Shown piece by piece: positions 1-64,000 of a DNA stretch of 64,000 nt. The number at the start of each line of letters is the position of its first letter. The first letter of the stretch is position 1. The DNA comes from Leptospiraceae bacterium (lineage in GTDB: Bacteria; Spirochaetota; Leptospiria; Leptospirales; Leptonemataceae): the NCBI GenBank assembly GCA_026418015.1, contig JAOACE010000022.1:1-64000 (forward strand). The letters are read 5' to 3'. The translations under genes and the position numbers were made by a program. Under the pieces are notes generated by a model. The model searched no databases, was not told the origin of the DNA, and saw nothing but the letters and a program-made list of their open reading frames with translations.

Positions 1-837
1 ACTATTATAGCGCATAACACAAAATTTTGAGTTTAATAAAAAATCATTTGTGCAAAAACCACTTTGTAGAATTTTATTATCTTGGAATGCTAATGCAAAT
101 GCCAAATCATAATCTTCTGGAATTATATTAGGAATGAATGAAAAATCAATTCCATCGCCGTTTGGATTATATCGAGTTAAACAAAAGTTGTAATTGGAGC
201 CTATCATACAATATCCCCCTTGTAAAATATAGCCATTAGTTTGAATTGCTAATGCAGCTGCATAATCAGAAGGTGATGTGGGAAGATCATAGATTGTATA
301 ACCAAAAGGGGAATTAAAACTTGTATCTAAACTTCCATCAGCCTTATAGCGAACTAAACAAAAATTTGGACTACTACTATTACATTGACCACTTTGGATA
401 ATTTTATCTCCCTGCAATGCTAAGGATGTGTTATATTCATATGTTGAGCCAGGAATATCAAAGGTTACATAGCCACCACTTCCAAAAAAGCTATCAACAT
501 TGCCGGATACATCATACTGAACCAAACAAAAAATACTACCGGGTGGATTATTACAATAACCACCTTGTAAGATTTTATCCCCTTTTAGAACTAAGGACTC
601 TGCAAAATCTGGCGAGACGCTAGGAATATCAAAAATCTTGTATCCACCATCACCAAAAGAAGGATCGATTTGTCCAAAAATCGACTCTTGGTTTTGAGCT
701 TCATTCTCGTTGACTTCTGGCTCGAATAACTTTGCTAAAAAGTAATAAAGACTTGTGGGTTTTGTCAAAGGTGGAATACAATATGTAAAACTCATCAAAG
801 ATAAAAAGAATAAAAGGGATAATTTTAAAATTTTCAT
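1..837 (-). CDS. Delta-60-repeat lipoprotein, truncated by window edge
   Basis: This reading frame is open from an ATG at 837 to the left edge (279 codons, no stop), so the ORF track missed it. The N-terminus is a signal peptide ending in a relaxed spirochaetal lipobox, SFTYC, with Cys20 as the likely lipidated residue. From about residue 65 there are four tandem units of 50-60 residues with the delta-60 pattern: D-x-SFG-x-GG, then an aliphatic strand, then GDKILQGGYC, then FCLVQYD. Each unit carries two cysteines about 8-12 residues apart. A GAGGG ribosome site lies six bases upstream. The protein is probably anchored in a membrane as a beta-propeller-like repeat protein. Its ligand is unknown. 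Confidence 0.8.
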   Translation of the reverse strand, partial: MKILKLSLLFFLSLMSFTYCIPPLTKPTSLYYFLAKLFEPEVNENEAQNQESIFGQIDPSFGDGGYKIFDIPSVSPDFAESLVLKGDKILQGGYCNNPPGSIFCLVQYDVSGNVDSFFGSGGYVTFDIPGSTYEYNTSLALQGDKIIQSGQCNSSSPNFCLVRYKADGSLDTSFNSPFGYTIYDLPTSPSDYAAALAIQTNGYILQGGYCMIGSNYNFCLTRYNPNGDGIDFSFIPNIIPEDYDLAFALAFQDNKILQSGFCTNDFLLNSKFCVMRYNS

Positions 838-858
838 GTTTTTACCCTCTTTAATAAT

Positions 859-887
859 ATAATTATAAAAAAAAGATTTTTTGTCAA
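859..887 (-). promoter_or_regulatory. Putative promoter of the delta-60 lipoprotein gene
   Basis: On the minus strand a perfect TTGACA (887-882) sits upstream of an AT-rich block. A -10 element is ambiguous: TATAAT follows after only 14 bases, or TAATTA after 16. The ribosome site and ATG follow about 25 bases downstream. Confidence 0.4.
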
Positions 888-939
888 GTAGAAAAGTGAA
901 ATAATTTTTCTGGATTATATTCGTTTCTGATTAGAAAAA

Positions 940-2400
940 CTAAAATTGAAAATACACAAAAGGTTGACTTACAGTAACACTATAAATCGTCAAACAAGTA
1001 AATAGAATTACTCCAGCAACAATGTATAAATAATCACTTTTAATAAAATTTTTTATATAAATTTTTTTATCTTCGTGTTCCATCCAGTATTCTACAATAA
1101 ATAAAGCGAATATCAAAACAAAATATTGAAGCGATGGTATTACAATTTTTCCTTCGGATGGAATTAAAGCTCGTAAAATCATGTACCAGCCAACATCCAA
1201 AGGAGAAGCAGTAAAATTTGTTTCTGGAAATACCAATGGTTTTGCTCGAAACAAGAAAAACGTAAAAGAAAACACAGAATAAGTATAAACAATGCCTAAA
1301 AAAGCAATCAACCATTCAGGTAATTTTTCGCCCAAGCGCTTTATAAATTGAATCGATAAGAATAAACGTTCTCCCAATAAAAACATGCCATGAAGTCCAC
1401 CCCATATTAAATAGTTCCAACCTGCACCATGCCATAAACCACTGATCAACATGGTTAAAAACAAATTCACATACATTCGAAAAGCATGAACTCTACTACC
1501 ACCTAAGGGAATATAAACATAATCGCGAAGCCAGCTGGAAAAAGAAATATGCCACCTTCGCCAAAATTCTCCCATCGTTTTAGAAAAAAAAGGACGATTA
1601 AAATTCTGCGGCAAATCATACCCCATGATCCGAGCAATACCGATAGCAATATCAGAATAACCAGCAAAATCTCCATAAATCTGCAAAGAAAATAAAAATA
1701 CAGCAATCCACATGCTGATAGAATGATATTCCCATGGAGCACTAAAAACTTGATCCACATAAGGAGAGATTTGATCAGCTATCAAGGTTTTTTTAAACAA
1801 CCCTAAACATACTTGAAACAAGCCACTTCGAAAATTTTGTAAGTCAAATTTTTTTCCATGGTAAAATTGTTCGAGTAAATCTTTGGTACGTAGTATTGGC
1901 CCTGCCACCAATTGCGGAAAAAAACTCAAATACAATGCATAATACAATATATTCTTGGGCTTTTCTACCAAACCTCTGTATACATCAACAATAGCAGAAA
2001 TAGACTGAAGACAATAAAAAGAAATTCCCATGGGTAAAATTATATTCGGAGGCTGTATATACTCTTTATTGCATGGTTCAAAACCCAAAAGAAAATTTAA
2101 TATATCATACAATTGGACGCTATATTTAAAAACTAATAATACTAGCAAGTTTCCGATAACTCCTATCCACAAAAATATTTTTTTGATTCGAATATCCTTG
2201 GATTTATCGATATAGTATATACTCACATAAGAAATAATAATAGAATATAATAATAAAAATATATAAATAAATTTAAATACTGCATAAAAATAAAAACTGA
2301 CAATTAAAAGCCAATATCTCTGGTATCGTTCTGGTAAAAGAAAAAACACTGGAATCACAATAAGAATAAATACAAAAAAGTGTAATGAATTAAACAACAT
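940..2400 (-). CDS. MBOAT-family O-acyltransferase, AlgI type
   Basis: This 486-residue polytopic membrane protein is about the usual AlgI length. It carries the AlgI core patterns in order: SFYCLQ, FFPQLVAGPI, the GYSDIAIG segment, FWRRWHIS, RDYVYIPLGG and LWHGAGWNY. The last contains the conserved membrane-embedded histidine, His324 by my count. The family passes acyl groups, usually acetyl, across the inner membrane to secreted polysaccharides. It starts two bases after the end of the SGNH gene, and a GGAG lies about nine bases before its ATG inside that gene. The pair therefore looks like one acyl-transfer unit. The glycan acceptor cannot be told from sequence. Confidence 0.9.
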   Translation of the reverse strand: MLFNSLHFFVFILIVIPVFFLLPERYQRYWLLIVSFYFYAVFKFIYIFLLLYSIIISYVSIYYIDKSKDIRIKKIFLWIGVIGNLLVLLVFKYSVQLYDILNFLLGFEPCNKEYIQPPNIILPMGISFYCLQSISAIVDVYRGLVEKPKNILYYALYLSFFPQLVAGPILRTKDLLEQFYHGKKFDLQNFRSGLFQVCLGLFKKTLIADQISPYVDQVFSAPWEYHSISMWIAVFLFSLQIYGDFAGYSDIAIGIARIMGYDLPQNFNRPFFSKTMGEFWRRWHISFSSWLRDYVYIPLGGSRVHAFRMYVNLFLTMLISGLWHGAGWNYLIWGGLHGMFLLGERLFLSIQFIKRLGEKLPEWLIAFLGIVYTYSVFSFTFFLFRAKPLVFPETNFTASPLDVGWYMILRALIPSEGKIVIPSLQYFVLIFALFIVEYWMEHEDKKIYIKNFIKSDYLYIVAGVILFTCLTIYSVTVSQPFVYFQF

Positions 2401-2402
2401 GG

Positions 2403-3674
2403 TTATCTATCTCCAAGATATTTAACAAGATAGTTGTATAAATTTTCCGAAACCCAAACATTCCCTAATTTTGTTAGATGGCCATCTTCGGGAATAAAAT
2501 GATCTGTTATACCATATTCATTCTGTTTGCATAAAGTTTTTGTGTTCTCCATCAAGTCCCAGACTTCTATTTGATTCTTTTCGAAATATTGTTTTGCTTG
2601 GAGTGCATACATTCTTAACGGATGATATTGATTCATATTATTGCAATAGATTTCTTCGATTTGCATAGGCAAGATTACTACTATCAAACGAAAATGATGT
2701 TTTAATGATAATTCCAGGATATTTTGGTATGCCTTTTTTGTAAATTCTGGTAAATCAGGAATTTCTTTGGGAAAATCCCTACATTCTTTTAAAATAGACG
2801 ATGGTACTTCTTCGGGACATTTTTGTGGTTTCGAAAATAAGATTTTTTGAGGGGCATTATATGCACTACCTAATGTTTTGTAGATTTTCTTTTTTTCTTC
2901 TTTGGGAATGCATTCTTTTGGTTTATTTGGTAGTAAAAAGCTTTCTTTTATATAATTGATAAATGTAGAATTTTTTGTTTTTTCTAATTCTATTTGTAGT
3001 TCAGCTTTAAAGATTGCAAATTTTAACAACATTTGTTTAACGGTTAGCTTTATTACGTAAAAAGAATAAAACCAATCAGTTAGAACAAACTGCGCGGTAT
3101 CAAAAAACTTTTTTTGAGGATCTTCTAATCGTTTTTTTTCAACAACATCGTCTGGTAAGATTCCTCTTTGTAAAAAAACCTCTGGCATGGTAAAATCATT
3201 GGGAGAAACAAAAAGAAGAACTGTATCGATCTGATTAACACGTTCTAATAATTCCTTTAATCTTTGATAATATCCCCAAGAGCCTAATCCATCAACACCA
3301 GCATTTAAAAACTGATAACCATGTTGTTTAAATTTTTCGTTCAACAAATAACAAAAAGTTTCTTTATCCGAAACACCAAATCCCATTACTAAACTATCGC
3401 CTAAGCAGAGAATCTTTTTTAAATTGGGATCAGCTTCTTCGAGATTTCTTAGACCTAAAGAATTTATCGAGAACTCTCCTTCCCATTTGCCAGTATAATG
3501 TTTGATATATACTCTTGTATTGGGTTTTAATCCAACAAAATAATTTGGATTATATTGATGGATAACTTTTAAACCACGAAAATAACTTAATGCTTCGATT
3601 TGATAAAACCGAAGAAAAATTTCCAGTAGCACAAAAAATGCCAATGTTAAAAACAAAAACCTTTTTAGATTCAT
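2403..3674 (-). CDS. Membrane-anchored SGNH/GDSL-like protein, partner of MBOAT
   Basis: The 423-residue protein begins with a single hydrophobic segment (about residues 5-22) that acts as a signal anchor, so the rest is periplasmic. SGNH motifs are intact: CLGDSL with Ser94, an asparagine block in SPNDF, and a C-terminal D-G-H-L-T with Asp397 and His399. This matches esterase/acetyltransferase partners such as AlgJ/AlgX that receive the acyl group exported by an AlgI-like MBOAT. A central insertion of roughly 100 residues rich in Lys, Pro and Glu separates the motif blocks. The gene ends at the start of the MBOAT gene and follows the prenyl synthase directly, which suggests one transcript. 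Confidence 0.8.
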   Translation of the reverse strand: MNLKRFLFLTLAFFVLLEIFLRFYQIEALSYFRGLKVIHQYNPNYFVGLKPNTRVYIKHYTGKWEGEFSINSLGLRNLEEADPNLKKILCLGDSLVMGFGVSDKETFCYLLNEKFKQHGYQFLNAGVDGLGSWGYYQRLKELLERVNQIDTVLLFVSPNDFTMPEVFLQRGILPDDVVEKKRLEDPQKKFFDTAQFVLTDWFYSFYVIKLTVKQMLLKFAIFKAELQIELEKTKNSTFINYIKESFLLPNKPKECIPKEEKKKIYKTLGSAYNAPQKILFSKPQKCPEEVPSSILKECRDFPKEIPDLPEFTKKAYQNILELSLKHHFRLIVVILPMQIEEIYCNNMNQYHPLRMYALQAKQYFEKNQIEVWDLMENTKTLCKQNEYGITDHFIPEDGHLTKLGNVWVSENLYNYLVKYLGDR

Positions 3675-4679
3675 CTAATCTTCTACCGGTACCATTAGTT
3701 TGTTCAATGTTTTGATCATCTCTTCTTTTTCTTCAATGTTTTGAGTTTCGTGATTTCTGATAAAATTCATCAAAGAATGAATTGCTTCTTCTATCTCTGT
3801 GGCAATCTTTTTTCGAATGTGGTATTTTTGCATTAATTCAAGCAAAAAAGAAAGCTTTTCTTTTCTTTTTTCGTAATCATTCCAATCTTTGAACAATTCT
3901 TTTTTTTCTTTGTTAGAAAGAGATTTGCGTAAAACTAATATGGGATATGTGATTAATCCCCGAAAAAAATCTAAATATAATTCTTTTCCTAATTCTTCTT
4001 GGGTAGAGAAATAGTCTAAGTAATCATCGCGAATTTGAAACAATCGCCCCATCTTTAAACCATATTGTCGATAAACTTCAATTTGTTTTGAATTGACCGA
4101 ACTTATAATTGCAGCAGATTCCACCATAGCAGAAAATAGATCAGCGGTTTTACCTAAGATAATTTGCTCGTATATATCTTCTGTAATATTAGGGTTGTTT
4201 TCGTATTCCATCTGGAGAATTTCCGAAACAGCTAAGTTTTTAATTACCCTTGTAAAAATAGGAAGTAAAACAAAACCATGTTCTAATGTTCTTAAATGAT
4301 CAATTCCACATGCTAATAAATAATCCCCAGCTAAGATGGTTTTTTTATTTCCTTCTGTTATATGTAAGGTTGGTTTTCCTCTTCTCTGATTAGAATTATC
4401 AATTACATCGTCATGTAAAAGTGAAGCTGCATGGATTAGCTCACCAATTGCAGCAACATCTAACCATTCTTTACCAGAATAATTGAGTAGTTTACAAAAA
4501 TAATAATGGGTTAAAGGGCGTATTCTTTTGCCACCAGAAAATATAACAAAACGCTTAACAACCTTAAAAAAAGGTAAATCTTCTTTAATAATTTGCGAAA
4601 GTTTTTTATCAATCGACGATGCTAATCGCTTTTGTTTTGTAGTAATTTGAAAGTTAAATTTGATGTTTTTGATCTTCAA
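3675..4679 (-). CDS. Trans-polyprenyl diphosphate synthase (IspB/HepT-like)
   Basis: At 334 residues this is the normal length for the family. It has the first aspartate-rich motif LLHDDVID (Asp90, 91, 94), then NQRRGKPTLH, and the second motif IRDDYLD (Asp218, 219, 222). These bind the Mg2+-diphosphates of allylic substrate and isopentenyl diphosphate. The residues before the first motif are SLLH, without the bulky aromatics typical of short-chain (C15/C20) enzymes, so a long-chain product for menaquinone or a carrier lipid is likely. That length call is inference. The start overlaps the SirB1-like gene by 26 bases and the stop abuts the SGNH gene. Confidence 0.85.
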   Translation of the reverse strand: MKIKNIKFNFQITTKQKRLASSIDKKLSQIIKEDLPFFKVVKRFVIFSGGKRIRPLTHYYFCKLLNYSGKEWLDVAAIGELIHAASLLHDDVIDNSNQRRGKPTLHITEGNKKTILAGDYLLACGIDHLRTLEHGFVLLPIFTRVIKNLAVSEILQMEYENNPNITEDIYEQIILGKTADLFSAMVESAAIISSVNSKQIEVYRQYGLKMGRLFQIRDDYLDYFSTQEELGKELYLDFFRGLITYPILVLRKSLSNKEKKELFKDWNDYEKRKEKLSFLLELMQKYHIRKKIATEIEEAIHSLMNFIRNHETQNIEEKEEMIKTLNKLMVPVED

Positions 4680-5580
4680 CTTGTACTAAATTATTCAGAA
4701 TTTTTAGAAGGCTTTCTATTGTCATCTGTTTTTTTGTTTCATTGCGTTTCGTATAAATATTATGTAGATTATACAGCATACGCGAAATGATTTTAGGAAC
4801 AGGAGGATTTAAAAATACCTCTGGACTTTCTTGATAGCCTAATCGTAATAAATGTTTAACACAATCCACATAAGTGATTTTATTCCCATAATGAAAAGGA
4901 TCAAAATATGAATAAAAATCTTTCGAAGAAAAGAACAAAATAAAATGACCTGGCAAATTTACCCCTTGAATCGAAAATGGAACTATATAATTAAACCTAC
5001 TTTCTAAAGTTTTTTTTAAAATTTCGTAGAAGAGAAGTGTTATAACAGATAATGACACAGGTATACCTTTCTTAGATTCTAATACAAAAGTAATAAAGCT
5101 ATTTTCGGGAGTATGATAATCTTCAAAATTTCCTTGGAACTCTTTGTAGCAATATAAAAAATCAACAATTTTATTAAACTGTTCCTCAACTTGTAAATCA
5201 AGAAAATCTGGATAAGTTTTTATAAATTCGTCTACCAATAAAAAAAACCTTTTTTGATAATCCTCGAAACTTATAAAAATAGCATCAGAAAAACGAGAAA
5301 CCAAATAGGAACCTTTCATTAAGTTATGAGGATCTGCCATATAGGTTTTAAAATCTTCTATAAGTTTTAAATAATTTAATTCATGTCCAATTTCTGAACG
5401 CAGTTGTAATCTTACCACAGAATCTTCGATCAATTCGATAAAATAATATGGGTTTCTACCAAAAGGAATTTTTTCGATGATTTTTTTGATTATAGCATCT
5501 CTTATTTCTTTGTCGTCATGTTCGTAATAAAGATACAATAAATTCACAATTTCAGAATCAATTTCCTTCATTAATCCCAT
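4654..5580 (-). CDS. SirB1/transglutaminase-like protein
   Basis: The pattern ESKKGIPVSLSVITLLFYEI followed by FSIQGVNLPGHFILFF and a YFDPFHYG motif is that of the SirB1 family (Transglut_core2). These are cytoplasmic proteins with a transglutaminase-like fold, and no enzymatic reaction is firmly assigned to them. The N-terminal half contains helical material typical of the family. The track start at 5583 is a GTG immediately followed by an ATG at 5580; I use the ATG, and a third candidate ATG lies at 5571. The gene overlaps the prenyl synthase start by 26 bases, which implies translational coupling. Role unknown. Confidence 0.75.
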   Translation of the reverse strand: MGLMKEIDSEIVNLLYLYYEHDDKEIRDAIIKKIIEKIPFGRNPYYFIELIEDSVVRLQLRSEIGHELNYLKLIEDFKTYMADPHNLMKGSYLVSRFSDAIFISFEDYQKRFFLLVDEFIKTYPDFLDLQVEEQFNKIVDFLYCYKEFQGNFEDYHTPENSFITFVLESKKGIPVSLSVITLLFYEILKKTLESRFNYIVPFSIQGVNLPGHFILFFSSKDFYSYFDPFHYGNKITYVDCVKHLLRLGYQESPEVFLNPPVPKIISRMLYNLHNIYTKRNETKKQMTIESLLKILNNLVQVEDQKHQI

Positions 5581-5655
5581 CACTTATAAGATAACATAGA
5601 AAAATATTTTGTCAATAAAAAGTACATTCTTGATAAAAATAATGTATAAGAAGAA

Positions 5656-6711
5656 TTATTCCCCTTTATCACGCGTTGTTGCGAGTAATTCGTCTGGTAT
5701 ATCTTCTATGTATTCTCCAATCTGAACAGCAATGCGATTTCCCACTTTACCAGGTAGACATTTAAATTTCTTTCTATCTCCAATTTTAATAATAAATTCG
5801 CCCTTTATTGGTGTATTCAATCGTACAATATCACCTGGTCTTAAATTAATTACATCTCCGATGGAAATATCAATTTCTCCTACTTCGCAACGAATGGGTA
5901 ATTGCACTTGTTCTAATCGCTGTTGGATGACCTCGCGATTTTCGTCTGTTTGAGCTTTTTGTATAGAAGAATACCAATATTGCGCTGAAAGTTTGTTTAC
6001 AATTGGCTCAATCGTAATATAGGGAATACAAAAGTTCATCATTCCTTCTACATCAGCAATCTTTGTTTCTAAAGATACTAAAACAACCATATCATTGGGT
6101 GGAACGATTTGTGCAAATTGTGGGTTGGTTTCTATATTTCCCAACCTTGGGCGTAAATCTATTACGGTAGACCATGCTTCTCTAAGGTTACCTAACATTC
6201 TTACGATAACGCTTTCCATTACAGAACGTTCAATATCTGTCAGTTCTCGCGAGATATTTTTGATTTGTTCCCCCTTCCCACCAAACAATCGATCAATTAT
6301 AGCAAAACTTACATTTGGGTCAATTTCGTATACAGCAGAACCTCTTAATGGATCCATGTTAACAATAGCGAGTGTAGTTGGAGAAGGAATCGAACGGTTG
6401 AACTCTTCGTAGCTCAATTGATCTACGGAACTGACATGTACGGATACAGCAGCTCTTAATTGTGCAGAAAGAGATGTTGTAACCATTCGAGCGAATGTTT
6501 CATGAATCATTTGTAATGTACGAATTTGATCCTTAGAAAATTTATCGGGACGTTTAAAATCGTATGGTTTAGCAATTCCTTGTTGCTTACCTTCTTGTGT
6601 AGGAAGTTCAATATCCGAAGATAAGGTCTGTATAGGGACTTCCCCCTCTGTACTTACATTAATCGTTTGGAGCAAATTTGATAGCTCAGCATCATCCAAC
6701 ATCTCTGTCAT
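5656..6711 (-). CDS. fliM: Flagellar motor switch protein FliM
   Basis: The 351-residue product has the full FliM layout. A short N-terminal segment (LDDAELSNLL) sits where FliM carries its EIDALL-like motif. The middle CheC-like domain (about residues 50-245) includes FNRSIPSPTTLAIV and GSAVYEIDP. The C-terminal SpoA domain (about 265-340) includes VGEIDISIGDVINLRPGDIV. FliM forms the C-ring with FliG and FliN and takes the CheY-P signal that sets rotation direction. No other motor gene is adjacent, so this gene is separate from a main flagellar operon here. About 75 bases of AT-rich DNA separate it from rlmN upstream. Confidence 0.95.
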   Translation of the reverse strand: MTEMLDDAELSNLLQTINVSTEGEVPIQTLSSDIELPTQEGKQQGIAKPYDFKRPDKFSKDQIRTLQMIHETFARMVTTSLSAQLRAAVSVHVSSVDQLSYEEFNRSIPSPTTLAIVNMDPLRGSAVYEIDPNVSFAIIDRLFGGKGEQIKNISRELTDIERSVMESVIVRMLGNLREAWSTVIDLRPRLGNIETNPQFAQIVPPNDMVVLVSLETKIADVEGMMNFCIPYITIEPIVNKLSAQYWYSSIQKAQTDENREVIQQRLEQVQLPIRCEVGEIDISIGDVINLRPGDIVRLNTPIKGEFIIKIGDRKKFKCLPGKVGNRIAVQIGEYIEDIPDELLATTRDKGE

Positions 6712-6785
6712 AATTTTAAAGATTCAAAAAATATTGAATTAATCAAGTTTTTTTTGTATTATTTTGTGATTTTTTTTAAATCTGA

Positions 6786-7871
6786 TTATACTTTTAATTC
6801 GTTCGAAATCCCTTTTTGTAAGGCTAACATTCCACAGGCAGCGTTAATTTTTTTCCCTGGTGAGCCTCGATAAAAAGCAAGTACACCGTGATTTCGTAAT
6901 TCCTCTTGGAATTTTAGAATTTCTTCTTGTGTAGGTGATCTCCAATTGTTAAAATTGGTATTTAAGGGAATTAAATTGAATTTACAAAACCGAATACTTT
7001 TTGCAATTTTTACAAGTTCATTGATGTGTTCTTTGTTCATGTTAACATCAGGAATCAAAATGTACTCGAATGTTATATTTCTTTTATAAATTTGTGTATA
7101 TTTTTTTACAACCTTTAAAAGATCGCTTAATGAATATTTTGTGTTTATATCCATTAGCATAGAACGTTCTTCGTTAAAAGGATGGTTTAAAGAAATTGCT
7201 AAGTTAAAAGGCTGTTTTTCGGAAATAAACCTTTCTATGCCAGGAATTACTCCGGAGGTAGAAATGGTAATATGTCTTGAACCTATGTTTAACCCTTTTG
7301 GATGATTCAGTATTTTTGCTGCTTTGATTACATTATCGTAGTTATAAAAAGGTTCTCCCATCCCCATAAAAACCACGTTGGTGAGTTTTTCTTTTGGATC
7401 TACATGCTTGTTTCTATGATGAATCATCTGGTAGATTTGTTGTAAAATTTGCCATGTTGATAGATTTCCTTTAAAAGGAATTTTTGCAGTAGCACAAAAG
7501 GTACAATTCAAACTGCAACCACTCTGGGAAGAAATACATGCTGTTCTTCGTTTTTCCGATACAAGCCAAACAGATTCAAAAATTCTAGACCTACTTTCTT
7601 TGGTATCTTGATATTCAAAGATAAATTTTTGTGTGCCAGAATCATCCGAACCTTCGTCAACAGATTCATAATAGTTTAAGTTCAAAACTGGAAATAAATG
7701 ATTTTCGAGAATATAATTTCTGATTTTTTTGGGAAATTCGGTAAATTCCTCCACACTTAAAGATAAATGCTTATGAATTCTCAAAAACAATTGTTCTGCA
7801 CGATAAGGAGGTTCATTCAATTGAAGAAAAAATTCTTTTAGTTCTTCTATGGTACTTTCGTGGATAAACAT
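6786..7871 (-). CDS. rlmN: 23S rRNA (A2503-C2)/tRNA (A37-C2) methyltransferase RlmN
   Basis: This radical-SAM enzyme places a methyl group on C2 of adenosine in 23S rRNA, and on some tRNAs. The iron-sulfur motif CSLNCTFC (Cys119, 123, 126) is present, as are MGMGEP, the SAM-binding region, and the C-terminal catalytic cysteine in NAACGML (Cys346). The other family cysteine, in RTACISS, is also there. At 361 residues it is of normal length. The next gene upstream on the same strand is purM, only 21 bases away, which suggests co-transcription without an obvious functional link. Confidence 0.93.
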   Translation of the reverse strand: MFIHESTIEELKEFFLQLNEPPYRAEQLFLRIHKHLSLSVEEFTEFPKKIRNYILENHLFPVLNLNYYESVDEGSDDSGTQKFIFEYQDTKESRSRIFESVWLVSEKRRTACISSQSGCSLNCTFCATAKIPFKGNLSTWQILQQIYQMIHHRNKHVDPKEKLTNVVFMGMGEPFYNYDNVIKAAKILNHPKGLNIGSRHITISTSGVIPGIERFISEKQPFNLAISLNHPFNEERSMLMDINTKYSLSDLLKVVKKYTQIYKRNITFEYILIPDVNMNKEHINELVKIAKSIRFCKFNLIPLNTNFNNWRSPTQEEILKFQEELRNHGVLAFYRGSPGKKINAACGMLALQKGISNELKV

Positions 7872-7892
7872 AGTATAAAAATAAAATTAAAC

Positions 7893-9050
7893 TTAAAGAA
7901 AAACAACTTTTTTATTATATTTTGAATTCTTCTTTACAACACCTAAGATTTTCGGTTCAGTAGATAAATATGGTAAATTCCAATTGAATTCCCACTCGGG
8001 ATATTCGGGAAAAAAATCCTTTTGTACTTTAATATAAGTTTGTTTATAATTGATCAAATTTTCTGAAATTTGTTCTATCATCGAATTCACGTTTTTTTGT
8101 TCGACAAAAATAAGCATTCCATAACCACAATTAAATACATGGGTCATTTCCAGAAAACTTAAATTCCCTTTTTCTTGGATTTCTTTAAAAGGAGATTTTA
8201 AATCCCATGATTGTAATTCTACATAATAATTTTCTTTAAGAATACGTGGAATATTTTCTTGGTATCCTCCTCCGGTTATATGTACCATCCCTTTAATCAT
8301 TTTATTTTTGATTTGTTCGTAGAGAATTTTTTCGTATAGAACAGTTGGTTGTAATAGAATCGATTCTTTTAGAAAATCGAATATTTCTTTTTGTATCGTA
8401 TCTTTTGGTGGTGTATTCGAAGCTGGATCATAAAATAATTTTCGAATTAGGGATAATCCGTTCGAATGGATTCCAGACGAAGGAATACCTAGAATCACAT
8501 CCCCTTCTTGGATTGCATCACCAGTAATCAAATGTTCTTTTTCGCAAAATCCAATCATAAAACCAGCTAAATCAAAATCGTTATCTTTCATAACGTTTGG
8601 ATGTTCTGCGGTTTCGCCGCCAAGTAAACTACACTCAATCATCTTACAAGCAGCAGCAATAGAACGAATTACCAAAGACATTTCGTGAACATGCAACTTA
8701 CCCACAGCTAAGTAATCCAAAAAGATAGAAGATTTACCACCAGAAACCAATATATCGTTTGCACACATTGCTACTAAATCATAACCAATGGTTTCGTATC
8801 TTCCAAAAAAAGATGCATAAGTTAATTTTGTACCAACCCCATCAGTCGATGTGAGGAGTACTGGTTCTTTGTATTCTTTTAAGAAAGATAAATCATAGAT
8901 AGCAGAAAAACCACCAATATCAGAAACAACATTCTTATTGTAGGTCTTCCTTGCAAAAGGTACAATCAGTTGAACCAAATTTTGACCAGCTAATGTATCT
9001 ACTCCCGCTTGTTTATATGCTTCGGAATATTCTTGATGTTTAGTTTCCAT
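7893..9050 (-). CDS. purM: Phosphoribosylformylglycinamidine cyclo-ligase (AIR synthase)
   Basis: PurM closes the imidazole ring in purine synthesis, converting FGAM and ATP to AIR. Family blocks are clear: SDIGGFSAIYDL near residue 42, STDGVGTKLTYA, LLGGETAEHPNV, SSGIHSNGLSLIRK and HITGGGYQENIPRI. At 385 residues it is about 35-45 longer than a typical bacterial PurM. The extra length lies at the C-terminus, after the core region with GYGML, and ends in a Lys/Asn-rich tail. A GGAATC-type ribosome site precedes the ATG. The gene ends 21 bases before rlmN. Confidence 0.92.
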   Translation of the reverse strand: METKHQEYSEAYKQAGVDTLAGQNLVQLIVPFARKTYNKNVVSDIGGFSAIYDLSFLKEYKEPVLLTSTDGVGTKLTYASFFGRYETIGYDLVAMCANDILVSGGKSSIFLDYLAVGKLHVHEMSLVIRSIAAACKMIECSLLGGETAEHPNVMKDNDFDLAGFMIGFCEKEHLITGDAIQEGDVILGIPSSGIHSNGLSLIRKLFYDPASNTPPKDTIQKEIFDFLKESILLQPTVLYEKILYEQIKNKMIKGMVHITGGGYQENIPRILKENYYVELQSWDLKSPFKEIQEKGNLSFLEMTHVFNCGYGMLIFVEQKNVNSMIEQISENLINYKQTYIKVQKDFFPEYPEWEFNWNLPYLSTEPKILGVVKKNSKYNKKVVFL

Positions 9051-9062
9051 AGTTGATTCCTT

Positions 9063-10142
9063 TTATCGATAAACTTCTTCGATTTTTTCCATTACCATAT
9101 TAGGGGTAATTTCCTTCATACAACGAAAGTGTTTTTTGGGACATTTTTTGCCTCCATGTGTTCCACAAGGCCGACAATAGAGTCCCTCAATTTCTACTAC
9201 TCTACTGTTATCGCATATAGGAGCATAGCCTAAATCTTTTGTTGTAGGTCCAAAGATTGCGATTACAGGTATATGTGCAGCACATCCAAAATGTACTGGT
9301 GCAGAATCATTCGAGACTAAAAACTTGCAACGCTTTAACAAAGAATATAACGTAATTAAGTCTGTTTTGCCACAAAAATTATAGATTTGATTATGAATAT
9401 GCTTAGGTAGGATATGTTTTGCATATTGAAGAATATATTCCGAAAGTTCATAATCCCCTTTGGAACCAATCAAAATTACCGGAGATTTATAAGTTTCTAC
9501 AACTAACCCTGCCAATTCTGCAAAGCCCCAAGGTGTCCATCTCTTTGTGGGCCATATCGAAGAACAAGCAAAAGCAACAGGACTAGCAGCAAAATCTTTT
9601 ATTAAATCTTTGGCTTTTTTTCTGCTAGATTCAGTTTCTTCTAGTATAGGTGCATTCGGATAATGGCTTAAATTGGGACAAATAGAATCTTTTAAAAAAT
9701 CGAGCAAGCGGTGAATTTCGTGTTTGTTGGTTCTTTGTAATTTTAGATTATAAACAGATGATAATGATGCAGTATTATAACCAATTCGAATCGTTGCTTG
9801 AGAAAAATAAACAATTAAACCAGTACGAAAGGATTGATGGGGGGATAAAATGATATCAAACTTTTGATTTCTAATATTCTGAATAATTCTGAACATCCCC
9901 CAGTATTTATGTTGATTGTTTTTATCGATAACGATTATATCGTCCACAAAACTTAATGGTTCTAAGATTTGTTTTGCTTCTGGTTTAACCAAAACACTCA
10001 ATTTTATATCGGGATAAGATTTTTTGATTTCTTTTAACATGGGTGTCGTTAAAACAACATCTCCAATAAAGGCAGTTTGAATTACCAAAATTTTTTTTAT
10101 GGGATGTTCCTTGATATAATTTAACAATTCGCTTTGAGTCAT
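9063..10142 (-). CDS. ADP-heptose:LPS heptosyltransferase family (GT9)
   Basis: The protein shows the two-Rossmann GT9 architecture. The N-terminal KILVIQTAFIGDVVLTTPML motif binds the acceptor region, and ACSSIWPTKRWTPWGFAEL and VSNDSAPVHFGCAAHIPVIA contribute the donor site. A C-terminal cysteine cluster (YCRPCG, KKCP, FRCM) is normal for WaaF-type enzymes. It adds a heptose-like sugar to a lipopolysaccharide core on the cytoplasmic face of the inner membrane. It is divergent from the LptF/G permease gene on the other strand, which starts 50 bases away. The exact donor sugar cannot be inferred. Confidence 0.88.
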   Translation of the reverse strand: MTQSELLNYIKEHPIKKILVIQTAFIGDVVLTTPMLKEIKKSYPDIKLSVLVKPEAKQILEPLSFVDDIIVIDKNNQHKYWGMFRIIQNIRNQKFDIILSPHQSFRTGLIVYFSQATIRIGYNTASLSSVYNLKLQRTNKHEIHRLLDFLKDSICPNLSHYPNAPILEETESSRKKAKDLIKDFAASPVAFACSSIWPTKRWTPWGFAELAGLVVETYKSPVILIGSKGDYELSEYILQYAKHILPKHIHNQIYNFCGKTDLITLYSLLKRCKFLVSNDSAPVHFGCAAHIPVIAIFGPTTKDLGYAPICDNSRVVEIEGLYCRPCGTHGGKKCPKKHFRCMKEITPNMVMEKIEEVYR

Positions 10143-10191
10143 TTTTTTCCATAAAATTTATTGGAAATACCAATAAAAGAAAAAAAATGGA

Positions 10192-11754
10192 ATGTTGATG
10201 CTTCGTTATAAAATCAAAATCCTTGATCTTTATATTTTTAAAGAAATTCTCACTCCGTTTTTTATTACATTATTTTTTTGGACTACTCTGTTTGTTGCAT
10301 TAGTCTTTAAAGAAGTGATAGGAGAAATTTTAGGAAAAGGCATCGATACATCGAAAATCATCGAGTATATAATCTATCTAATTGGAGATAAAATTACCAC
10401 CACAATTCCTATTGCATGTCTTTTTGCTGGAATTTTATCTACGGGGAGATTGTCCTCCGATTCGGAAATTATTGCTATGCGAGCAGCTGGGATTAGTTTT
10501 AGACGAATTTATAGTATCTATTTATTCTTTGGGTTTTTATCGATGGTGCTCGTTATGTGGATAAATTTTTATTGGGGACCAATCAGTAGTAAAGCAAAAA
10601 CAGATTTCGAAGAATGGTTAAAAACCTATCATAGTCTTAGCCTTGTAAAATCTGGTAGGTTTATGAATGTCTCCGAAACAGAAAACTTAGGAGATTATGG
10701 TCAAGATATCTATGTTCAATATAGGGATGGATCTATCTTAAAAAATATTCAAATTAGAAAATGGAAAAATTCTTTTAGTAATAGTGCTGAATTTTCTCAT
10801 AGTATCAATTCCAAAATGATGCAAATTATCCAAGCAGAGAAAGGACATATTTTATCCAGAGTTAAAGAAGATGGCGAAAGAGAAAATTTTATTCGATTAG
10901 AAAATGGTTATATGATCGAAACCGATCCCAATTGGACTAAGATAGAAATTACCGATTTTAGAAATGGTTTTATGGATTATGTATTACCAAAAATTCAAAA
11001 AAAGATTGGAAAATTAGATGTTAAACCAGAAAACTATACATTTTTAGAACTATTCGATTTCTTAAATAAACTAGAAAAAGGTCAACATAAAATTGATTTC
11101 GAATCCTTAACAGAAAATCTTAATATTAAGATCGATGAATCCGAAAAAGGTCAGAGGCTCCCCTCTATAAAAGAAATGAAGGATTATATTTCTAAGAATA
11201 AAATTTGGCTTTTACAAAATTTCTCTCATGTTGACAAACCTGGTGGACCAACAACAGAAGAATATAATCGCGTTGCTCAAACCATATTTCGATACGAAAT
11301 CTTTCTTAAAGATGTAGAAAAAACAAAAAGAAAATTCGAAGTAGAAATCCATAAACGCATTGCTGTCCCTATTGCATGTTTGTTGTTTCTTTATATTTCT
11401 TTTCCCCTTGGCTTGGTATCGCGTAGGTCTGGTAAAGGAATGAATTTTTCTCTTGCATTGTTTGTTTTTTTCTTTTATTATATTTTGCTCATGTTAGGTT
11501 TATCCAAAGCTTATGATGGGATTTGGCATCCAGCTTTGGGAGCTTGGCTAGCAGATATTGGTTTATTGATATTAGGAAATTACATTATGTCTATACAAAC
11601 TGACGAAGTATCCTTTAAATTCAATCCTTTTAAACCATTAAGAAATTTTTTTATTAAATATATTTATAATCATCCCATTTATATAAAAATAGAAAATAAA
11701 ATAGATCATTTTATAGAGTTTGCAAAAAAAATAGTTGTCAAAAAAATTCGATAG
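10192..11754 (+). CDS. LptF/LptG family LPS-export permease
   Basis: This 520-residue protein matches YjgP/YjgQ permeases. The N-terminal block KILDLYIFKEILTPFFITLFF starts helix 1, and a second helix pair around residues 60-130 carries RLSSDSEIIAMRAAGISFRRI. A large periplasmic domain (about 140-385) follows, and then a C-terminal helix cluster beginning HKRIAVPIACLLF. The family pulls LPS from the inner membrane and hands it to LptC/LptA with the LptB ATPase. The periplasmic domain is longer than in enterobacteria and charged. A TGGA lies before the ATG. A heptosyltransferase gene is divergent, which fits an LPS context. LptF and LptG cannot be told apart here. Confidence 0.87.
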   Translation: MLMLRYKIKILDLYIFKEILTPFFITLFFWTTLFVALVFKEVIGEILGKGIDTSKIIEYIIYLIGDKITTTIPIACLFAGILSTGRLSSDSEIIAMRAAGISFRRIYSIYLFFGFLSMVLVMWINFYWGPISSKAKTDFEEWLKTYHSLSLVKSGRFMNVSETENLGDYGQDIYVQYRDGSILKNIQIRKWKNSFSNSAEFSHSINSKMMQIIQAEKGHILSRVKEDGERENFIRLENGYMIETDPNWTKIEITDFRNGFMDYVLPKIQKKIGKLDVKPENYTFLELFDFLNKLEKGQHKIDFESLTENLNIKIDESEKGQRLPSIKEMKDYISKNKIWLLQNFSHVDKPGGPTTEEYNRVAQTIFRYEIFLKDVEKTKRKFEVEIHKRIAVPIACLLFLYISFPLGLVSRRSGKGMNFSLALFVFFFYYILLMLGLSKAYDGIWHPALGAWLADIGLLILGNYIMSIQTDEVSFKFNPFKPLRNFFIKYIYNHPIYIKIENKIDHFIEFAKKIVVKKIR

Positions 11755-11770
11755 AATAAAAAATGAATTA

Positions 11771-12643
11771 ATGGCAGAAGTAAAGATTTGGCATTTATCA
11801 AAACATCTAAAATTTCCGTTAAAAATTAAAGTAGATGCTGGTGAAAAAAATGTTCCTGTATCCGTAGAAGAAAGAGATTTTGACGATACAAAAAACATTC
11901 CTTTTGACGAAGAAAACATTCATGTATTAGTCTTTCAGGTAATGAAGGAAAATGTTCAGGATGTAGTTAAAATCTTAAACAATACGCCATTAATTGTACC
12001 TTACATAAAGGTTTTGATTATTCCCGAAGAATATTTAGAAGAAATTCCCAAGCTATTAGAAGTAAAACGAAGGGTATATATCATTGATGATCAAACCAAA
12101 TCTTCTACTTTAAAGATTATTCTTGAATTTTTGATCAAAGCAGAACGTTATAGAAAAATTATTCAAGACTTTTCTACACAAGTAAGAAAATACCGAGACT
12201 TCTTAGATGGATATGTTCAATTAATTCGTAGTGAGCTTCTTGATGCCAAAAATGAAACAAAAGCATTCCAACATCTATTAGAGTTTGAACAAGAATATCG
12301 TTTATTCGAAGAAAAAGTCAATCGCGCTTTAGAAGAAGCTTTTAGCCTTAAAGAAAAAGAAATGATAGAACTACAAACAACATTAAAAGCATTAGAAAAA
12401 TTAGGTGAGTTTAGAGATAAAGAACTATTAGAAACCAGAAAATCGTTAGAAGCAGCAGAAATTGCATTAGAAATCAGCCGAAGAGAAAATTTAGAAAGAG
12501 AAAAAATTATCGAAGCCCTAGAAAAGTTAAATATCTTTACAGATACAGAAGTGATGGAATTATACAAAGAAAACCAAGAATTACGAAAAAAATTAGGATT
12601 ACCACCAAGAGAAAAATACACTAGAACACAAGATAACGAATAA
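11771..12643 (+). CDS. Coiled-coil protein of unknown function
   Basis: I do not recognise this protein. The track start at 11735 is a TTG inside the upstream permease gene. An in-frame ATG at 11771, 16 bases past that gene's stop, is a simpler start, and neither has a clear ribosome site. The first half (about 130 residues) alternates strands and helices, with hydrophobic strands such as IHVLVFQVM, YIKVLIIP and RVYIID that recall a receiver-like or Rossmann-like fold. The second half is one long charged helix predicted as coiled coil, rich in Glu, Leu and Lys. There is no signal peptide, so it is cytoplasmic. It is probably co-transcribed with the permease. Confidence 0.65.
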   Translation: MAEVKIWHLSKHLKFPLKIKVDAGEKNVPVSVEERDFDDTKNIPFDEENIHVLVFQVMKENVQDVVKILNNTPLIVPYIKVLIIPEEYLEEIPKLLEVKRRVYIIDDQTKSSTLKIILEFLIKAERYRKIIQDFSTQVRKYRDFLDGYVQLIRSELLDAKNETKAFQHLLEFEQEYRLFEEKVNRALEEAFSLKEKEMIELQTTLKALEKLGEFRDKELLETRKSLEAAEIALEISRRENLEREKIIEALEKLNIFTDTEVMELYKENQELRKKLGLPPREKYTRTQDNE

Positions 12644-12694
12644 TACTAAAAAAGACTTTTTGAAATTATCTACCCTTACGATAATAAAATTAAC

Positions 12695-14725
12695 ATGTTG
12701 AAAAAATATGGCATATTTCTTTTATTTTTTTCTTTTTCAATTTTATTCGCAATACCTTTAGCACAACTTCAAATCCCCTTCTTTACGATAAAGGAAACTC
12801 AATCGTATGATTATTTTATTCAAGGGGTGAATTTGTTTCATCAATATTCTTATAAAACAGCTCAACAATTTTTTTTAAAATCCTTGAACGTTAAACCAGA
12901 CTTCTATTTTGCAAGAAGGTTTTTAGCAGAATCGTACTTACTCGATGGTGATTTAGAAAGCTCATTAGAAGAATACGAAATCCTAAGGAATCAATTTCCT
13001 AACGATGAATTCATTCAATATAAGTTAAAACAAATAGAGAACCTTTTCTTTATGAATCGAAAGAACCAATCCCTTTACGATAATCGTTATGTTTTCTGGA
13101 AAGAAATTGGCTTAAAAGAATTAAAATTAAAACAATTTATTCCCATCGATATAACAAGAGATGATAAATATATCTATTGCCTTAGTTATGAGCCCAAAGC
13201 AATTTATATTTTTGACTTAGAAGGAAATGTTCAAAATATCATTACTGGAAGTATAATTAACTCCATCAAAAAGCCTAATAAGATTTTGGTTACAAGTGAC
13301 CGTTTTTTTATCTCTGATTTCGAAAAAGATGAAGTTTATGTTTTTAACAAAGAAAAATTGAACTTACTCACAACGATTAAAAATATTCCCTATCCAACAT
13401 ATTTGATTCATATCGAAAATACTTTATATATTTGGAGTAACCGAGAAAAGCGATTTTATCGATACAATGAAAATCTTCAATTTATTGGAAATTTAGAGAT
13501 TCGATCTGCTAACCAAGAAAACCCCATTAAATTGAATTTGGAAAATCCAAGCTTTTTTTATATAAACGAAAATTTTTATATGTTCAATAATCATAAACTC
13601 TATCAAATCGATATTTCCGGTTATGTATTAAAAGAACTTGATCTTCCCTCCAATTCTATAAAAACCCTTTTTTTAAACAACGATATTTATGCATATGCAA
13701 CCAAAGATACCATTTATTATAAAAAATCCCAAGATTGGATCAAATTAAGTGAGGTTACAACTATTAAAGAAAAACAATCAAAAATAGAAGCAAAAAAATT
13801 CCAACAAATACAAAAATTCTACATCGATAATGAATTTATATATGTATTAGATTTATCGGGGAAGATTTATTTTTTCGTTAACGAACAACAATTATTCGAA
13901 AATATACATGTGCAAATACTTAACATTGAATCCAATCAATATCCAGATATTGCAATTAACCTAAGAATTAGTGATAACAATAACAATCCTATCATTAATT
14001 TAGAAGATCAACATTTCGAAATTTACGAAAACGATAAAAAAATTCCTCTAATTAATGCTACAAACATAAAAAAATACGAAAACCGAAAAAATATTTTAAT
14101 CTTAAAAGATAAGAATTTTCTAATAGATAAAAATTTTTATAAATTATTCAAACAAAAAATGAATCAATTTTTTGATCAACTAAAAATCAACGATACTGTA
14201 TTTTTTGCAATTACAGGCGATCATATCAATGTTATCAATCAATCCAAATATAAGTTAGAGCTATTAGATTTAATGAGCGAAAATGCTTTCAACGATAACG
14301 AAAGTGATATCGCCCAAAATTTAATTCAAGGGATAAATCATCTAACTTCTCTAAAAGGAAAAAAAGCCATCATATTACTAACAAACAACAACAAAAACTG
14401 GGAAGAATCAGAAAAGATTCAAAAGATCCAGTATCTTTCGTTAATTCATTCTGTACCAATTTATGTGATTAGTTTCGAAAACAACTTATCCCTAAGAGAA
14501 ATTGCAGAAAAAACAAAAGGAAAATATTATTATTTTTTCGAAAACTATCATTATTCGGAGATTTATAAAGATTTGCACCAAAAAGCCAATTACAATTATT
14601 TAATCACCTACAAAGCTTTAACTCCCTACGAATATAAATTAAAAGACAAATACATTAACGTAAGAATTATGATTAAGTACTTTCAATATGGAGGAATATC
14701 CGAAAGTGGCTATATTATACCGTAG
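12695..14725 (+). CDS. Exported TPR / beta-propeller / vWA-like protein
   Basis: The 676-residue protein has a signal peptide (residues 1-20). A TPR-like helical pair follows (about 30-115, with FFLKSLNVKPDFYFARRFLAESYLLDGD). Repeated strand motifs of the NHL/propeller kind run from about 140 to 400 (YIYCLSYEPKAIYIFDLEGN). A short ligand-like strand region (NLEDQHFEIYENDKKIP) then leads to a vWA-like domain (about 455-610). That order resembles vWFA-related exported proteins. The expected MIDAS DxSxS is not visible; the equivalent strand reads LILKDKNF, so metal binding is doubtful. It is the first of three exported proteins in a row and overlaps the next gene. Confidence 0.7.
   Translation: MLKKYGIFLLFFSFSILFAIPLAQLQIPFFTIKETQSYDYFIQGVNLFHQYSYKTAQQFFLKSLNVKPDFYFARRFLAESYLLDGDLESSLEEYEILRNQFPNDEFIQYKLKQIENLFFMNRKNQSLYDNRYVFWKEIGLKELKLKQFIPIDITRDDKYIYCLSYEPKAIYIFDLEGNVQNIITGSIINSIKKPNKILVTSDRFFISDFEKDEVYVFNKEKLNLLTTIKNIPYPTYLIHIENTLYIWSNREKRFYRYNENLQFIGNLEIRSANQENPIKLNLENPSFFYINENFYMFNNHKLYQIDISGYVLKELDLPSNSIKTLFLNNDIYAYATKDTIYYKKSQDWIKLSEVTTIKEKQSKIEAKKFQQIQKFYIDNEFIYVLDLSGKIYFFVNEQQLFENIHVQILNIESNQYPDIAINLRISDNNNNPIINLEDQHFEIYENDKKIPLINATNIKKYENRKNILILKDKNFLIDKNFYKLFKQKMNQFFDQLKINDTVFFAITGDHINVINQSKYKLELLDLMSENAFNDNESDIAQNLIQGINHLTSLKGKKAIILLTNNNKNWEESEKIQKIQYLSLIHSVPIYVISFENNLSLREIAEKTKGKYYYFFENYHYSEIYKDLHQKANYNYLITYKALTPYEYKLKDKYINVRIMIKYFQYGGISESGYIIP
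14690..14694 (+). promoter_or_regulatory. Ribosome binding site selecting a GTG start
   Basis: GGAGG lies inside the 3' end of the upstream gene, 11 bases before a GTG at 14706. The track's ATG at 14688 overlaps this site and has no ribosome site of its own. Confidence 0.6.
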
Positions 14726-16661
14726 TTTGATTTTATTTTTGTTCGTTTTTTCTTTATATTCTCAGGATTTTTCTTGGAATATTTCGCAGAGTAATAAAAA
14801 TTTAAAAGAAATTAGTTCTTCTGATTTATTTCGTTATGCAGAAGAAAGTAATAAAAAAGGATATTACGAAATAAGCATACAATATCTTACAGAATATTTA
14901 GAAAGAAATCCGAAACAATTGGATGCTATTAAACTGTTGATTAAAAATTATCTTCAAATTAACGATCTTAAACGAGCAGAAAATTTAATTGAACTTGGCA
15001 AAAATACTTTTCCCGAAGATGTATTTTTTAAGATTTATGATTCTATACTACTTTTAAAAAAAGGGAACTTAATTGATGCAGAAAAAATCATCGAAGGATT
15101 AGAAAATCAAAACACTCAAAATACAGATTTTTATTTATTAAAAGGCCAATATTATTTATTAAAAAACAATTATGATTATGCTGAATTTTATTTTAAAAAA
15201 TATCTCTCTCAAAACCCCAACGATGATTCCATCTATCTATTTTTAATCGATACTTATTTAAAAAACAACCAAACAGAAAAAGCAAAATATTATATTGATT
15301 TATACAAAAAAATTTTTACTAATAACATCAATCTATTTAAAATACAAGGGGATTATTTTTATAAGTTGTATTTAAACGAAAAGATTAAAGAGAAAAAGCA
15401 TTTATACTATTTAGAAGAAGCTTATTTGAATTATAAAACCTATTTAAATTATTCTAGTTATGATCCTAATATATGGAAACATTTACTCTATATCGCATAT
15501 TTACTCAATGACGATAAAAAAATAAAACATTTAATTAACGATTATCCATATAATCTAAACGACCCACTTTTAGCTTCGAATGTTTCTGAATTACTAAATA
15601 ACAATCAACTAAAATCTCTACAAGATTTGTGTAACAAAAATCAAATATTTTTTTCTTGTATAAGATATGATTTTTACATCAAACAAACAAGCCCAGCATT
15701 AGCTTTCGAAAGAAGTAAATATTATCTAAGTATTGCTCAAAAAAACCAAAAAAAAATCACAAAAGACGATTATAAGAATCTTTTGATTTGGGCACAGTTT
15801 TTATACCCTAAAAATATAGAAATACTCAAAACATTCTTAGAATTTTATAAAGAAAATCAATATTTCGAAGATTATTATCTTACCTTACAAAATATAATCT
15901 TAGAAGATAAAGATAATCCCAAATGGAAAATCTTAATGGAACGTTTTTTATCCAATAAAAATCAGTATGTTATGTTTCAGCACTTTAATAATGTTCCTTT
16001 AACGAACATCAAACAAAAATACCAAAGAAAAAAAATAAAGCTTATAATCTTTAATCCCTATCCATTAGAAAAATACGAACATCATTTTAGAGAGTCCGAT
16101 TTAGTTCGCAATTATCTCGATTTTTACACAAATCAAATTGATCTTTTGCAATCCCTAGAAGCAAATCAATGGTTAAAAATCAAAGAAAGGGTTTTAAGTA
16201 ATCCTAAGTATTATTTATTTTATCAACCAGAAATACTTTCTATTATTAGAGAATGGGAAATAGAAAATCAACAAAACATTGATTATTTTTTGGAATCTTA
16301 TTACAGAATTATAGAAAATACCTTTTACATTCGTTTTATTTTAAGGGATAAAAACGGCCTATTGATAAATCAAGAAGAGTACTATATAACAAATCATCGA
16401 GTCGAAAAATTAGCAAGTTTTCTAAAAGAATTTCTTCTAAAAAATATTACATTAAAAGCAAATTTTATAGATATTTATAACAACAATGTTATCATTAATT
16501 TAGGAAAAGAAGATTTTATCAAAGAAAACCAGGTTTTTAAACATCAGAATAACTATTATCGCGTTAAAAAGGTATATCCTTATACATCTTTTGTAGAGTT
16601 AATTCAAGGTAAAGCAACAAATTATACTAATAGTGATATATTTATAAAAGTTTCTCGATAA
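14706..16661 (+). CDS. Exported TPR-repeat protein
   Basis: I set the start at GTG 14706 because GGAGG precedes it; the track's ATG at 14688 is the alternative. The product then begins with a compact signal peptide ending near SLYSQ. TPR-like repeats fill about residues 25-250 (ISIQYLTEYLERNPKQLDAI, KGNLIDAEKIIEGL, YAEFYFKKYLSQNPNDD). The remainder is helical with a final strand-rich region of about 130 residues (IRFILRDKNGLLINQEEYYI). Tyr, Asn, Lys and Ile content is very high. It overlaps the previous gene by 20 bases, so the two are likely translated together. It is presumably periplasmic and may be a scaffold. Confidence 0.72.
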   Translation: MAILYRSLILFLFVFSLYSQDFSWNISQSNKNLKEISSSDLFRYAEESNKKGYYEISIQYLTEYLERNPKQLDAIKLLIKNYLQINDLKRAENLIELGKNTFPEDVFFKIYDSILLLKKGNLIDAEKIIEGLENQNTQNTDFYLLKGQYYLLKNNYDYAEFYFKKYLSQNPNDDSIYLFLIDTYLKNNQTEKAKYYIDLYKKIFTNNINLFKIQGDYFYKLYLNEKIKEKKHLYYLEEAYLNYKTYLNYSSYDPNIWKHLLYIAYLLNDDKKIKHLINDYPYNLNDPLLASNVSELLNNNQLKSLQDLCNKNQIFFSCIRYDFYIKQTSPALAFERSKYYLSIAQKNQKKITKDDYKNLLIWAQFLYPKNIEILKTFLEFYKENQYFEDYYLTLQNIILEDKDNPKWKILMERFLSNKNQYVMFQHFNNVPLTNIKQKYQRKKIKLIIFNPYPLEKYEHHFRESDLVRNYLDFYTNQIDLLQSLEANQWLKIKERVLSNPKYYLFYQPEILSIIREWEIENQQNIDYFLESYYRIIENTFYIRFILRDKNGLLINQEEYYITNHRVEKLASFLKEFLLKNITLKANFIDIYNNNVIINLGKEDFIKENQVFKHQNNYYRVKKVYPYTSFVELIQGKATNYTNSDIFIKVSR

Positions 16662-16706
16662 CAAAAATCATCATTAAATTGAAAAAAATAACCGATAAAG
16701 AAAACA

Positions 16707-17696
16707 ATGAAAAAAAAGTTGATTATAATTCTTTTTATAATTTTGAATTTTTTACAGAAAACGGAAGCGCGAAGTCAAAGAAATGTTCATGGAAGTTTTA
16801 GTATTGATGATATTCAAAAAAACTTATTTTTCGATGTAGAAACAGAAAGAAATCTTTACGAAACCAGCCAAAAGATTCCTATTAAATTTATCGTAAAAAA
16901 CGTAGGATATCATACATTTCGTTTTTATGTAGATCAAAACTTTGGCAATACCTTTTTTCTAGAAATTATCAACGAAGCAGGAGAAGAAATACAAAATAAT
17001 GTTAACATAAAAAATTATCAAGAAATTGATATAAATCAATTAAAACAAAACAAAACAGAAGATCACGATGGAAACCCCATAAAAGAGATTTTATTACATC
17101 CAGAAGAAGTATGGTCAAAAACCTTTTACATAGATTCCTTACCAAAAGGAAAATATAAAATCGTCGGCTATTTTATCCCCTATTCTTTTGATATGCAATA
17201 CAAGAATAACCTTAGATTTTTATCAAAAAGTAGAATCCATTTACAAATCACCGAAGAAAAAACTATTTTTGTTGTACAAGATTCCATCGATATAGCTAAA
17301 GATAGTTCTCCCTCGCCCGAAGAAATTGTCTATTTATTTCTAATGGCAGAATATTATAAAAACTGGGAAAATTATTTTAAATATCTTGAACTAAAAGAAT
17401 ACATTAAGTCTTATGAACTTTTCGAAAAAGAATACCAAAATGCTTCTACAAGAGAAAAGCAATTGATCTTAAACGAATTTAAAAACTTTTTAATGAAGCA
17501 AGAAATAGAGCCCATCATTGAATTTAAAATAAAAAAGGTCGTATACCAGAAAGAAGATCTTGCCAACGTTTATGCAGAAGTATTAAGAGGGAAAAATAGT
17601 TATCGCGTAAGATATCTTTATAATTATACTTTACAAAAAAGGGATTATTGGAAGATATACAGCGTTGTTGTATCTATTTTAAAGACAGGAAAATAA
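16707..17696 (+). CDS. Exported protein of unknown function
   Basis: A signal peptide (MKKKLIIILF to about residue 22) targets this 329-residue protein to the periplasm or beyond. Residues about 35-180 look like a beta-sandwich: KIPIKFIVKNVGYHTFRFYV, then FFLEIINEAGEEI, and a KYKIVGYF strand near its end. This recalls BsuPI-like or other Ig-like domains, but I would not assign a family. The C-terminal third is helical and then strand-rich (ANVYAEVLRGKNSYRVRYLY). It is the last of three exported genes read in the same direction and ends just before a strong hairpin, so it probably closes that operon. Confidence 0.65.
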   Translation: MKKKLIIILFIILNFLQKTEARSQRNVHGSFSIDDIQKNLFFDVETERNLYETSQKIPIKFIVKNVGYHTFRFYVDQNFGNTFFLEIINEAGEEIQNNVNIKNYQEIDINQLKQNKTEDHDGNPIKEILLHPEEVWSKTFYIDSLPKGKYKIVGYFIPYSFDMQYKNNLRFLSKSRIHLQITEEKTIFVVQDSIDIAKDSSPSPEEIVYLFLMAEYYKNWENYFKYLELKEYIKSYELFEKEYQNASTREKQLILNEFKNFLMKQEIEPIIEFKIKKVVYQKEDLANVYAEVLRGKNSYRVRYLYNYTLQKRDYWKIYSVVVSILKTGK

Positions 17697-17700
17697 GGAA

Positions 17701-17722
17701 TCGCGCCAAAAGGCGCGAAATT

Positions 17723-17724
<2 letters not shown>
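17701..17724. terminator. Bidirectional hairpin between converging genes
   Basis: TCGCGCC-AAAA-GGCGCGA forms a seven-base-pair stem with a four-base loop, followed on the plus strand by AATTTT. It is the most GC-rich spot in the neighbourhood and sits between two convergent genes (stops at 17696 and 17723), so it can serve both. The plus-strand T tract is short. Confidence 0.75.
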
Positions 17725-18746
<1,022 letters not shown>

Positions 18747-18825
18747 GAAATTAATATTAATTTTACCTTATTTAAAATGAATGATATTTATTTAAAGCAA
18801 TCTATTTATTTAAAAATTTTATAAA

Positions 18826-19125
18826 TTATTGTGTATATTTTCTAATCATTGTGATGAATTCTTTAAAAGCCATTTCTTTTGTTTGACTTTTTTCCATAGC
18901 AGATTGAAAGCAACGCTCTGCTTCTTTTTCTAAGACAATCATTGCTACACCATCTAATGCAGATTTAATCGCAGTAATCTGGCTTAATATTTCCATGCAA
19001 TTTCTTTCATCTTCGATCATTTTTTTTACACCTTGAACTTGACCAAGTATACGATTCATTCTTTTGATTAAATTTTCGTTTTCTTCTGACGTTAAAACTT
19101 CCTGCTTTTTTTTGATTTTAGGCAT
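18826..19125 (-). CDS. CsoR/RcnR/CstR-family transcriptional regulator
   Basis: The 99-residue all-helical protein carries the family signature: KRMNRILGQVQGVKKMIEDERNC, then QITAIKSALDGVAMIVLEKEAERC. Members bind operators as tetramers and release them on sensing Cu(I), Ni/Co, formaldehyde or persulfides. Aligned to CsoR (Cys-His-Cys), the ligand positions here are Cys43, Glu68 and Cys72, so the copper-binding histidine is replaced by glutamate while both cysteines remain. That fits a CstR-like thiol/persulfide sensor better than a copper sensor. The gene lies seven bases after the stomatin-like pair. No metal or sulfur gene is adjacent, so its target is unclear. Confidence 0.88.
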   Translation of the reverse strand: MPKIKKKQEVLTSEENENLIKRMNRILGQVQGVKKMIEDERNCMEILSQITAIKSALDGVAMIVLEKEAERCFQSAMEKSQTKEMAFKEFITMIRKYTQ

Positions 19126-19132
19126 ATTACGA

Positions 19133-20053
19133 TTATTTTTTATTTACGAAATTTTCAAGTCCTTTTAATACTTCTTCTAAGTTTGTAAAGTCCATCGGTA
19201 ATAAGATTTCTGTTTCTTTATTTGCTAATCTTTTTAATTTTACGAGATATTCGTTTGCTATCTTCATCATAACTGCATGTTCTCCCCCATTTTTTCTTAT
19301 GGCATTTGCAATTTGACGAATACCTTCTGCTGTTGCTTGTGCAACTTGTAGAATTTCCTGAACCTCTCCTTCTGCTTCGTTGATTAATCGTTGTTTTTCT
19401 CCTTCGGATTCGTTAATCATTTCTTGTTTTTGGCCTTCAGAACGATTGATTCTGGATAGTTTATCTCCTTCTGATTTTGCAATTAAGGCACGTTTTTCTC
19501 GTTCTGCTGTCATTTGTTTTTCCATCGATTGCAATACCCTTTCTGGTGGGGTAATGTTTTGAATTTCATAACGCATAATCTTTACACCCCAGTGATCTGC
19601 TGCTTCGTCAACTACCCCCACAATTTTTGCATTGAGGGATTCTCTTTCTTCGAAGGTTTTATCCAGATCTAAATCTCCGAATACAGAACGCATCGTAGTT
19701 TGTGCCAATTGTATTAAAGCATATTTATAATCATTGATATGATAAACTGCCTTATAAGGATCTATGACCTTCATGTAAATAATGCCATCGACTTTTACTT
19801 GTACATTATCACGCGTTATACAAATCTGAGAAGGAACATCAATAGCTTCTTCTTTGAGTGATACATTATAAACGACCTTATCCAAGAAAGGAATTAATAA
19901 ATGAAAACCAGCACCTAATGTCTTATGGTATTTTCCTAATCGTTCAACGATTAAGACTTCCTGAGCTGGAACAATTCGAACAGAAATAATAAACTTATAT
20001 GCTATATAAATGAATATTATTGTATAAACAATAATTGCTATGGTATCGGACAT
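19133..20053 (-). CDS. SPFH/stomatin-like membrane protein, copy 2
   Basis: An N-terminal transmembrane helix (about residues 5-25) is followed by an SPFH/Band 7 domain with RIVPAQEVLIVERLGKYHKTL, LKEEAIDVPSQICITRDNVQ and VDGIIYMKVIDPYKAVY. The pattern is that of QmcA/slipin proteins. After MEKQMTAEREKRA comes a helix of about 11-residue repeats built on SEG-x-K-Q. The C-terminal region resembles other slipins. Such proteins oligomerise into membrane microdomain scaffolds, often controlling proteases. It follows its paralogue by ten bases, and an AGGAGG ribosome site (20059-20065) overlaps the upstream stop. Confidence 0.88.
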   Translation of the reverse strand: MSDTIAIIVYTIIFIYIAYKFIISVRIVPAQEVLIVERLGKYHKTLGAGFHLLIPFLDKVVYNVSLKEEAIDVPSQICITRDNVQVKVDGIIYMKVIDPYKAVYHINDYKYALIQLAQTTMRSVFGDLDLDKTFEERESLNAKIVGVVDEAADHWGVKIMRYEIQNITPPERVLQSMEKQMTAEREKRALIAKSEGDKLSRINRSEGQKQEMINESEGEKQRLINEAEGEVQEILQVAQATAEGIRQIANAIRKNGGEHAVMMKIANEYLVKLKRLANKETEILLPMDFTNLEEVLKGLENFVNKK

Positions 20054-20063
20054 TTTAAACCTC

Positions 20064-21014
20064 CTATTTATTGGATTTATGGGGTGGCTTTGGTATGGAA
20101 GAATGTTCTTTCATAACTTCTGATACTTTACCAATGCCAGTAAAAAAGCTTTCGATGATAGCTGGACCAAGAGGAACAATTTTTGTAGATGATTGTTGTA
20201 AAATGGTTTCTAGTCCACTTAAATATTCTTCTGCTATTTTTAACTTCATCGCTTCTTGACCACCAGGTTGATTGATTGCATCTCCAATCATTTCGATCGC
20301 TTTTGCAGTTGCTTCTGAGAGTAATTGGATCTTCTTTGCTCTACCTTCTGCTAAGTTGATTCGTTTTTGCTTTTCTCCTTCGGAAACGTTGATTGCTTCG
20401 ATTTTCTTTCCTTCGGATTGGTTGATTAATGCTATCTTTTCTCCTTCTGCATAGATAATTTCTGCTCTTTTATCTCTTTCCGCAGTCATTTGTTTTTCCA
20501 TCGTCAACAATACTTCTTTTGATGGAAAGATATTCTTAATTTCGTAGCGGGTTACTTTTACCCCCCACGGTTCTGTTGCAACATCTAAAGAGGAAACAAT
20601 ATTTTTATTAATTGCCTCTCGTTCTTTAAAGGTTTGATCTAAATCTAACTTCCCAATTTCTGAACGCATATTGGTCTGTGCCAATTGGATAGAAGAGTAC
20701 TTATAATCTTGGATGTTATAGCTTGCTTTAACAGGATCCAGAACTTTTAAATAAATAATACCATCTACTTCGACTTGAACATTGTCTTTGGTAATACAGA
20801 TCTGTGGTGGTACATCGATAGCTTCTTCTTTTAGGGTATGTTTATAAGCAACTCTATCAATGATTGGGATTAAAAAATGAAAACCAGCATCTAATGCTTT
20901 GTTAAATTGCCCCAATCTTTCTACAATGTATACATTTTGATGGGGAACCACAATAAATGTCATCCATAGAAATAAAATTATTACAATTAATACTATTAAA
21001 CTTATTAATAACAT
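20064..21014 (-). CDS. SPFH/stomatin-like membrane protein, copy 1
   Basis: This 316-residue paralogue of the next gene has the same plan: an N-terminal hydrophobic helix (LLISLIVLIVIILFLWMTFI), then the SPFH domain with VPHQNVYIVERLGQFNKAL and KEEAIDVPPQICITKDNVQ. A helix with 11-residue SEG repeats (AEGEKIALINQSEGKKIEAIN) follows. Its C-terminus is longer and ends in a Lys/Pro-rich tail (SSIPKPPHKSNK). The two proteins share most of the SPFH core but differ at the tails, so they may form a hetero-oligomer like HflK/HflC. No NfeD-type protease gene lies next to them here. Confidence 0.88.
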   Translation of the reverse strand: MLLISLIVLIVIILFLWMTFIVVPHQNVYIVERLGQFNKALDAGFHFLIPIIDRVAYKHTLKEEAIDVPPQICITKDNVQVEVDGIIYLKVLDPVKASYNIQDYKYSSIQLAQTNMRSEIGKLDLDQTFKEREAINKNIVSSLDVATEPWGVKVTRYEIKNIFPSKEVLLTMEKQMTAERDKRAEIIYAEGEKIALINQSEGKKIEAINVSEGEKQKRINLAEGRAKKIQLLSEATAKAIEMIGDAINQPGGQEAMKLKIAEEYLSGLETILQQSSTKIVPLGPAIIESFFTGIGKVSEVMKEHSSIPKPPHKSNK

Positions 21015-21150
21015 ATCAAACCAAATATTTTAAAAAATTTCTTTGTCATTACTTTTTTATGAAATATTTTTATATTTATGAAAAAATTTTATGAAGATTT
21101 TATTAAAGCAAACCATCAATTTTATTTTAAAAAAATCATCTAATTTTGAG

Positions 21151-21179
21151 TTGACGTAGAAATGAAACTAAATTATATG
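21151..21179 (+). promoter_or_regulatory. Promoter of the Met tRNA genes
   Basis: TTGACG (21151-21156), a 17-base spacer, and TATATG (21174-21179) lie 12 bases before the initiator tRNA. Spacing and position are those expected for a housekeeping sigma promoter. Confidence 0.65.
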
Positions 21180-21191
21180 GTTGATTAAGAT

Positions 21192-21264
<73 letters not shown>

Positions 21265-21284
21265 TGCTTTTATGCCACCTTTAT

Positions 21285-21361
21285 GGCGGCGTAGCTCAGC
21301 TGGTTAGAGCAGCGGAATCATAATCCGCGTGTCCGGGGTTCGAGTCCCTGCGCCGCTACCA
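21285..21361 (+). tRNA. tRNA-Met (CAT), elongator type
   Basis: The sequence folds into a standard cloverleaf with anticodon loop ATCATAA and T loop TTCGAGT. The acceptor stem pairs fully, with a G1-U72 wobble. CCA follows the discriminator base and so may be encoded. It lacks initiator hallmarks. A CAT anticodon can also belong to a tRNA-Ile2 read after lysidine modification, but the overall sequence looks like elongator Met. It lies 20 bases after the initiator tRNA, so both are probably one transcript. Confidence 0.9.
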
Positions 21362-21402
21362 AAAAAGAGAATCAAAAAAATATTTCCAAAAAAAAATCAT
21401 TC

Positions 21403-21431
21403 TTAAAATTATCACTATAAGTATTTATAAT
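21403..21431 (+). promoter_or_regulatory. Putative promoter of the Ser/Thr kinase gene
   Basis: TTAAAA, 17 bases, TATAAT; the -10 ends only 13 bases before the ATG at 21445. A transcript from here would have a leader of a few bases and no ribosome site. Read-through from the tRNA promoter is the alternative. Confidence 0.4.
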
Positions 21432-21444
21432 ATTTTAAAAAAAC

Positions 21445-22863
21445 ATGGAAGATAAAACTCAGCTAGAAAACCTAACAAAAATAGAAGGAGATAGGCAAAA
21501 AGCATCTTCGAATCATTTTATTAAAAATTTTCGAGAATATGTTATTTTAAAAGAAATTCCAGCCAAGGGAGCAGAAGCGGATAATTTTTTAATTCAAAAA
21601 GATCAACAAACCTTTTTTTTAAAACTATACAGAAAAGGAATTGAACCCAATTTAGAAGTTTTGAATAAACTGAAAGGGATTAGTCAAAAGTTCAGAAATC
21701 ATTTAGTAGAAATATTCGAAGTCGGTTTTGATCCAGAAACAGAAAGATTCTACGAAATTTTAGAATACATCCAACATGGTGATCTTAAACAATATATCCA
21801 AGAAATCTCAGGTTATAAACAAGAAGACAAAGAAAAAATATTAGATAAAATCATCCAAGAGGTTGCAGAGAGCTTAAAATGTTTACATGATAATGGGATT
21901 GTTCATAGAGATTTAAAACCAAACAATATATTGATTCGAAGCAAAGACCCCCTAAATATTGTACACATCGATTTTGGAATTTCTAAAACAATTGATGATG
22001 ATGTTTCGAAAGTTGCAACAACTCATTTTAAAGGTACAGTAAATTACATCGCACCAGAAGAAATTAGTAATTATTTTGGAAAAGAAATTGATTGGTGGCA
22101 TTTAGGAATGATTGTTTACGAAATTTTGGCTGGGAAAAATCCCTTTACCGGAATGTCAGAAGCTACTGTAATCCATCTCCTTACTACTAAGGGTATCGAA
22201 ATTCCTTCTTATTTTCCGGAAAAATATCAAATTTTATTAAAAGGTCTTTTAACAAGAAATTACGAAAAACGATGGAAATATAAACAAATTGAAGAATGGT
22301 TAAAAGGAAAAATCAATATCCCTGTATATTACGAAGTTATATCAGAAGAAATCGATATAGAAGAAGATTGGGAAAAATGGGGTATCCCCAAAGAATCGAT
22401 TTGGAGAAAATTAGGACTTGAACCAGAAAAAACCCTTACTTTTAAAGATGCGGGTTTTGGTTTTAACGAAGCAAAGCTATGGGTAGAAGCTGGTTGGACC
22501 AATGGTGAATTAGCTCGTAAATGGTTCGAAGAAGGGTTTGATCCCATCGAAGCAAAAATTTTCGAAAACACTGGACTTTCAAAATCACAAGCAAAATTGA
22601 TCAAATCCAACGGCATTAATGCTTTTGATTTAGAACAAGCAAAAAACAATGCAGATAATTTAGACGAATTTATCAACAAAATCATTGATGCCATAAAACA
22701 CGGAAAAGATCCACAAAAAGTTATTAGACTTTATAAAATCCGTTGGAAAGATATAAAAAAAAGCGAAAAAAAAGATCCAAAAAAAACAACCAAATTGCTC
22801 GAAGATTTAATAAAAAACAAAGATACGAAAATCGACTGGAAAAACTTAGAAAATAATCAATGA
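21445..22863 (+). CDS. Ser/Thr protein kinase (Hanks type) with C-terminal repeat tail
   Basis: The kinase domain spans about residues 28-285 and has all main motifs: the invariant lysine region FFLKLYRKG, IVHRDLKPNNIL (catalytic Asp near 155), HIDFGISK (DFG near 177), and YIAPEEISNYFGKEIDWW for the activation segment and APE. The glycine loop is irregular (IPAKGAEADNF). No transmembrane segment is seen, so it is cytosolic. The tail from about residue 333 to 400 is five units of 13-14 residues with Gly and Ala at fixed positions, after which a Lys-rich helix ends the protein. An FHA-domain gene 6 kb away could read its phosphothreonines, but that link is a guess. Confidence 0.9.
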   Translation: MEDKTQLENLTKIEGDRQKASSNHFIKNFREYVILKEIPAKGAEADNFLIQKDQQTFFLKLYRKGIEPNLEVLNKLKGISQKFRNHLVEIFEVGFDPETERFYEILEYIQHGDLKQYIQEISGYKQEDKEKILDKIIQEVAESLKCLHDNGIVHRDLKPNNILIRSKDPLNIVHIDFGISKTIDDDVSKVATTHFKGTVNYIAPEEISNYFGKEIDWWHLGMIVYEILAGKNPFTGMSEATVIHLLTTKGIEIPSYFPEKYQILLKGLLTRNYEKRWKYKQIEEWLKGKINIPVYYEVISEEIDIEEDWEKWGIPKESIWRKLGLEPEKTLTFKDAGFGFNEAKLWVEAGWTNGELARKWFEEGFDPIEAKIFENTGLSKSQAKLIKSNGINAFDLEQAKNNADNLDEFINKIIDAIKHGKDPQKVIRLYKIRWKDIKKSEKKDPKKTTKLLEDLIKNKDTKIDWKNLENNQ

Positions 22864-23009
22864 AGATACTCTAAATTTAAATCAAACCAGAACTTTACTA
22901 GGGTGAATTTTTTTAATTGAATGACTTCCCGAGGATTTTTGCCAACTTTTATTTTACATAGATTATTTTTTCTGTGATATATTTTGCTCAAACAGAGATA
23001 TTCATTTAT

Positions 23010-23528
23010 ATGAAAGAAGATAGATACACAACACGAAGGATTTATCCAGTATGTATCAACTTAGAACCACGACATTTCGAATTCTTAAAAGAAATAGCAA
23101 TAACAAGATTTAATGGTAATTTTCCTCTTGCAATTCAGGGTTTGTTGAATAAATATCAGAATCATCTTTACGAAATCAGGATAACCCCTACCAAACAAAC
23201 AGAGACAGCGACGTATCAGCCAAAGACAAAGCAATACAAAAGAAGGACGATCAATATGAACCCAGTGTTATGGAGCAAATTATTCGAATCAAGACATTTT
23301 GTAGGATATTCTATTAGTGCCTTAATAAGAATCTTACTCGACTGGGAGATGCAATCCCTCGGATACGACATAATCCCCATGATTCCTCTTCCTGATTTAA
23401 ATACTAGTGATATTGGTAATATAGAGCAGCAGCCACCAGAACTCTGGTTTGATAATTATTTTTATAATAAACAAGGATTTTACGAAACAAGAGAAATTAT
23501 TTGTAGTTTTTATGATGAATATCATTGA
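23010..23528 (+). CDS. Possible tandem ribbon-helix-helix protein, DUF1564-like
   Basis: I use the ATG at 23010; the track's 22974 start is a GTG with 12 extra residues. Two segments share a strand-then-two-helices outline: RRIYPVCINLEPRHFEFLKE with FPLAIQGLLNKY, and RRTINMNPVLWSKLFE with SISALIRILLDWEM. That is the shape of a ribbon-helix-helix DNA-binding unit, duplicated within one chain. The layout also recalls the Leptospira-restricted DUF1564 proteins as I remember them. The last 50 residues are acidic and aromatic. It stands alone downstream of the kinase. Function as a DNA-binding regulator is inference. Confidence 0.6.
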   Translation: MKEDRYTTRRIYPVCINLEPRHFEFLKEIAITRFNGNFPLAIQGLLNKYQNHLYEIRITPTKQTETATYQPKTKQYKRRTINMNPVLWSKLFESRHFVGYSISALIRILLDWEMQSLGYDIIPMIPLPDLNTSDIGNIEQQPPELWFDNYFYNKQGFYETREIICSFYDEYH

Positions 23529-23618
23529 AGATATACATTTTTTATAAATAATACTTAATATATCACTTTATTTTTTTTAGTAATTCAACTTTCCTTTTCT
23601 TCGAGATATAATATAATT

Positions 23619-24269
23619 TTAATAAATTTTTTTATTTTTTTCTTTTATCATCAATATTTCTTTTTTTCTCTCTTCTGGTAAAGATATGATATTACCGATT
23701 TGTTTTGCAATACATAAAATTTTTGCACAATGTTCCACTTGCTCCATTTTATAATAAGCTTCAAACAAAGAGTTTGATATCGTTAAAGCTCCATGGTGCG
23801 ACAATAAAATGGCATCATAATCCAAATAGGGTTTTATTGATTCAAACATTTCTTTTGTTCCTGTCATAGCGTAAGATGCTGTTGGGACATCACCTAAAAT
23901 CAAAGTTATTTCGGGTAAATCTGTATTTATCAAAGATAAGCCAGAAAGTGTTGCAGCAACACAATAAGGAGGATGTGCATGAACAATTGCTTTCGCATCT
24001 GGTCTATGCTTATAGATTTCTAAATGTAAAATGAGCTCCGAGGTTGGTTTGTGATTTTTCTTCGATTGCAAGATATTACCCAATAGATCAACTTTTACTA
24101 AATCTTCAATTTCTAAACGTCCTTTACACATTCTTGTGGGAGTAATCCAAACTACATCGTTGTATCGCGCAGAAATATTTCCTTCATATGCAACGATCAA
24201 CCCTTTCTGGTATAACAAAGATCCAACTTCCACAATTTGATGTAATATTTCTATTTCTTGCTTATCCAT
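23619..24269 (-). CDS. Class II aldolase/adducin-family protein
   Basis: The 216-residue length and motifs match fuculose-phosphate aldolase and its relatives: EGNISARYND, KPTSELILH with the catalytic Glu78, VHAHPPYCVA (zinc ligands His97 and His99) and SHHGALTI (third histidine). These enzymes cleave or epimerise phosphorylated sugars through a zinc enediolate. The exact substrate (fuculose-1-P, ribulose-5-P, methylthioribulose-1-P) cannot be read from the sequence. The gene is on its own promoter side, 46 bases before the exporter permease gene on the same strand, so it may be transcribed with it. Confidence 0.85.
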   Translation of the reverse strand: MDKQEIEILHQIVEVGSLLYQKGLIVAYEGNISARYNDVVWITPTRMCKGRLEIEDLVKVDLLGNILQSKKNHKPTSELILHLEIYKHRPDAKAIVHAHPPYCVAATLSGLSLINTDLPEITLILGDVPTASYAMTGTKEMFESIKPYLDYDAILLSHHGALTISNSLFEAYYKMEQVEHCAKILCIAKQIGNIISLPEERKKEILMIKEKNKKIY

Positions 24270-24315
24270 AACGTAAAAAATGTAAAAAAATCAACCAAAA
24301 TCCTACGGCAACAAA

Positions 24316-25539
24316 TTATTCATATCTTAATGCTTCGATAGGATCCAAAAGCGAAGCTTTGTATGCTGGATAAAATCCAAACACAACACCTACCATCATT
24401 GTAAGAAAAAGTGAAATGATAATAGAATCCAAAGATAGAATTGCCTTAAAATGAAAAACAAAGTCACTCACAAAAGCTCCTGCGATTCCCAAAAGAATTC
24501 CTAAAATACTGCCTATAATCGATAAAAGTATCGCCTCGATTAGAAACTGAATTTGTATATGATAGGTTGTCGCTCCAACTGCCATTCTGATTCCAATTTC
24601 TTTTGTACGTTCTGTAACAGATACAAGCATGATGTTCATGATTCCAATTCCACCCACAATCAAAGAAATAGAAGCAATTGCACCCAATAAAAATGTCATA
24701 ACACGACTCGATTCCTGCCTTGCCTGAAGAAATTGAGTGATATTTCTTACAGAAAAATCATCTTCTTGATTTCTTTGAATTTTATGCCTCTGTCTTAAAA
24801 TAGATTTTACATCATTTTCTGCTTGGAATAAATCGTTTAAAGATCTTGCTTTTATATAAATTACCCTTACGCGATCTGGTAAAATATTTCCAAAAAGATT
24901 TCTTTGTGCTGTTGTATAGGGAACTAAAATCACATCATCTTGATCATCTCCTCTTGGAGATGTTCCTTTTTCTTTTAAAATACCAATCACTTTAAAAGGA
25001 ATTTTTTTTATTCTGATGGTTTTATCGATGGGATCCTCTAAACCAAAAAGGTTCTTAACAACAGTATATCCAATTACTGCTACGCGATTTCCACTTTTGA
25101 TATCCTCTTCGTTAAAAAAACGACCTCTTTCTAATTCCCATTCTTGTATTCGAAAAAAAGATGTATTAGTTCCGCGAACAAGGGAAGACCAATTCATATT
25201 CTTATAAACGACCTGTAAAACTTCATGAATACTAAACGTAGTATCTTCTATATAAGGACTTTCTTTTTTTAATGCTTCTGCATCTTGGATGGTCAAAGTC
25301 ATTTGTGTACCTGTACCAAAACGAACACCACCAGAACTTGTTGCACCTGGCAAAACAATGATCAAATTACTTCCAATAGAAGAAATTTGTTTTTCGATTT
25401 CCAATTTTGCACCATTCCCAATTGCAACCATAATAATTACCGAAGAAACACCAATGATGATTCCCAGTACAGTTAAAAATGAACGAAGCTTATGGATTAA
25501 GATCGAATCCAATGCAATCTTTATAATGATAAATATCAT
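24316..25539 (-). CDS. MacB-like ABC permease (FtsX family)
   Basis: The 407-residue protein has the MacB permease plan without the fused ATPase: an N-terminal helix (LRSFLTVLGIIIGVSSVIIMVAIG), a large periplasmic domain (about 45-270), and three C-terminal helices with GGIGIMNIMLVSVTERTKEIGIRMAVGA and PAYKASLLDPIEALRYE at the end. Such permeases work as mechanotransmitters that drive substrate through a periplasmic adaptor and a TolC-type channel. It overlaps the ATPase gene by four bases. Substrate is unknown; macrolides, lipoproteins and peptides are all possible for this family. Confidence 0.9.
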   Translation of the reverse strand: MIFIIIKIALDSILIHKLRSFLTVLGIIIGVSSVIIMVAIGNGAKLEIEKQISSIGSNLIIVLPGATSSGGVRFGTGTQMTLTIQDAEALKKESPYIEDTTFSIHEVLQVVYKNMNWSSLVRGTNTSFFRIQEWELERGRFFNEEDIKSGNRVAVIGYTVVKNLFGLEDPIDKTIRIKKIPFKVIGILKEKGTSPRGDDQDDVILVPYTTAQRNLFGNILPDRVRVIYIKARSLNDLFQAENDVKSILRQRHKIQRNQEDDFSVRNITQFLQARQESSRVMTFLLGAIASISLIVGGIGIMNIMLVSVTERTKEIGIRMAVGATTYHIQIQFLIEAILLSIIGSILGILLGIAGAFVSDFVFHFKAILSLDSIIISLFLTMMVGVVFGFYPAYKASLLDPIEALRYE

Positions 25540-26219
25540 AGCCTTTTTTCTTTTAGGATTTTTCCATCTTGAAAATAAATGATCCTCTCAGAAAATTTCG
25601 CAATATTGCTTTCGTGTGTTACAAGAATGATAGTTATATGATTTTCTCTGTGTAAACGCACAAAGAGTTCCATGATATCGTTGCTTGTTTTCGAATCTAA
25701 ATTTCCCGTAGGTTCATCCGCTAATAGAATCGGTGCCTGATTTACGAGTGCTCTTGCAATCGCTACACGTTGTTGCTGCCCACCAGATAATTGATTGGGA
25801 AAATGATGCATTCTACTTTCGAGACCTACCAAAGATAGATAAAATTTCGCTTTTTCGATTCGCTCTTTTTTTGGTACGTTTGCATAAACTAACGGTAATT
25901 CTACATTTTCTAGTGCAGTTAAACGTGGTAATAAATAAAACTTCTGGAAAACAAAACCAATCTTTTGATTTCGGATTTTAGCCAATTGATTTTTAGAAAG
26001 ATTTTTAATCAGAATACCGTCTAAATAATACTCTCCCTCAGTTGCTTGATCCAAACAACCTACGATGCTTAAAAAAGTAGTTTTTCCAGAACCCGATGCT
26101 CCCATAATAGAAACAAATTCATTTTTTTGGATTTCCAAAGAGATATTGTTTAAAGCATAGATAGATTCTTCTCCCATTTTATAAACTTTTTTTAGATTCT
26201 GAATCTTGATTAAGCTCAT
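25536..26219 (-). CDS. ABC transporter ATPase, MacB/LolD type
   Basis: This 227-residue nucleotide-binding protein has Walker A GASGSGKTT, the Q loop FVFQKFYLLPRLTALENVELPL, signature LSGGQQQRVAIARAL, Walker B ILLADEPTGNLD and the H loop ILVTHE. It powers the FtsX-type permease encoded directly after it; the two genes overlap by ATGA. It starts one base after the stop of the adaptor gene. In E. coli MacB the ATPase and permease are one protein; here they are separate, as in many spirochaetes and Gram-positives. Confidence 0.93.
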   Translation of the reverse strand: MSLIKIQNLKKVYKMGEESIYALNNISLEIQKNEFVSIMGASGSGKTTFLSIVGCLDQATEGEYYLDGILIKNLSKNQLAKIRNQKIGFVFQKFYLLPRLTALENVELPLVYANVPKKERIEKAKFYLSLVGLESRMHHFPNQLSGGQQQRVAIARALVNQAPILLADEPTGNLDSKTSNDIMELFVRLHRENHITIILVTHESNIAKFSERIIYFQDGKILKEKRL

Positions 26220-26220
26220 A

Positions 26221-27366
26221 TCAAAACATCAAACTTCTTTTTTTATTTTCTTTGTTGATTACTTCTACAATAACATCCAAATCTTCTTTTAATTCGTTAG
26301 AGATGATTTCTACATAGTCATTATCACTGATTCCCGTATCTACTTCTATTCGAAATGGTTCATTGTTTTTTAGTATCCAAATTCCCGATTTCGTAAAAAA
26401 CTTTTGTTCAGTTTTAACATTAGGGTTTACTCTTAAAGCAGAGTTTTTTACGATAAAAGCATTTTCTTTTTTTGCAGTTAAAATTGTCACTTGTGCGGTC
26501 ATTCCGGGTTTTAATTTCATTTCTTGATTGTTGACAGAAATAATCACATTATAAGTCACTACATTCTGAACAATGTTGGGTGCATTTCTTATCTGAACTA
26601 CTTTTCCTTCGTAAATCTTTCCTGGATATGCATCTACGGTAAAATACGCTTTTTGCCCTGTTTTAATCTTCCCTATATCTGCTTCATCCACATTGGTATG
26701 AATCTGCATTTTAGACAAATCTTCTGCAATCTGAAACAACGTAGGTGTCTGAAAGCTAGCCGTGACTGTTTGTCCTACCTCAATATTTCGCGAAATTACT
26801 ATACCATTCACAGGAGAACGAATTTGGGTATAATTCAAGTTTGTTTGTGCTTGTTTTAACACAGCTTTAAGTTGCACAATCCTTGCATTGGCTTCTTTCA
26901 CTTGTGCTATCGCGGATTGATAATTAACAAAAAATCGTTCGTATTCGCTTTCGGATATCAATTTCTCTTCGAATAGCCTTTTGTTTCGCTTATAATTATT
27001 TTCTGCTTCTAACAACGCTACTTTTGCCTTTTCTAAGTTCGCTTCTGCCATTAGCAAATTTGCTTTCGCTTGTTCAACTTGTGCAATAAAGGGTTCTGGA
27101 TCAATCAATGCTAATATTTGACCTTTTTTTACTGGATCATTAAAATCTACGAAAATTTGTTTGATAATTCCCGAAACCGATGCTCCAATTAAGATATTCG
27201 AAACTGGCATAATGGTTCCTGTGGCAGACACCTGTTCTTGAATGGTACCTTTTTTTAATTTTTCTGTTTTATAGCTAACATTTGGCTTATCTTCTTTTTT
27301 ATAAAACCAAATGAAAAAAGCAAAAATTATAAAAATTATTATAAAAATAATATAATATTTTTTCAT
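26221..27366 (-). CDS. Periplasmic adaptor (membrane fusion) protein, MacA/HlyD type
   Basis: An N-terminal membrane anchor (residues 3-20) leads to the lipoyl half-motif VSATGTIMPVSNILIGASVSG. A long alpha-helical hairpin of coiled coil follows (about 95-180, ANLLMAEANLEKAKVALLEAENNYKRN), and then the second lipoyl half (TQIRSPVNGIVISRNIEVGQTV). Beta-barrel and membrane-proximal domains (EGKVVQIRNAPNIVQNVVTYNVIISV) complete it. It bridges the inner-membrane ABC transporter and the outer-membrane channel. It overlaps the TolC-type gene by four bases. Confidence 0.92.
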   Translation of the reverse strand: MKKYYIIFIIIFIIFAFFIWFYKKEDKPNVSYKTEKLKKGTIQEQVSATGTIMPVSNILIGASVSGIIKQIFVDFNDPVKKGQILALIDPEPFIAQVEQAKANLLMAEANLEKAKVALLEAENNYKRNKRLFEEKLISESEYERFFVNYQSAIAQVKEANARIVQLKAVLKQAQTNLNYTQIRSPVNGIVISRNIEVGQTVTASFQTPTLFQIAEDLSKMQIHTNVDEADIGKIKTGQKAYFTVDAYPGKIYEGKVVQIRNAPNIVQNVVTYNVIISVNNQEMKLKPGMTAQVTILTAKKENAFIVKNSALRVNPNVKTEQKFFTKSGIWILKNNEPFRIEVDTGISDNDYVEIISNELKEDLDVIVEVINKENKKRSLMF

Positions 27367-28697
27367 AGTAATTCTAGTAAGACTCCCATAGCTTTGTATA
27401 ATTCTAATTTTTTTAAATAAAATAAAAAGATGTTATCATAATAATTTTTGTTTGCATTAAAATATAGCGTAGTAGCATTTGTCAGTTCAAGATAAGTTCC
27501 AAGTCCGTTGATATACCGTTTTTCCGATAGATTCAAATTTTCTTTTGCATATTGTAAAGCTTCTTGGTAATAAGTAATTTTTTCTTTTAATTCTGTATAT
27601 TGAGAAAACAAGGTTTGAAGTTCTAAATAGATTTGATTTTTAATCCATCTTTCTTTTTCTAATTGTTGACGGATCAAATAATCTGCTTCTAATACTTTAT
27701 TTTTTGTCATAAAACCTTCGAAAAGAGGAACTCTAAAAAAAACGTTCAATTCCCAATTTTTTTGCTGATTATCATTTAAGCGATAATCTGGACTATTCCA
27801 GTAATGTTGAAACGAAGCACCCAATGTAGGAAAATAATCATTTGTGTTGAGTTCTTTGGTTAATTTTGCAATGTAAATTTCCTTTTGTTGAATCTGATAA
27901 TCCTTTCGATGGACTACGGCAATTTGGTAAATATCCTGAATATCGTTTAAAGCATATTGATGGATTTTTTCTTCGTTAAAAGAAGATTCTAATTCTTCGG
28001 GTTGAATTTCTTTTATTTTTATTTGGTTTATTAAACCAGGTTCTGTTTGTTCGAATCCCATGTAGAACAATAATTGATTTTTAGCAAGATTGGATTGATT
28101 TTTTGATTGAATCCACTCTATTTCTGCATTTCTGTATTCTGTTTCTATGTTATAGAGTTCAAAGGGAGCTTTTAACCCTACTTCTACTTGTTTTTTGATA
28201 AAATCTCTGTATTTTGAATAATAGTTTTTCTTTTCTTCGGAAACTTTAAGCTGATAATTCTGAATCAAAACATTCACATAACTAGAAATGGTTTTAAAAG
28301 CTATTTCTTCTTTGGTTTGTTCAAGAACTTTCGTTGCTACCTCCACATTTTCGTTTAAGATCTTTACGTTATCTGATGTCCTTCCAAAGTCATAAACTTT
28401 CTGAGAAATTTCTAAACCAGCATAGAATTGTTTTTTTTCTAATGGTGTTTCGTTTCTTAATTGAGAAAAATTTTTTTTATATCCATAAATAGAATCAAGT
28501 TTAGGATAATAATTCGATTTTCCTTGTTTTAAACGTTGAACGTTTATTTCTTTCTGGTATTGTGCTTCGTTGATTTGTGGATGATTTTTTAGAGCAAACT
28601 GAACCGAAGTTTTTAGATCTATTTCATTAGGAATACTTATATCTTGTGCATATAAACTTGTAAAAAAACAAAAAATAAAAATCGATTGATTTTTCAT
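27363..28697 (-). CDS. TolC-type outer-membrane efflux protein
   Basis: A signal peptide (about residues 1-14) and a repeated pair of outer-membrane efflux domains make up the 444 residues. The first repeat contains VQFALKNHPQINEAQYQKEIN and the second IAVVHRKDYQIQQKEIYIAK; long helices rich in Gln, Asn and Glu form the periplasmic tunnel. YINGLGTYLELTNATTLYFNA is the usual helix-4 pattern. It is the first gene of the exporter operon (channel, adaptor, ATPase, permease), all overlapping or adjacent. Confidence 0.9.
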   Translation of the reverse strand: MKNQSIFIFCFFTSLYAQDISIPNEIDLKTSVQFALKNHPQINEAQYQKEINVQRLKQGKSNYYPKLDSIYGYKKNFSQLRNETPLEKKQFYAGLEISQKVYDFGRTSDNVKILNENVEVATKVLEQTKEEIAFKTISSYVNVLIQNYQLKVSEEKKNYYSKYRDFIKKQVEVGLKAPFELYNIETEYRNAEIEWIQSKNQSNLAKNQLLFYMGFEQTEPGLINQIKIKEIQPEELESSFNEEKIHQYALNDIQDIYQIAVVHRKDYQIQQKEIYIAKLTKELNTNDYFPTLGASFQHYWNSPDYRLNDNQQKNWELNVFFRVPLFEGFMTKNKVLEADYLIRQQLEKERWIKNQIYLELQTLFSQYTELKEKITYYQEALQYAKENLNLSEKRYINGLGTYLELTNATTLYFNANKNYYDNIFLFYLKKLELYKAMGVLLELL

Positions 28698-28737
28698 TTA
28701 CATCTTTGTATGACCCGATATTGATAAAAAAAGCTCC

Positions 28738-30396
28738 TTAATCTTCTCCAACAAACCGAAAAATTGTATGTCCCATTCGTATTTCATCATTATGTCTTAA
28801 TGGCATGGGTCGAAGCACTTTTTTACCATTCAAATAGGTTCCCGCTAAACTCATCAAATCGAACAAAATATATTTGTTATCAATTCTTTTAATCTTTGCA
28901 TGAATATGCGAAACAGCACTATCTCTTACAGGAATATGTGCAGCAGAACTACTACCAATATATACTTCGTCCAAGAAAATATCGTATTGTTTGTCAGCAC
29001 CTAATCCCTCTCTATCTTTTTTAATTAGCATTGCATGACTATATTTAGGTGCTTCTTTCAACGCCATCTGCAAAACTACATAAGATTTTTCTTTTAAACT
29101 TAAAGTCATTGTCTCTTTCGAAAACCTCTTTCTTACTAAGGGATCATCCAAATAAGGAGCATAAGAAGGTTCAACCCAATTCTGTGCAATTAAAGGAATA
29201 TCTGGTTTTTCTTCTGTTTCTACATATTTTTTTTCTGGTACATCTTTATATTGACGTAAATCTGCGAAAACTTCTCCAATCTCAGGTTCTGGAAAATCAA
29301 TTTTTTCTTTTTTTTCGTTAATAGCCGATTTAAGTTTTTGATTTTTTTGATATTTAATATAAAAATATATTATAAAAATTATCAACAAAACGAATAAAAT
29401 ACTTAGAATCAACCACACATATATGTTCATAAATTCATACTGAAAACTTAACAAAGGTTGATTCTTATACAAGATTGTTGTGTTAATTTTACTTTTATAA
29501 CGAAAGTATGATTCGCTTAACGAAGACTTATAAGATATTTTAAGTCGTTTAATAAAAACTTCATCCTGATGGATGGTTTGTTCTTTCTCTTTAATTAATT
29601 TTGCGTTAAACTCGTTATAAAAAATATCTCCACCAGTTTTAAGACTAATCTTTTCGAAAGCATTCTGAATTTTTTTATTACCTACTATAACAAAATAAAT
29701 AGGAATTTCGAATTTTGTTCCAAATTTGATTAAATCATCGATGTCTTTTGCATCTAATTTGCTTGTTTCTTCTTTTGCATCTGTAAATAGAATAACTCCA
29801 CCAATCTCTTCTTTTTTGTTTTTCGAAAATTTATACAAATCATGTAAAGCCTTATACAAGGCATCGTATATCTTTGTTTGTTTACCTTGTCTTTTAATGC
29901 CATCTAACTTTGTAAGTAAATTTTTTTCACTTTTGGTAAAATTTACAACACGATTTGCTGTTCCATTGATTTTATATAAACTAATTAAATCATTTTTATT
30001 TTTTTCTTTTATAAAATTTCTTATATAATCTTTTAATAACTCGAAATCTTTATCGCTTAAAGATAAGGTAGAGTCTAATAAAATAGTATAGATCTTTTCG
30101 TTAGTGGGAATTTTATTTCCCTCTATTGTATAAGAATCTAATATCTGTATATCTAATGGTACATTGAACTTTTGATAGTTTGTATCTATTATTGTTTCGA
30201 CAATAGAAATTTCTTCTTTATTTATAGAAACAGGAATTTGGGATGATTCTTTTAAATCTAAATAAAGGGTTATTTCGGGAAATTTTTCTTTTTCTAATTT
30301 ATAATTTAAAATTTGATTCGGATCTTCTGCATAAATATCATAATGTTTTAATACGAAACAAAATACCAGTAAAAGAATTTTTTTGATTTTTCCCAT
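28738..30396 (-). CDS. vWA domain - transmembrane - FHA domain protein
   Basis: The order along the 552 residues is as follows. There is a signal/anchor segment (1-23). A vWA domain (about 95-265) carries a near-MIDAS LLDSTLSLS and ILFTDAKEE. One membrane helix (about 325-347, VWLILSILFVLLIIFIIYFY) is followed by a cytoplasmic linker. The C-terminal FHA domain (about 455-550) has GSSSAAHIPVRDSAVSHIHA and LAGTYLNGKKV. FHA domains bind phosphothreonine, so the protein could link an external vWA domain to kinase signalling inside. It follows the PAS/Fis regulator gene on the same strand by 35 bases and precedes the exporter operon. Confidence 0.85.
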   Translation of the reverse strand: MGKIKKILLLVFCFVLKHYDIYAEDPNQILNYKLEKEKFPEITLYLDLKESSQIPVSINKEEISIVETIIDTNYQKFNVPLDIQILDSYTIEGNKIPTNEKIYTILLDSTLSLSDKDFELLKDYIRNFIKEKNKNDLISLYKINGTANRVVNFTKSEKNLLTKLDGIKRQGKQTKIYDALYKALHDLYKFSKNKKEEIGGVILFTDAKEETSKLDAKDIDDLIKFGTKFEIPIYFVIVGNKKIQNAFEKISLKTGGDIFYNEFNAKLIKEKEQTIHQDEVFIKRLKISYKSSLSESYFRYKSKINTTILYKNQPLLSFQYEFMNIYVWLILSILFVLLIIFIIYFYIKYQKNQKLKSAINEKKEKIDFPEPEIGEVFADLRQYKDVPEKKYVETEEKPDIPLIAQNWVEPSYAPYLDDPLVRKRFSKETMTLSLKEKSYVVLQMALKEAPKYSHAMLIKKDREGLGADKQYDIFLDEVYIGSSSAAHIPVRDSAVSHIHAKIKRIDNKYILFDLMSLAGTYLNGKKVLRPMPLRHNDEIRMGHTIFRFVGED

Positions 30397-30431
30397 ATAC
30401 TATAAAAAATATCGACTATTCGTTGAATTTT

Positions 30432-31457
30432 CTATTTAATTTTATTTTTAGAACTTTTCTGTTTTTTCGATACACTTTTTTTTGGTCTATCCTGTTTTTC
30501 TTCGTTTTGTGATGGTTTTTTGTGGTCAACCATTTCTTCTATAATATGAATGTTTAAACGCTTAATTTTGTTTTGTAAAGTTGTTCTTTTTATACGAAGT
30601 TCTTCTGCTGTATGGGTGATATTCTGCTTATTTTTATCGAGAAAACTTTTGATAATATTTGTTTCTATGTTGTCTATAATAGAATCGTAATCCAATCCTT
30701 TTTTAAGTTCTTGATAAATGTATTCTTCCAAAGAAAAAGATTCTTGATATGGTAAAAAAATCATCAAATAACCAATAATTTCTTTTTCTTCTGTAATGTT
30801 TGTGATAATCATTTTTCGCTTGATTTCTTTTCCATTCCATTCCATTAAATCTGTTGGTCTATTCTGTAAAATATAATGTGCAATAATATCTTTGATAAGT
30901 TCTTTAAAATAGGATTCTGCAAGAGCTAAGGTTTTTTTAAATGGACCTTTATCGAGGATGTCTTTTAAAAATAATTCATTGTAGAAAATAGAATTGCCTT
31001 CTACATCCAGAGCTAACATTGGAAATGGGAATGAAGAAAAAATCATTTCTAACAAATGATATTTTTCTGTTAGATTTTGCAGCTCATCTTGGTTTTCGAT
31101 TGGTTTAGTATTATAAGATTTGACGGTAAACAAAAAATTTTTTAAGTAATAGTTAATTTCGTGTTTATCCCATGTTGTTAAATATTGTGCAAAGAGATTG
31201 TATACTGGAATAGGAGATTTTTCGAAAAACTCCCATATATGTTCAGGTAAAATTTCTTTAGAAAGAAATATATCCGGTATTCGTTCAAAACGGTTTTCTA
31301 AACGTTCTTTATCAGAAGAATAATGAAAAACTTTTTGTCTTGATAAAAAACCAATCAGATAAGAATCCCCCCCAGGATTTTCATCAACGATGGGTATATA
31401 AGAGAGGGGGTGCTTAAAAAAAATTCTTACTAAATCACTTACTTGAACAATAGACAC
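30432..31457 (-). CDS. CBS-like / PAS / Fis-type HTH regulator
   Basis: The start is a GTG at 31457 without a clear ribosome site. The N-terminal 100 residues resemble a CBS unit (LSYIPIVDENPGGDSYLIGFLSRQKV). A PAS-type sensor follows at about 120-235 (IFSSFPFPMLALDVEGNSIFYNELFL). Near residues 255-300 lies a Fis-family helix-turn-helix (IIKSFLDKNKQNITHTAEELRIKRTTLQNKIKRL) like the DNA-binding end of NtrC proteins. The AAA+ sigma-54 domain that normally stands between sensor and HTH is missing. A Lys/Ser-rich tail of 40 residues ends it. It lies directly downstream of fliD and its neighbour, so a role in flagellar or surface gene control is plausible but inferred. Confidence 0.78.
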   Translation of the reverse strand: MSIVQVSDLVRIFFKHPLSYIPIVDENPGGDSYLIGFLSRQKVFHYSSDKERLENRFERIPDIFLSKEILPEHIWEFFEKSPIPVYNLFAQYLTTWDKHEINYYLKNFLFTVKSYNTKPIENQDELQNLTEKYHLLEMIFSSFPFPMLALDVEGNSIFYNELFLKDILDKGPFKKTLALAESYFKELIKDIIAHYILQNRPTDLMEWNGKEIKRKMIITNITEEKEIIGYLMIFLPYQESFSLEEYIYQELKKGLDYDSIIDNIETNIIKSFLDKNKQNITHTAEELRIKRTTLQNKIKRLNIHIIEEMVDHKKPSQNEEKQDRPKKSVSKKQKSSKNKIK

Positions 31458-31463
31458 AAATTT

Positions 31464-32444
31464 TTAATTTTCTAACGAAACATCATTTGTCAAGAGTTTC
31501 TTTAATTGAGGTAGATTCTCTTTAATGATGGTTAGTTTATCGTTTAATTCGTATTCTAAGATATCTCCTACTGCTACTATATCATTTTCCATCAATGCAG
31601 AGGATAAATCTTCTAAAATTATTAATAGATCTTTAAAAGTTTCTACCATTTCTTCATCTAAATATTTTTTTAATCGCTCCACAGTAGTCATTAAAACAAA
31701 AAAATAAAGTTCTAATTTTTTTAATATTTCTTCTAGTTGTATCATTGCTAATTTATCGCTACCAACTTGTAAATTGGTGTTAATTTCTACTAGATCATTT
31801 TTTAAGTTGTCTATGTTAGCTTCGAAGGTTTCTAATGTGTCTAATAACTCTTGATTCGATAATTGGTTTGATAATAGTTGGTTAAAATACTGGAATGTAA
31901 ATGCACGAATTACACGAAGAGATTTAATCAAATCCATACGAAAATTGGGATAATTTTCTGTATTAAGTTGCTTTACTAATTCTAAGAATTTGTTTAAATG
32001 CTCCACAAGGTTTTCGTAGTTTTTTTCGGGCATCTTTACTTGAATATTTTGAAGGGGTAAAATAAAAAACCCGGTGATAATACTTATCACTTCGCTTATC
32101 CATTTAGCTCCTTCTTTTAAGTGTTGTACATCTTGTTCTGTTAAGTGTTCAGACTCAAACAACTTTGAACCTATATCATCTATGTATTGATTTTGCGTTT
32201 GCAACGTACTTAAAATCATTTCTTTTAGATCGCCAATATAGAAATAAACAGAATCTATTACATCTAACGGCAAATCATTCTCTTTTTCTAAACGAACCGT
32301 TGGATTTTTTAAATCAAACTTAAAGTCAATAATAAATTTATTATGTTTTTGAGCTTCTTCTTGCATGGACATAAACAAATCATGAAATGTTTTTTCTTTT
32401 TCTAGTTTTATATCGATTAATTCATTGTTAATATAAATTTTCAT
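31464..32444 (-). CDS. Helical protein of unknown function, next to fliD
   Basis: I place the start at the ATG (32444); the track's GTG at 32450 overlaps the AGAGGTG ribosome site. The first 75 residues are strand-rich and ubiquitin-like in outline (KIYINNELIDIKLEKEKTFHDL). The remaining 250 are long helices with no signal peptide (LDTLETFEANIDNLKNDLVEI). Near the C-terminus there is a DILEYELNDKLTIIKENL segment. The gene sits 18 bases after fliD on the same strand, where other bacteria often have fliS, but at 326 residues it is far larger than FliS. A chaperone role for FliD or flagellin is possible. I do not recognise the family. Confidence 0.65.
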   Translation of the reverse strand: MKIYINNELIDIKLEKEKTFHDLFMSMQEEAQKHNKFIIDFKFDLKNPTVRLEKENDLPLDVIDSVYFYIGDLKEMILSTLQTQNQYIDDIGSKLFESEHLTEQDVQHLKEGAKWISEVISIITGFFILPLQNIQVKMPEKNYENLVEHLNKFLELVKQLNTENYPNFRMDLIKSLRVIRAFTFQYFNQLLSNQLSNQELLDTLETFEANIDNLKNDLVEINTNLQVGSDKLAMIQLEEILKKLELYFFVLMTTVERLKKYLDEEMVETFKDLLIILEDLSSALMENDIVAVGDILEYELNDKLTIIKENLPQLKKLLTNDVSLEN

Positions 32445-32462
32445 AAGCACCTCTATAATTTT

Positions 32463-34484
32463 CTATTCGTCTTTAATGCCTAATTTATTTTGTAAAATTT
32501 TTCCCATAGATTTATTATTTTGTATAGCACTTTCCATGTTCCCAAATTTTTTTCTTAGCATCTCTTCTTTTCTTCCTAAGCTTAACTCTTTGTTGTAAAT
32601 AATTTTTTTATTTTCTTTAATTTGATCTTTTAAGAGATCGATTCGCGTTGTAATGATTCCACCAGAAAATTTTACATAGGGAGACAACTCTTCGTACATT
32701 TTATAAGCAACACCGTCATCTACAACAGCATCTTCGTTTTTATCGAGAGCAAACAATTCTTTTACAGATTCTGGATAATTTTTTAATACATTTTCTAACT
32801 GAGCTTCGTCAAGAATCAATAAGCCTTGTTTTATGTCTTGCCAATTACTTCCAGGTTGACCAGTAGATATACCAATTTGTGCAAGGGTTTTAAAAGATGG
32901 ATTAAGTTTTGTTGGATAAGCACTTCCTGTAATTCGCGCTAATGTAGAGACTAATCTTCTTGCGATAGGATCGCCTGCAAAAATCCCGCTAGAATCTTCG
33001 AGTTTTCTAAGTCCATCTTCGATTCGTTCGTTGGGATTCGAAGAACGATTTACCTGAAAGTCTTGATCACGGTTAAACTTATCATTTTCTTTTATAAATT
33101 GCAATAATTCGTTATATTGATTCACCCATTCTTTTATCTTATCTTTTATTTTTTGTATATCGTATTCCACTTTTAGTTCTACTTCGTAATTCGTCGTTCT
33201 ATGTAAATTTAAAGATGCACCAGGGATGATATCTATTAAGTTTTCGTTAGAACTTCTGGATACCTGAACACCATTAATAAGCATTAAAGCATCTTGGGGA
33301 GGATCGATTTCGTGCATTGGACCAAAAACGGTTTGATCTTCGATTTCTTTTTTTACTTTTAATTTCGTTAGAGTAAAAATCCCTTCGAAATTTTTAGAAA
33401 ACTCTATTGCATTGATTTGAACCGATGTATTTTCTTGTTCTTTAAAATTAAACGAAAAATCTCTTTGTTTTGGGTTAAGAATAATTTCTTTTTGTTTTGG
33501 TGTACCAGAAGATAGATAATATAAAATGATTTTTCCTACCCTTTCTTGATCTTGATTTGGTGGTTCTTGTTGGGAAGTGATTCGTTCTCTTTCTATTTGC
33601 GGTGCTATCAGTTCTATTCCATTGATTTGATTTTTGATCTCTGGTCCTACATAAATTTTTTCTTTTGTATTGGTTGTATTTTCTTGTAAGGTTTTTATAT
33701 CAAGATTCCAATGTAGATAGATTTCTGTAATATTTTCTTTTTGGGAAAAATCATAAGATACCTTTTCTAATTCACTAAAAGAAAATTGATTTTTATTTAT
33801 AATAATTTTTTCTATATTTTCTTTAAAATTTTCTGGACTAAATTCAATTTCTTCTTCTTTTTCTTCTTTTTTACCAACGTTTCCAACAATTTCTAAATTT
33901 TTCAAAAGATTGTTGGGATCTTTAAATTCCAACTTACCTTTGTTCCCAGAAATCTTTGATGTTATAGTCAAGATAAAATATTCTTTATCTACTTGAACCA
34001 TAGAAACATCGATATGATTAGATTTATCTCTAATAAGCTTTTCTAAATTTTGAATATTTCCGCCCTTAAAATTATACTGAACTTCTTTTTGATTGACTAA
34101 TATGCTAAACGTTGCTTCGGGTAATTTTTCGTCTTTATGTATTTTTCTAGAATGAATTTTATGATACTTTGCTAATTGCAATACTTGAATCTTTTGATTG
34201 ATTTGATCCACGTTAGGAGAAACTGTGCCAGTAATTGCACCTTCATCACTCGAAAGAATTTTCCTTTGAGTAAATGGTCCAGTAAAAGAATAAATATCAC
34301 GGCTTACATCGGATAATTTTTTTGCTCTTGTTCTTAGTTCTTCCCACGCTTTGATTCGAATTTCGTTTCTTTTATTGTCTTCTTCTAATCGTTTTAAGGG
34401 AGAACGTTCTAATTCAATTAATTTGTTGATAACAGATGGTACATCAATCCCCGATTGGCTAGGCATTACTATGGGTGCCGGCAT
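32463..34484 (-). CDS. fliD: Flagellar filament cap protein FliD (hook-associated protein 2)
   Basis: The N-terminal FliD domain is clear: SGIDVPSVINKLIELERSPLKRLEE, KAWEELRTRAKKLSDVSRDIY, then TGTVSPNVDQINQKIQVLQLAKYHK. The C-terminal domain has YDIQKIKDKIKEWVNQYNELLQFI, IFAGDPIARRLVSTL and a final coiled coil (about 615-660). At 673 residues it is longer than enteric FliD, with an enlarged, charged middle (about 130-400). It caps the growing flagellar filament. Start: GTG 34487 is immediately followed by ATG 34484; the AAGGAGT site is spaced five bases from the ATG and only two from the GTG, so I use the ATG. Confidence 0.92.
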   Translation of the reverse strand: MPAPIVMPSQSGIDVPSVINKLIELERSPLKRLEEDNKRNEIRIKAWEELRTRAKKLSDVSRDIYSFTGPFTQRKILSSDEGAITGTVSPNVDQINQKIQVLQLAKYHKIHSRKIHKDEKLPEATFSILVNQKEVQYNFKGGNIQNLEKLIRDKSNHIDVSMVQVDKEYFILTITSKISGNKGKLEFKDPNNLLKNLEIVGNVGKKEEKEEEIEFSPENFKENIEKIIINKNQFSFSELEKVSYDFSQKENITEIYLHWNLDIKTLQENTTNTKEKIYVGPEIKNQINGIELIAPQIERERITSQQEPPNQDQERVGKIILYYLSSGTPKQKEIILNPKQRDFSFNFKEQENTSVQINAIEFSKNFEGIFTLTKLKVKKEIEDQTVFGPMHEIDPPQDALMLINGVQVSRSSNENLIDIIPGASLNLHRTTNYEVELKVEYDIQKIKDKIKEWVNQYNELLQFIKENDKFNRDQDFQVNRSSNPNERIEDGLRKLEDSSGIFAGDPIARRLVSTLARITGSAYPTKLNPSFKTLAQIGISTGQPGSNWQDIKQGLLILDEAQLENVLKNYPESVKELFALDKNEDAVVDDGVAYKMYEELSPYVKFSGGIITTRIDLLKDQIKENKKIIYNKELSLGRKEEMLRKKFGNMESAIQNNKSMGKILQNKLGIKDE

Positions 34485-34595
34485 CACAACTCCTTTTATT
34501 GTTAAAATTTCTTTTTATTTATCGGTCAATTCTAAAAAATCATGATAAATTTGACCAAGAAATCACATAAAAAAAAATGTCCTTTAAATAAATTT

Positions 34596-34952
34596 ATGAG
34601 CGAAAGCAAAAAAACCAAAAGATTGTTCAAAGTTCTTTTTTTTAACCAAGGGAAGATCTACGAAATATTTGCTAAAAACGTTCAACAAAGCAATCTATTT
34701 GGGTTTATCGAAATAGAAGATCTTGTTTTTGGAGAAAAATCCCAAGTTCTCGTCGATCCAAACGAAGATTCTATCAAAAAAGAGTTCGAACACACAAAAA
34801 GAATCTATATACCTATACACTCTATCATTAGGTTAGAAGAAATCGATAAGGAAGTCTCTCTAAAACCAAGGGTAATAAACCTAAAAGAAGAGAACAATCA
34901 AAAAAAATATTCCCCTACAATATATACTCCCCCAGATCCATTTAGTTTCTAA
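34596..34952 (+). CDS. DUF1820-family protein
   Basis: The sequence RLFKVLFFNQGKIYEIFAKNV, FGFIEIEDLVFGEKSQVLVDP and IYIPIHSIIRLEEIDKE follows the DUF1820 pattern, a small cytosolic beta-rich family of unknown function known mainly from proteobacteria. Alignment to that pattern suggests translation starts at the ATG at 34596 (118 residues) and not at 34542, which would add 18 Lys-rich residues. Neither start has a ribosome site. It is divergent from fliD and convergent with clpX, with 16 bases to the clpX stop, so it is its own unit. Confidence 0.8.
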   Translation: MSESKKTKRLFKVLFFNQGKIYEIFAKNVQQSNLFGFIEIEDLVFGEKSQVLVDPNEDSIKKEFEHTKRIYIPIHSIIRLEEIDKEVSLKPRVINLKEENNQKKYSPTIYTPPDPFSF

Positions 34953-34968
34953 GATTTAACTCCTATTA

Positions 34969-36246
34969 TTACGCACTTTCTTTATCTTTTTTATTGGACT
35001 GCTTTAAAATGATTGTAGGGGCTGCATTTTCTGTTACAACCTTTTCGTGAATGATGATTTTTTCTATATCCTCTCTTGAAGGTATTTCGTACATCAAATC
35101 TAACATAATTTTTTCTACAATACTTCTCAATCCTCGTGCCCCTGTCTTTCTTTCGATAGCTTTTCTTGCAATCGCATCAATTGCATCATCTTCGAAGATC
35201 AACTCTACACCTTCCATTTCGAAAATCTTTTTGTATTGTTTATAGATGGCATTTTTTGGTTCAACTAAGATCCTTTTAAGTGTTTGTATATCTAATTCAT
35301 CCAATGTTGCAACAACAGGTAATCTACCGATAAATTCTGGGATTAAACCAAATTTTACTAAATCATCTGGTTCGACAAATTTTAAAATTTCTGTTCTCGA
35401 TAAATTTTTTACATTTTTTTCTTTGTTTTCTCGCGCAAATCCGATAGAACGAGATCCTAATCGTTTTGCGATAATGTCTTCTAATCCTACAAAAGCACCA
35501 CCACAGATAAATAGAATATTTTTCGTATCGATTTGTAAAAATTCTTGATGGGGATGTTTTCTTCCCCCTTGAGGTGGTACATTTGCAATCGTTCCTTCTA
35601 TAATTTTTAACAAAGCCTGTTGTACACCTTCGCCAGACACATCTCTGGTAATGGATGGATTTTCGGATTTACGAGAAATTTTATCTACCTCGTCAATATA
35701 AACAATTCCTTTTTCTGCTGCTTTAATATCGTTTCCTGCATTTTGAATCAACCTTAATAAAATATTCTCTACATCTTCGCCTACATAACCAGCTTCTGTT
35801 AGAGAAGTTGCATCTGCTATGGCAAAAGGAACTTTTAAATATTTCGCTAATGTTTGAGCCAAAAGTGTTTTTCCTGAACCTGTTGGTCCAATCAATAATA
35901 TATTGGATTTATCTAGTTCTACATCAGTATTTTTTGTTTTTGGATAATAAATGCGTTTATAATGATTGTACACTGCAACAGATAAGATTTTCTTTGCTTC
36001 TTCTTGTCCTATTACATATTCATCTAATACTTTTTTAATTTCTTGGGGTTTAGGTAAATTTTTGATGGTTTCGAAGCTTTCTTGTTCATTGTTTAAATCT
36101 TCTGCAATAATTTCGTTGCAGAGTTCAATACATTCATCACAGATATAAACACCAGGACCTGCTACTAATTTTCTTACCTGTTCTTGTTCTTTTCCACAAA
36201 AGGAACAATGCAAATTTTCTTTTTTAGTTTTTTTCTTAGAATCCAT
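34969..36246 (-). CDS. clpX: ATP-dependent protease ATP-binding subunit ClpX
   Basis: The 425-residue unfoldase has the N-terminal zinc-binding domain ([17 protein letters not shown], then CDECIELC; four cysteines), Walker [17 protein letters not shown], Walker [11 protein letters not shown], sensor and box VII motifs (PEFIGRLPV), and [17 protein letters not shown] near the end. ClpX unfolds tagged proteins and feeds them to ClpP. An AAGGAGAAG ribosome site precedes the ATG, nine bases after the end of clpP, so the two are translated from one message. Confidence 0.95.
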
Positions 36247-36255
36247 CTCTTCTCC

Positions 36256-36867
36256 TTAAACAGCTTGTTTTAACTTTTTCATTTTTTCTGCATTTGGTTC
36301 GATCACATTATCAATTATACCATATTCTTTGGCTTGATAAGCAGTCATAAAGAATAATCGATCCGTGTCTCGTTCAATCTGTTCAAGAGGTCTATTGGTA
36401 TGCAATGAATAAATCTGATTCAATCGTTCTTTTATGTCTAAAATTTCTTTTGCTTGTAATTCAATATCTTTAGACTGACCGCTTGCACTACCTAATGGTT
36501 GATGCATCACAATTCTTGCATTGGGTAAAGCTGATCGTTTTCCTTTTGTACCTGCGGCCAAAAGTAAAGAACTAATATTCGATGCTTGACCAACACATAT
36601 AGTTCTTATATCAGCTTTTATGTATTGCATAGTATCATAGATTGCTAAACCAGAGGTAATATAACCACCCGGAGAATTGATATAAAGATAAATATCTGTT
36701 TCTGGATCTTCTGCGTCTAAAAACAACAGTTGCGCAATGATAATATTACAATAATAATCATCTATGGGTTGTCCAAGAAATATAATCCTATCTTTTAACA
36801 ACCTTGAATAAATATCGTATTGTCTTTCTCCACGAGGTGTTTGCTCAATAACATAAGGTATAGACAT
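36256..36867 (-). CDS. clpP: ATP-dependent Clp protease proteolytic subunit ClpP
   Basis: The 203-residue serine protease has [22 protein letters not shown], the oxyanion region [18 protein letters not shown], the nucleophile in [15 protein letters not shown], histidine in VMHQPLG, and the last triad residue in the region [13 protein letters not shown]. The motif around the nucleophile is normally GQAASMGA; here it reads GQASNISS, a mild departure. There is no long propeptide. AGGAGAA precedes the ATG. It stands between tig and clpX in the classic order. Confidence 0.95.
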
Positions 36868-36972
36868 AGGGAAATTCTCCTATTTTTAAATGATTTTTCA
36901 CTATCCCACCCACCACCACTACATTATTAAAAATTAAGCAATCAAAAGAACGTTAAAAGTCAACCAAAAAAC

Positions 36973-38334
36973 TTAAAATAACTTAATCTTTCCTTCTTCG
37001 TATAGTTTTCTTGTAGAAATTTTATCTCCTTTCCTTATTTCTGAATTTTCCATTAACCATTTGATTGCTTTTTCTCGCTTAAGATATACTTTAATATTAT
37101 TGACTATATTTTCGTTTTTTTCTAATTCTTTGAGCTGTTCTTCGTTTGTTACATATCTACCATAAGTATTTTTGATTTCTTCGCTTATTTCATCAGAAGA
37201 TACATCAATCTTTTCTAATTCGATGATTTTATCCAAAATGATTTGTGTTTTTAGATCTCTCGTTGCTTGTTCTTTAAAATCTTTTTCCACTTCTTCGGGA
37301 GATTTACGATAAAACATGCTCAATTGTTCAAACGAGATGGTATTTGTTAGTCCCAAACGTTTACTAAGATCCTCTAAACGTGCTTTTACTTCTTGGTTGA
37401 TTACTACATTGGGTAAATCGAAAGGATTTTTTTCTATAATTTCCTGAACGATTTGTTTTATTACTTCGTTTTCTACATAAGTGTTTGCTTGTTTTTGTAT
37501 AGTTTCTTGAATTGCTCTTTTAAAATCTTCTAACGATTCGTACTGAAACAACTTTGCGAATTCATCATTAATTTCTGGGGGAGCTTTATACCGAATTTCT
37601 AAGATTTTCGCTTTTACTTTTACGTTTTTATTCGAAGCTTTGGGAAAATCCCTCGAATTTCCCATTTTTGTTTCGAATTCTACTTCCTCCCCTACTTTTT
37701 TCCCCATCAAACGATTTTTTAACTCTGGAAAATTCGGATCTGGATAGGACAAATCAACATTGTATTCTTCTATATGATGTAATTCTTTAAGATCCTTTTC
37801 TCTATAAATGAATAAATCTAACAATACAACATCATTTTCTTCTACGACGTTTTTTGATTCATCTTCGAATTCTTTGGGTAATAAGATGGGATTTTTTTCT
37901 GCGATGGATTTTAGAACTTCTTCTATAAGTGACAAATCTTCTTCTATTTCTAAAGATTTTGCTTTCATTTTTTTGTATTTAGATATTTCTATTTCAGGAA
38001 AGTATTCATATTCCGCGGTAAATTCTACCCCTTTCTCTTTATCTACTTCTTTTATGTTAAACAATGGCAGACTGATTGGTTTAGGATCCAATTTTTCTAA
38101 TATAGAATTGTACGTATCTATTAGTAAAATTTCTAATGCATCTTCGATAACAGAATCGCCTAAATGTTTTTTTATGATCTCGATTGGGGTTTTTCCAACG
38201 CGAAATCCGGGAATCTTTACCCTTTGAGCTGCTTTCTTGTAAGCTTTTTCAAAAGCTTCGTTTAGTTCCTCTTTGGTTGTTTTAAAATGAACTTCCGCAA
38301 CAGTTGGTTCGATCTTTTTTACACTAAATTCCAT
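36973..38334 (-). CDS. tig: Trigger factor, ribosome-associated chaperone and PPIase
   Basis: The 453-residue protein begins with the ribosome-binding domain, whose signature is KIPGFRVGKTP (near residue 40). The middle FKBP-like domain (about 155-250, NDVVLLDLFIYREK and VGEEVEFETKMG) and the helical C-terminal cradle follow. The FKBP region keeps its overall pattern but looks weakly conserved, as in many spirochaetes. Trigger factor folds nascent chains as they leave the ribosome. The gene leads the tig-clpP-clpX group and lies 100 bases after the tRNA-Gly gene on the same strand. Confidence 0.93.
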   Translation of the reverse strand: MEFSVKKIEPTVAEVHFKTTKEELNEAFEKAYKKAAQRVKIPGFRVGKTPIEIIKKHLGDSVIEDALEILLIDTYNSILEKLDPKPISLPLFNIKEVDKEKGVEFTAEYEYFPEIEISKYKKMKAKSLEIEEDLSLIEEVLKSIAEKNPILLPKEFEDESKNVVEENDVVLLDLFIYREKDLKELHHIEEYNVDLSYPDPNFPELKNRLMGKKVGEEVEFETKMGNSRDFPKASNKNVKVKAKILEIRYKAPPEINDEFAKLFQYESLEDFKRAIQETIQKQANTYVENEVIKQIVQEIIEKNPFDLPNVVINQEVKARLEDLSKRLGLTNTISFEQLSMFYRKSPEEVEKDFKEQATRDLKTQIILDKIIELEKIDVSSDEISEEIKNTYGRYVTNEEQLKELEKNENIVNNIKVYLKREKAIKWLMENSEIRKGDKISTRKLYEEGKIKLF

Positions 38335-38434
38335 GAATTAATCCTAGTTAAAAAATTATTTGAGTGGATAATTATTTTTAATTCCAATACATGACAAGTT
38401 CAAAATCTTTTAATTGAGCATTTTCTGTGAAACT

Positions 38435-38509
38435 TGGAGCGGGAAACGGGATTTGAACCCGCGACCTTCTCCTTGGCAAGGAGACGCTCTACCACTGAGC
38501 TATTCCCGC
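38435..38509 (-). tRNA. tRNA-Gly (GCC)
   Basis: A full cloverleaf with anticodon GCC in the loop TTGCCAA. Acceptor GCGGGAA pairs with TTCCCGC, and CCA is encoded after discriminator T. It is the last gene of the five-tRNA cluster. Confidence 0.94.
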
Positions 38510-38512
38510 ATT

Positions 38513-38597
38513 TGCGAGTGAAGGGACTCGAACCCTTACGCCCGGTTAGGGCACCAGACCCTAAATCTGGTGTGTCTACCAGTTCCACCACACTCGC
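38513..38597 (-). tRNA. tRNA-Leu (TAG)
   Basis: A long-variable-arm tRNA (85 bases) with anticodon TAG in the loop TTTAGGG. Acceptor GCGAGTG pairs perfectly with CACTCGC, and CCA is not encoded. It is three bases from tRNA-Gly. Confidence 0.93.
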
Positions 38598-38669
38598 AGA
38601 AGCTTGTGTGGAGGTTAAGTATTTTCTATCCAATTAACTGGTCAATCAAATTTTTAATAAGTTCAAGTG

Positions 38670-38743
38670 GGCGAACGACGGGATTTGAACCCGCGACCAC
38701 CAGAGCCACAATCTGGCGCTCTACCAACTGAGCTACGTCCGCC
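38670..38743 (-). tRNA. tRNA-His (GTG)
   Basis: Anticodon GTG in loop TTGTGGC. The encoded extra 5' G (G-1) faces C73, the identity pair for histidyl-tRNA synthetase. CCA is not fully encoded. Confidence 0.93.
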
Positions 38744-38748
38744 ATGTT

Positions 38749-38822
38749 CGCGTCAGGGAGGATTCGAACCCCCGACCTACGGCTTAGAAGGCCGCTGCTC
38801 TATCCTACTGAGCTACTGACGC
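38749..38822 (-). tRNA. tRNA-Arg (TCT)
   Basis: Anticodon TCT in loop CTTCTAA reads AGA/AGG. Acceptor GCGTCAG pairs with CTGACGC, discriminator G. CCA is not encoded. Confidence 0.93.
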
Positions 38823-38825
38823 AAA

Positions 38826-38897
38826 TCGGGATGGCAGGATTTGAACCTGCGACCCTCTGCTCCCAAAACAGATGCGCTACCACTGCGCTACATCCCG
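38826..38897 (-). tRNA. tRNA-Pro (TGG)
   Basis: Anticodon TGG in loop TTTGGGA. Acceptor CGGGATG pairs with CATCCCG, discriminator A. CCA is not encoded. It is the promoter-proximal gene of the cluster. Confidence 0.93.
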
Positions 38898-38908
38898 TCA
38901 TGACCAAG

Positions 38909-38937
38909 ATTATGAATTTATTATCTCTGTCCATCAA
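38909..38937 (-). promoter_or_regulatory. Promoter of the Pro-Arg-His-Leu-Gly tRNA operon
   Basis: On the minus strand TTGATG (38937-38932), 17 bases, then CATAAT (38914-38909), 11 bases before tRNA-Pro. Spacing matches the Met tRNA promoter. Transcription could continue into tig, as no clear terminator lies between. Confidence 0.65.
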
Positions 38938-38994
38938 AAATTTATTGCCAAATACAAATGTAAATAAATCCTATTCTTAGTCTTAATAAATCTT

Positions 38995-39528
38995 ATGAAG
39001 AAGCTAACAACTAAGGTTCAAAATCTTACTCTTCCACTATGGGAAAAAGTATTTAAATCCCAAGAAGATCCCGTTAAAGAACAACTAAATTTAATGAGTA
39101 AAATCAGTCTTTTTAATAATATTCCTTATCGTAGTTTAAAATTGATACGAGCACGTTGTCATATTCGATATTATAAAAAAGATGAACATATCTTTCGCGA
39201 AGGAGAGCCAGGGATTGGGATGTACATTATCATAGAAGGAAAAGTAGAAATTTTTAAAGAAAAAGAAAACATAAAAACCATTCTTTCTACGTTAGAAAAA
39301 GGAGATTTTTTTGGAGAAATTGCATTACTTCTCCCAGATAAACCACGATCTGCAACTGCCAAAGCCTTAGAACCAACAACTTTATTAGGCTTTTTTAATC
39401 CCGATTTACAAATCTTAATGAAGCGCAATCCCCACATTAGTACGATTTTCTTATACAATATTGCAAATATCATCAGCGAACGTTTAATTAAAACCAATGA
39501 ATTACTAGAAAAAGGTATAAAGCCATGA
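38995..39528 (+). CDS. Cyclic-nucleotide-binding domain protein
   Basis: The 177 residues are mostly one cNMP-binding domain (about 35-165). Its first strands are KDEHIFREGEPGIGMYIIIEGKVEIF, and its phosphate-binding cassette is GDFFGEIALLLPDKPRSATAKA, with the Gly-Glu and Arg-Ser pair that hold the cyclic phosphate. There is no DNA-binding HTH as in Crp. The N-terminal 35 residues and the C-terminal helix flank the domain. The protein may act as a soluble cAMP/cGMP-responsive partner. It overlaps the AI-2E-type permease gene by four bases, so both are probably made together and may work together. Confidence 0.85.
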   Translation: MKKLTTKVQNLTLPLWEKVFKSQEDPVKEQLNLMSKISLFNNIPYRSLKLIRARCHIRYYKKDEHIFREGEPGIGMYIIIEGKVEIFKEKENIKTILSTLEKGDFFGEIALLLPDKPRSATAKALEPTTLLGFFNPDLQILMKRNPHISTIFLYNIANIISERLIKTNELLEKGIKP

Positions 39529-40565
39529 AGCGAATCAACATTGCCGTACATATTGCAAGGTTGGCTTTTTTTTCTTTAATTTTTTTATTAATTTTTTTTA
39601 TTTTTTATGGAATTAAAGAGCTTATTATTCCCATCACAATTGCATTTCTATTATCTTTAATGTTAAACCCATTTGTATTTTTTTTCGAAAGCCTAGGAAT
39701 ACCAAGACTCATCAGTGTTATTTTAACTCTATTAGGCTTGGCATTGGTTATATACATCGGAATCTATTTAATATTACCATTAATTCTCGAACAATTTTAT
39801 AAAATCAACGAATTTATAAAATACGTAGTTAATAATTTGCCAGAACTTATAGAAAAATTAAAACAAAAGTATGATTATTTGCCTTTGGATAATCCAGACT
39901 TTATTCAAAACAATTTTAAGTGGATTTTCGACTTAATTGTTAATCCCATTAAAGCAATACCCGTTTTTGATGTTTTACCCAATTTAATAACGTTTGCGAT
40001 AATTACCCCAATTCTATTATTTATTTTTATGTTAGAGGGCGATGCAATTTATCAATATTTAATGTCTTTGGTTCCTAATCGTTTTTTCGAAATGACCTTA
40101 ATGATTACTTATAATATTCGAAACGGCATAACATCTTATTTAAAAGGGCTTTTGATTCAAATATTTATTTTAGCCATCATTTTAATTCCTGGACTTATGA
40201 TCATTGGATTACCTTATGGTATTATTCTTGGAGCGTTTGGAGCATTGATAAACATTGTTCCTTATGTTGGTCCTGTATTGGGATTTGTTCCAATAGTCAC
40301 TGTTGCTTTAATTTCTGATATTTCTTTAGTACCTTTATCTGTATTAATTTTTGGTATAGCCCAACTTGTAGATAATGTATTTACCCAGCCTGTTATATTA
40401 GCACGCTCTGTAAATGTCCATCCAGTAATAGCAATTTTGGCATTGATTACATTTCAAAAATGGTTGGGTATAATCGGAATGGTGTTAGCAATACCATTAG
40501 CTGGTATTATCATTATGACCATTCAAACCATGTATAAATCTCTAAAAGCTTTTGATATCATTTAA
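39525..40565 (+). CDS. AI-2E family transporter (PerM/UPF0118)
   Basis: The 346-residue protein has about eight membrane helices and the AI-2E pattern: ELIIPITIAFLLSLMLNPFV near the N-terminus, a soluble helical loop (about 95-145), and the conserved C-terminal block GLPYGIILGAFGALINIVPYVGPVLG with VDNVFTQPVIL and HPVIAILALI. Members include TqsA (autoinducer-2 exporter) and Na+/H+ antiporters, so substrate is open. Its ATG overlaps the stop of the cNMP-binding gene. Its last four bases overlap the convergent phosphatase gene. Confidence 0.87.
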   Translation: MKRINIAVHIARLAFFSLIFLLIFFIFYGIKELIIPITIAFLLSLMLNPFVFFFESLGIPRLISVILTLLGLALVIYIGIYLILPLILEQFYKINEFIKYVVNNLPELIEKLKQKYDYLPLDNPDFIQNNFKWIFDLIVNPIKAIPVFDVLPNLITFAIITPILLFIFMLEGDAIYQYLMSLVPNRFFEMTLMITYNIRNGITSYLKGLLIQIFILAIILIPGLMIIGLPYGIILGAFGALINIVPYVGPVLGFVPIVTVALISDISLVPLSVLIFGIAQLVDNVFTQPVILARSVNVHPVIAILALITFQKWLGIIGMVLAIPLAGIIIMTIQTMYKSLKAFDII

Positions 40566-41266
40566 AGCAAGGTTTGTTCCTTATATTGTAAATGAGGACA
40601 AAAGTTGATAGAAACCGGTTCTAGATAGATTTGATGTTTCTTTTTTACGGTAAAAACAGAAATCGAAGTATTGTATATCTTCTTCATCCAGTTTAATGAT
40701 TGCTCGTCGGTTAAGCCAAATACGTAGCCTAATAGAATGGAAATTGGAGTTCCCGACGAAATTATTAGAATATTTTTCAAATGATGATGGGTTGCAAATT
40801 GTTTTAAGTCCTCCAAAATTTGTAATACCTTCGATTTATAATGACTATAACTTATGGGATTTGTAGTATCATAAATCCAATTTTTAAATATATTTTTTAA
40901 AATTAATATATAGATTTCTTTACTTTTGCTTAAGTCATTGGAATTCTGTAATTGCTTAAACAAATGTTGCAATAATTTATCTTTTTCTATATAATATTTT
41001 AATAAATTTTTAAAAGTATTCTCAGAAATCTCGTCAAGACAATCTAATACAAGCTCATTTTGTTCTATACCCATTTCTTTTTGGATGAGCTGCATTGTCT
41101 CTTTGTGGCGATTCAAAGTACCTCTAATCCATAAATCAAATTTTAGGTCATTTTCTAAAAAATATTTTCCTAATTTTTGGGATTGATATTTTCCATACTC
41201 TGATAATACATCATAATTGGACTTTATATCGCCTGCCTGTGCATGTCGAACTAAATAAAGATTCAT
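40562..41266 (-). CDS. Histidine phosphatase-like protein, second His missing
   Basis: The N-terminal YLVRHAQAG motif has the phospho-accepting histidine of the phosphoglycerate mutase/SixA superfamily, and WIRGTLNRHKETMQ supplies the conserved arginine. The second catalytic histidine, normally in a VSHGG context, is replaced: ILIISSGTPISILL. Some relatives have this form naturally, so catalysis could be altered but need not be lost. At 234 residues it has an inserted helical stretch (about 95-145). Its stop overlaps the permease gene on the other strand. It follows the DUF6285-like gene by two bases, so it may share that operon. Confidence 0.78.
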   Translation of the reverse strand: MNLYLVRHAQAGDIKSNYDVLSEYGKYQSQKLGKYFLENDLKFDLWIRGTLNRHKETMQLIQKEMGIEQNELVLDCLDEISENTFKNLLKYYIEKDKLLQHLFKQLQNSNDLSKSKEIYILILKNIFKNWIYDTTNPISYSHYKSKVLQILEDLKQFATHHHLKNILIISSGTPISILLGYVFGLTDEQSLNWMKKIYNTSISVFTVKKKHQIYLEPVSINFCPHLQYKEQTLL

Positions 41267-41268
41267 TT

Positions 41269-41655
41269 TTACAAAGAAAAACGTGGATTACTTATAGATA
41301 AATTTTCGATCAAAGTTTGTTTTACATGTTCCCAAATAGGATGATTCTTATGAATCTTTTGGTTTTTGATTAATTCGCACAATTTTTGGTTAAGTTCTTT
41401 TACTTTTTCTTTTTTTTCTTTAAGGGTTAGGGGTATTTCCAAAGAAAGATTCAACAATTCTGAGAGACGTTCCAGCTCTTTTATAAGGTTCAACTCTTCT
41501 TTTTCTAAGTCCCTTATAACAACATTTAGCATATTCCAACTAACCAATGTTTTATATGCTAATTCATCGTTATCTTTTACTAATGTTAATATATCCTTTC
41601 TTAAAAACTCTGCAATTGCTTCGATTAAATCTTGATTTTCTGGTTTATATTGCAT
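41269..41655 (-). CDS. DUF6285/LvaB-like protein
   Basis: This 128-residue helical protein follows the DUF6285 layout as I remember it: an N-terminal LIEAIAEFLRKDIL, a middle helix with NVVIRDLEKEE, a helical LNQKLCELIKN, and a C-terminal VKQTLIENLSISNPRFSL. In pseudomonads such a protein (LvaB) is required together with the kinase LvaA for phosphorylating 4-hydroxyvaleryl-CoA. Here it overlaps the kinase gene by 11 bases, which fits a kinase partner. The family call is from pattern memory and needs a profile search. Confidence 0.65.
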   Translation of the reverse strand: MQYKPENQDLIEAIAEFLRKDILTLVKDNDELAYKTLVSWNMLNVVIRDLEKEELNLIKELERLSELLNLSLEIPLTLKEKKEKVKELNQKLCELIKNQKIHKNHPIWEHVKQTLIENLSISNPRFSL

Positions 41656-42670
41656 TTTCTATCAACCTCATCATTTCGTATTCCATTTCTGCTGTTCTTC
41701 TACCAATCGCGGCAAGCTCAATACCTCGCGTTTTTCCTTGTAAATGTCTTTCTGCTTGTCCTATTGTGCCGACTGCCCAGCGGAGGTTTCCCATAACTTC
41801 CCAGAACAAAACAGATTTTTTATCAACCTTTTTTTGGGAATACTTTTCGTAGAATTCATAGAATTCTTCTCTGTCGGCAAATCCTCCCGCTTCTTTTTTT
41901 ATTTGACCAAATCTCCAATCTCTTAAACAAAACCAACTAATATCTTCGTAGGGATTTCCTACATGTGCAAATTCCCAATCCAATATCCCCTCTAAACCAT
42001 TTTCCGATACTAAAAAATTTCCCGTTCTAAAATCACCATGTACTAATGTTATATCTTCGTAAGTAGGGACGTTTTCTTCTAACCAATTGATCGCTAAGTA
42101 CATTGCCGGATGGGGTTCATCTAATTTTTCGATTTCTTGCTTCATTTCTTGTATTGCAAATTTTGATGGATGAAAGGGATGTTCTCTATGATAGATTTTT
42201 AAAAGGAAATCTAATTCTTGACTTTCTAAGGTAATAGAGTGTATAAGAGCTAAATTTTTTGCTAATTCGTCGAGTATTTTGGGTCTGATGGAATTTAACG
42301 AAGAATCTTTTGTAATATATCTAACATCTGTTCTTCCTGAAAGAGCTTCCATAACGTAAAATTTTTTCCCAGTAATATCCCCAGTCTCTTCAAGAAAATA
42401 TGGTTTAGGTGTTTTTACCCCATGTTGGTATGCAATCTGTGCTACGCGAAATTCATATTCTCGGGGTAAACTTGCAAACAATGCACTTCCCTTATCGGAA
42501 CGATAAACAAGCCTTTTTTTCGAACCATCATCAACAAATCTTAAAGTAATTAAACTATTTTCCTGACAAGCTCCACCGCTTAATGGTTTAAGTTCCTCGA
42601 TAACACATTGTTTATTGAATTGTATACTTAACCACTCTTCTAATCGTTGTTTAAATTCTTGATCTGTCAT
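41645..42670 (-). CDS. Phosphotransferase (APH fold), LvaA/ACAD10-like
   Basis: The 341 residues form an aminoglycoside-phosphotransferase-type kinase. KPLSGGACQENSLITLRF starts the N-lobe, TLVHGDFRTGNFLV holds the catalytic loop with Asp and Asn, and LEGILDWEFAHVGNPYEDISWF contains the metal-binding aspartate. Those features fit the acyl-CoA-dehydrogenase-associated subgroup that includes LvaA and the kinase part of ACAD10/11, and not drug-resistance APHs. It is encoded between an acyl-CoA dehydrogenase gene (39 bases upstream) and the DUF6285-like gene (11-base overlap). Its likely substrate is a hydroxyacyl-CoA, by inference. Confidence 0.82.
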   Translation of the reverse strand: MTDQEFKQRLEEWLSIQFNKQCVIEELKPLSGGACQENSLITLRFVDDGSKKRLVYRSDKGSALFASLPREYEFRVAQIAYQHGVKTPKPYFLEETGDITGKKFYVMEALSGRTDVRYITKDSSLNSIRPKILDELAKNLALIHSITLESQELDFLLKIYHREHPFHPSKFAIQEMKQEIEKLDEPHPAMYLAINWLEENVPTYEDITLVHGDFRTGNFLVSENGLEGILDWEFAHVGNPYEDISWFCLRDWRFGQIKKEAGGFADREEFYEFYEKYSQKKVDKKSVLFWEVMGNLRWAVGTIGQAERHLQGKTRGIELAAIGRRTAEMEYEMMRLIENAI

Positions 42671-42709
42671 ACACTAAAACTATTTTATTATGATTGATAA
42701 GTTCGTCAA

Positions 42710-43891
42710 CTATTCCCAATCGTTTTTATGATCAGTTAAAAATTCTCTTGCAATCACCATTTTATGGACTTCCGATGGTCCATCTGCATATCTTGCTGCC
42801 CTTGCATCGCGATAAAACCATTCTAACGGTAAATCCCTACTATAACCATGAGAACCACAAATCTGCATAGCTCTATCTATCACCCTACATAACATTTCTG
42901 ATGTATAGTATTTTGCCATTGATAATTCTTTTCGCGGATTTTTTCCTTCGTCTAGTTTTTTTGCAGCATTCATGGTTAATGTCCAAGCACATTCTATTTC
43001 TGTTAAAGAATCTGCAAACATCCACTGAATTCCTTCGTGCTCAGATAACTTTTGACCAAATACACTTCGATTTTTAGCATATTCCTTAGCTATTTCTAAT
43101 GCTCTTCGCGCAAGCCCAATCCATCGCATACAATGAGTAAGTCTTGCTGGTCCCAAACGAACCTGGCTTAAACGAAATCCTTGACCAATCTTTCCTAACA
43201 CATTTTCTTTAGGAATTTTTACATTTTCGAAAATTAACTCGCAGTGTCCTCCCATCCCATGCGAACCCATAATTTCGATTTCTCTTACCATTTTATAGCC
43301 TGGAGTATCTGTTGGGACAATAAACATGGTACTTTTTTTAAAGCTATTCTCGTATTTCGAAAATACAATTACAAAAGAGGCACCGTTTGCCCCTGTACAA
43401 AACCATTTATGACCATTGATAATAAAATAGTCTCCCTCTTGTTCTGCATTTGTTAACAAGGCACTAGGATCCGACCCTGCTCCTGGAGGTGGCTCAGTCA
43501 TCGCGAAACCAGAACGAATCTTCCCTTCTATTAAAGGATATAAATATTTTTCTTTTTGTTCTGGAGTTGCTGCTTCGATGAGTAAGTGCATATTTCCTTC
43601 GTCTGGTGCATCGCAATTAAACATAAATGGTGCAATTGGGCTTCTTCCCATCTCGCTAAATACCAAGCATGTATCCAATAAAGATAAACCTAAACCTCCA
43701 TATTCTTTGGGTAGATGGGGTGTCCATAATCCTTCCTCTTTAATATAAGAACGAATCTGTTGGACAGTTTCTAATGGCATTCTACCAGTTTTAAAATCGA
43801 ATTTTTTTTCTGCGGGAATAATAACTTCGTTAACGATATTTCGAATTTTTTTACGAATTTCATGTATATCATAATCCTTTTGGAGCATCAT
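42710..43891 (-). CDS. Acyl-CoA dehydrogenase family protein
   Basis: At 393 residues it is a standard ACAD. It has [40 protein letters not shown] for flavin contacts, [63 protein letters not shown], and [19 protein letters not shown] at the C-terminus. In the lva and ACAD10/11 settings the ACAD partner removes phosphate from a 4-phosphoacyl-CoA. The position normally holding the catalytic Glu of short/medium-chain ACADs reads DGPSEVHK, as in the ACAD10/11 subgroup. It opens the three-gene cassette. Confidence 0.9.
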
Positions 43892-43948
43892 TATAAAAAG
43901 ATTAAAAAATTGATTATTTTGTCAATCCATATTTGTAAATACTGAATA

Positions 43949-44605
43949 TTATTTTACATCAACATAAATTCTAATCATCTTTTTTTCGGAATAGACATCT
44001 AGACTTTTTGATTTAAGGTGCTCTAAATTGATTTTTATCATCTGCCCTGGATGTAGTGTATGTGCAGGAATAAAAATTTGTACAATCGCTTGTGTTTTAT
44101 ATTTTCCTAATCCATTACAATAACTACAATTGAGATCGTTGCCATAACAATATTTACAGATCTTTTTTAAAACAACTGGAACCTTAAAAATTAAATCGCA
44201 CTCAAACTCTTGTAAATTTAGTTTTACTTCGTAGTCATACTGAATGTTTGCTAAAAACAATCGATCTTTCTTTTTAATTTTACTAATACGAACTTGCTTT
44301 TCTAAAAATCTTTTTAATGTTGCTGTATAATAAAACCTATTGGATTCTATCACTTTGGCATTTTGATATCGATTTTCTAAATTAATTTTTTTTATAAATT
44401 CTTTATAAGTTTTATCATAATTTTTTCGCTTTTGTTTGTCTAATAAAAATTGATAGGATATAAATATTTGATGAAATTTATAAGGATCTCCACCTTTATC
44501 AGGATGATAAAGTTTGGCTAATTTCCAGAAGGCTTTTTTTATTTCGTCTTCTGTTGCAGTTGGTTCTAACCCTAAAATTTTATAATGATCAACAAAAAAA
44601 TCCAT
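43949..44605 (-). CDS. Minimal DnaJ-domain protein with half zinc finger
   Basis: A J domain fills residues 5-70 (DHYKILGLEPTATEDEIKKAF and YHPDKGGD, His34-Pro35-Asp36), so it should stimulate an Hsp70. The middle is a strand-rich C-terminal-domain-I-like region. One CxxC-x6-CxxC cluster (Cys150, 153, 160, 163) forms half of the usual DnaJ zinc finger, which has four CxxCxGxG modules. The end (FIPAHTLHPGQMIKI) resembles the DnaJ substrate-binding domain. At 218 residues it is about 150 shorter than DnaJ. It reads as a reduced, specialised co-chaperone and not a truncation, since start, stop and spacing are clean. Confidence 0.8.
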   Translation of the reverse strand: MDFFVDHYKILGLEPTATEDEIKKAFWKLAKLYHPDKGGDPYKFHQIFISYQFLLDKQKRKNYDKTYKEFIKKINLENRYQNAKVIESNRFYYTATLKRFLEKQVRISKIKKKDRLFLANIQYDYEVKLNLQEFECDLIFKVPVVLKKICKYCYGNDLNCSYCNGLGKYKTQAIVQIFIPAHTLHPGQMIKINLEHLKSKSLDVYSEKKMIRIYVDVK

Positions 44606-44617
44606 GCATAAGAAAAT

Positions 44618-45424
44618 CTAATATCGACTATCGGGAATGCTTCGATAAAAATCATATTGATTCTTTTTAATTTTATTGATGGCAAAACCACGGATTTTTA
44701 AATCTAAATATCTTAAACGATAAACAAGATATTGTAAAGTCATAAATTTTAAACGATGATCTGCAATCACTTGATAAGGTATATCTTTTAGGACGTAATC
44801 GTAGATTTGAACACTATTTCGATCAACTTGAATGTTCGAATTTTCTTGTGTTAAGTTTGGAAATACAAAATGATACCTTTCCCCCAATCCAGCTGAATAG
44901 GCAATCGAAGCAAAAACATGGATCATGGGATCGATTACTTTCTTATCTTGATTATGGCTTTGCGATGTTTCGTAATCTACTTTGGGTAATACAAAAATCG
45001 TATTTTTTGTGTTTAGTTTTGGCAAAAAACTACTTCTACTACGAAAGATGATCCATTGAGGAACATTATCTTTCCATTCAATTCTCAGATATTCTGTAAA
45101 AACTTCCATCTCTTTTCGTTCAAAGAAATTTTCTTTATAGGTGCGAAATTCTAATTCAGTTATATTGTCTTTGTTTACATATCCTAATACTTTTAAAATA
45201 TTATAATATTCTTTTAAGTTATTTTGTATCTCATAGATTTCTTTTAATAAATCCTGAATTCGAGCATTATAATTTTCTTTTGTTGCAGAACCTAAGTTTT
45301 CTCCAGATTCATTCAGCAATTGCTCGTACAAAGAAACAGTCATTTGATCTGCATATTGTTGAGCAAATAACATCGAAGTATTGATAACTATAAATAACCA
45401 AAAAATTAATTTTATTTTTTTCAT
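44618..45424 (-). CDS. Exported protein of unknown function
   Basis: A signal peptide with cleavage near LFAQQ targets this 268-residue protein to the periplasm. The region at about 45-80 is coiled-coil-like (RIQDLLKEIYEIQNNLKEYYNIL). Then comes a mixed segment with several strands (LRIEWKDNVPQWIIFRSRS) and a conserved-looking HVFASIAYSAGLGERYHFVFP. I do not recognise it. It lies two bases after the amidase gene and 12 bases before the DnaJ-like gene, so it is likely part of the same operon and may work with the cell-wall amidase. Confidence 0.65.
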   Translation of the reverse strand: MKKIKLIFWLFIVINTSMLFAQQYADQMTVSLYEQLLNESGENLGSATKENYNARIQDLLKEIYEIQNNLKEYYNILKVLGYVNKDNITELEFRTYKENFFERKEMEVFTEYLRIEWKDNVPQWIIFRSRSSFLPKLNTKNTIFVLPKVDYETSQSHNQDKKVIDPMIHVFASIAYSAGLGERYHFVFPNLTQENSNIQVDRNSVQIYDYVLKDIPYQVIADHRLKFMTLQYLVYRLRYLDLKIRGFAINKIKKNQYDFYRSIPDSRY

Positions 45425-45426
45425 AT

Positions 45427-46794
45427 TTATTCTACTACTAATTCAAAATAATTTCCATCTTTGTGTTTTATATATTTATCAAAATCGACATTTACACCTC
45501 TTGGTCTAAAAGGTCCTTGATAATCTTTTTTTAATTCTAATCCTGTAAAAAGAGAATAAATTCCCACAGCAAGAGAGCGTGCAATTTCGTTTTGATACTT
45601 TATCACAAATTCTCTGTCTCTTTCTACATCCAAATGAGCGATTTCTAGGTAAGCACAAATTGCATTTACCAATGTTGGTAATCCATAAGTACTTACAAAT
45701 GGATCGACAATTTCGCTAATTCTTTTTTGTTTATCCAATTCTGGTTTTTGTATTCTTAAACCATATTGAATAAACCTCAACAATTCGTCCGATGCTAAGT
45801 GATTATCTCCACCAAAAGCAATATTTAAGTTAGGAATTGGTTGCTCTCTTCGCCAATATTCTAATTCACTTCTTTCGCGATCCCAGAATGGACCCTCTGG
45901 AACAAACAATTTGTAATCCATCGCGTATGGACCTGGCAGATTTTCTTTACGTTGTTTTATGGCACGTTCTACCCAATCTGGTTTATCCTTATATCGCCAA
46001 GTTATCATGTTGTAGCGAATTCCTCGGTTTTTTTCCAACCAAGGTTTTTTTGTATCTTTGTTCCATCTAAAACCATGGAAATAAACCCATGTATCTGCCA
46101 TTGCCATTTCGAATTTATTCCAATTGCGTTCGTTGACAAGCCAAAATGGTGCCCATGGCAATTGATTAAATGCTTCTGGTTTTTCTTCCCCTAACGTAAT
46201 TTTTCTTAACAAATCGAAGGTTTTATAACCCGGAGCAAGTACAGCTGCCATACCACCTGGATGTCCTGGTCCCCCTGGATTTAGATGAATGCTAACGACT
46301 AAATGAGGTTTTAAAGAATTGATATAAGAAATCCTACCAGGTTGAATCTTTTTATTCTTTGGATAATCAAACAAACGATAGGGATCATTGATATTTTTAT
46401 GCTCTGGTGGCAGTCCTCGTTCCTGCCAATTGGTAGTTCTCGAAAGATAACTTTTAATGATAATCCTTTGAAACTTTTCTTGGCTTGAAAATTGTTTTAG
46501 AATGTTTTCGAATTTTTTCCATCCATCTTCTGTTTCTGTTAATTTTAAAATCTGATACAATTTTTTAGCAATTTGTAGAACAATTACATCTTCGTAATAA
46601 TTTTTATATCGCATGCCAGTATTATAAACATCTAAATATTGTTTTGTTATAGGATCCCATTTATCATCGTTGGATTTTTTTGGTGCTCCACCATGGCCCG
46701 GATCAACAACAACGCGATAGATTTTAATATCTTCTGCATTCAAATTTAAACAATTTATTAAAAAAAATATTAAAAAAAATTTTAAATTTTTCAT
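45427..46794 (-). CDS. N-acetylmuramoyl-L-alanine amidase (Amidase_3)
   Basis: A signal peptide (1-20) precedes IYRVVVDPGHGGAPKK with the zinc ligand His34. YYEDVIVLQIAKKL carries the second ligand (Glu68), and LVVSIHLNPGG the third (His). These features define zinc amidases that cut peptide stems from murein. At 455 residues it is longer than AmiA/B/C catalytic domains; insertions between the second and third ligands and a long C-terminal region (about 225-455) with FGGDNHLASDELLRFIQYGL enlarge it. The function is probably cell-wall remodelling at division or around flagella, in the periplasm. Confidence 0.82.
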   Translation of the reverse strand: MKNLKFFLIFFLINCLNLNAEDIKIYRVVVDPGHGGAPKKSNDDKWDPITKQYLDVYNTGMRYKNYYEDVIVLQIAKKLYQILKLTETEDGWKKFENILKQFSSQEKFQRIIIKSYLSRTTNWQERGLPPEHKNINDPYRLFDYPKNKKIQPGRISYINSLKPHLVVSIHLNPGGPGHPGGMAAVLAPGYKTFDLLRKITLGEEKPEAFNQLPWAPFWLVNERNWNKFEMAMADTWVYFHGFRWNKDTKKPWLEKNRGIRYNMITWRYKDKPDWVERAIKQRKENLPGPYAMDYKLFVPEGPFWDRERSELEYWRREQPIPNLNIAFGGDNHLASDELLRFIQYGLRIQKPELDKQKRISEIVDPFVSTYGLPTLVNAICAYLEIAHLDVERDREFVIKYQNEIARSLAVGIYSLFTGLELKKDYQGPFRPRGVNVDFDKYIKHKDGNYFELVVE

Positions 46795-46802
46795 ATCAAT
46801 TT

Positions 46803-47252
46803 TTATTTTACTTCTTTAGTAATTAGATAAGGTCTAAATTTATTCTTAAACTCTTCTGGTAAAGAAACAATTTTCCCCGAAGCAAAATGTATCCAATAAA
46901 AATTTCCCAACGCAATATACACTAAATCGTTATGCTGATCCCACATAGTACAACCAAATGTAAAGTTTCTACTTTGTAATTCCAGTAAACCGATTGTTAC
47001 ATCTAGAACAGCTGGATAACGAACTTGTTTTTTGAATTGCATTTCTAATTTAGCAACCACAGGTCCATATTCTGATTTTTGAGTAGGATCCCATATGCCC
47101 ATATCTTTTAAAAACTCTACTCTTGCGTTTTCGAAATATTTCACATAAACAACATGATTCAGATGCTGAAATGCATCCATCTCTCCCCACGATACATATT
47201 GCTTGTGTACATAGGGCAGTCGAATCAAAGGAACAGAATTTTTTAAAGACAT
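46803..47252 (-). CDS. Acyl-CoA thioesterase, 4HBT/YbgC-like
   Basis: The hotdog-fold motif GEMDAFQHLNHVVYVKYFENARVEFL contains the catalytic Asp/His pattern of 4-hydroxybenzoyl-CoA thioesterase relatives; LEMQFKKQVRYPAVLDVTIGL and NFTFGCTMWDQHNDLVYIALGNF follow. The track start is a TTG at 47327. The ATG at 47252, with a GGA six bases upstream, gives 149 residues, the normal length, and I use it. It lies nine bases after the amidase gene end on the same strand. Substrates are unknown; small acyl-CoAs are likely. Confidence 0.85.
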   Translation of the reverse strand: MSLKNSVPLIRLPYVHKQYVSWGEMDAFQHLNHVVYVKYFENARVEFLKDMGIWDPTQKSEYGPVVAKLEMQFKKQVRYPAVLDVTIGLLELQSRNFTFGCTMWDQHNDLVYIALGNFYWIHFASGKIVSLPEEFKNKFRPYLITKEVK

Positions 47253-47365
47253 AAATCCAAAATTTGTAATGCTAATTACAAGCCATTTATTTTTTTCTAA
47301 AAAAGAAAGATATTTTTTTAATGACAACGAAAGTTTTTTGATTTTTTAGACTATTTTTACAATTT

Positions 47366-48718
47366 ATGAAACCCTTTCGTTCGGATCATCCACTCTATCA
47401 TGTAAAAGAAGAAATTATAGAATGGTTAAAAAATCAACCATTCCATGTTTTATTAAATTTTATTAGTGGTCAATCCATTAAATATTTGCGAAGCAATCAG
47501 CCTGTACTTGTTTTTTCTCCTCCTGACGAACATTATTTTAATTTTTTAAATTATTTTAAAAAAAATCTTCAAAATAATGCTAAATTCTACGAATATAAAA
47601 ATTCTTTTAAAGTGATTTTTGATTATGCAAACGAAAATAGCCTTCATTTTATCATCCAAAGACATTTTGTTTATCCACATGTGTTAATTTCTGTGGATCG
47701 ACTTTACTACGATTATAAAAATCGCCGATGGAAAGGAAACAGAGAAGATTTATTAGATTACCAAAAAGGTCTTATAAGAATTATTAAACCAGAGCAACTG
47801 AACATAAAACAGATTTTTAATTTAATTGTTTATTGTTCTCAGATGGATTTTACATTAACAAAAGAAACCCAAAATAAAATAAAAAAAAATCTTTCCAAAG
47901 AAGAATTCGATGCATTAGAGATAGAATTTCTAAGAAATCAATTGAATAAAATTTTATTATCTGCAAAACCTAGTCTCGCGTTTTTAGTGATGGATGAACT
48001 CGGTATACTAAATTGGTTTTTACCTGAACTTACAGAAACGAAAAACTTACGTCCCAAGGATTTCTATAAAAACGATGTATTTAGTCATTGCATTTATAGT
48101 TGTGATGCAATTCAAGAAAATAAACTATCTTTACGATTAGCTGGTTTATTATACAACATCGGAAAAGCACATGATACAAAAATCAAAAAAGATGGTAAAA
48201 TCGTACATTTAAACCAAGATGTTATAAGTGCAAAGATTTCTTACAAAATATTAAAAAGATTTCAGTATCCCCAAGAAATTATTAATAAAGTTTATTTTTT
48301 AATTCGACACCATATGTTCTATTATACTTCGAATTTTACTGATAAAGCTATTAAAAAATTCGTAAAAAAAATATCCCAAGAAGATTTAGAGGATTTGATT
48401 TTACTTCGATTATCCGACAGAAAAATTAAAAATTATCATAATGTTCCATTGCCACCACAAATTCGAAAATTATTGCTATTTATCGAACGCGAAAAAGAAA
48501 AAGAGAAAGAATTAACAGTAAAAAAATTAAAGTTCAACGGAAATGATCTAAAAAATTTAGGAATTCCCGAAGGACCTATTTATGGTAAAACATTAAACCA
48601 TTTATTAAACAAAGTAAAAAACGAAGGATTACCCAACGAAAAAGAATTTTTATTAAAAGAAGCAATATCTTTTTTAAGCCAACAAGGCATCTTAAAAGAG
48701 AACCAAATCGTTTATTGA
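47366..48718 (+). CDS. Degenerate CCA-adding enzyme/poly(A) polymerase homologue
   Basis: The C-terminal two-thirds follow tRNA nucleotidyltransferase order: a neck region (LIRIIKPEQLNIKQIFNLIVYCSQMDFTL), a segment like LVMDELGILNWFLPEL, and an HD-like domain (about 235-340). The catalytic parts are eroded. The head lacks the GGxxRD and DxD motifs of class II nucleotidyltransferases, and the HD doublet reads YN in LLYNIGK. One His of the HD set remains (FSHCIYS). At 450 residues the length is normal, with no frameshift or stop. It is probably a structural or RNA-binding paralogue, with a working CCA enzyme elsewhere. Confidence 0.7.
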   Translation: MKPFRSDHPLYHVKEEIIEWLKNQPFHVLLNFISGQSIKYLRSNQPVLVFSPPDEHYFNFLNYFKKNLQNNAKFYEYKNSFKVIFDYANENSLHFIIQRHFVYPHVLISVDRLYYDYKNRRWKGNREDLLDYQKGLIRIIKPEQLNIKQIFNLIVYCSQMDFTLTKETQNKIKKNLSKEEFDALEIEFLRNQLNKILLSAKPSLAFLVMDELGILNWFLPELTETKNLRPKDFYKNDVFSHCIYSCDAIQENKLSLRLAGLLYNIGKAHDTKIKKDGKIVHLNQDVISAKISYKILKRFQYPQEIINKVYFLIRHHMFYYTSNFTDKAIKKFVKKISQEDLEDLILLRLSDRKIKNYHNVPLPPQIRKLLLFIEREKEKEKELTVKKLKFNGNDLKNLGIPEGPIYGKTLNHLLNKVKNEGLPNEKEFLLKEAISFLSQQGILKENQIVY

Positions 48719-48758
48719 TTATTGACACAATAAACCAACAAAAAAATTTTAACATTAC

Positions 48759-50282
48759 ATGTTATTTAATTCTATTCTATATTTTATTTTTTTTGCAGTT
48801 GTTTATATCTTATATTGGTTTTTAGGTCCTAAATTACAAAAGTTCGTTCTTTTGGTTGCATCGACGATATTTTATGCTACATGGGGTTTAACTGAAGAAG
48901 GCATTGTAGGCATTAGATGGACTCTGCATTTTTTTAGTATAATTATAATAAGTCATATTTTTAATATTTTGATGTTTCAATTTCCTCACAAAAAAAAGAT
49001 ATTTTTATGGATTCTTATTGTTGTTTTATTAGCTAATCTTTCGTTTTTTAAATATGCGAATTTTTTTGTTCAATTTTTCGACGATATTGGTATTTCTAAA
49101 GAAATTTTTCCCAAATCTACGAGTATTTTTTTGCCCCTTGCAATTAGTTTTTATACGTTTCAGATTATGGCATACTCTATCGATATATATAGAGGAATAA
49201 TTACAGATAGACGATCTTTCGTCGATTATTCGCTTTTTATATTGTTTTTTCCTCAGTTAATTGCCGGTCCTATCATGAGGTATTCAGATTTTTTTAGTCA
49301 ATCGCCGCGTCTTACAATTCAAAATGTATTTACAGGCATGTGGTTTATTATAGGCGGACTGATAAAAAAAGTTTTAATTGCAGATCCAATGGGTGGATTA
49401 ATCGCTCCTGTATTTCGTTTGCCAGAAACGTTCGAATTCCACCAAATCCTTTTAGCCGGTGCTGGATTTTCTATTCAGGTATATTGTGATTTTTCTGGAT
49501 ATACCGACATTGCACGTGGCAGTGCTTTACTATTAGGATATGATATACCAGAAAATTTTCGTGCTCCATTTTTTTCGCGATCTGCGCGAGAAATGTGGCA
49601 ACGCTGGCATATAACATTAGCTACATGGCTTAGAGATTATATCTATATACCATTAGGTGGAAGCAAAATCTCGGAAGTTAGGACTTATATAAACCAAATC
49701 ATCACGTTTGCGCTTGGGGGCTTTTGGCACGGAGCAGATTACACATACATTGCTTGGGGTACTATGTGGGGAGCTCTTTTAGCTGTTGAAAGATTCTTCG
49801 AAAATGTATTAAAAATAAAGACTGTACCAGAACGAAATATTATTTTAATAATTTTAAAAATTTTATTTATTTTTTATTTATTTGTATTAGGTGCTTTAAT
49901 GTTTCGCTCGAATAAAGTCGTTTTTGCAGACAAAGAATATCGTTCCGTAGAAATTATGGGACAACTTTTAAAAGGTAGCTTTGTAAACAATTCTAGTAAA
50001 ATAAAAAATGAATTTCTTATGAATAATGGCGATGTGGATTTTATCTACGATGTAATGGGTAAAAACTTTTTTTCTATGAATCAAATCCCCTACCTCGATA
50101 CATTTTTTGGATTATTTCTCTTAACAATGTTTTTTCATTGGATTCAGTATAAACCAGAACACTTCCAACGATTTCGAAAATATGATTTTTACTTGTTGTT
50201 ATTTATTGGCGGAATTACGTTTGGATTGTTACTACCCGCATTAGCACAATCCGGATTTCAATTTATTTATTTTGTATTTTAA
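48759..50282 (+). CDS. MBOAT-family O-acyltransferase, second copy
   Basis: This 507-residue AlgI-type protein has the same motif order as the gene at 940: ISFYTFQIMAYSIDIYRG, FFPQLIAGPIMRY, CDFSGYTDIARGSALLLGY, MWQRWHITLATWLRDYIYIP and FWHGADYTYIAWG with the conserved His324. The residue before the motif differs (QRW in place of RRW). It is likely to acylate a different envelope glycan. It is followed after three bases by a membrane-anchored alpha/beta-hydrolase-like gene and not by an SGNH gene, which could be its partner. Confidence 0.88.
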   Translation: MLFNSILYFIFFAVVYILYWFLGPKLQKFVLLVASTIFYATWGLTEEGIVGIRWTLHFFSIIIISHIFNILMFQFPHKKKIFLWILIVVLLANLSFFKYANFFVQFFDDIGISKEIFPKSTSIFLPLAISFYTFQIMAYSIDIYRGIITDRRSFVDYSLFILFFPQLIAGPIMRYSDFFSQSPRLTIQNVFTGMWFIIGGLIKKVLIADPMGGLIAPVFRLPETFEFHQILLAGAGFSIQVYCDFSGYTDIARGSALLLGYDIPENFRAPFFSRSAREMWQRWHITLATWLRDYIYIPLGGSKISEVRTYINQIITFALGGFWHGADYTYIAWGTMWGALLAVERFFENVLKIKTVPERNIILIILKILFIFYLFVLGALMFRSNKVVFADKEYRSVEIMGQLLKGSFVNNSSKIKNEFLMNNGDVDFIYDVMGKNFFSMNQIPYLDTFFGLFLLTMFFHWIQYKPEHFQRFRKYDFYLLLFIGGITFGLLLPALAQSGFQFIYFVF

Positions 50283-50285
50283 GTT

Positions 50286-51380
50286 ATGCAAAAATCACAA
50301 AAAATCATTCTTTATAGCTTTATAGGATTATTAGCAACACTAATGTTGATTTTACTAATACGTCACTATCCAAGTATAAAAAACTTTATCGCAAAACAAA
50401 ATTTATCGTGGATTTCTTATAAAAAAAATGATGTTGAATTTTTTTATCTAAAAGCGAATCAACCTAAAAAAATAATTCTCATTGTTCCCGATCAAAGAAT
50501 GGATAAGTTCTGGAACACCCACAACATAGAAACGAATCAAGGATTAAACTTATCTGTAATGTTTTTACAGAATGATATGATTCCAATTGTTTACGATAGA
50601 AAAGATGCTTACCAAGAACCACACATTTTTTTCTCGCGAAATTTATTAAAAGATCAACTTATTCAAATCTTTAAAGAAATTGATGTATGGAAAAAACAAA
50701 ACTACGATAATTTAGAATTAATTGTTTTTGCACACGGTGATGGTTGTAATATTGCTATGATGGCATTGTTAGAATATTCCATTTCAAATAAAATGATTCT
50801 AAGTCAATGTGGTTATATCAATTCTTTGCTGGATTATTATATAGAATTAATCTTAAATACAATGAAAATTACTTCCGTCGAAAATTCTATTATCGAAGAA
50901 TCGAAAAAAGAAGCATATCTTTGGAAAAATCAGAAAGAATACGAAATTATACCCAAAGAAAAATGGGAAGAAAAACAAAAAGAATACATCGAAAATAAAG
51001 TTCATCCAGATTTAATAGCCTTTCGAAAAACTATTTCGCGATTTCAGCTTCCAGAAAATATAGATTTTTTAAAAGAAGCAAAAAATATCTATTTTTACGA
51101 TTTATTAAAAAATTTAATTAATAAAAAAAATATAAATATAGTTCATTTTATTTCCAGAAGAGACGAAGAAATGCCAGAAGAGGTTTTTCTTTCTATTTTA
51201 GAAAACCAAAAAAACATCAATCCGAACTATTACAAACTTTTTGTTGTAAACGATACAGATCATTTTTTATTCTTTAACGATAAAAATCTTTCGAGTCCAA
51301 TAGAGATATTACTACATCGAAGCAATCCTTTTAAAAAATTATCAGAAGAATTTATAAAAATATTATTAAATATATTATAA
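50286..51380 (+). CDS. Membrane-anchored alpha/beta-hydrolase-like protein lacking nucleophile
   Basis: An N-terminal membrane helix (about 8-26) is followed by a fold that reads like an alpha/beta hydrolase: KKIILIVPDQRMDKFW, LELIVFAHGDGCNIAMMALLEY, and a C-terminal DTDHFLFF with the usual His. At the nucleophile elbow the expected G-x-S-x-G is AHGDGC: the serine position is Gly151. The enzyme may therefore be dead, or may use another residue such as Asp152. Its position between an MBOAT gene (three bases) and a YqiA-like esterase (nine bases) suggests a shared task in acyl transfer on the cell envelope. Confidence 0.6.
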   Translation: MQKSQKIILYSFIGLLATLMLILLIRHYPSIKNFIAKQNLSWISYKKNDVEFFYLKANQPKKIILIVPDQRMDKFWNTHNIETNQGLNLSVMFLQNDMIPIVYDRKDAYQEPHIFFSRNLLKDQLIQIFKEIDVWKKQNYDNLELIVFAHGDGCNIAMMALLEYSISNKMILSQCGYINSLLDYYIELILNTMKITSVENSIIEESKKEAYLWKNQKEYEIIPKEKWEEKQKEYIENKVHPDLIAFRKTISRFQLPENIDFLKEAKNIYFYDLLKNLINKKNINIVHFISRRDEEMPEEVFLSILENQKNINPNYYKLFVVNDTDHFLFFNDKNLSSPIEILLHRSNPFKKLSEEFIKILLNIL

Positions 51381-51389
51381 GGAAAATTT

Positions 51390-52040
51390 ATGAAATTTAT
51401 TTATTTACATGGTTTCGCATCCAGTCCAAAATCCAAAAAAGCACAATTTTTCCGAAAACAATTTAAGAAATATAATATAGACATAGAAATCCCCGATCTA
51501 AATTGCAATAATTTTACGGACTTATCTTTAACAGATCAGATTCTTGAGATAGAAAGCATCATAAAAAATAATCCAAAAGAAAAATATGTTTTAGTTGGTT
51601 CGAGTTTAGGTGGTTATGTTTCTATTCTTTGTGCTAACCTAACAGAAAAACATCCTCTTTTTAAAAAAATAGAAAAGATTGTATTACTAGCACCAGCATT
51701 TGAATTTACTCAACGCATTCTAAAACGCGAAAAAGAGCGATTCAAAGAATGGAAAGAAAAAGGATATATTGACGTACAACATTACCAATGGAATAAGACC
51801 CTGCCTTTAAGTTATAATTTTTACTTAGATGCAAAAAAATACGAAGATGTACCATTAGATCGTAAATTACCAGTTTTGATTTTTCATGGAATTAACGACG
51901 AAACTGTGCCCTACTCTGTAAGCATTAATTACATGGGGAAAAATCCCCAATGCCAAACCATTCTTTTAAATTCGGATCATAGCTTACTAGATCAATTAAA
52001 CTTAATGTGGGAATATACTCGTCTATTCTTAAAAATATAG
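51390..52040 (+). CDS. YqiA/YcfP-like esterase
   Basis: The 216-residue alpha/beta hydrolase starts MKFIYLHGFASSPKSKKAQF and has the nucleophile elbow VGSSLGGYVS, an acidic residue in FHGINDETVPY, and the histidine in LNSDHSLLDQL. This matches YqiA-type esterases, which act on short acyl esters in the cytosol. A TAAGGAA ribosome site precedes the ATG. It closes the MBOAT-hydrolase-hydrolase run and ends two bases before the convergent def gene. Confidence 0.82.
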   Translation: MKFIYLHGFASSPKSKKAQFFRKQFKKYNIDIEIPDLNCNNFTDLSLTDQILEIESIIKNNPKEKYVLVGSSLGGYVSILCANLTEKHPLFKKIEKIVLLAPAFEFTQRILKREKERFKEWKEKGYIDVQHYQWNKTLPLSYNFYLDAKKYEDVPLDRKLPVLIFHGINDETVPYSVSINYMGKNPQCQTILLNSDHSLLDQLNLMWEYTRLFLKI

Positions 52041-52042
52041 GA

Positions 52043-52606
52043 TTATACTTTTATAGGTGGATATTGTTTAGCTTTTTCGAATTCCTCGTCGAAACCAAAT
52101 AGCTTTGTATCTTTTAATCGATCAACATAAAGTATACCATCTAAATGATCACATTCATGTTGTACAACAATTGCTTCGAATCCTTCTATAATTTCGTCAT
52201 GAAATTCTTCTTCCATATCGTAGAAAGTGATACGAATTCTTTTTGGTCTTTCCACATATCCCCTCATACCTGGGACAGAAAGACAACCTTCCCAAAATCC
52301 CATTGTTTCTTGTGTAAGATATTCAATTTTAGGGTTAATAAATACTCTATATTTAATACCATCATATTCGCGATCAAATTTTACATTGGGATATCGATTC
52401 GTAGGTTCGTACCCAACAATTACCACTTGTTTTAATACACCAATTTGTGGTGCTGCTAAACCAATACCATTGGCTGCCTTCATAGAATCAAACATATCTT
52501 TTACCAGATCTTTGATTTCTTTGGAACGAATTTCGTTCAACGGTACTTCTTCTGATTTTTGACGTAGTATAGGGTTTCCAATCTTTAAAATATTTCTTAT
52601 AGCCAT
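52043..52606 (-). CDS. def: Peptide deformylase
   Basis: The three deformylase motifs are intact: GIGLAAPQIG, EGCLSVPG and QHECDHLDG. They supply the metal ligands (Cys, two His) and catalytic Glu. The enzyme removes formyl from nascent N-termini. At 187 residues it is slightly longer than E. coli Def (169), with an insert (FDREYDGIKYRVF) between motifs, a known feature of leptospiral PDFs as I recall. It is on its own, 57 bases downstream of the tRNA-Ala gene on the same strand. Confidence 0.93.
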   Translation of the reverse strand: MAIRNILKIGNPILRQKSEEVPLNEIRSKEIKDLVKDMFDSMKAANGIGLAAPQIGVLKQVVIVGYEPTNRYPNVKFDREYDGIKYRVFINPKIEYLTQETMGFWEGCLSVPGMRGYVERPKRIRITFYDMEEEFHDEIIEGFEAIVVQHECDHLDGILYVDRLKDTKLFGFDEEFEKAKQYPPIKV

Positions 52607-52663
52607 AACATATCCTTTAATTAAAATAAAAAGAATCCCATCATAGACAACGAAAATTTCTTT

Positions 52664-52736
52664 TGGAGGTGAGGGGACTTGAACCCCCGACCTTTAGAAT
52701 GCCATTCTAACGCTCTACCAACTGAGCTACACCCCC
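52664..52736 (-). tRNA. tRNA-Ala (GGC)
   Basis: Anticodon GGC in the loop ATGGCAT. Acceptor GGGGGTG pairs with CACCTCC with one G-U pair at 3-70, the alanine identity pair. Discriminator A; CCA not encoded. Confidence 0.93.
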
Positions 52737-52827
52737 CTCTTGTAGATGTACATTTTTTTTGTAATTTTATTTCTTTCAATCGTTTTTGAATTGATCCTAT
52801 TTTATTATAAATATAAATTAACCAAAA

Positions 52828-54177
52828 ATGGAAATTACAACATACATTACGATTGGATTTATTATCTTTGTCATAATTATTGGCATTATATCTTTATACC
52901 AATATATTACATCACCAGGGAACGAAGAAGAAGCAGAAGTTTTAATCAACAAAGGCCAATTTAAAGATGCCATACTTTTATTAGAAAAACTCTTAGAAAA
53001 GGACGAAAGGAATCCCACTGCAAATTTTTTATCTGGTTTAGCCTACGAAAAAATAGGCGACTATCAAAATGCTATCATGTATTACAGAAGAATCTTAAAG
53101 TTTGGTCGATACAACCAAAGAATAAACGAAATTTTAGCAAGAAAGCACTTAGCCTATGCATTAGAAAGTAGTGGTAACTATACAGATGCAAAAAACGAAT
53201 ATCTGATTCTAACAAAAATTGAACCCACCAATGCGGATAATTTTTACCATGCAGGGAAATTACTCTATATGGGGAAAGCTTATCAAAACGCAATCAATCT
53301 ATTAAAACAAGCTGTTCAGATTAATAGCAGACACTTTGCAGCTTTATCGACATTAGGTAAAGCACTATTTCATATTAAAATTTATAGCGAAGCAAAGATA
53401 TATTTAGAAAAAGCAAAAGATATAGATCCAAAAGAACCAGAGAATTTATATTATTTAGCTCAGACCTATCGGTATTTAGGAGAATTTAACAAGGCTTTAC
53501 AACTGTTAGATATTGTAGAAAAGGATCCAAAAATAAAACCAAAAGCATTATTACTTAAAGGACTAATTTTGATCGACACAGAATCCTATTCCCAAGCAAT
53601 CAATGAATTAGATAAAGCGATTGTACACATAAACAAAGCTTCTAACGATGACCTATTTGCCCATTATCTAATGTCAATTGCATACGAAAAATTAAAAAAC
53701 ATTACCAAAGCAATCGAACATTGGGAATATATTGAAGGAATTCAGCCTAATTATAAAGATGTTAAAGAAAAATTAAAACAATATGCAGAATTTAAAACAA
53801 GTGATGCTATTAAAGATTTATTAATTTCTAATAGAATTCAGTTCGAAACCTTTTTTAGAAAGTTATTAGATAAACTTAAACTTAAACCATTGCTTATTAA
53901 CGTAGACAGTGATTCTGTAATTACAGGTGTATGTACAGATTATGGACAGAACAGTCCGTATAAAGTAAATAATATTCTTGTAAGACTTTATCGAGAAGTA
54001 CATCCAATAAGCGAAATGCAGGTTAGAGAATTCCATGATAAAATGAAGTCCGAAAACGCTACACGCGGTATATATTTAACTGTTTCGGAGTTTAGCTCTT
54101 CTGCAATCGATTATTGCAACAATCGACCTATTGAACTTTATGATGGCAAAGCTTTAACAAAATTATTAGAAAGCTGA
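52828..54177 (+). CDS. Membrane-anchored TPR protein with Mrr-like C-terminal domain
   Basis: An N-terminal helix (ITIGFIIFVIIIGIISLYQYI) anchors the protein. About eight TPR units follow (residues 30-315; for example NPTANFLSGLAYEKIGDYQNA, IKIYSEAKIYLEKAKDIDPKE). The last 110 residues look like a restriction-endonuclease/Mrr-type fold: VREFHDKMKSENATRGIYLTVSEFSSSAIDYCNN then IELYDGKALTKLLE. The catalytic Q/E-x-K doublet of active Mrr domains is not evident (the strand reads ILVRLYRE), so it is probably non-catalytic. The next gene's ribosome site overlaps this stop codon, so the two are co-translated. Confidence 0.78.
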   Translation: MEITTYITIGFIIFVIIIGIISLYQYITSPGNEEEAEVLINKGQFKDAILLLEKLLEKDERNPTANFLSGLAYEKIGDYQNAIMYYRRILKFGRYNQRINEILARKHLAYALESSGNYTDAKNEYLILTKIEPTNADNFYHAGKLLYMGKAYQNAINLLKQAVQINSRHFAALSTLGKALFHIKIYSEAKIYLEKAKDIDPKEPENLYYLAQTYRYLGEFNKALQLLDIVEKDPKIKPKALLLKGLILIDTESYSQAINELDKAIVHINKASNDDLFAHYLMSIAYEKLKNITKAIEHWEYIEGIQPNYKDVKEKLKQYAEFKTSDAIKDLLISNRIQFETFFRKLLDKLKLKPLLINVDSDSVITGVCTDYGQNSPYKVNNILVRLYREVHPISEMQVREFHDKMKSENATRGIYLTVSEFSSSAIDYCNNRPIELYDGKALTKLLES

Positions 54178-54179
54178 GG
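54176..54179 (+). promoter_or_regulatory. Ribosome binding site selecting a TTG start
   Basis: GAGG overlaps the TGA stop of the preceding gene and sits seven bases before TTG 54187. No nearby in-frame ATG has a comparable site. Confidence 0.65.
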
Positions 54180-54186
54180 GTGGATA

Positions 54187-56853
54187 TTGGAACAACAATA
54201 TAAAAACTATATTGAATTTAAACTAACACAACCATTAGAAAAAGCGTTAGATTTATTTATAAACGAACTTAAACTAATCTTAAAAGTCGAAGAAGTAATT
54301 CTATTCTTTGTAGATGCTAATGGAGAACTAAAACCCTATTCCTCAGTTAGTATAGAAGAATTAGAACTTGCAAAATATTTTTTTTACAACCAAGAAAATA
54401 TTTATATTAACCTAGATTCTCCTCTTGCAAAACAATTTAACTTAAATCAACCCATAATTATATATAATTTGATTTCTCCCGAAGGTGCAATAGGAATTAT
54501 AGTTATTAAAGGTTTTAAAAATAAACTCTTCTACGAGAAAGATTTTTATACAGTAAAAAATATCTTTGCTTCGTTTTCCTTATTGATCAATGGTGCAATT
54601 CAACACAACCAGAATATCTATATACCTTTTAATAAATCCATTCTTTTACTTCTAGAAAATTCGCATTTAATCCAACTTTATCAAGATATGGAAAAAAAAC
54701 TCTATTCCCTCTTAGAAGTATCGAATATCATTAACTCTTCCAAAAAACTAGAAGAAATGATCAAAAATGTATTGGAAAGTGCAACCAAAGTTTTACGAGC
54801 AGAAAGTGCCAGTGTTTTCTTAGTTGATTTGAACACAGGAGAGCTTGTGTTTGACATCATTACGGGAGATAGTAACTTAAAAGGTATTCGTATCCCTAAA
54901 GGAAAAGGAATTGTGGGAAAATGTGCCGAAACAAAACAATCTTTTATTGTAAATGATCCACATTCGGATCCCCATTTTTACCAAGATGTAGATAAAATTA
55001 GTCGCATGGTTACTCGTAATCTAATGGCATGCCCACTAATCGTAAATAACGAAGTAATAGGTGTTATCGAAGTTATCAATACAATTGATCGTTCCGAGTT
55101 TACGAAAGAAGATTTGATTCTATTCCAAAGTTTTTCTGATTCCGTCGCAATAGCATTACAAAGAAGACGACTAATGGATTATATAGAAGAAGCGAACATT
55201 CAGCTTGAACAAAAAGTACGCGAATTAACTACCTTACACAAAATTGCACAAATCCTTGTAGAACATAAAGATATTTCCGAAATCGCTGACTTAGTTTTAA
55301 GTACAATACAATCAGAATTAAAAATTAGTCGTCTTTCGTTTATTGTTTACGATAATAACATAAAAAAATATATTCCTTTATCTTATAAAGGATTTCAAAT
55401 CGATCAATACGAAATTTCTCCTAAATTGGTTCAATACGTATTAGATAAAAAGATTCCGTTTTACATTAAAAACTTTGACGAAGTTCCAGAATTAAAAGAA
55501 TTTATCTTTCCAGAAAGATACAAAACAAAAAGCGCAATATTAATTCCTCTTTTAAAGAGCGATGGCAATCCTTTTGGCATTATATGTGCAACAGATCCAA
55601 TCAACAAAAAATTTCTAGATGCAGAAGATTTTCGATTACTCTTTACTATAGCTTCTCAGATATCGAAAACCTTCGAAAGCATAGAATTAACAGGCATACA
55701 AAAAGAAATCGAAATTACAGCTAGAATTCAAAAAAATATCTTACCGAATAATTTGCCCATCCATAAGTCTATTGAATTTTTTGCAAAAACAATTCCAGCA
55801 AAAACCACTGGTGGAGATTTTTTTGATTTCTACATAGAATCTCCTTATGGCAATTGTTTTTTTATGATAGCAGATGTTTCTGGTAAATCTCTACCAGCTG
55901 CATTGTTCATGGCAATTGCAAACTCCATTATAAGAACAGTGATGCGACAAGAAGATGATCCAGCAAAAATCTTATATTATTCCAACAATCTGATATTCGA
56001 AGAATCCGAATCGGGAATGTTTGTTACAGTTTTTCTTGCAAAATACAATTCCACAAAAGGAACGTTGGAATTTGCATCCGCAGGTCATAACAATATGATT
56101 CTTATTCACGATGATAATACTTATGAAATTCTATCAGCAAAAGGAATACCGTTAGGTGTATTAAATTCCAAAGATGTATTTTTCGAGAAAAAAGAAATTC
56201 AACTTAGAAAAAACGACATTCTTGTATTATATACAGACGGTGTGACAGAATCAACGAATAACGACAACATAGAATATGGAATAGAACGATTAATCAATCA
56301 AATCGTTTTGCATAAAAAACAACCTACTCACAAAATAGTTGATTATATTTATAAAGATGTTATAAGATTTATTAATAGAGAAATTCCCGACGATGATTTT
56401 ACAATTCTAATCAGTAAATTTAGTTTAAAATTTATCAAAAATGAATTTAGCATTATTCTTCCAGCAAAAAAAGAGAGTGTTCCTAAATTAATCAACGAAA
56501 TAGATGCAATACTTGCGCGATACAAAATTTCCGAAGATATATTAAACGACATTTTGCTTTCTTGTGACGAAATCGCTACCAATATTTGTTTGTATGCTTA
56601 CGAAGAAAAAGAAATCAAAAATCCAACTTTTAAATGTAAGATTAAAATTGAACCTAATTTTATCATGATCACTTTTATCGATTCGGGAAAACAATATGAT
56701 TTTTACAAAATTCAAAAACCTGATTTAATCAAAAATCTCTTAGGAGAAAAAGAAGGTGGTTTTGGAATTTATTTAGTACATACACTCATGGACAGAACAG
56801 TTTACAAACACAAAAACAATAAAAATTATTTAACCATTGTTAAAAATATTTAA
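54187..56853 (+). CDS. GAF-GAF-PP2C-HATPase fusion regulator (RsbU/RsbW-like)
   Basis: Domains along the 888 residues, by DNA-based positions: an N-terminal GAF-like region (about 20-140); GAF (about 174-328, with VNDPHSDPHFYQDVDKI); GAF (about 346-494); a SpoIIE/PP2C phosphatase (about 506-745) with TGGDFFDFY, MIADVSGKSLPAALFMA, YTDGVTE and PDDDFTIL metal residues; and a GHKL ATPase (about 750-885) with SCDEIATNICLYAY and GGFGIYLVHTL, like RsbW/SpoIIAB. Phosphatase and antisigma-like kinase in one chain suggests both arms of a partner switch. The STAS protein encoded next is the obvious substrate. The start is TTG, supported by its ribosome site. Confidence 0.9.
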   Translation: MEQQYKNYIEFKLTQPLEKALDLFINELKLILKVEEVILFFVDANGELKPYSSVSIEELELAKYFFYNQENIYINLDSPLAKQFNLNQPIIIYNLISPEGAIGIIVIKGFKNKLFYEKDFYTVKNIFASFSLLINGAIQHNQNIYIPFNKSILLLLENSHLIQLYQDMEKKLYSLLEVSNIINSSKKLEEMIKNVLESATKVLRAESASVFLVDLNTGELVFDIITGDSNLKGIRIPKGKGIVGKCAETKQSFIVNDPHSDPHFYQDVDKISRMVTRNLMACPLIVNNEVIGVIEVINTIDRSEFTKEDLILFQSFSDSVAIALQRRRLMDYIEEANIQLEQKVRELTTLHKIAQILVEHKDISEIADLVLSTIQSELKISRLSFIVYDNNIKKYIPLSYKGFQIDQYEISPKLVQYVLDKKIPFYIKNFDEVPELKEFIFPERYKTKSAILIPLLKSDGNPFGIICATDPINKKFLDAEDFRLLFTIASQISKTFESIELTGIQKEIEITARIQKNILPNNLPIHKSIEFFAKTIPAKTTGGDFFDFYIESPYGNCFFMIADVSGKSLPAALFMAIANSIIRTVMRQEDDPAKILYYSNNLIFEESESGMFVTVFLAKYNSTKGTLEFASAGHNNMILIHDDNTYEILSAKGIPLGVLNSKDVFFEKKEIQLRKNDILVLYTDGVTESTNNDNIEYGIERLINQIVLHKKQPTHKIVDYIYKDVIRFINREIPDDDFTILISKFSLKFIKNEFSIILPAKKESVPKLINEIDAILARYKISEDILNDILLSCDEIATNICLYAYEEKEIKNPTFKCKIKIEPNFIMITFIDSGKQYDFYKIQKPDLIKNLLGEKEGGFGIYLVHTLMDRTVYKHKNNKNYLTIVKNI

Positions 56854-56883
56854 TATCAATGTAAAATTCTGTTAAATAATCAC

Positions 56884-56889
56884 TATAAT
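56884..56889 (+). promoter_or_regulatory. Possible -10 element before the STAS gene
   Basis: A TATAAT lies 73 bases before the ATG in the only gap of this operon, but no good -35 stands 16-18 bases upstream. It could allow separate expression of the STAS protein. Confidence 0.3.
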
Positions 56890-56950
56890 TAAAATAATTC
56901 TTGATTTTTGATAAAAGTGAATTTATGTGTTATTTAAGAAATTTCTAAAA

Positions 56951-56957
56951 AAAGGAG
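56951..56957 (+). promoter_or_regulatory. Ribosome binding site deciding the STAS gene start
   Basis: AAAGGAG is five bases before the ATG at 56963, ideal spacing. It rules out the track's earlier start at 56927. Confidence 0.8.
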
Positions 56958-56962
56958 AAACC

Positions 56963-57301
56963 ATGAGCATAGACACTAGGGAAGAAAACAATCACATAAT
57001 TGTTTATTTAAAAGGGAGAATTGATGTACACTTGGCTTCCGAAATAGAATCAGAATTAATGAAGCTTATTGAACAAAACCCCAACAAAGACTTTATATTA
57101 AATTTAAGTGATGTGGAATATATGTCATCCTCTGGTTTAAGGGTTTTTGTTTCTATCATGAGGTATCTTAAAGAAAGAAACAGAAACCTAAAACTATCGA
57201 ATTTATCCTTAGCAGTTAAAAGAGTATTCGAAGTAGTAGAATTGATGGATATGTTTGATATATACAACGACGAAAGCGATGCATTAGCTTCTAATCGATG
57301 A
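56963..57301 (+). CDS. STAS-domain anti-anti-sigma factor (RsbV/SpoIIAA-like)
   Basis: The 112-residue STAS domain begins MSIDTREENNHIIVYLKGRID and contains NLSDVEYMSSSGLRVFVSIM, where the serine before Gly is the residue phosphorylated by RsbW-type kinases. GKPxxx-like helices follow (FEVVELMDMFDIY). It directly follows the phosphatase/ATPase fusion gene, as rsbV does in partner-switching loci. No sigma factor gene is in the window, so the output may be a different protein. The stop overlaps the glycosidase start by ATGA. Confidence 0.9.
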   Translation: MSIDTREENNHIIVYLKGRIDVHLASEIESELMKLIEQNPNKDFILNLSDVEYMSSSGLRVFVSIMRYLKERNRNLKLSNLSLAVKRVFEVVELMDMFDIYNDESDALASNR

Positions 57302-59742
57302 ATTTTTTAAAAAACACCATAATAAAATTTACTCCATTAGCAAATTTACATCCAGAAGTTATAGAATTAGTTCGAAATGCATTTAAGCTAACAAATCCAA
57401 CGAAAGCACAATTTCCTTCGGAAAATCTACCATTAGCTTCCCGAGTTATTGCATCGGGAATGTGGAATTATTGTTTTTTTCAATTTTATAGAAACTTTGT
57501 AGGTCCCTATTGGGTAGAAAGGCAATATAATCCCTTAGATCCATCTTTTATACCACGTGCTAGTTCAATGCTAAGTTTAAATTTAACGCACAGAAACTGG
57601 TTTGGATTTCGCGGTCCAGAATCTAGTTTTTTTAGTATGATTGATCCAGCAGGTAGTTTTTCTCCCGTAGTTGGATATTATTCTATTGAACTTGCATTTA
57701 AACATCAGAACAAATTTTATACACCAAACAGAAACGATGTTCATGTTCAAATAGAATACGAAGATAATCTTCCTATACCTATTATAACCTATACAAAAAA
57801 AGACTTAATTGTAAAATGGGAACTCTGTGGAGATACAAAAACAGGAAAAACTGCTCTAAGTAAGATTTCTTATAAAACCAATAGTTACGATTGGGAATTA
57901 TTGATTGGTATTCGTCCTTTTAATCCCGAAGGTGGAACACTCATCAAACAATTAGAATATATAGACTACGAAAACTATGCAAGTATTTTTATCAACAACG
58001 AAGAAGAAATCATCCTATTGACAAAACCCAAATTTGTTCATTTATCGAACTTAGAAAAAGGCGATGCATATTTTTCTAACACAAATTTAAGAAGCATCAC
58101 TTGTCCTTACGGTGTTGCTACGGGTGTATTTATCTACCCATTAACTCCGTCGCGCGAAGCACAAAATATTTTTTTCTACACTAGAACTTACGAACAATTA
58201 GCTTCTACTCAACTCGATCCTTTCGACACATTAGATCAGACCGAAAAACGAAAAACCAAAGCCAAAGATATCGATACAAATAACAACATAAAAACCAAAT
58301 ATATAGTTCGAGGTTGGCAAGAAATAACAGACTATTATAGAGATCCAACAAACTTTTTAGAAGAAATTCAAGAATCTAAAAAGAAATGGCAAGAAATAAC
58401 AAGAAATAAAAGTAAATTTATTTGCGCAAGATCGTTATGGAATAAAGCAGCGGATCTTCATTCCAACATTGTATACGAACTACAAACAGAAAAAAAGGTT
58501 ACACCAGGCATCTATACATATAGGCAATTCTGGTTTCGCGATGCTGCATACATGCTTTCTGCTTTATCCAGTTGGAACTTTTTAAAAGAAACTCGAAATG
58601 TCCTAGAAACTTATCCAGCAAGACAAGAAGGTGACGGTTTTTTTAAATCTCACGAAGGAGAATGGGATTCCACAGGACAAGCAATCTGGACCATTGTGGA
58701 TTATTATAAAAAATCCAAAGATATCGAATTATTAAAAGAATTGATTTATTCTATCATTAAAGCAGCAAATTGGATCATCAAAAAAAGAAAAAAAGGATAC
58801 TTAAAAAAACTTATGCCCTCTGGTTTTAGTGCAGAACATTTAGGACCAGCAGATTATTACTATTGGGATAACTTATGGTCAATTGCTGGATTAAGGGATG
58901 CAGCTTATGCTTGTTCAGTTGTTCCAAACTTTCAGGAACATCATCGTTATTTTTTAAAAGAAATGAACGAATACATTCAAGACTTTTTGATTATCTCGAA
59001 AAACGAAAGGGAAAAATACGGAATTTTAACAGCTGCACCTAATAGAGGAATTGATCCAGGTATAATTGGTAGCATTGTAGATCTTTACCCACTCCAATTG
59101 AACCTTTTATCAAACTTAGAAATTACGCGAACAGTAAAATCAATTTATAAAAATTATTTTATAAATAATTTATTTTTTCATACGATTATTCATTCGGGTT
59201 TTAACATTTATCTAAGTTTACAAGTTGCTCAATGCTTTTTAAAATTAAATTATCCCAAAGTAACAAGAAAAATTTTAAAAAGAGTCTTACAAAAAAGAGG
59301 TAGACTTTGGGCATATCCAGAAGCAATCCATCCAACCTCCAATGGTGGTGTAATGGGTGATGGTTTTCATGGATGGGCATCGGCAGAATTAATCTTGCTT
59401 TTTAGAGAATTAGTGATTTCGGAATTTAAGCATCGTCTATATATTTTTAAAGGTCTACGCAAAAAAGAATTATTCAACACACAATTTACCTTCGGACCAT
59501 TTCCCTACCAAGGAACAAAAATTTTTATTACAGGAAGTTTTTACCAAAACGAAGGAGAATTGTTTCTTAACATCGAAAAATATCAACCATTCGACATAAG
59601 AGAATGCATCATCAATTTCCCCTACAAGAATTTAAAAGATTTTAAAATTTCGATAGACCCCAAAATCGATTATAAAATTCTTAAAAACGAATTGATTCTT
59701 CCCAAATTAGCAGAAAATATAGTGATTAAATTTTATAGATAA
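57298..59742 (+). CDS. Six-hairpin glycosidase, glycogen-debranching-like
   Basis: The 814-residue protein has a beta-rich N-terminal half (about 1-345, with WNYCFFQFYRNFVGPYWVERQ). An (alpha/alpha)6-barrel follows at about 375-720, marked by YTYRQFWFRDAAYMLSALSSW, EGEWDSTGQAIWTIVDYY, YYWDNLWSIAGLRDAAYA and MGDGFHGWASAELI. A short C-terminal strand region ends it. The pattern belongs to the amylo-1,6-glucosidase/GH15/GH63 clan. The substrate is presumably an alpha-glucan or storage glucan, but the family number is not certain. It starts on the stop codon of the STAS gene, so its synthesis is coupled to the regulators. It overlaps convergent murB by 17 bases. Confidence 0.7.
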   Translation: MNFLKNTIIKFTPLANLHPEVIELVRNAFKLTNPTKAQFPSENLPLASRVIASGMWNYCFFQFYRNFVGPYWVERQYNPLDPSFIPRASSMLSLNLTHRNWFGFRGPESSFFSMIDPAGSFSPVVGYYSIELAFKHQNKFYTPNRNDVHVQIEYEDNLPIPIITYTKKDLIVKWELCGDTKTGKTALSKISYKTNSYDWELLIGIRPFNPEGGTLIKQLEYIDYENYASIFINNEEEIILLTKPKFVHLSNLEKGDAYFSNTNLRSITCPYGVATGVFIYPLTPSREAQNIFFYTRTYEQLASTQLDPFDTLDQTEKRKTKAKDIDTNNNIKTKYIVRGWQEITDYYRDPTNFLEEIQESKKKWQEITRNKSKFICARSLWNKAADLHSNIVYELQTEKKVTPGIYTYRQFWFRDAAYMLSALSSWNFLKETRNVLETYPARQEGDGFFKSHEGEWDSTGQAIWTIVDYYKKSKDIELLKELIYSIIKAANWIIKKRKKGYLKKLMPSGFSAEHLGPADYYYWDNLWSIAGLRDAAYACSVVPNFQEHHRYFLKEMNEYIQDFLIISKNEREKYGILTAAPNRGIDPGIIGSIVDLYPLQLNLLSNLEITRTVKSIYKNYFINNLFFHTIIHSGFNIYLSLQVAQCFLKLNYPKVTRKILKRVLQKRGRLWAYPEAIHPTSNGGVMGDGFHGWASAELILLFRELVISEFKHRLYIFKGLRKKELFNTQFTFGPFPYQGTKIFITGSFYQNEGELFLNIEKYQPFDIRECIINFPYKNLKDFKISIDPKIDYKILKNELILPKLAENIVIKFYR

Positions 59743-60928
59743 AATCTTCCATAAAAATTGGTTCCGGATTTAGAATTATATTAGTTTTTTTATAAACTTT
59801 TTCTTGTATATATTTTATAAATTCTTTTAAATCATTGAATCTTGCACCATAATTGATTAAAGCCAATGCATGCAGAGGAGAAATCCCAACATTATTATGG
59901 AAATTTTTTTCGCCCTTTTGAATACCAGCATATTCGATCAACCAAGCAGCAGGAATTTTATAATGTTCGTTTTCTTTAAAATATGGAATATGATTGATCC
60001 TTTTTTGAACTTGCAGAAATTCTTCTTCTGTAAGTATGGGATTGGTAAAAAAAGATCCAGCAGATTTAGAATAAACTCCATCTAATATCATACCTTTTTT
60101 TCTTCGTATTGAATAAACACATTTTCTTAATTGAAAATATTGTTTTATGGTTTCGCTTTTTATCGAAGATTCTTCGAAATCATTCAGTCTAAATAAATCC
60201 TTTTCTTTATAAAAAGTTTTTTCTAATTCCGGATATTTTATGGTAATGTCTTTTTCCAAAGAAACATCGAAAATTACTTTTTCTATGTAAAAACGATTCA
60301 GATGTTTTTTTAAAATACTATCTCTATATCGAAATTGGCATTCTGAATTAGAAAAGATTTTTTGTGTAGTAGTACGATTTTCTAGTAGTAAAGTCTCAAC
60401 TTCTCTTACAAAATTTTTTATTTCCTCTCCATAGGCACCAACATTTTGAATAGGCGTCGAACCAACCTTTCCCGGAATTCCTGACATCGCAGTAAAATGA
60501 CCAATTCCATGTAAAATATTAAAAAAAACAAAATAATCCCAATTAATGCCAGCATCCGCTATGATTTGTATTCTTTTGTTTTTTTCGCAATAAAAATTTA
60601 CAACATCGAGCAAATCTTCGTCTATGGTGATTTGATAAAATTCTTTATATTGAACGCTAGTAGGCAAACGAAAATGAAATTCTTTATCTTCGATCTTATA
60701 GATAACTTGATGATTATTCGGATGTAAGATAGCAAGAGGTAATTTTTTATCTATACCAATCGTATTACTACCTTCCCCTAAAATAAAATAAAATAATTGA
60801 TTTTCTTTAATAAAGTTGATAGCTTGAATCAGATCTTCTCTATTAATGATTTCGATAAAATATGGAACTACTTCTCCGATGCCAAAAGTAGTTTTTTCTG
60901 CTAAGGACATGTTGTAATGTATCTTCAT
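59726..60928 (-). CDS. murB: UDP-N-acetylenolpyruvoylglucosamine reductase
   Basis: MurB reduces UDP-GlcNAc-enolpyruvate to UDP-MurNAc with FAD and NADPH. FAD-binding motifs ILGEGSNT and MSGIPGKVGSTPIQNVGAYGEEI, a substrate-loop serine in SAGSFFTNP, and LINYGA near the end are present. The catalytic Glu region is NPEPIFM, close to the usual LEPEV. The overall layout, with an extended middle (about 230-300), matches type I (E. coli type) enzymes, and 400 residues is rather long. It overlaps mazG by ATGA, so the two are co-translated. Confidence 0.92.
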   Translation of the reverse strand: MKIHYNMSLAEKTTFGIGEVVPYFIEIINREDLIQAINFIKENQLFYFILGEGSNTIGIDKKLPLAILHPNNHQVIYKIEDKEFHFRLPTSVQYKEFYQITIDEDLLDVVNFYCEKNKRIQIIADAGINWDYFVFFNILHGIGHFTAMSGIPGKVGSTPIQNVGAYGEEIKNFVREVETLLLENRTTTQKIFSNSECQFRYRDSILKKHLNRFYIEKVIFDVSLEKDITIKYPELEKTFYKEKDLFRLNDFEESSIKSETIKQYFQLRKCVYSIRRKKGMILDGVYSKSAGSFFTNPILTEEEFLQVQKRINHIPYFKENEHYKIPAAWLIEYAGIQKGEKNFHNNVGISPLHALALINYGARFNDLKEFIKYIQEKVYKKTNIILNPEPIFMEDFIYKI

Positions 60929-61728
60929 TCTTCTTTTTTGATTCTCTGGTAAATTTCTTCTAGCTGACTTTGTTTGTTTAAACGATCGTCTTTTTCTTTT
61001 TGGTATATTTCCATTACTTTATTAAATCTTTTTATAAATTTTTCTATACTTTTATGTAATGCTTGTTCAGCAGATAAATCAAGATGTCTTGCAAGATTTA
61101 CAACAGAAAAAAGTATATCTCCGATTTCCATTTCTATATTGTCTTTGTTATTTTGAATTAATTCTTTCTCTAACTCCAAAATTTCCGATTTTAACTGATC
61201 TAGGATTTCTTTTATATGATGGTTTTCGTTTGGTTGCCAGTCAAATCCTTCCAAACTTGCTTTTTTCTGTATTTTATGAGCACGCATGAGTGCTGGTAAA
61301 AATTCTGTATTTTCGCCAAAAGACTTTTTTTTAAAACCTTCCCAATTCTTTAAAATTTCTGTTGTATCTTTAACTCTAAGGTTTTTAAAAACATGTGGAT
61401 GCCTTTCGATCAGTTTATTGATTACAAAATCATATACATCTTCTTTGGAAAAGTATTGCTTTTCTTCGCATAATTTAATATAAAAATGTGTAAGAAACAG
61501 CAAATCTCCTATTTCTTCTTTTAGTATTTCGACATTTTGTTCTTCTATTCCTTGGATTACCTCGTATGCTTCTTCTAACAAAGAATCTTTTAAAGATTCG
61601 AAGGTTTGTTTTTTATCCCATTCACAATGATTTCTTAAAATCTCTACTAATGTATAAAGACGCTCTAAATGATTTTGTTTGTTCTGAATTTCTTGGTACA
61701 ATAGTTCTCCATCGGTGGAATCTATCAT
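60925..61728 (-). CDS. mazG: Nucleoside triphosphate pyrophosphohydrolase MazG
   Basis: MazG hydrolyses (d)NTPs to monophosphates. Two MazG domains are visible: the first with CEWDKKQTFESLKDSLLEEAYE and EEIGDLLFLTHF (EExxE and ExxD metal motifs), the second with KELIQNNKDNIEMEIGDILFSVVNLARHL. The track start is a TTG at 61764 giving 12 extra residues; I use the ATG at 61728, which leaves the normal N-terminus before the first helix. Neither start has a strong ribosome site. It is followed by murB with a four-base overlap. Confidence 0.9.
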   Translation of the reverse strand: MIDSTDGELLYQEIQNKQNHLERLYTLVEILRNHCEWDKKQTFESLKDSLLEEAYEVIQGIEEQNVEILKEEIGDLLFLTHFYIKLCEEKQYFSKEDVYDFVINKLIERHPHVFKNLRVKDTTEILKNWEGFKKKSFGENTEFLPALMRAHKIQKKASLEGFDWQPNENHHIKEILDQLKSEILELEKELIQNNKDNIEMEIGDILFSVVNLARHLDLSAEQALHKSIEKFIKRFNKVMEIYQKEKDDRLNKQSQLEEIYQRIKKEE

Positions 61729-61764
61729 AGAAACATAGAAAGTTTTTGTTGGGAATAGTGGCAA

Positions 61765-62223
61765 TTAAATTTTATGTATGTTTGTTTTATTGTGTAAATA
61801 ATCGATGTAAGAATTTTCTTGAATCTTTTTTAGATGATTTATAGGTTTATTATACCAATAGATCCAACAGAACAATTTATGGTATTTTTCTTTGTTTTTT
61901 AACAACGAGTCTTTGTCGGATATATCTTTTTTATCGATAAGATAGACCTTTGTCTTTTTTCTTTTGTATAGAGAATCATTCAGATTATAGGGATTATAAC
62001 CTTCGTAATCATCTAATTCGAAAAAAAAGGTTTCTGGTATTTTGTATACTTCTCCTAGAATAATCGATTCTTGAGAAGGAATTGCTGCTGGATATTCTCC
62101 CACATCATACAGACTACCCATTACAAAACCATCCCCTATTAGAATTCCTTCTCTGAGCATTTTTTTGTTTAATGGATGATTTAATTGAGAAAGTAAGGTT
62201 CCATATACAAATACATATTCCAT
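61765..62223 (-). CDS. Gamma-glutamylcyclotransferase-like (AIG2/GGCT) protein
   Basis: The 152 residues contain YVFVYGTLLS at the N-terminus, GSLYDVGEYPAAIPS, and a central LDDYEGYNP holding the conserved glutamate. These are the substrate-loop and catalytic features of the GGCT fold. Members cyclise gamma-glutamyl groups, but many bacterial members (YtfP type) have no known substrate. The gene lies four bases from maf and is directly followed by mazG, so all four genes here form one operon. Confidence 0.82.
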   Translation of the reverse strand: MEYVFVYGTLLSQLNHPLNKKMLREGILIGDGFVMGSLYDVGEYPAAIPSQESIILGEVYKIPETFFFELDDYEGYNPYNLNDSLYKRKKTKVYLIDKKDISDKDSLLKNKEKYHKLFCWIYWYNKPINHLKKIQENSYIDYLHNKTNIHKI

Positions 62224-62227
62224 ATTG

Positions 62228-62932
62228 TTATAATGTCGACTGAACTTTAATTTCGTTTAATAAAAATAAGACAGCATTTAGAGAAAGACCAACTATATTT
62301 AAATAATCCCCCACGATATGATCGATCAAGATTGCACCCTCTCCTTGTATAGCATAAGCACCAGCTTTATCGATAAACTCTTCTGTTTCTAAATAGTTCT
62401 GAATGTCTTTATCAGAAATTTTTCGAAATGTTACTAAGGTCATAATATCTTTCGTTATAACAATCTTTTTATGGTTTACTACACAATGGGATGTTATAAC
62501 CGTATGGGTTTTTCCCGATAGAAATTTTAGCATTTCGAAAGCTTCTCTTTTATCCTTCGGTTTGGTTAAAAAAAACTGATTATAATAAACAATTGTATCT
62601 GCGGCAATTACAATAAATTTTTCTTTATTTTTATTTTTAAGCTCTTCCCATATAATCAACGCTTTTTGTATCGCTAAATTGGTACAGATTTCGTGGATTA
62701 AATCTTTATAATTTTTTTCCTTTACATGCCATAGATAACCTTCTTTTGTTATGGTAGTTAAATTTTCCAAAAATTGATCTTCGTTAAAAGTTGCAGGTAA
62801 AATTTCGAATTCTAACCCAGCTCTGTTTAAAATCCATTTTCTTCTAGGAGAATTCGATGCTAAAAACAATGAAAGATTGTTTTCTACGAAGAAATTATTT
62901 AATTTATCAAATTCCGATACCTCTTCTACCAT
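62228..62932 (-). CDS. maf: Maf-family nucleoside triphosphate pyrophosphatase
   Basis: The start of the fold is FLASNSPRRKWILNRAGLEFEILP, the classic SPRR motif. AADTIVYYNQFFLTKPKDKREAFEMLKFLSGKTHTV and DKAGAYAIQGEGAILIDHIVGDYLNIVGLSL complete the active site (Asp, Lys and Gln positions). Maf proteins remove abnormal or methylated nucleoside triphosphates. Here two nucleotide-sanitising enzymes, Maf and MazG, share one operon. An N-terminal extension of about 20 residues precedes the motif. Confidence 0.92.
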   Translation of the reverse strand: MVEEVSEFDKLNNFFVENNLSLFLASNSPRRKWILNRAGLEFEILPATFNEDQFLENLTTITKEGYLWHVKEKNYKDLIHEICTNLAIQKALIIWEELKNKNKEKFIVIAADTIVYYNQFFLTKPKDKREAFEMLKFLSGKTHTVITSHCVVNHKKIVITKDIMTLVTFRKISDKDIQNYLETEEFIDKAGAYAIQGEGAILIDHIVGDYLNIVGLSLNAVLFLLNEIKVQSTL

Positions 62933-63052
62933 AAAAGCTATTTTTTTAGTAAACGAAAAAAATCAAGATTATTTAATCTTGTAGAATCAAAATTTTATTC
63001 ACGACAGGTTTAATTGTTTATACAACAAACATCAATTTTTAATCATATTGTA

Positions 63053-63058
63053 TATAAT
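63053..63058 (+). promoter_or_regulatory. Possible -10 element for the outer-membrane protein gene
   Basis: TATAAT lies 84 bases before the ATG in a 210-base AT-rich gap between divergent genes. No convincing -35 is seen at the right spacing. The gap shows nothing else. Confidence 0.3.
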
Positions 63059-63133
63059 TTAATCACTTTAAAAAATTTTATTTAGGTATTGATTTTGCAT
63101 TTTAATTATTCTGTTAAAACTAAGACAAAGAAT

Positions 63134-63138
63134 GGAGG
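63134..63138 (+). promoter_or_regulatory. Strong ribosome binding site
   Basis: GGAGG four bases before the ATG at 63143, one of the strongest in the window, consistent with high expression. Confidence 0.7.
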
Positions 63139-63142
63139 ATTT

Positions 63143-64000
63143 ATGAAGATTTGCATAAAAAAAAGTTTGATAATTTTAATAATTGCTTATTCAATGAGCA
63201 TTTTTAAAATCAATGCTTTTGAACCGAGCATAAATGTGGATTTACCCATTGTATCTACTTATGTGTTTCGTGGTGTAGATGTTTTCCAGAATAAATTTGT
63301 TCAAGAAAAAAAATCTATCAGCGGATTTAATCTAGCACCTGCAATTCAACCCAGCATAACCTTTAATTTTACCGAAGGTTGGTCCTTTAACATCTGGTCA
63401 TCTTTTGCTCTAACAAACAGACAAGATAAAGATACAGATCAATTATTACAATCTGGGCCTGGTGATGTTTCTGGTACCGTGGCTTCTGCTTATAATGGTT
63501 TTATTTCTGGGAATCTTTTGGGAACACCAGTACCATTTTCTTCCGTAATAACTGCTATGCAAACTGCCATAAGTGGACATGAAGAAGCAATGATTAAAGG
63601 CGAAGAATTTGCTCCTGCTTTTTACAAAGAACCAAATGGACTAAGAAGGGTAGACGAAGTGGACTTAACACTAAGCTATTCTTTCGATACCAAATTAGGA
63701 AAAATGACTGGCGGTATTATCACTTATCTTCTACCGAATACAACAAAAGGTGTTACAGGGATAGATCAATCCACAGAACTATTTGTAGGATATTCTCCTA
63801 AAGCATTACCAAATCTCTCTATTACCTTGTATGGAGAAACAAACCTAGATGGTTATGAGGGATCAACGTTTACATATATAAGCTATTCTATACCGTTAAT
63901 AGAAAGCCAAAATATGACTTTATCTTTTGATCCCGGATTAGGTTATCAAACCCAGAACAATTTGCAAGGGATAAAATATGTGAGCTTGCCTTTTACATTA
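63143..64000 (+). CDS. Putative outer-membrane beta-barrel protein, truncated by window edge
   Basis: The frame is open to the right edge (286 codons). A signal peptide (about 1-26, ending INAFEP) leads to INVDLPIVSTYVFRGVDVF, a first strand with YVFRG as in proteins of the Gcw_chp/uncharacterised outer-membrane barrel type. Alternating hydrophobic strands follow with aromatic girdles (WSFNIWSSFALTN, LTLSYSF, SITLYGETNL). It is likely to be a surface barrel or porin-like protein. The strong ribosome site fits an abundant protein. Exact family unknown. Confidence 0.7.
   Translation, partial: MKICIKKSLIILIIAYSMSIFKINAFEPSINVDLPIVSTYVFRGVDVFQNKFVQEKKSISGFNLAPAIQPSITFNFTEGWSFNIWSSFALTNRQDKDTDQLLQSGPGDVSGTVASAYNGFISGNLLGTPVPFSSVITAMQTAISGHEEAMIKGEEFAPAFYKEPNGLRRVDEVDLTLSYSFDTKLGKMTGGIITYLLPNTTKGVTGIDQSTELFVGYSPKALPNLSITLYGETNLDGYEGSTFTYISYSIPLIESQNMTLSFDPGLGYQTQNNLQGIKYVSLPFTL

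Follow-up and report, generated by a model that had tools for sequence, protein, structure and literature searches.

A four-gene LvaABC-type cassette with a phosphatase-like member in a Leptospira-related spirochaete

Does a tightly packed set of genes on a Leptospiraceae contig encode the route by which proteobacteria and mammals break down 4-hydroxyacyl-CoA, and, if so, which genes belong to it? The stretch of DNA that we analysed (64,000 nucleotides, hereafter the window) carries the genes listed in Table 1. Our analyses indicate that four of these, all on the - strand, are very probably an LvaABC-type cassette for the breakdown of 4-hydroxyacyl-CoA in which a phosphatase-like gene is a functional member. 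Apart from its four-gene block with the phosphatase-like partner, the cassette shows nothing unusual for its pathway, which is recognized from proteobacteria and mammals and is now placed in Leptospira-related spirochaetes with four genes as its unit. This case makes two points easier to test: the reason why LvaA needs LvaB, a protein of no solved structure, and the role of the phosphatase-like partner.

Layout and borders of the cassette

Table 1. Cassette genes and bordering neighbours, with positions in the window and the evidence for each assignment.
Feature	Positions	Strand	Length (aa)	Evidence and status
AI-2E family transporter	39525..40565	+		Pfam; downstream convergent neighbour, border and non-member; kept in congener G002
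Histidine-phosphatase-fold protein (fourth gene)	40562..41266	-	234	Pfam, adjacency, block absence, alignments, model
LvaB-type DUF6285 protein	41269..41655	-	128	Pfam PF19802, alignment, AlphaFold2
LvaA-type kinase, APH fold	41645..42670	-	341	Pfam, 36% to operon LvaA, PDB, tree
LvaC/ACAD11-type acyl-CoA dehydrogenase	42710..43891	-	393	Pfam, PDB match, residue alignment, tree
DnaJ-domain protein	43949..44605	-		Pfam; upstream neighbour, border and non-member; kept in congener G002

The first-pass annotation described a three-gene cassette at 41269-43891 composed of dehydrogenase, kinase and DUF6285 reading frames, and its coordinates, the 39-base gap from dehydrogenase to kinase and the 11-base overlap of the kinase and DUF6285 frames are all exact. 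The description holds for these three genes but not for the border, as it omitted a fourth co-oriented gene (40562-41266), whose reading frame starts 2 bases past the DUF6285 stop codon on the same strand. The cassette is composed of four genes, the histidine-phosphatase-fold gene included.

Scans of the cassette for promoters and terminators returned matches at chance level only, and its borders are consequently based on gene spacing and on an empty site in a congener. In this congener (G002) about 58 bases separate the DnaJ gene from the AI-2E transporter gene, and every one of the cassette genes is missing; in congener G003 the complete set occupies the corresponding position. The cassette is present or absent as a unit, and this comparison within the genus is the strongest evidence that the fourth gene belongs to it. 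The base composition of the cassette shows no sharp contrast with its surroundings.

The DUF6285 and phosphatase genes are also absent from a further congener, G001 (L127, L128). Its locus is rearranged, as the flanking genes are split between two contigs and no DnaJ gene was found there. Further upstream in the window, a gene for a 4HBT_2 acyl-CoA thioesterase (46803-47327, same strand) precedes the amidase, hypothetical and DnaJ genes; it is retained both by congeners that have the cassette and by those that lack it.

Dehydrogenase, kinase and DUF6285 protein

The dehydrogenase belongs to Pfam family Acyl-CoA_dh_1 (E 1.5e-47) and its top PDB match is human ACAD11 (2wbi, E 4.4e-73), which ranked above every ordinary acyl-CoA dehydrogenase. 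In a maximum-likelihood tree it falls inside an LvaC/ACAD11 clade of 18 rows (support 95/99), with three ACAD paralogues from its own genome and the Thermus MCAD outside. The HCMR motif and the upstream Arg that mark ACAD10, ACAD11 and LvaC are both present, and HCMR is missing from nine other ACAD-type reading frames of the same genome. A twelve-residue stretch (245-256) aligns column for column with mouse ACAD11 R626/R631/H634/R637, so that R245, H253 and R256 correspond to R626, H634 and R637, and R250 is conserved as well. In the motif ADGPSEVH, Asp370 aligns with mouse ACAD11 D753 and takes the place of the usual Glu, the own-genome paralogues L084, L085 and L092 showing EG at this motif. 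The dehydrogenase and its relatives also share an invariant proline, P96, in an APD.GN motif, which we take to be the pocket-widening proline of the family on the assumption that the numbering corresponds. That an ACAD family proline widens the pocket has been reported (PMC11342911). In a model of mouse ACAD11, R626, H634 and R637 form salt bridges to the 4-phosphate; the phospho-intermediate accumulated when these residues were replaced non-conservatively, and D753 is the catalytic base (PMC12440821). The dehydrogenase is of the LvaC/ACAD11 type and, judged from its sequence, is predicted to act on 4-phosphoacyl-CoA.

The kinase is an APH protein (Pfam, E 1.7e-31) with intact catalytic motifs, namely the HGDFRTGN loop and ILDWE. 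A P. aeruginosa plasmid has a complete lva operon, in which LvaA, LvaB and LvaC are encoded together with a PrpR-type regulator, an SDR and an acyl-CoA synthetase; the window kinase is 36% identical to its LvaA over the full length (~340 aa). Its PDB matches were the ACAD11 kinase domain and 3dxp. These two form their own branch in the kinase tree (96/99), separate from the LvaA-type kinases, and an APH paralogue from the same genome (L108) lies far from the window kinase; the inner forks, including those around the window kinase, are weakly supported. The protein is an LvaA-type kinase and a putative 4-hydroxyacyl-CoA kinase.

The small protein matches DUF6285 (PF19802, E 2.8e-13; score 50.8 bits, Pfam gathering cut-off 28.1), as does the annotated LvaB of the P. 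aeruginosa plasmid operon (E 4.8e-24), in which the small gene is labelled lvaB, 4-hydroxypentanoyl-CoA kinase subunit. A direct BLAST comparison of these two proteins gave no match, and it is therefore the shared Pfam profile that ties them together. Conserved motifs in the alignment are MQ..P, LVSWNML and NPRF. The AlphaFold2 model has four helices (mean pLDDT 86.8), and the fold offers no functional hint beyond these since sequence and fold searches of the PDB produced nothing significant. A tblastn search of plasmids with LvaB was likewise without a match, and the plasmid loci considered below were found with the kinase as the query instead. NCBIfam has no equivalog for any cassette protein. 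According to the account of Rand et al. (2017) given in PMC6692424, LvaB of P. putida was pulled down with LvaA and was needed for growth on levulinate.

The resemblance to LvaA, LvaB and LvaC that the first-pass annotation had proposed is thus borne out for each protein: the dehydrogenase by its clade, HCMR motif, upstream Arg and catalytic Asp, which set it apart from ordinary fatty-acid ACADs; the small protein by a DUF6285 match above the cut-off; and the kinase by its full-length similarity to operon LvaA and its distance from L108. The comparison with mammalian ACAD10/11 made in the same annotation is correct in part, being close for the dehydrogenase, in clade and residues, and distant for the kinase, because the ACAD11 and 3dxp kinases branch apart from the LvaA type.

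Distribution and the phosphatase-like fourth gene

Among the 393 Spirochaetota genomes sampled, 29 encode DUF6285, all within three families of one class. An LvaA-type kinase gene lies directly upstream of the DUF6285 gene in 30/30 loci from this and related genomes, and the grouping of dehydrogenase, kinase and DUF6285 genes is for this reason not a chance one. A dehydrogenase with HCMR is nearby in about half of the wider regions examined, and several related genomes have LvaA-LvaB with no LvaC nearby. The nearest named relative, the Leptospiraceae metagenome assembly KatS3mg129, has the same cassette, with a kinase 80% identical to that of the window, and similar clusters occur in Chloroflexota, a Myxococcales MAG, Deinococcota and Pseudomonadota. 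The spirochaete cassette is therefore no peculiarity of this organism, being widespread among families related to Leptospira and present in other phyla as well.

The fourth protein belongs to His_Phos_1 (E 6.4e-12) and its model (pLDDT 91.0) has the fold of the histidine phosphatases. All aligned copies retain R7, H8, R53 and E79. At the position of the second catalytic His, part of VSH in CobC, the Thermus, Azospirillum and Stutzerimonas proteins keep the His, Azoarcus has a Ser and the spirochaete group has Ser171; this replacement leaves the fourth protein without the full residue set of a classical branch 1 histidine phosphatase, namely two catalytic His, two Arg and an acidic residue. From their sequences, at least two phosphatase subfamilies adjoin lvaB. 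They may be independent recruitments, and the tree supports for the two types (81/80 and 91/89) are too low for this to be claimed.

In 16 genomes, which represent 10 genera, a phosphatase-like gene comes immediately after lvaB. The distance is at most 0.8 kb in another two genomes and at most 4.3 kb, still inside the cluster, in one further; in two fragmented assemblies the gene is on another contig, and 8 of the 29 DUF6285-bearing relatives have no detectable homologue. Across 61 genomes, the co-occurrence of DUF6285 and phosphatase (counts of 21/2/8/30) gave a Fisher p of 1e-7, uncorrected for kinship. The outer neighbours of the cassette differ between genera, and the linkage of lvaB and phosphatase is consequently not simply an inherited long synteny. 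Fifteen annotated plasmid loci gave a mixed picture: in six (from Azoarcus, two Thermus, two Azospirillum and Stutzerimonas) the next gene after DUF6285 encodes a histidine phosphatase, and in the other nine, the full P. aeruginosa operon among them, none lies beside it. The Stutzerimonas phosphatase gene is part of an operon that also encodes a dehydrogenase, an SDR and a PrpR-type regulator. A phosphatase gene had already been noted in the lva cluster of P. citronellolis in 2019 (PMC6692424).

Proposed pathway, alternatives and related systems

We propose that 4-hydroxyacyl-CoA would be converted via 4-phosphoacyl-CoA to 2-enoyl-CoA, which would then pass to beta-oxidation. The LvaA kinase, with LvaB as its partner subunit, would carry out the ATP-dependent phosphorylation of the 4-hydroxyl. 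In LvaC, R245, H253 and R256 would bind the 4-phosphate, and Asp370 and FAD would expel it to yield 2-enoyl-CoA with no net oxidation. Thiolase, 3-hydroxyacyl-CoA dehydrogenase and methylmalonyl-CoA mutase families are all carried by the genome; the 2-enoyl-CoA could enter its beta-oxidation, and any propionyl-CoA could pass via the mutase. We infer the reaction, the substrate and its chain length, the association of LvaA with LvaB in this bacterium and what the phosphatase-like protein does. With such a route, this spirochaete might be able to use 4-hydroxy fatty acids or lactones.

An ordinary acyl-CoA dehydrogenase and an unrelated APH enzyme, for example an antibiotic phosphotransferase, could in principle have become neighbours by chance, as both superfamilies are large and generic profiles match both proteins. 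We regard this as extremely improbable given the clade placement and HCMR/Asp signature of the dehydrogenase, the invariable adjacency of kinase and DUF6285 genes, the presence or absence of the block as a whole, and the fact that no resistance family scored above its curated cut-off. It is also quite improbable that the pathway is a levulinate-specific (C5) one, as in Pseudomonas putida, rather than a general route for 4-hydroxy fatty acids. All of LvaA, LvaB and LvaC are present, and, of operons with an annotated lvaB, the closest is a complete levulinate one, but no LvaD-type SDR, LvaE-type CoA ligase or acyl-CoA synthetase, LvaF/G transporter or PrpR-type regulator was found in the neighbourhood of the cassette. 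Because there is no CoA ligase, SDR or regulator beside it, the cassette is not a levulinate operon and a link to levulinate is not supported. Moreover, the chemistry does not imply levulinate since ACAD10/11 act on longer 4-hydroxyacyl-CoAs (PMC12440821).

Alternatives also bear on the fourth gene. That it is a passenger with no role in the pathway would be in keeping with the DUF6285-bearing relatives and plasmid loci that do without it, the full P. aeruginosa operon included. We nevertheless consider this unlikely, based on its position directly after or close to lvaB in so many genera, its occurrence next to the lva genes of Thermus, Azospirillum, Azoarcus, Stutzerimonas and P. citronellolis (PMC6692424), and its loss together with lvaCAB in G002. 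A more central role, in which the protein would remove the phosphate from 4-phosphoacyl-CoA on the main route and the dehydrogenase would act only later, was proposed for P. citronellolis (PMC6692424) and agrees with the physical linkage. It is very unlikely here: ACAD10/11 release the phosphate with no such partner (PMC12440821, PMC11342911), simple hydrolysis would only give back 4-hydroxyacyl-CoA, and the spirochaete version is without the second catalytic His. Our preferred interpretation is that the fourth gene is most likely a functional cassette member whose product clears or restrains phosphorylated intermediates. A possible, if doubtful, extension is that the kinase step has repeatedly been paired with a phosphatase-fold partner and that the fourth gene encodes a dedicated, possibly non-catalytic, regulator of LvaA-LvaB. 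Partners of this kind would be the HAD domain of animal ACAD10, the CobC-like histidine phosphatases of Thermus, Azospirillum and Stutzerimonas, and the divergent His-to-Ser type of the spirochaetes and Azoarcus. The ACAD10 HAD domain keeps only the first of two invariant aspartates and restrains the kinase (PMC11342911), and it is from this analogy that we propose clearing or restraint as the role of the fourth protein.

The Pseudomonas levulinate operon has the same three protein families, with LvaA and then LvaB adjacent and a dehydrogenase that carries the HCMR and DGPSEVH motifs. It differs in that the order here is C-A-B followed by the phosphatase-fold gene, with no LvaD, LvaE, transporter or regulator alongside, and in that identities are only 36% (A) and 42% (C), LvaB being tied by profile only. 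The dehydrogenases of mammalian ACAD10 and ACAD11 fall in one clade with that of the cassette and do not differ from it in the residues of the phosphate pocket or of catalysis, and the kinases belong to the same APH superfamily. In the spirochaete, however, the kinase is a separate LvaA-type protein outside the ACAD11/3dxp branch. No LvaB has been described for the mammalian proteins, and in place of the histidine-phosphatase-fold neighbour of these bacteria ACAD10 has a HAD domain. Thermus thermophilus HB8 pTT27 and Azospirillum ramasamyi have the same four kinds of gene in the same order, ACAD-kinase-DUF6285-histidine phosphatase, although their phosphatases are CobC-like and retain the second catalytic His, and an SDR gene precedes the dehydrogenase. 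Pseudomonas citronellolis LA18 also has a histidine phosphatase family gene, between its lvaA and lvaC homologues, but lvaB was reported by the authors to be missing (PMC6692424). A short lvaB in that cluster may have been overlooked. On a Stutzerimonas stutzeri S116 plasmid (L129, 2902-6939), where the order resembles that of P. citronellolis, a DUF6285 gene lies between the kinase and phosphatase genes.

Two variants were observed among the relatives. In a second type of cassette, from G004, G018 and G015 (L033, L041 and L049), LvaA-LvaB is accompanied by an HCMR dehydrogenase, an SDR and a TetR-type regulator. The tree places the dehydrogenases of L033 and L049 together with human ACAD11 and M. 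abscessus 4hr3 (100/99), and not with the LvaC group of the window. In G027 and G029 (L045 and L046) a zinc alcohol dehydrogenase-like gene follows lvaB at the usual place of the phosphatase, and its product might interconvert 4-hydroxy and 4-oxo acyl groups.
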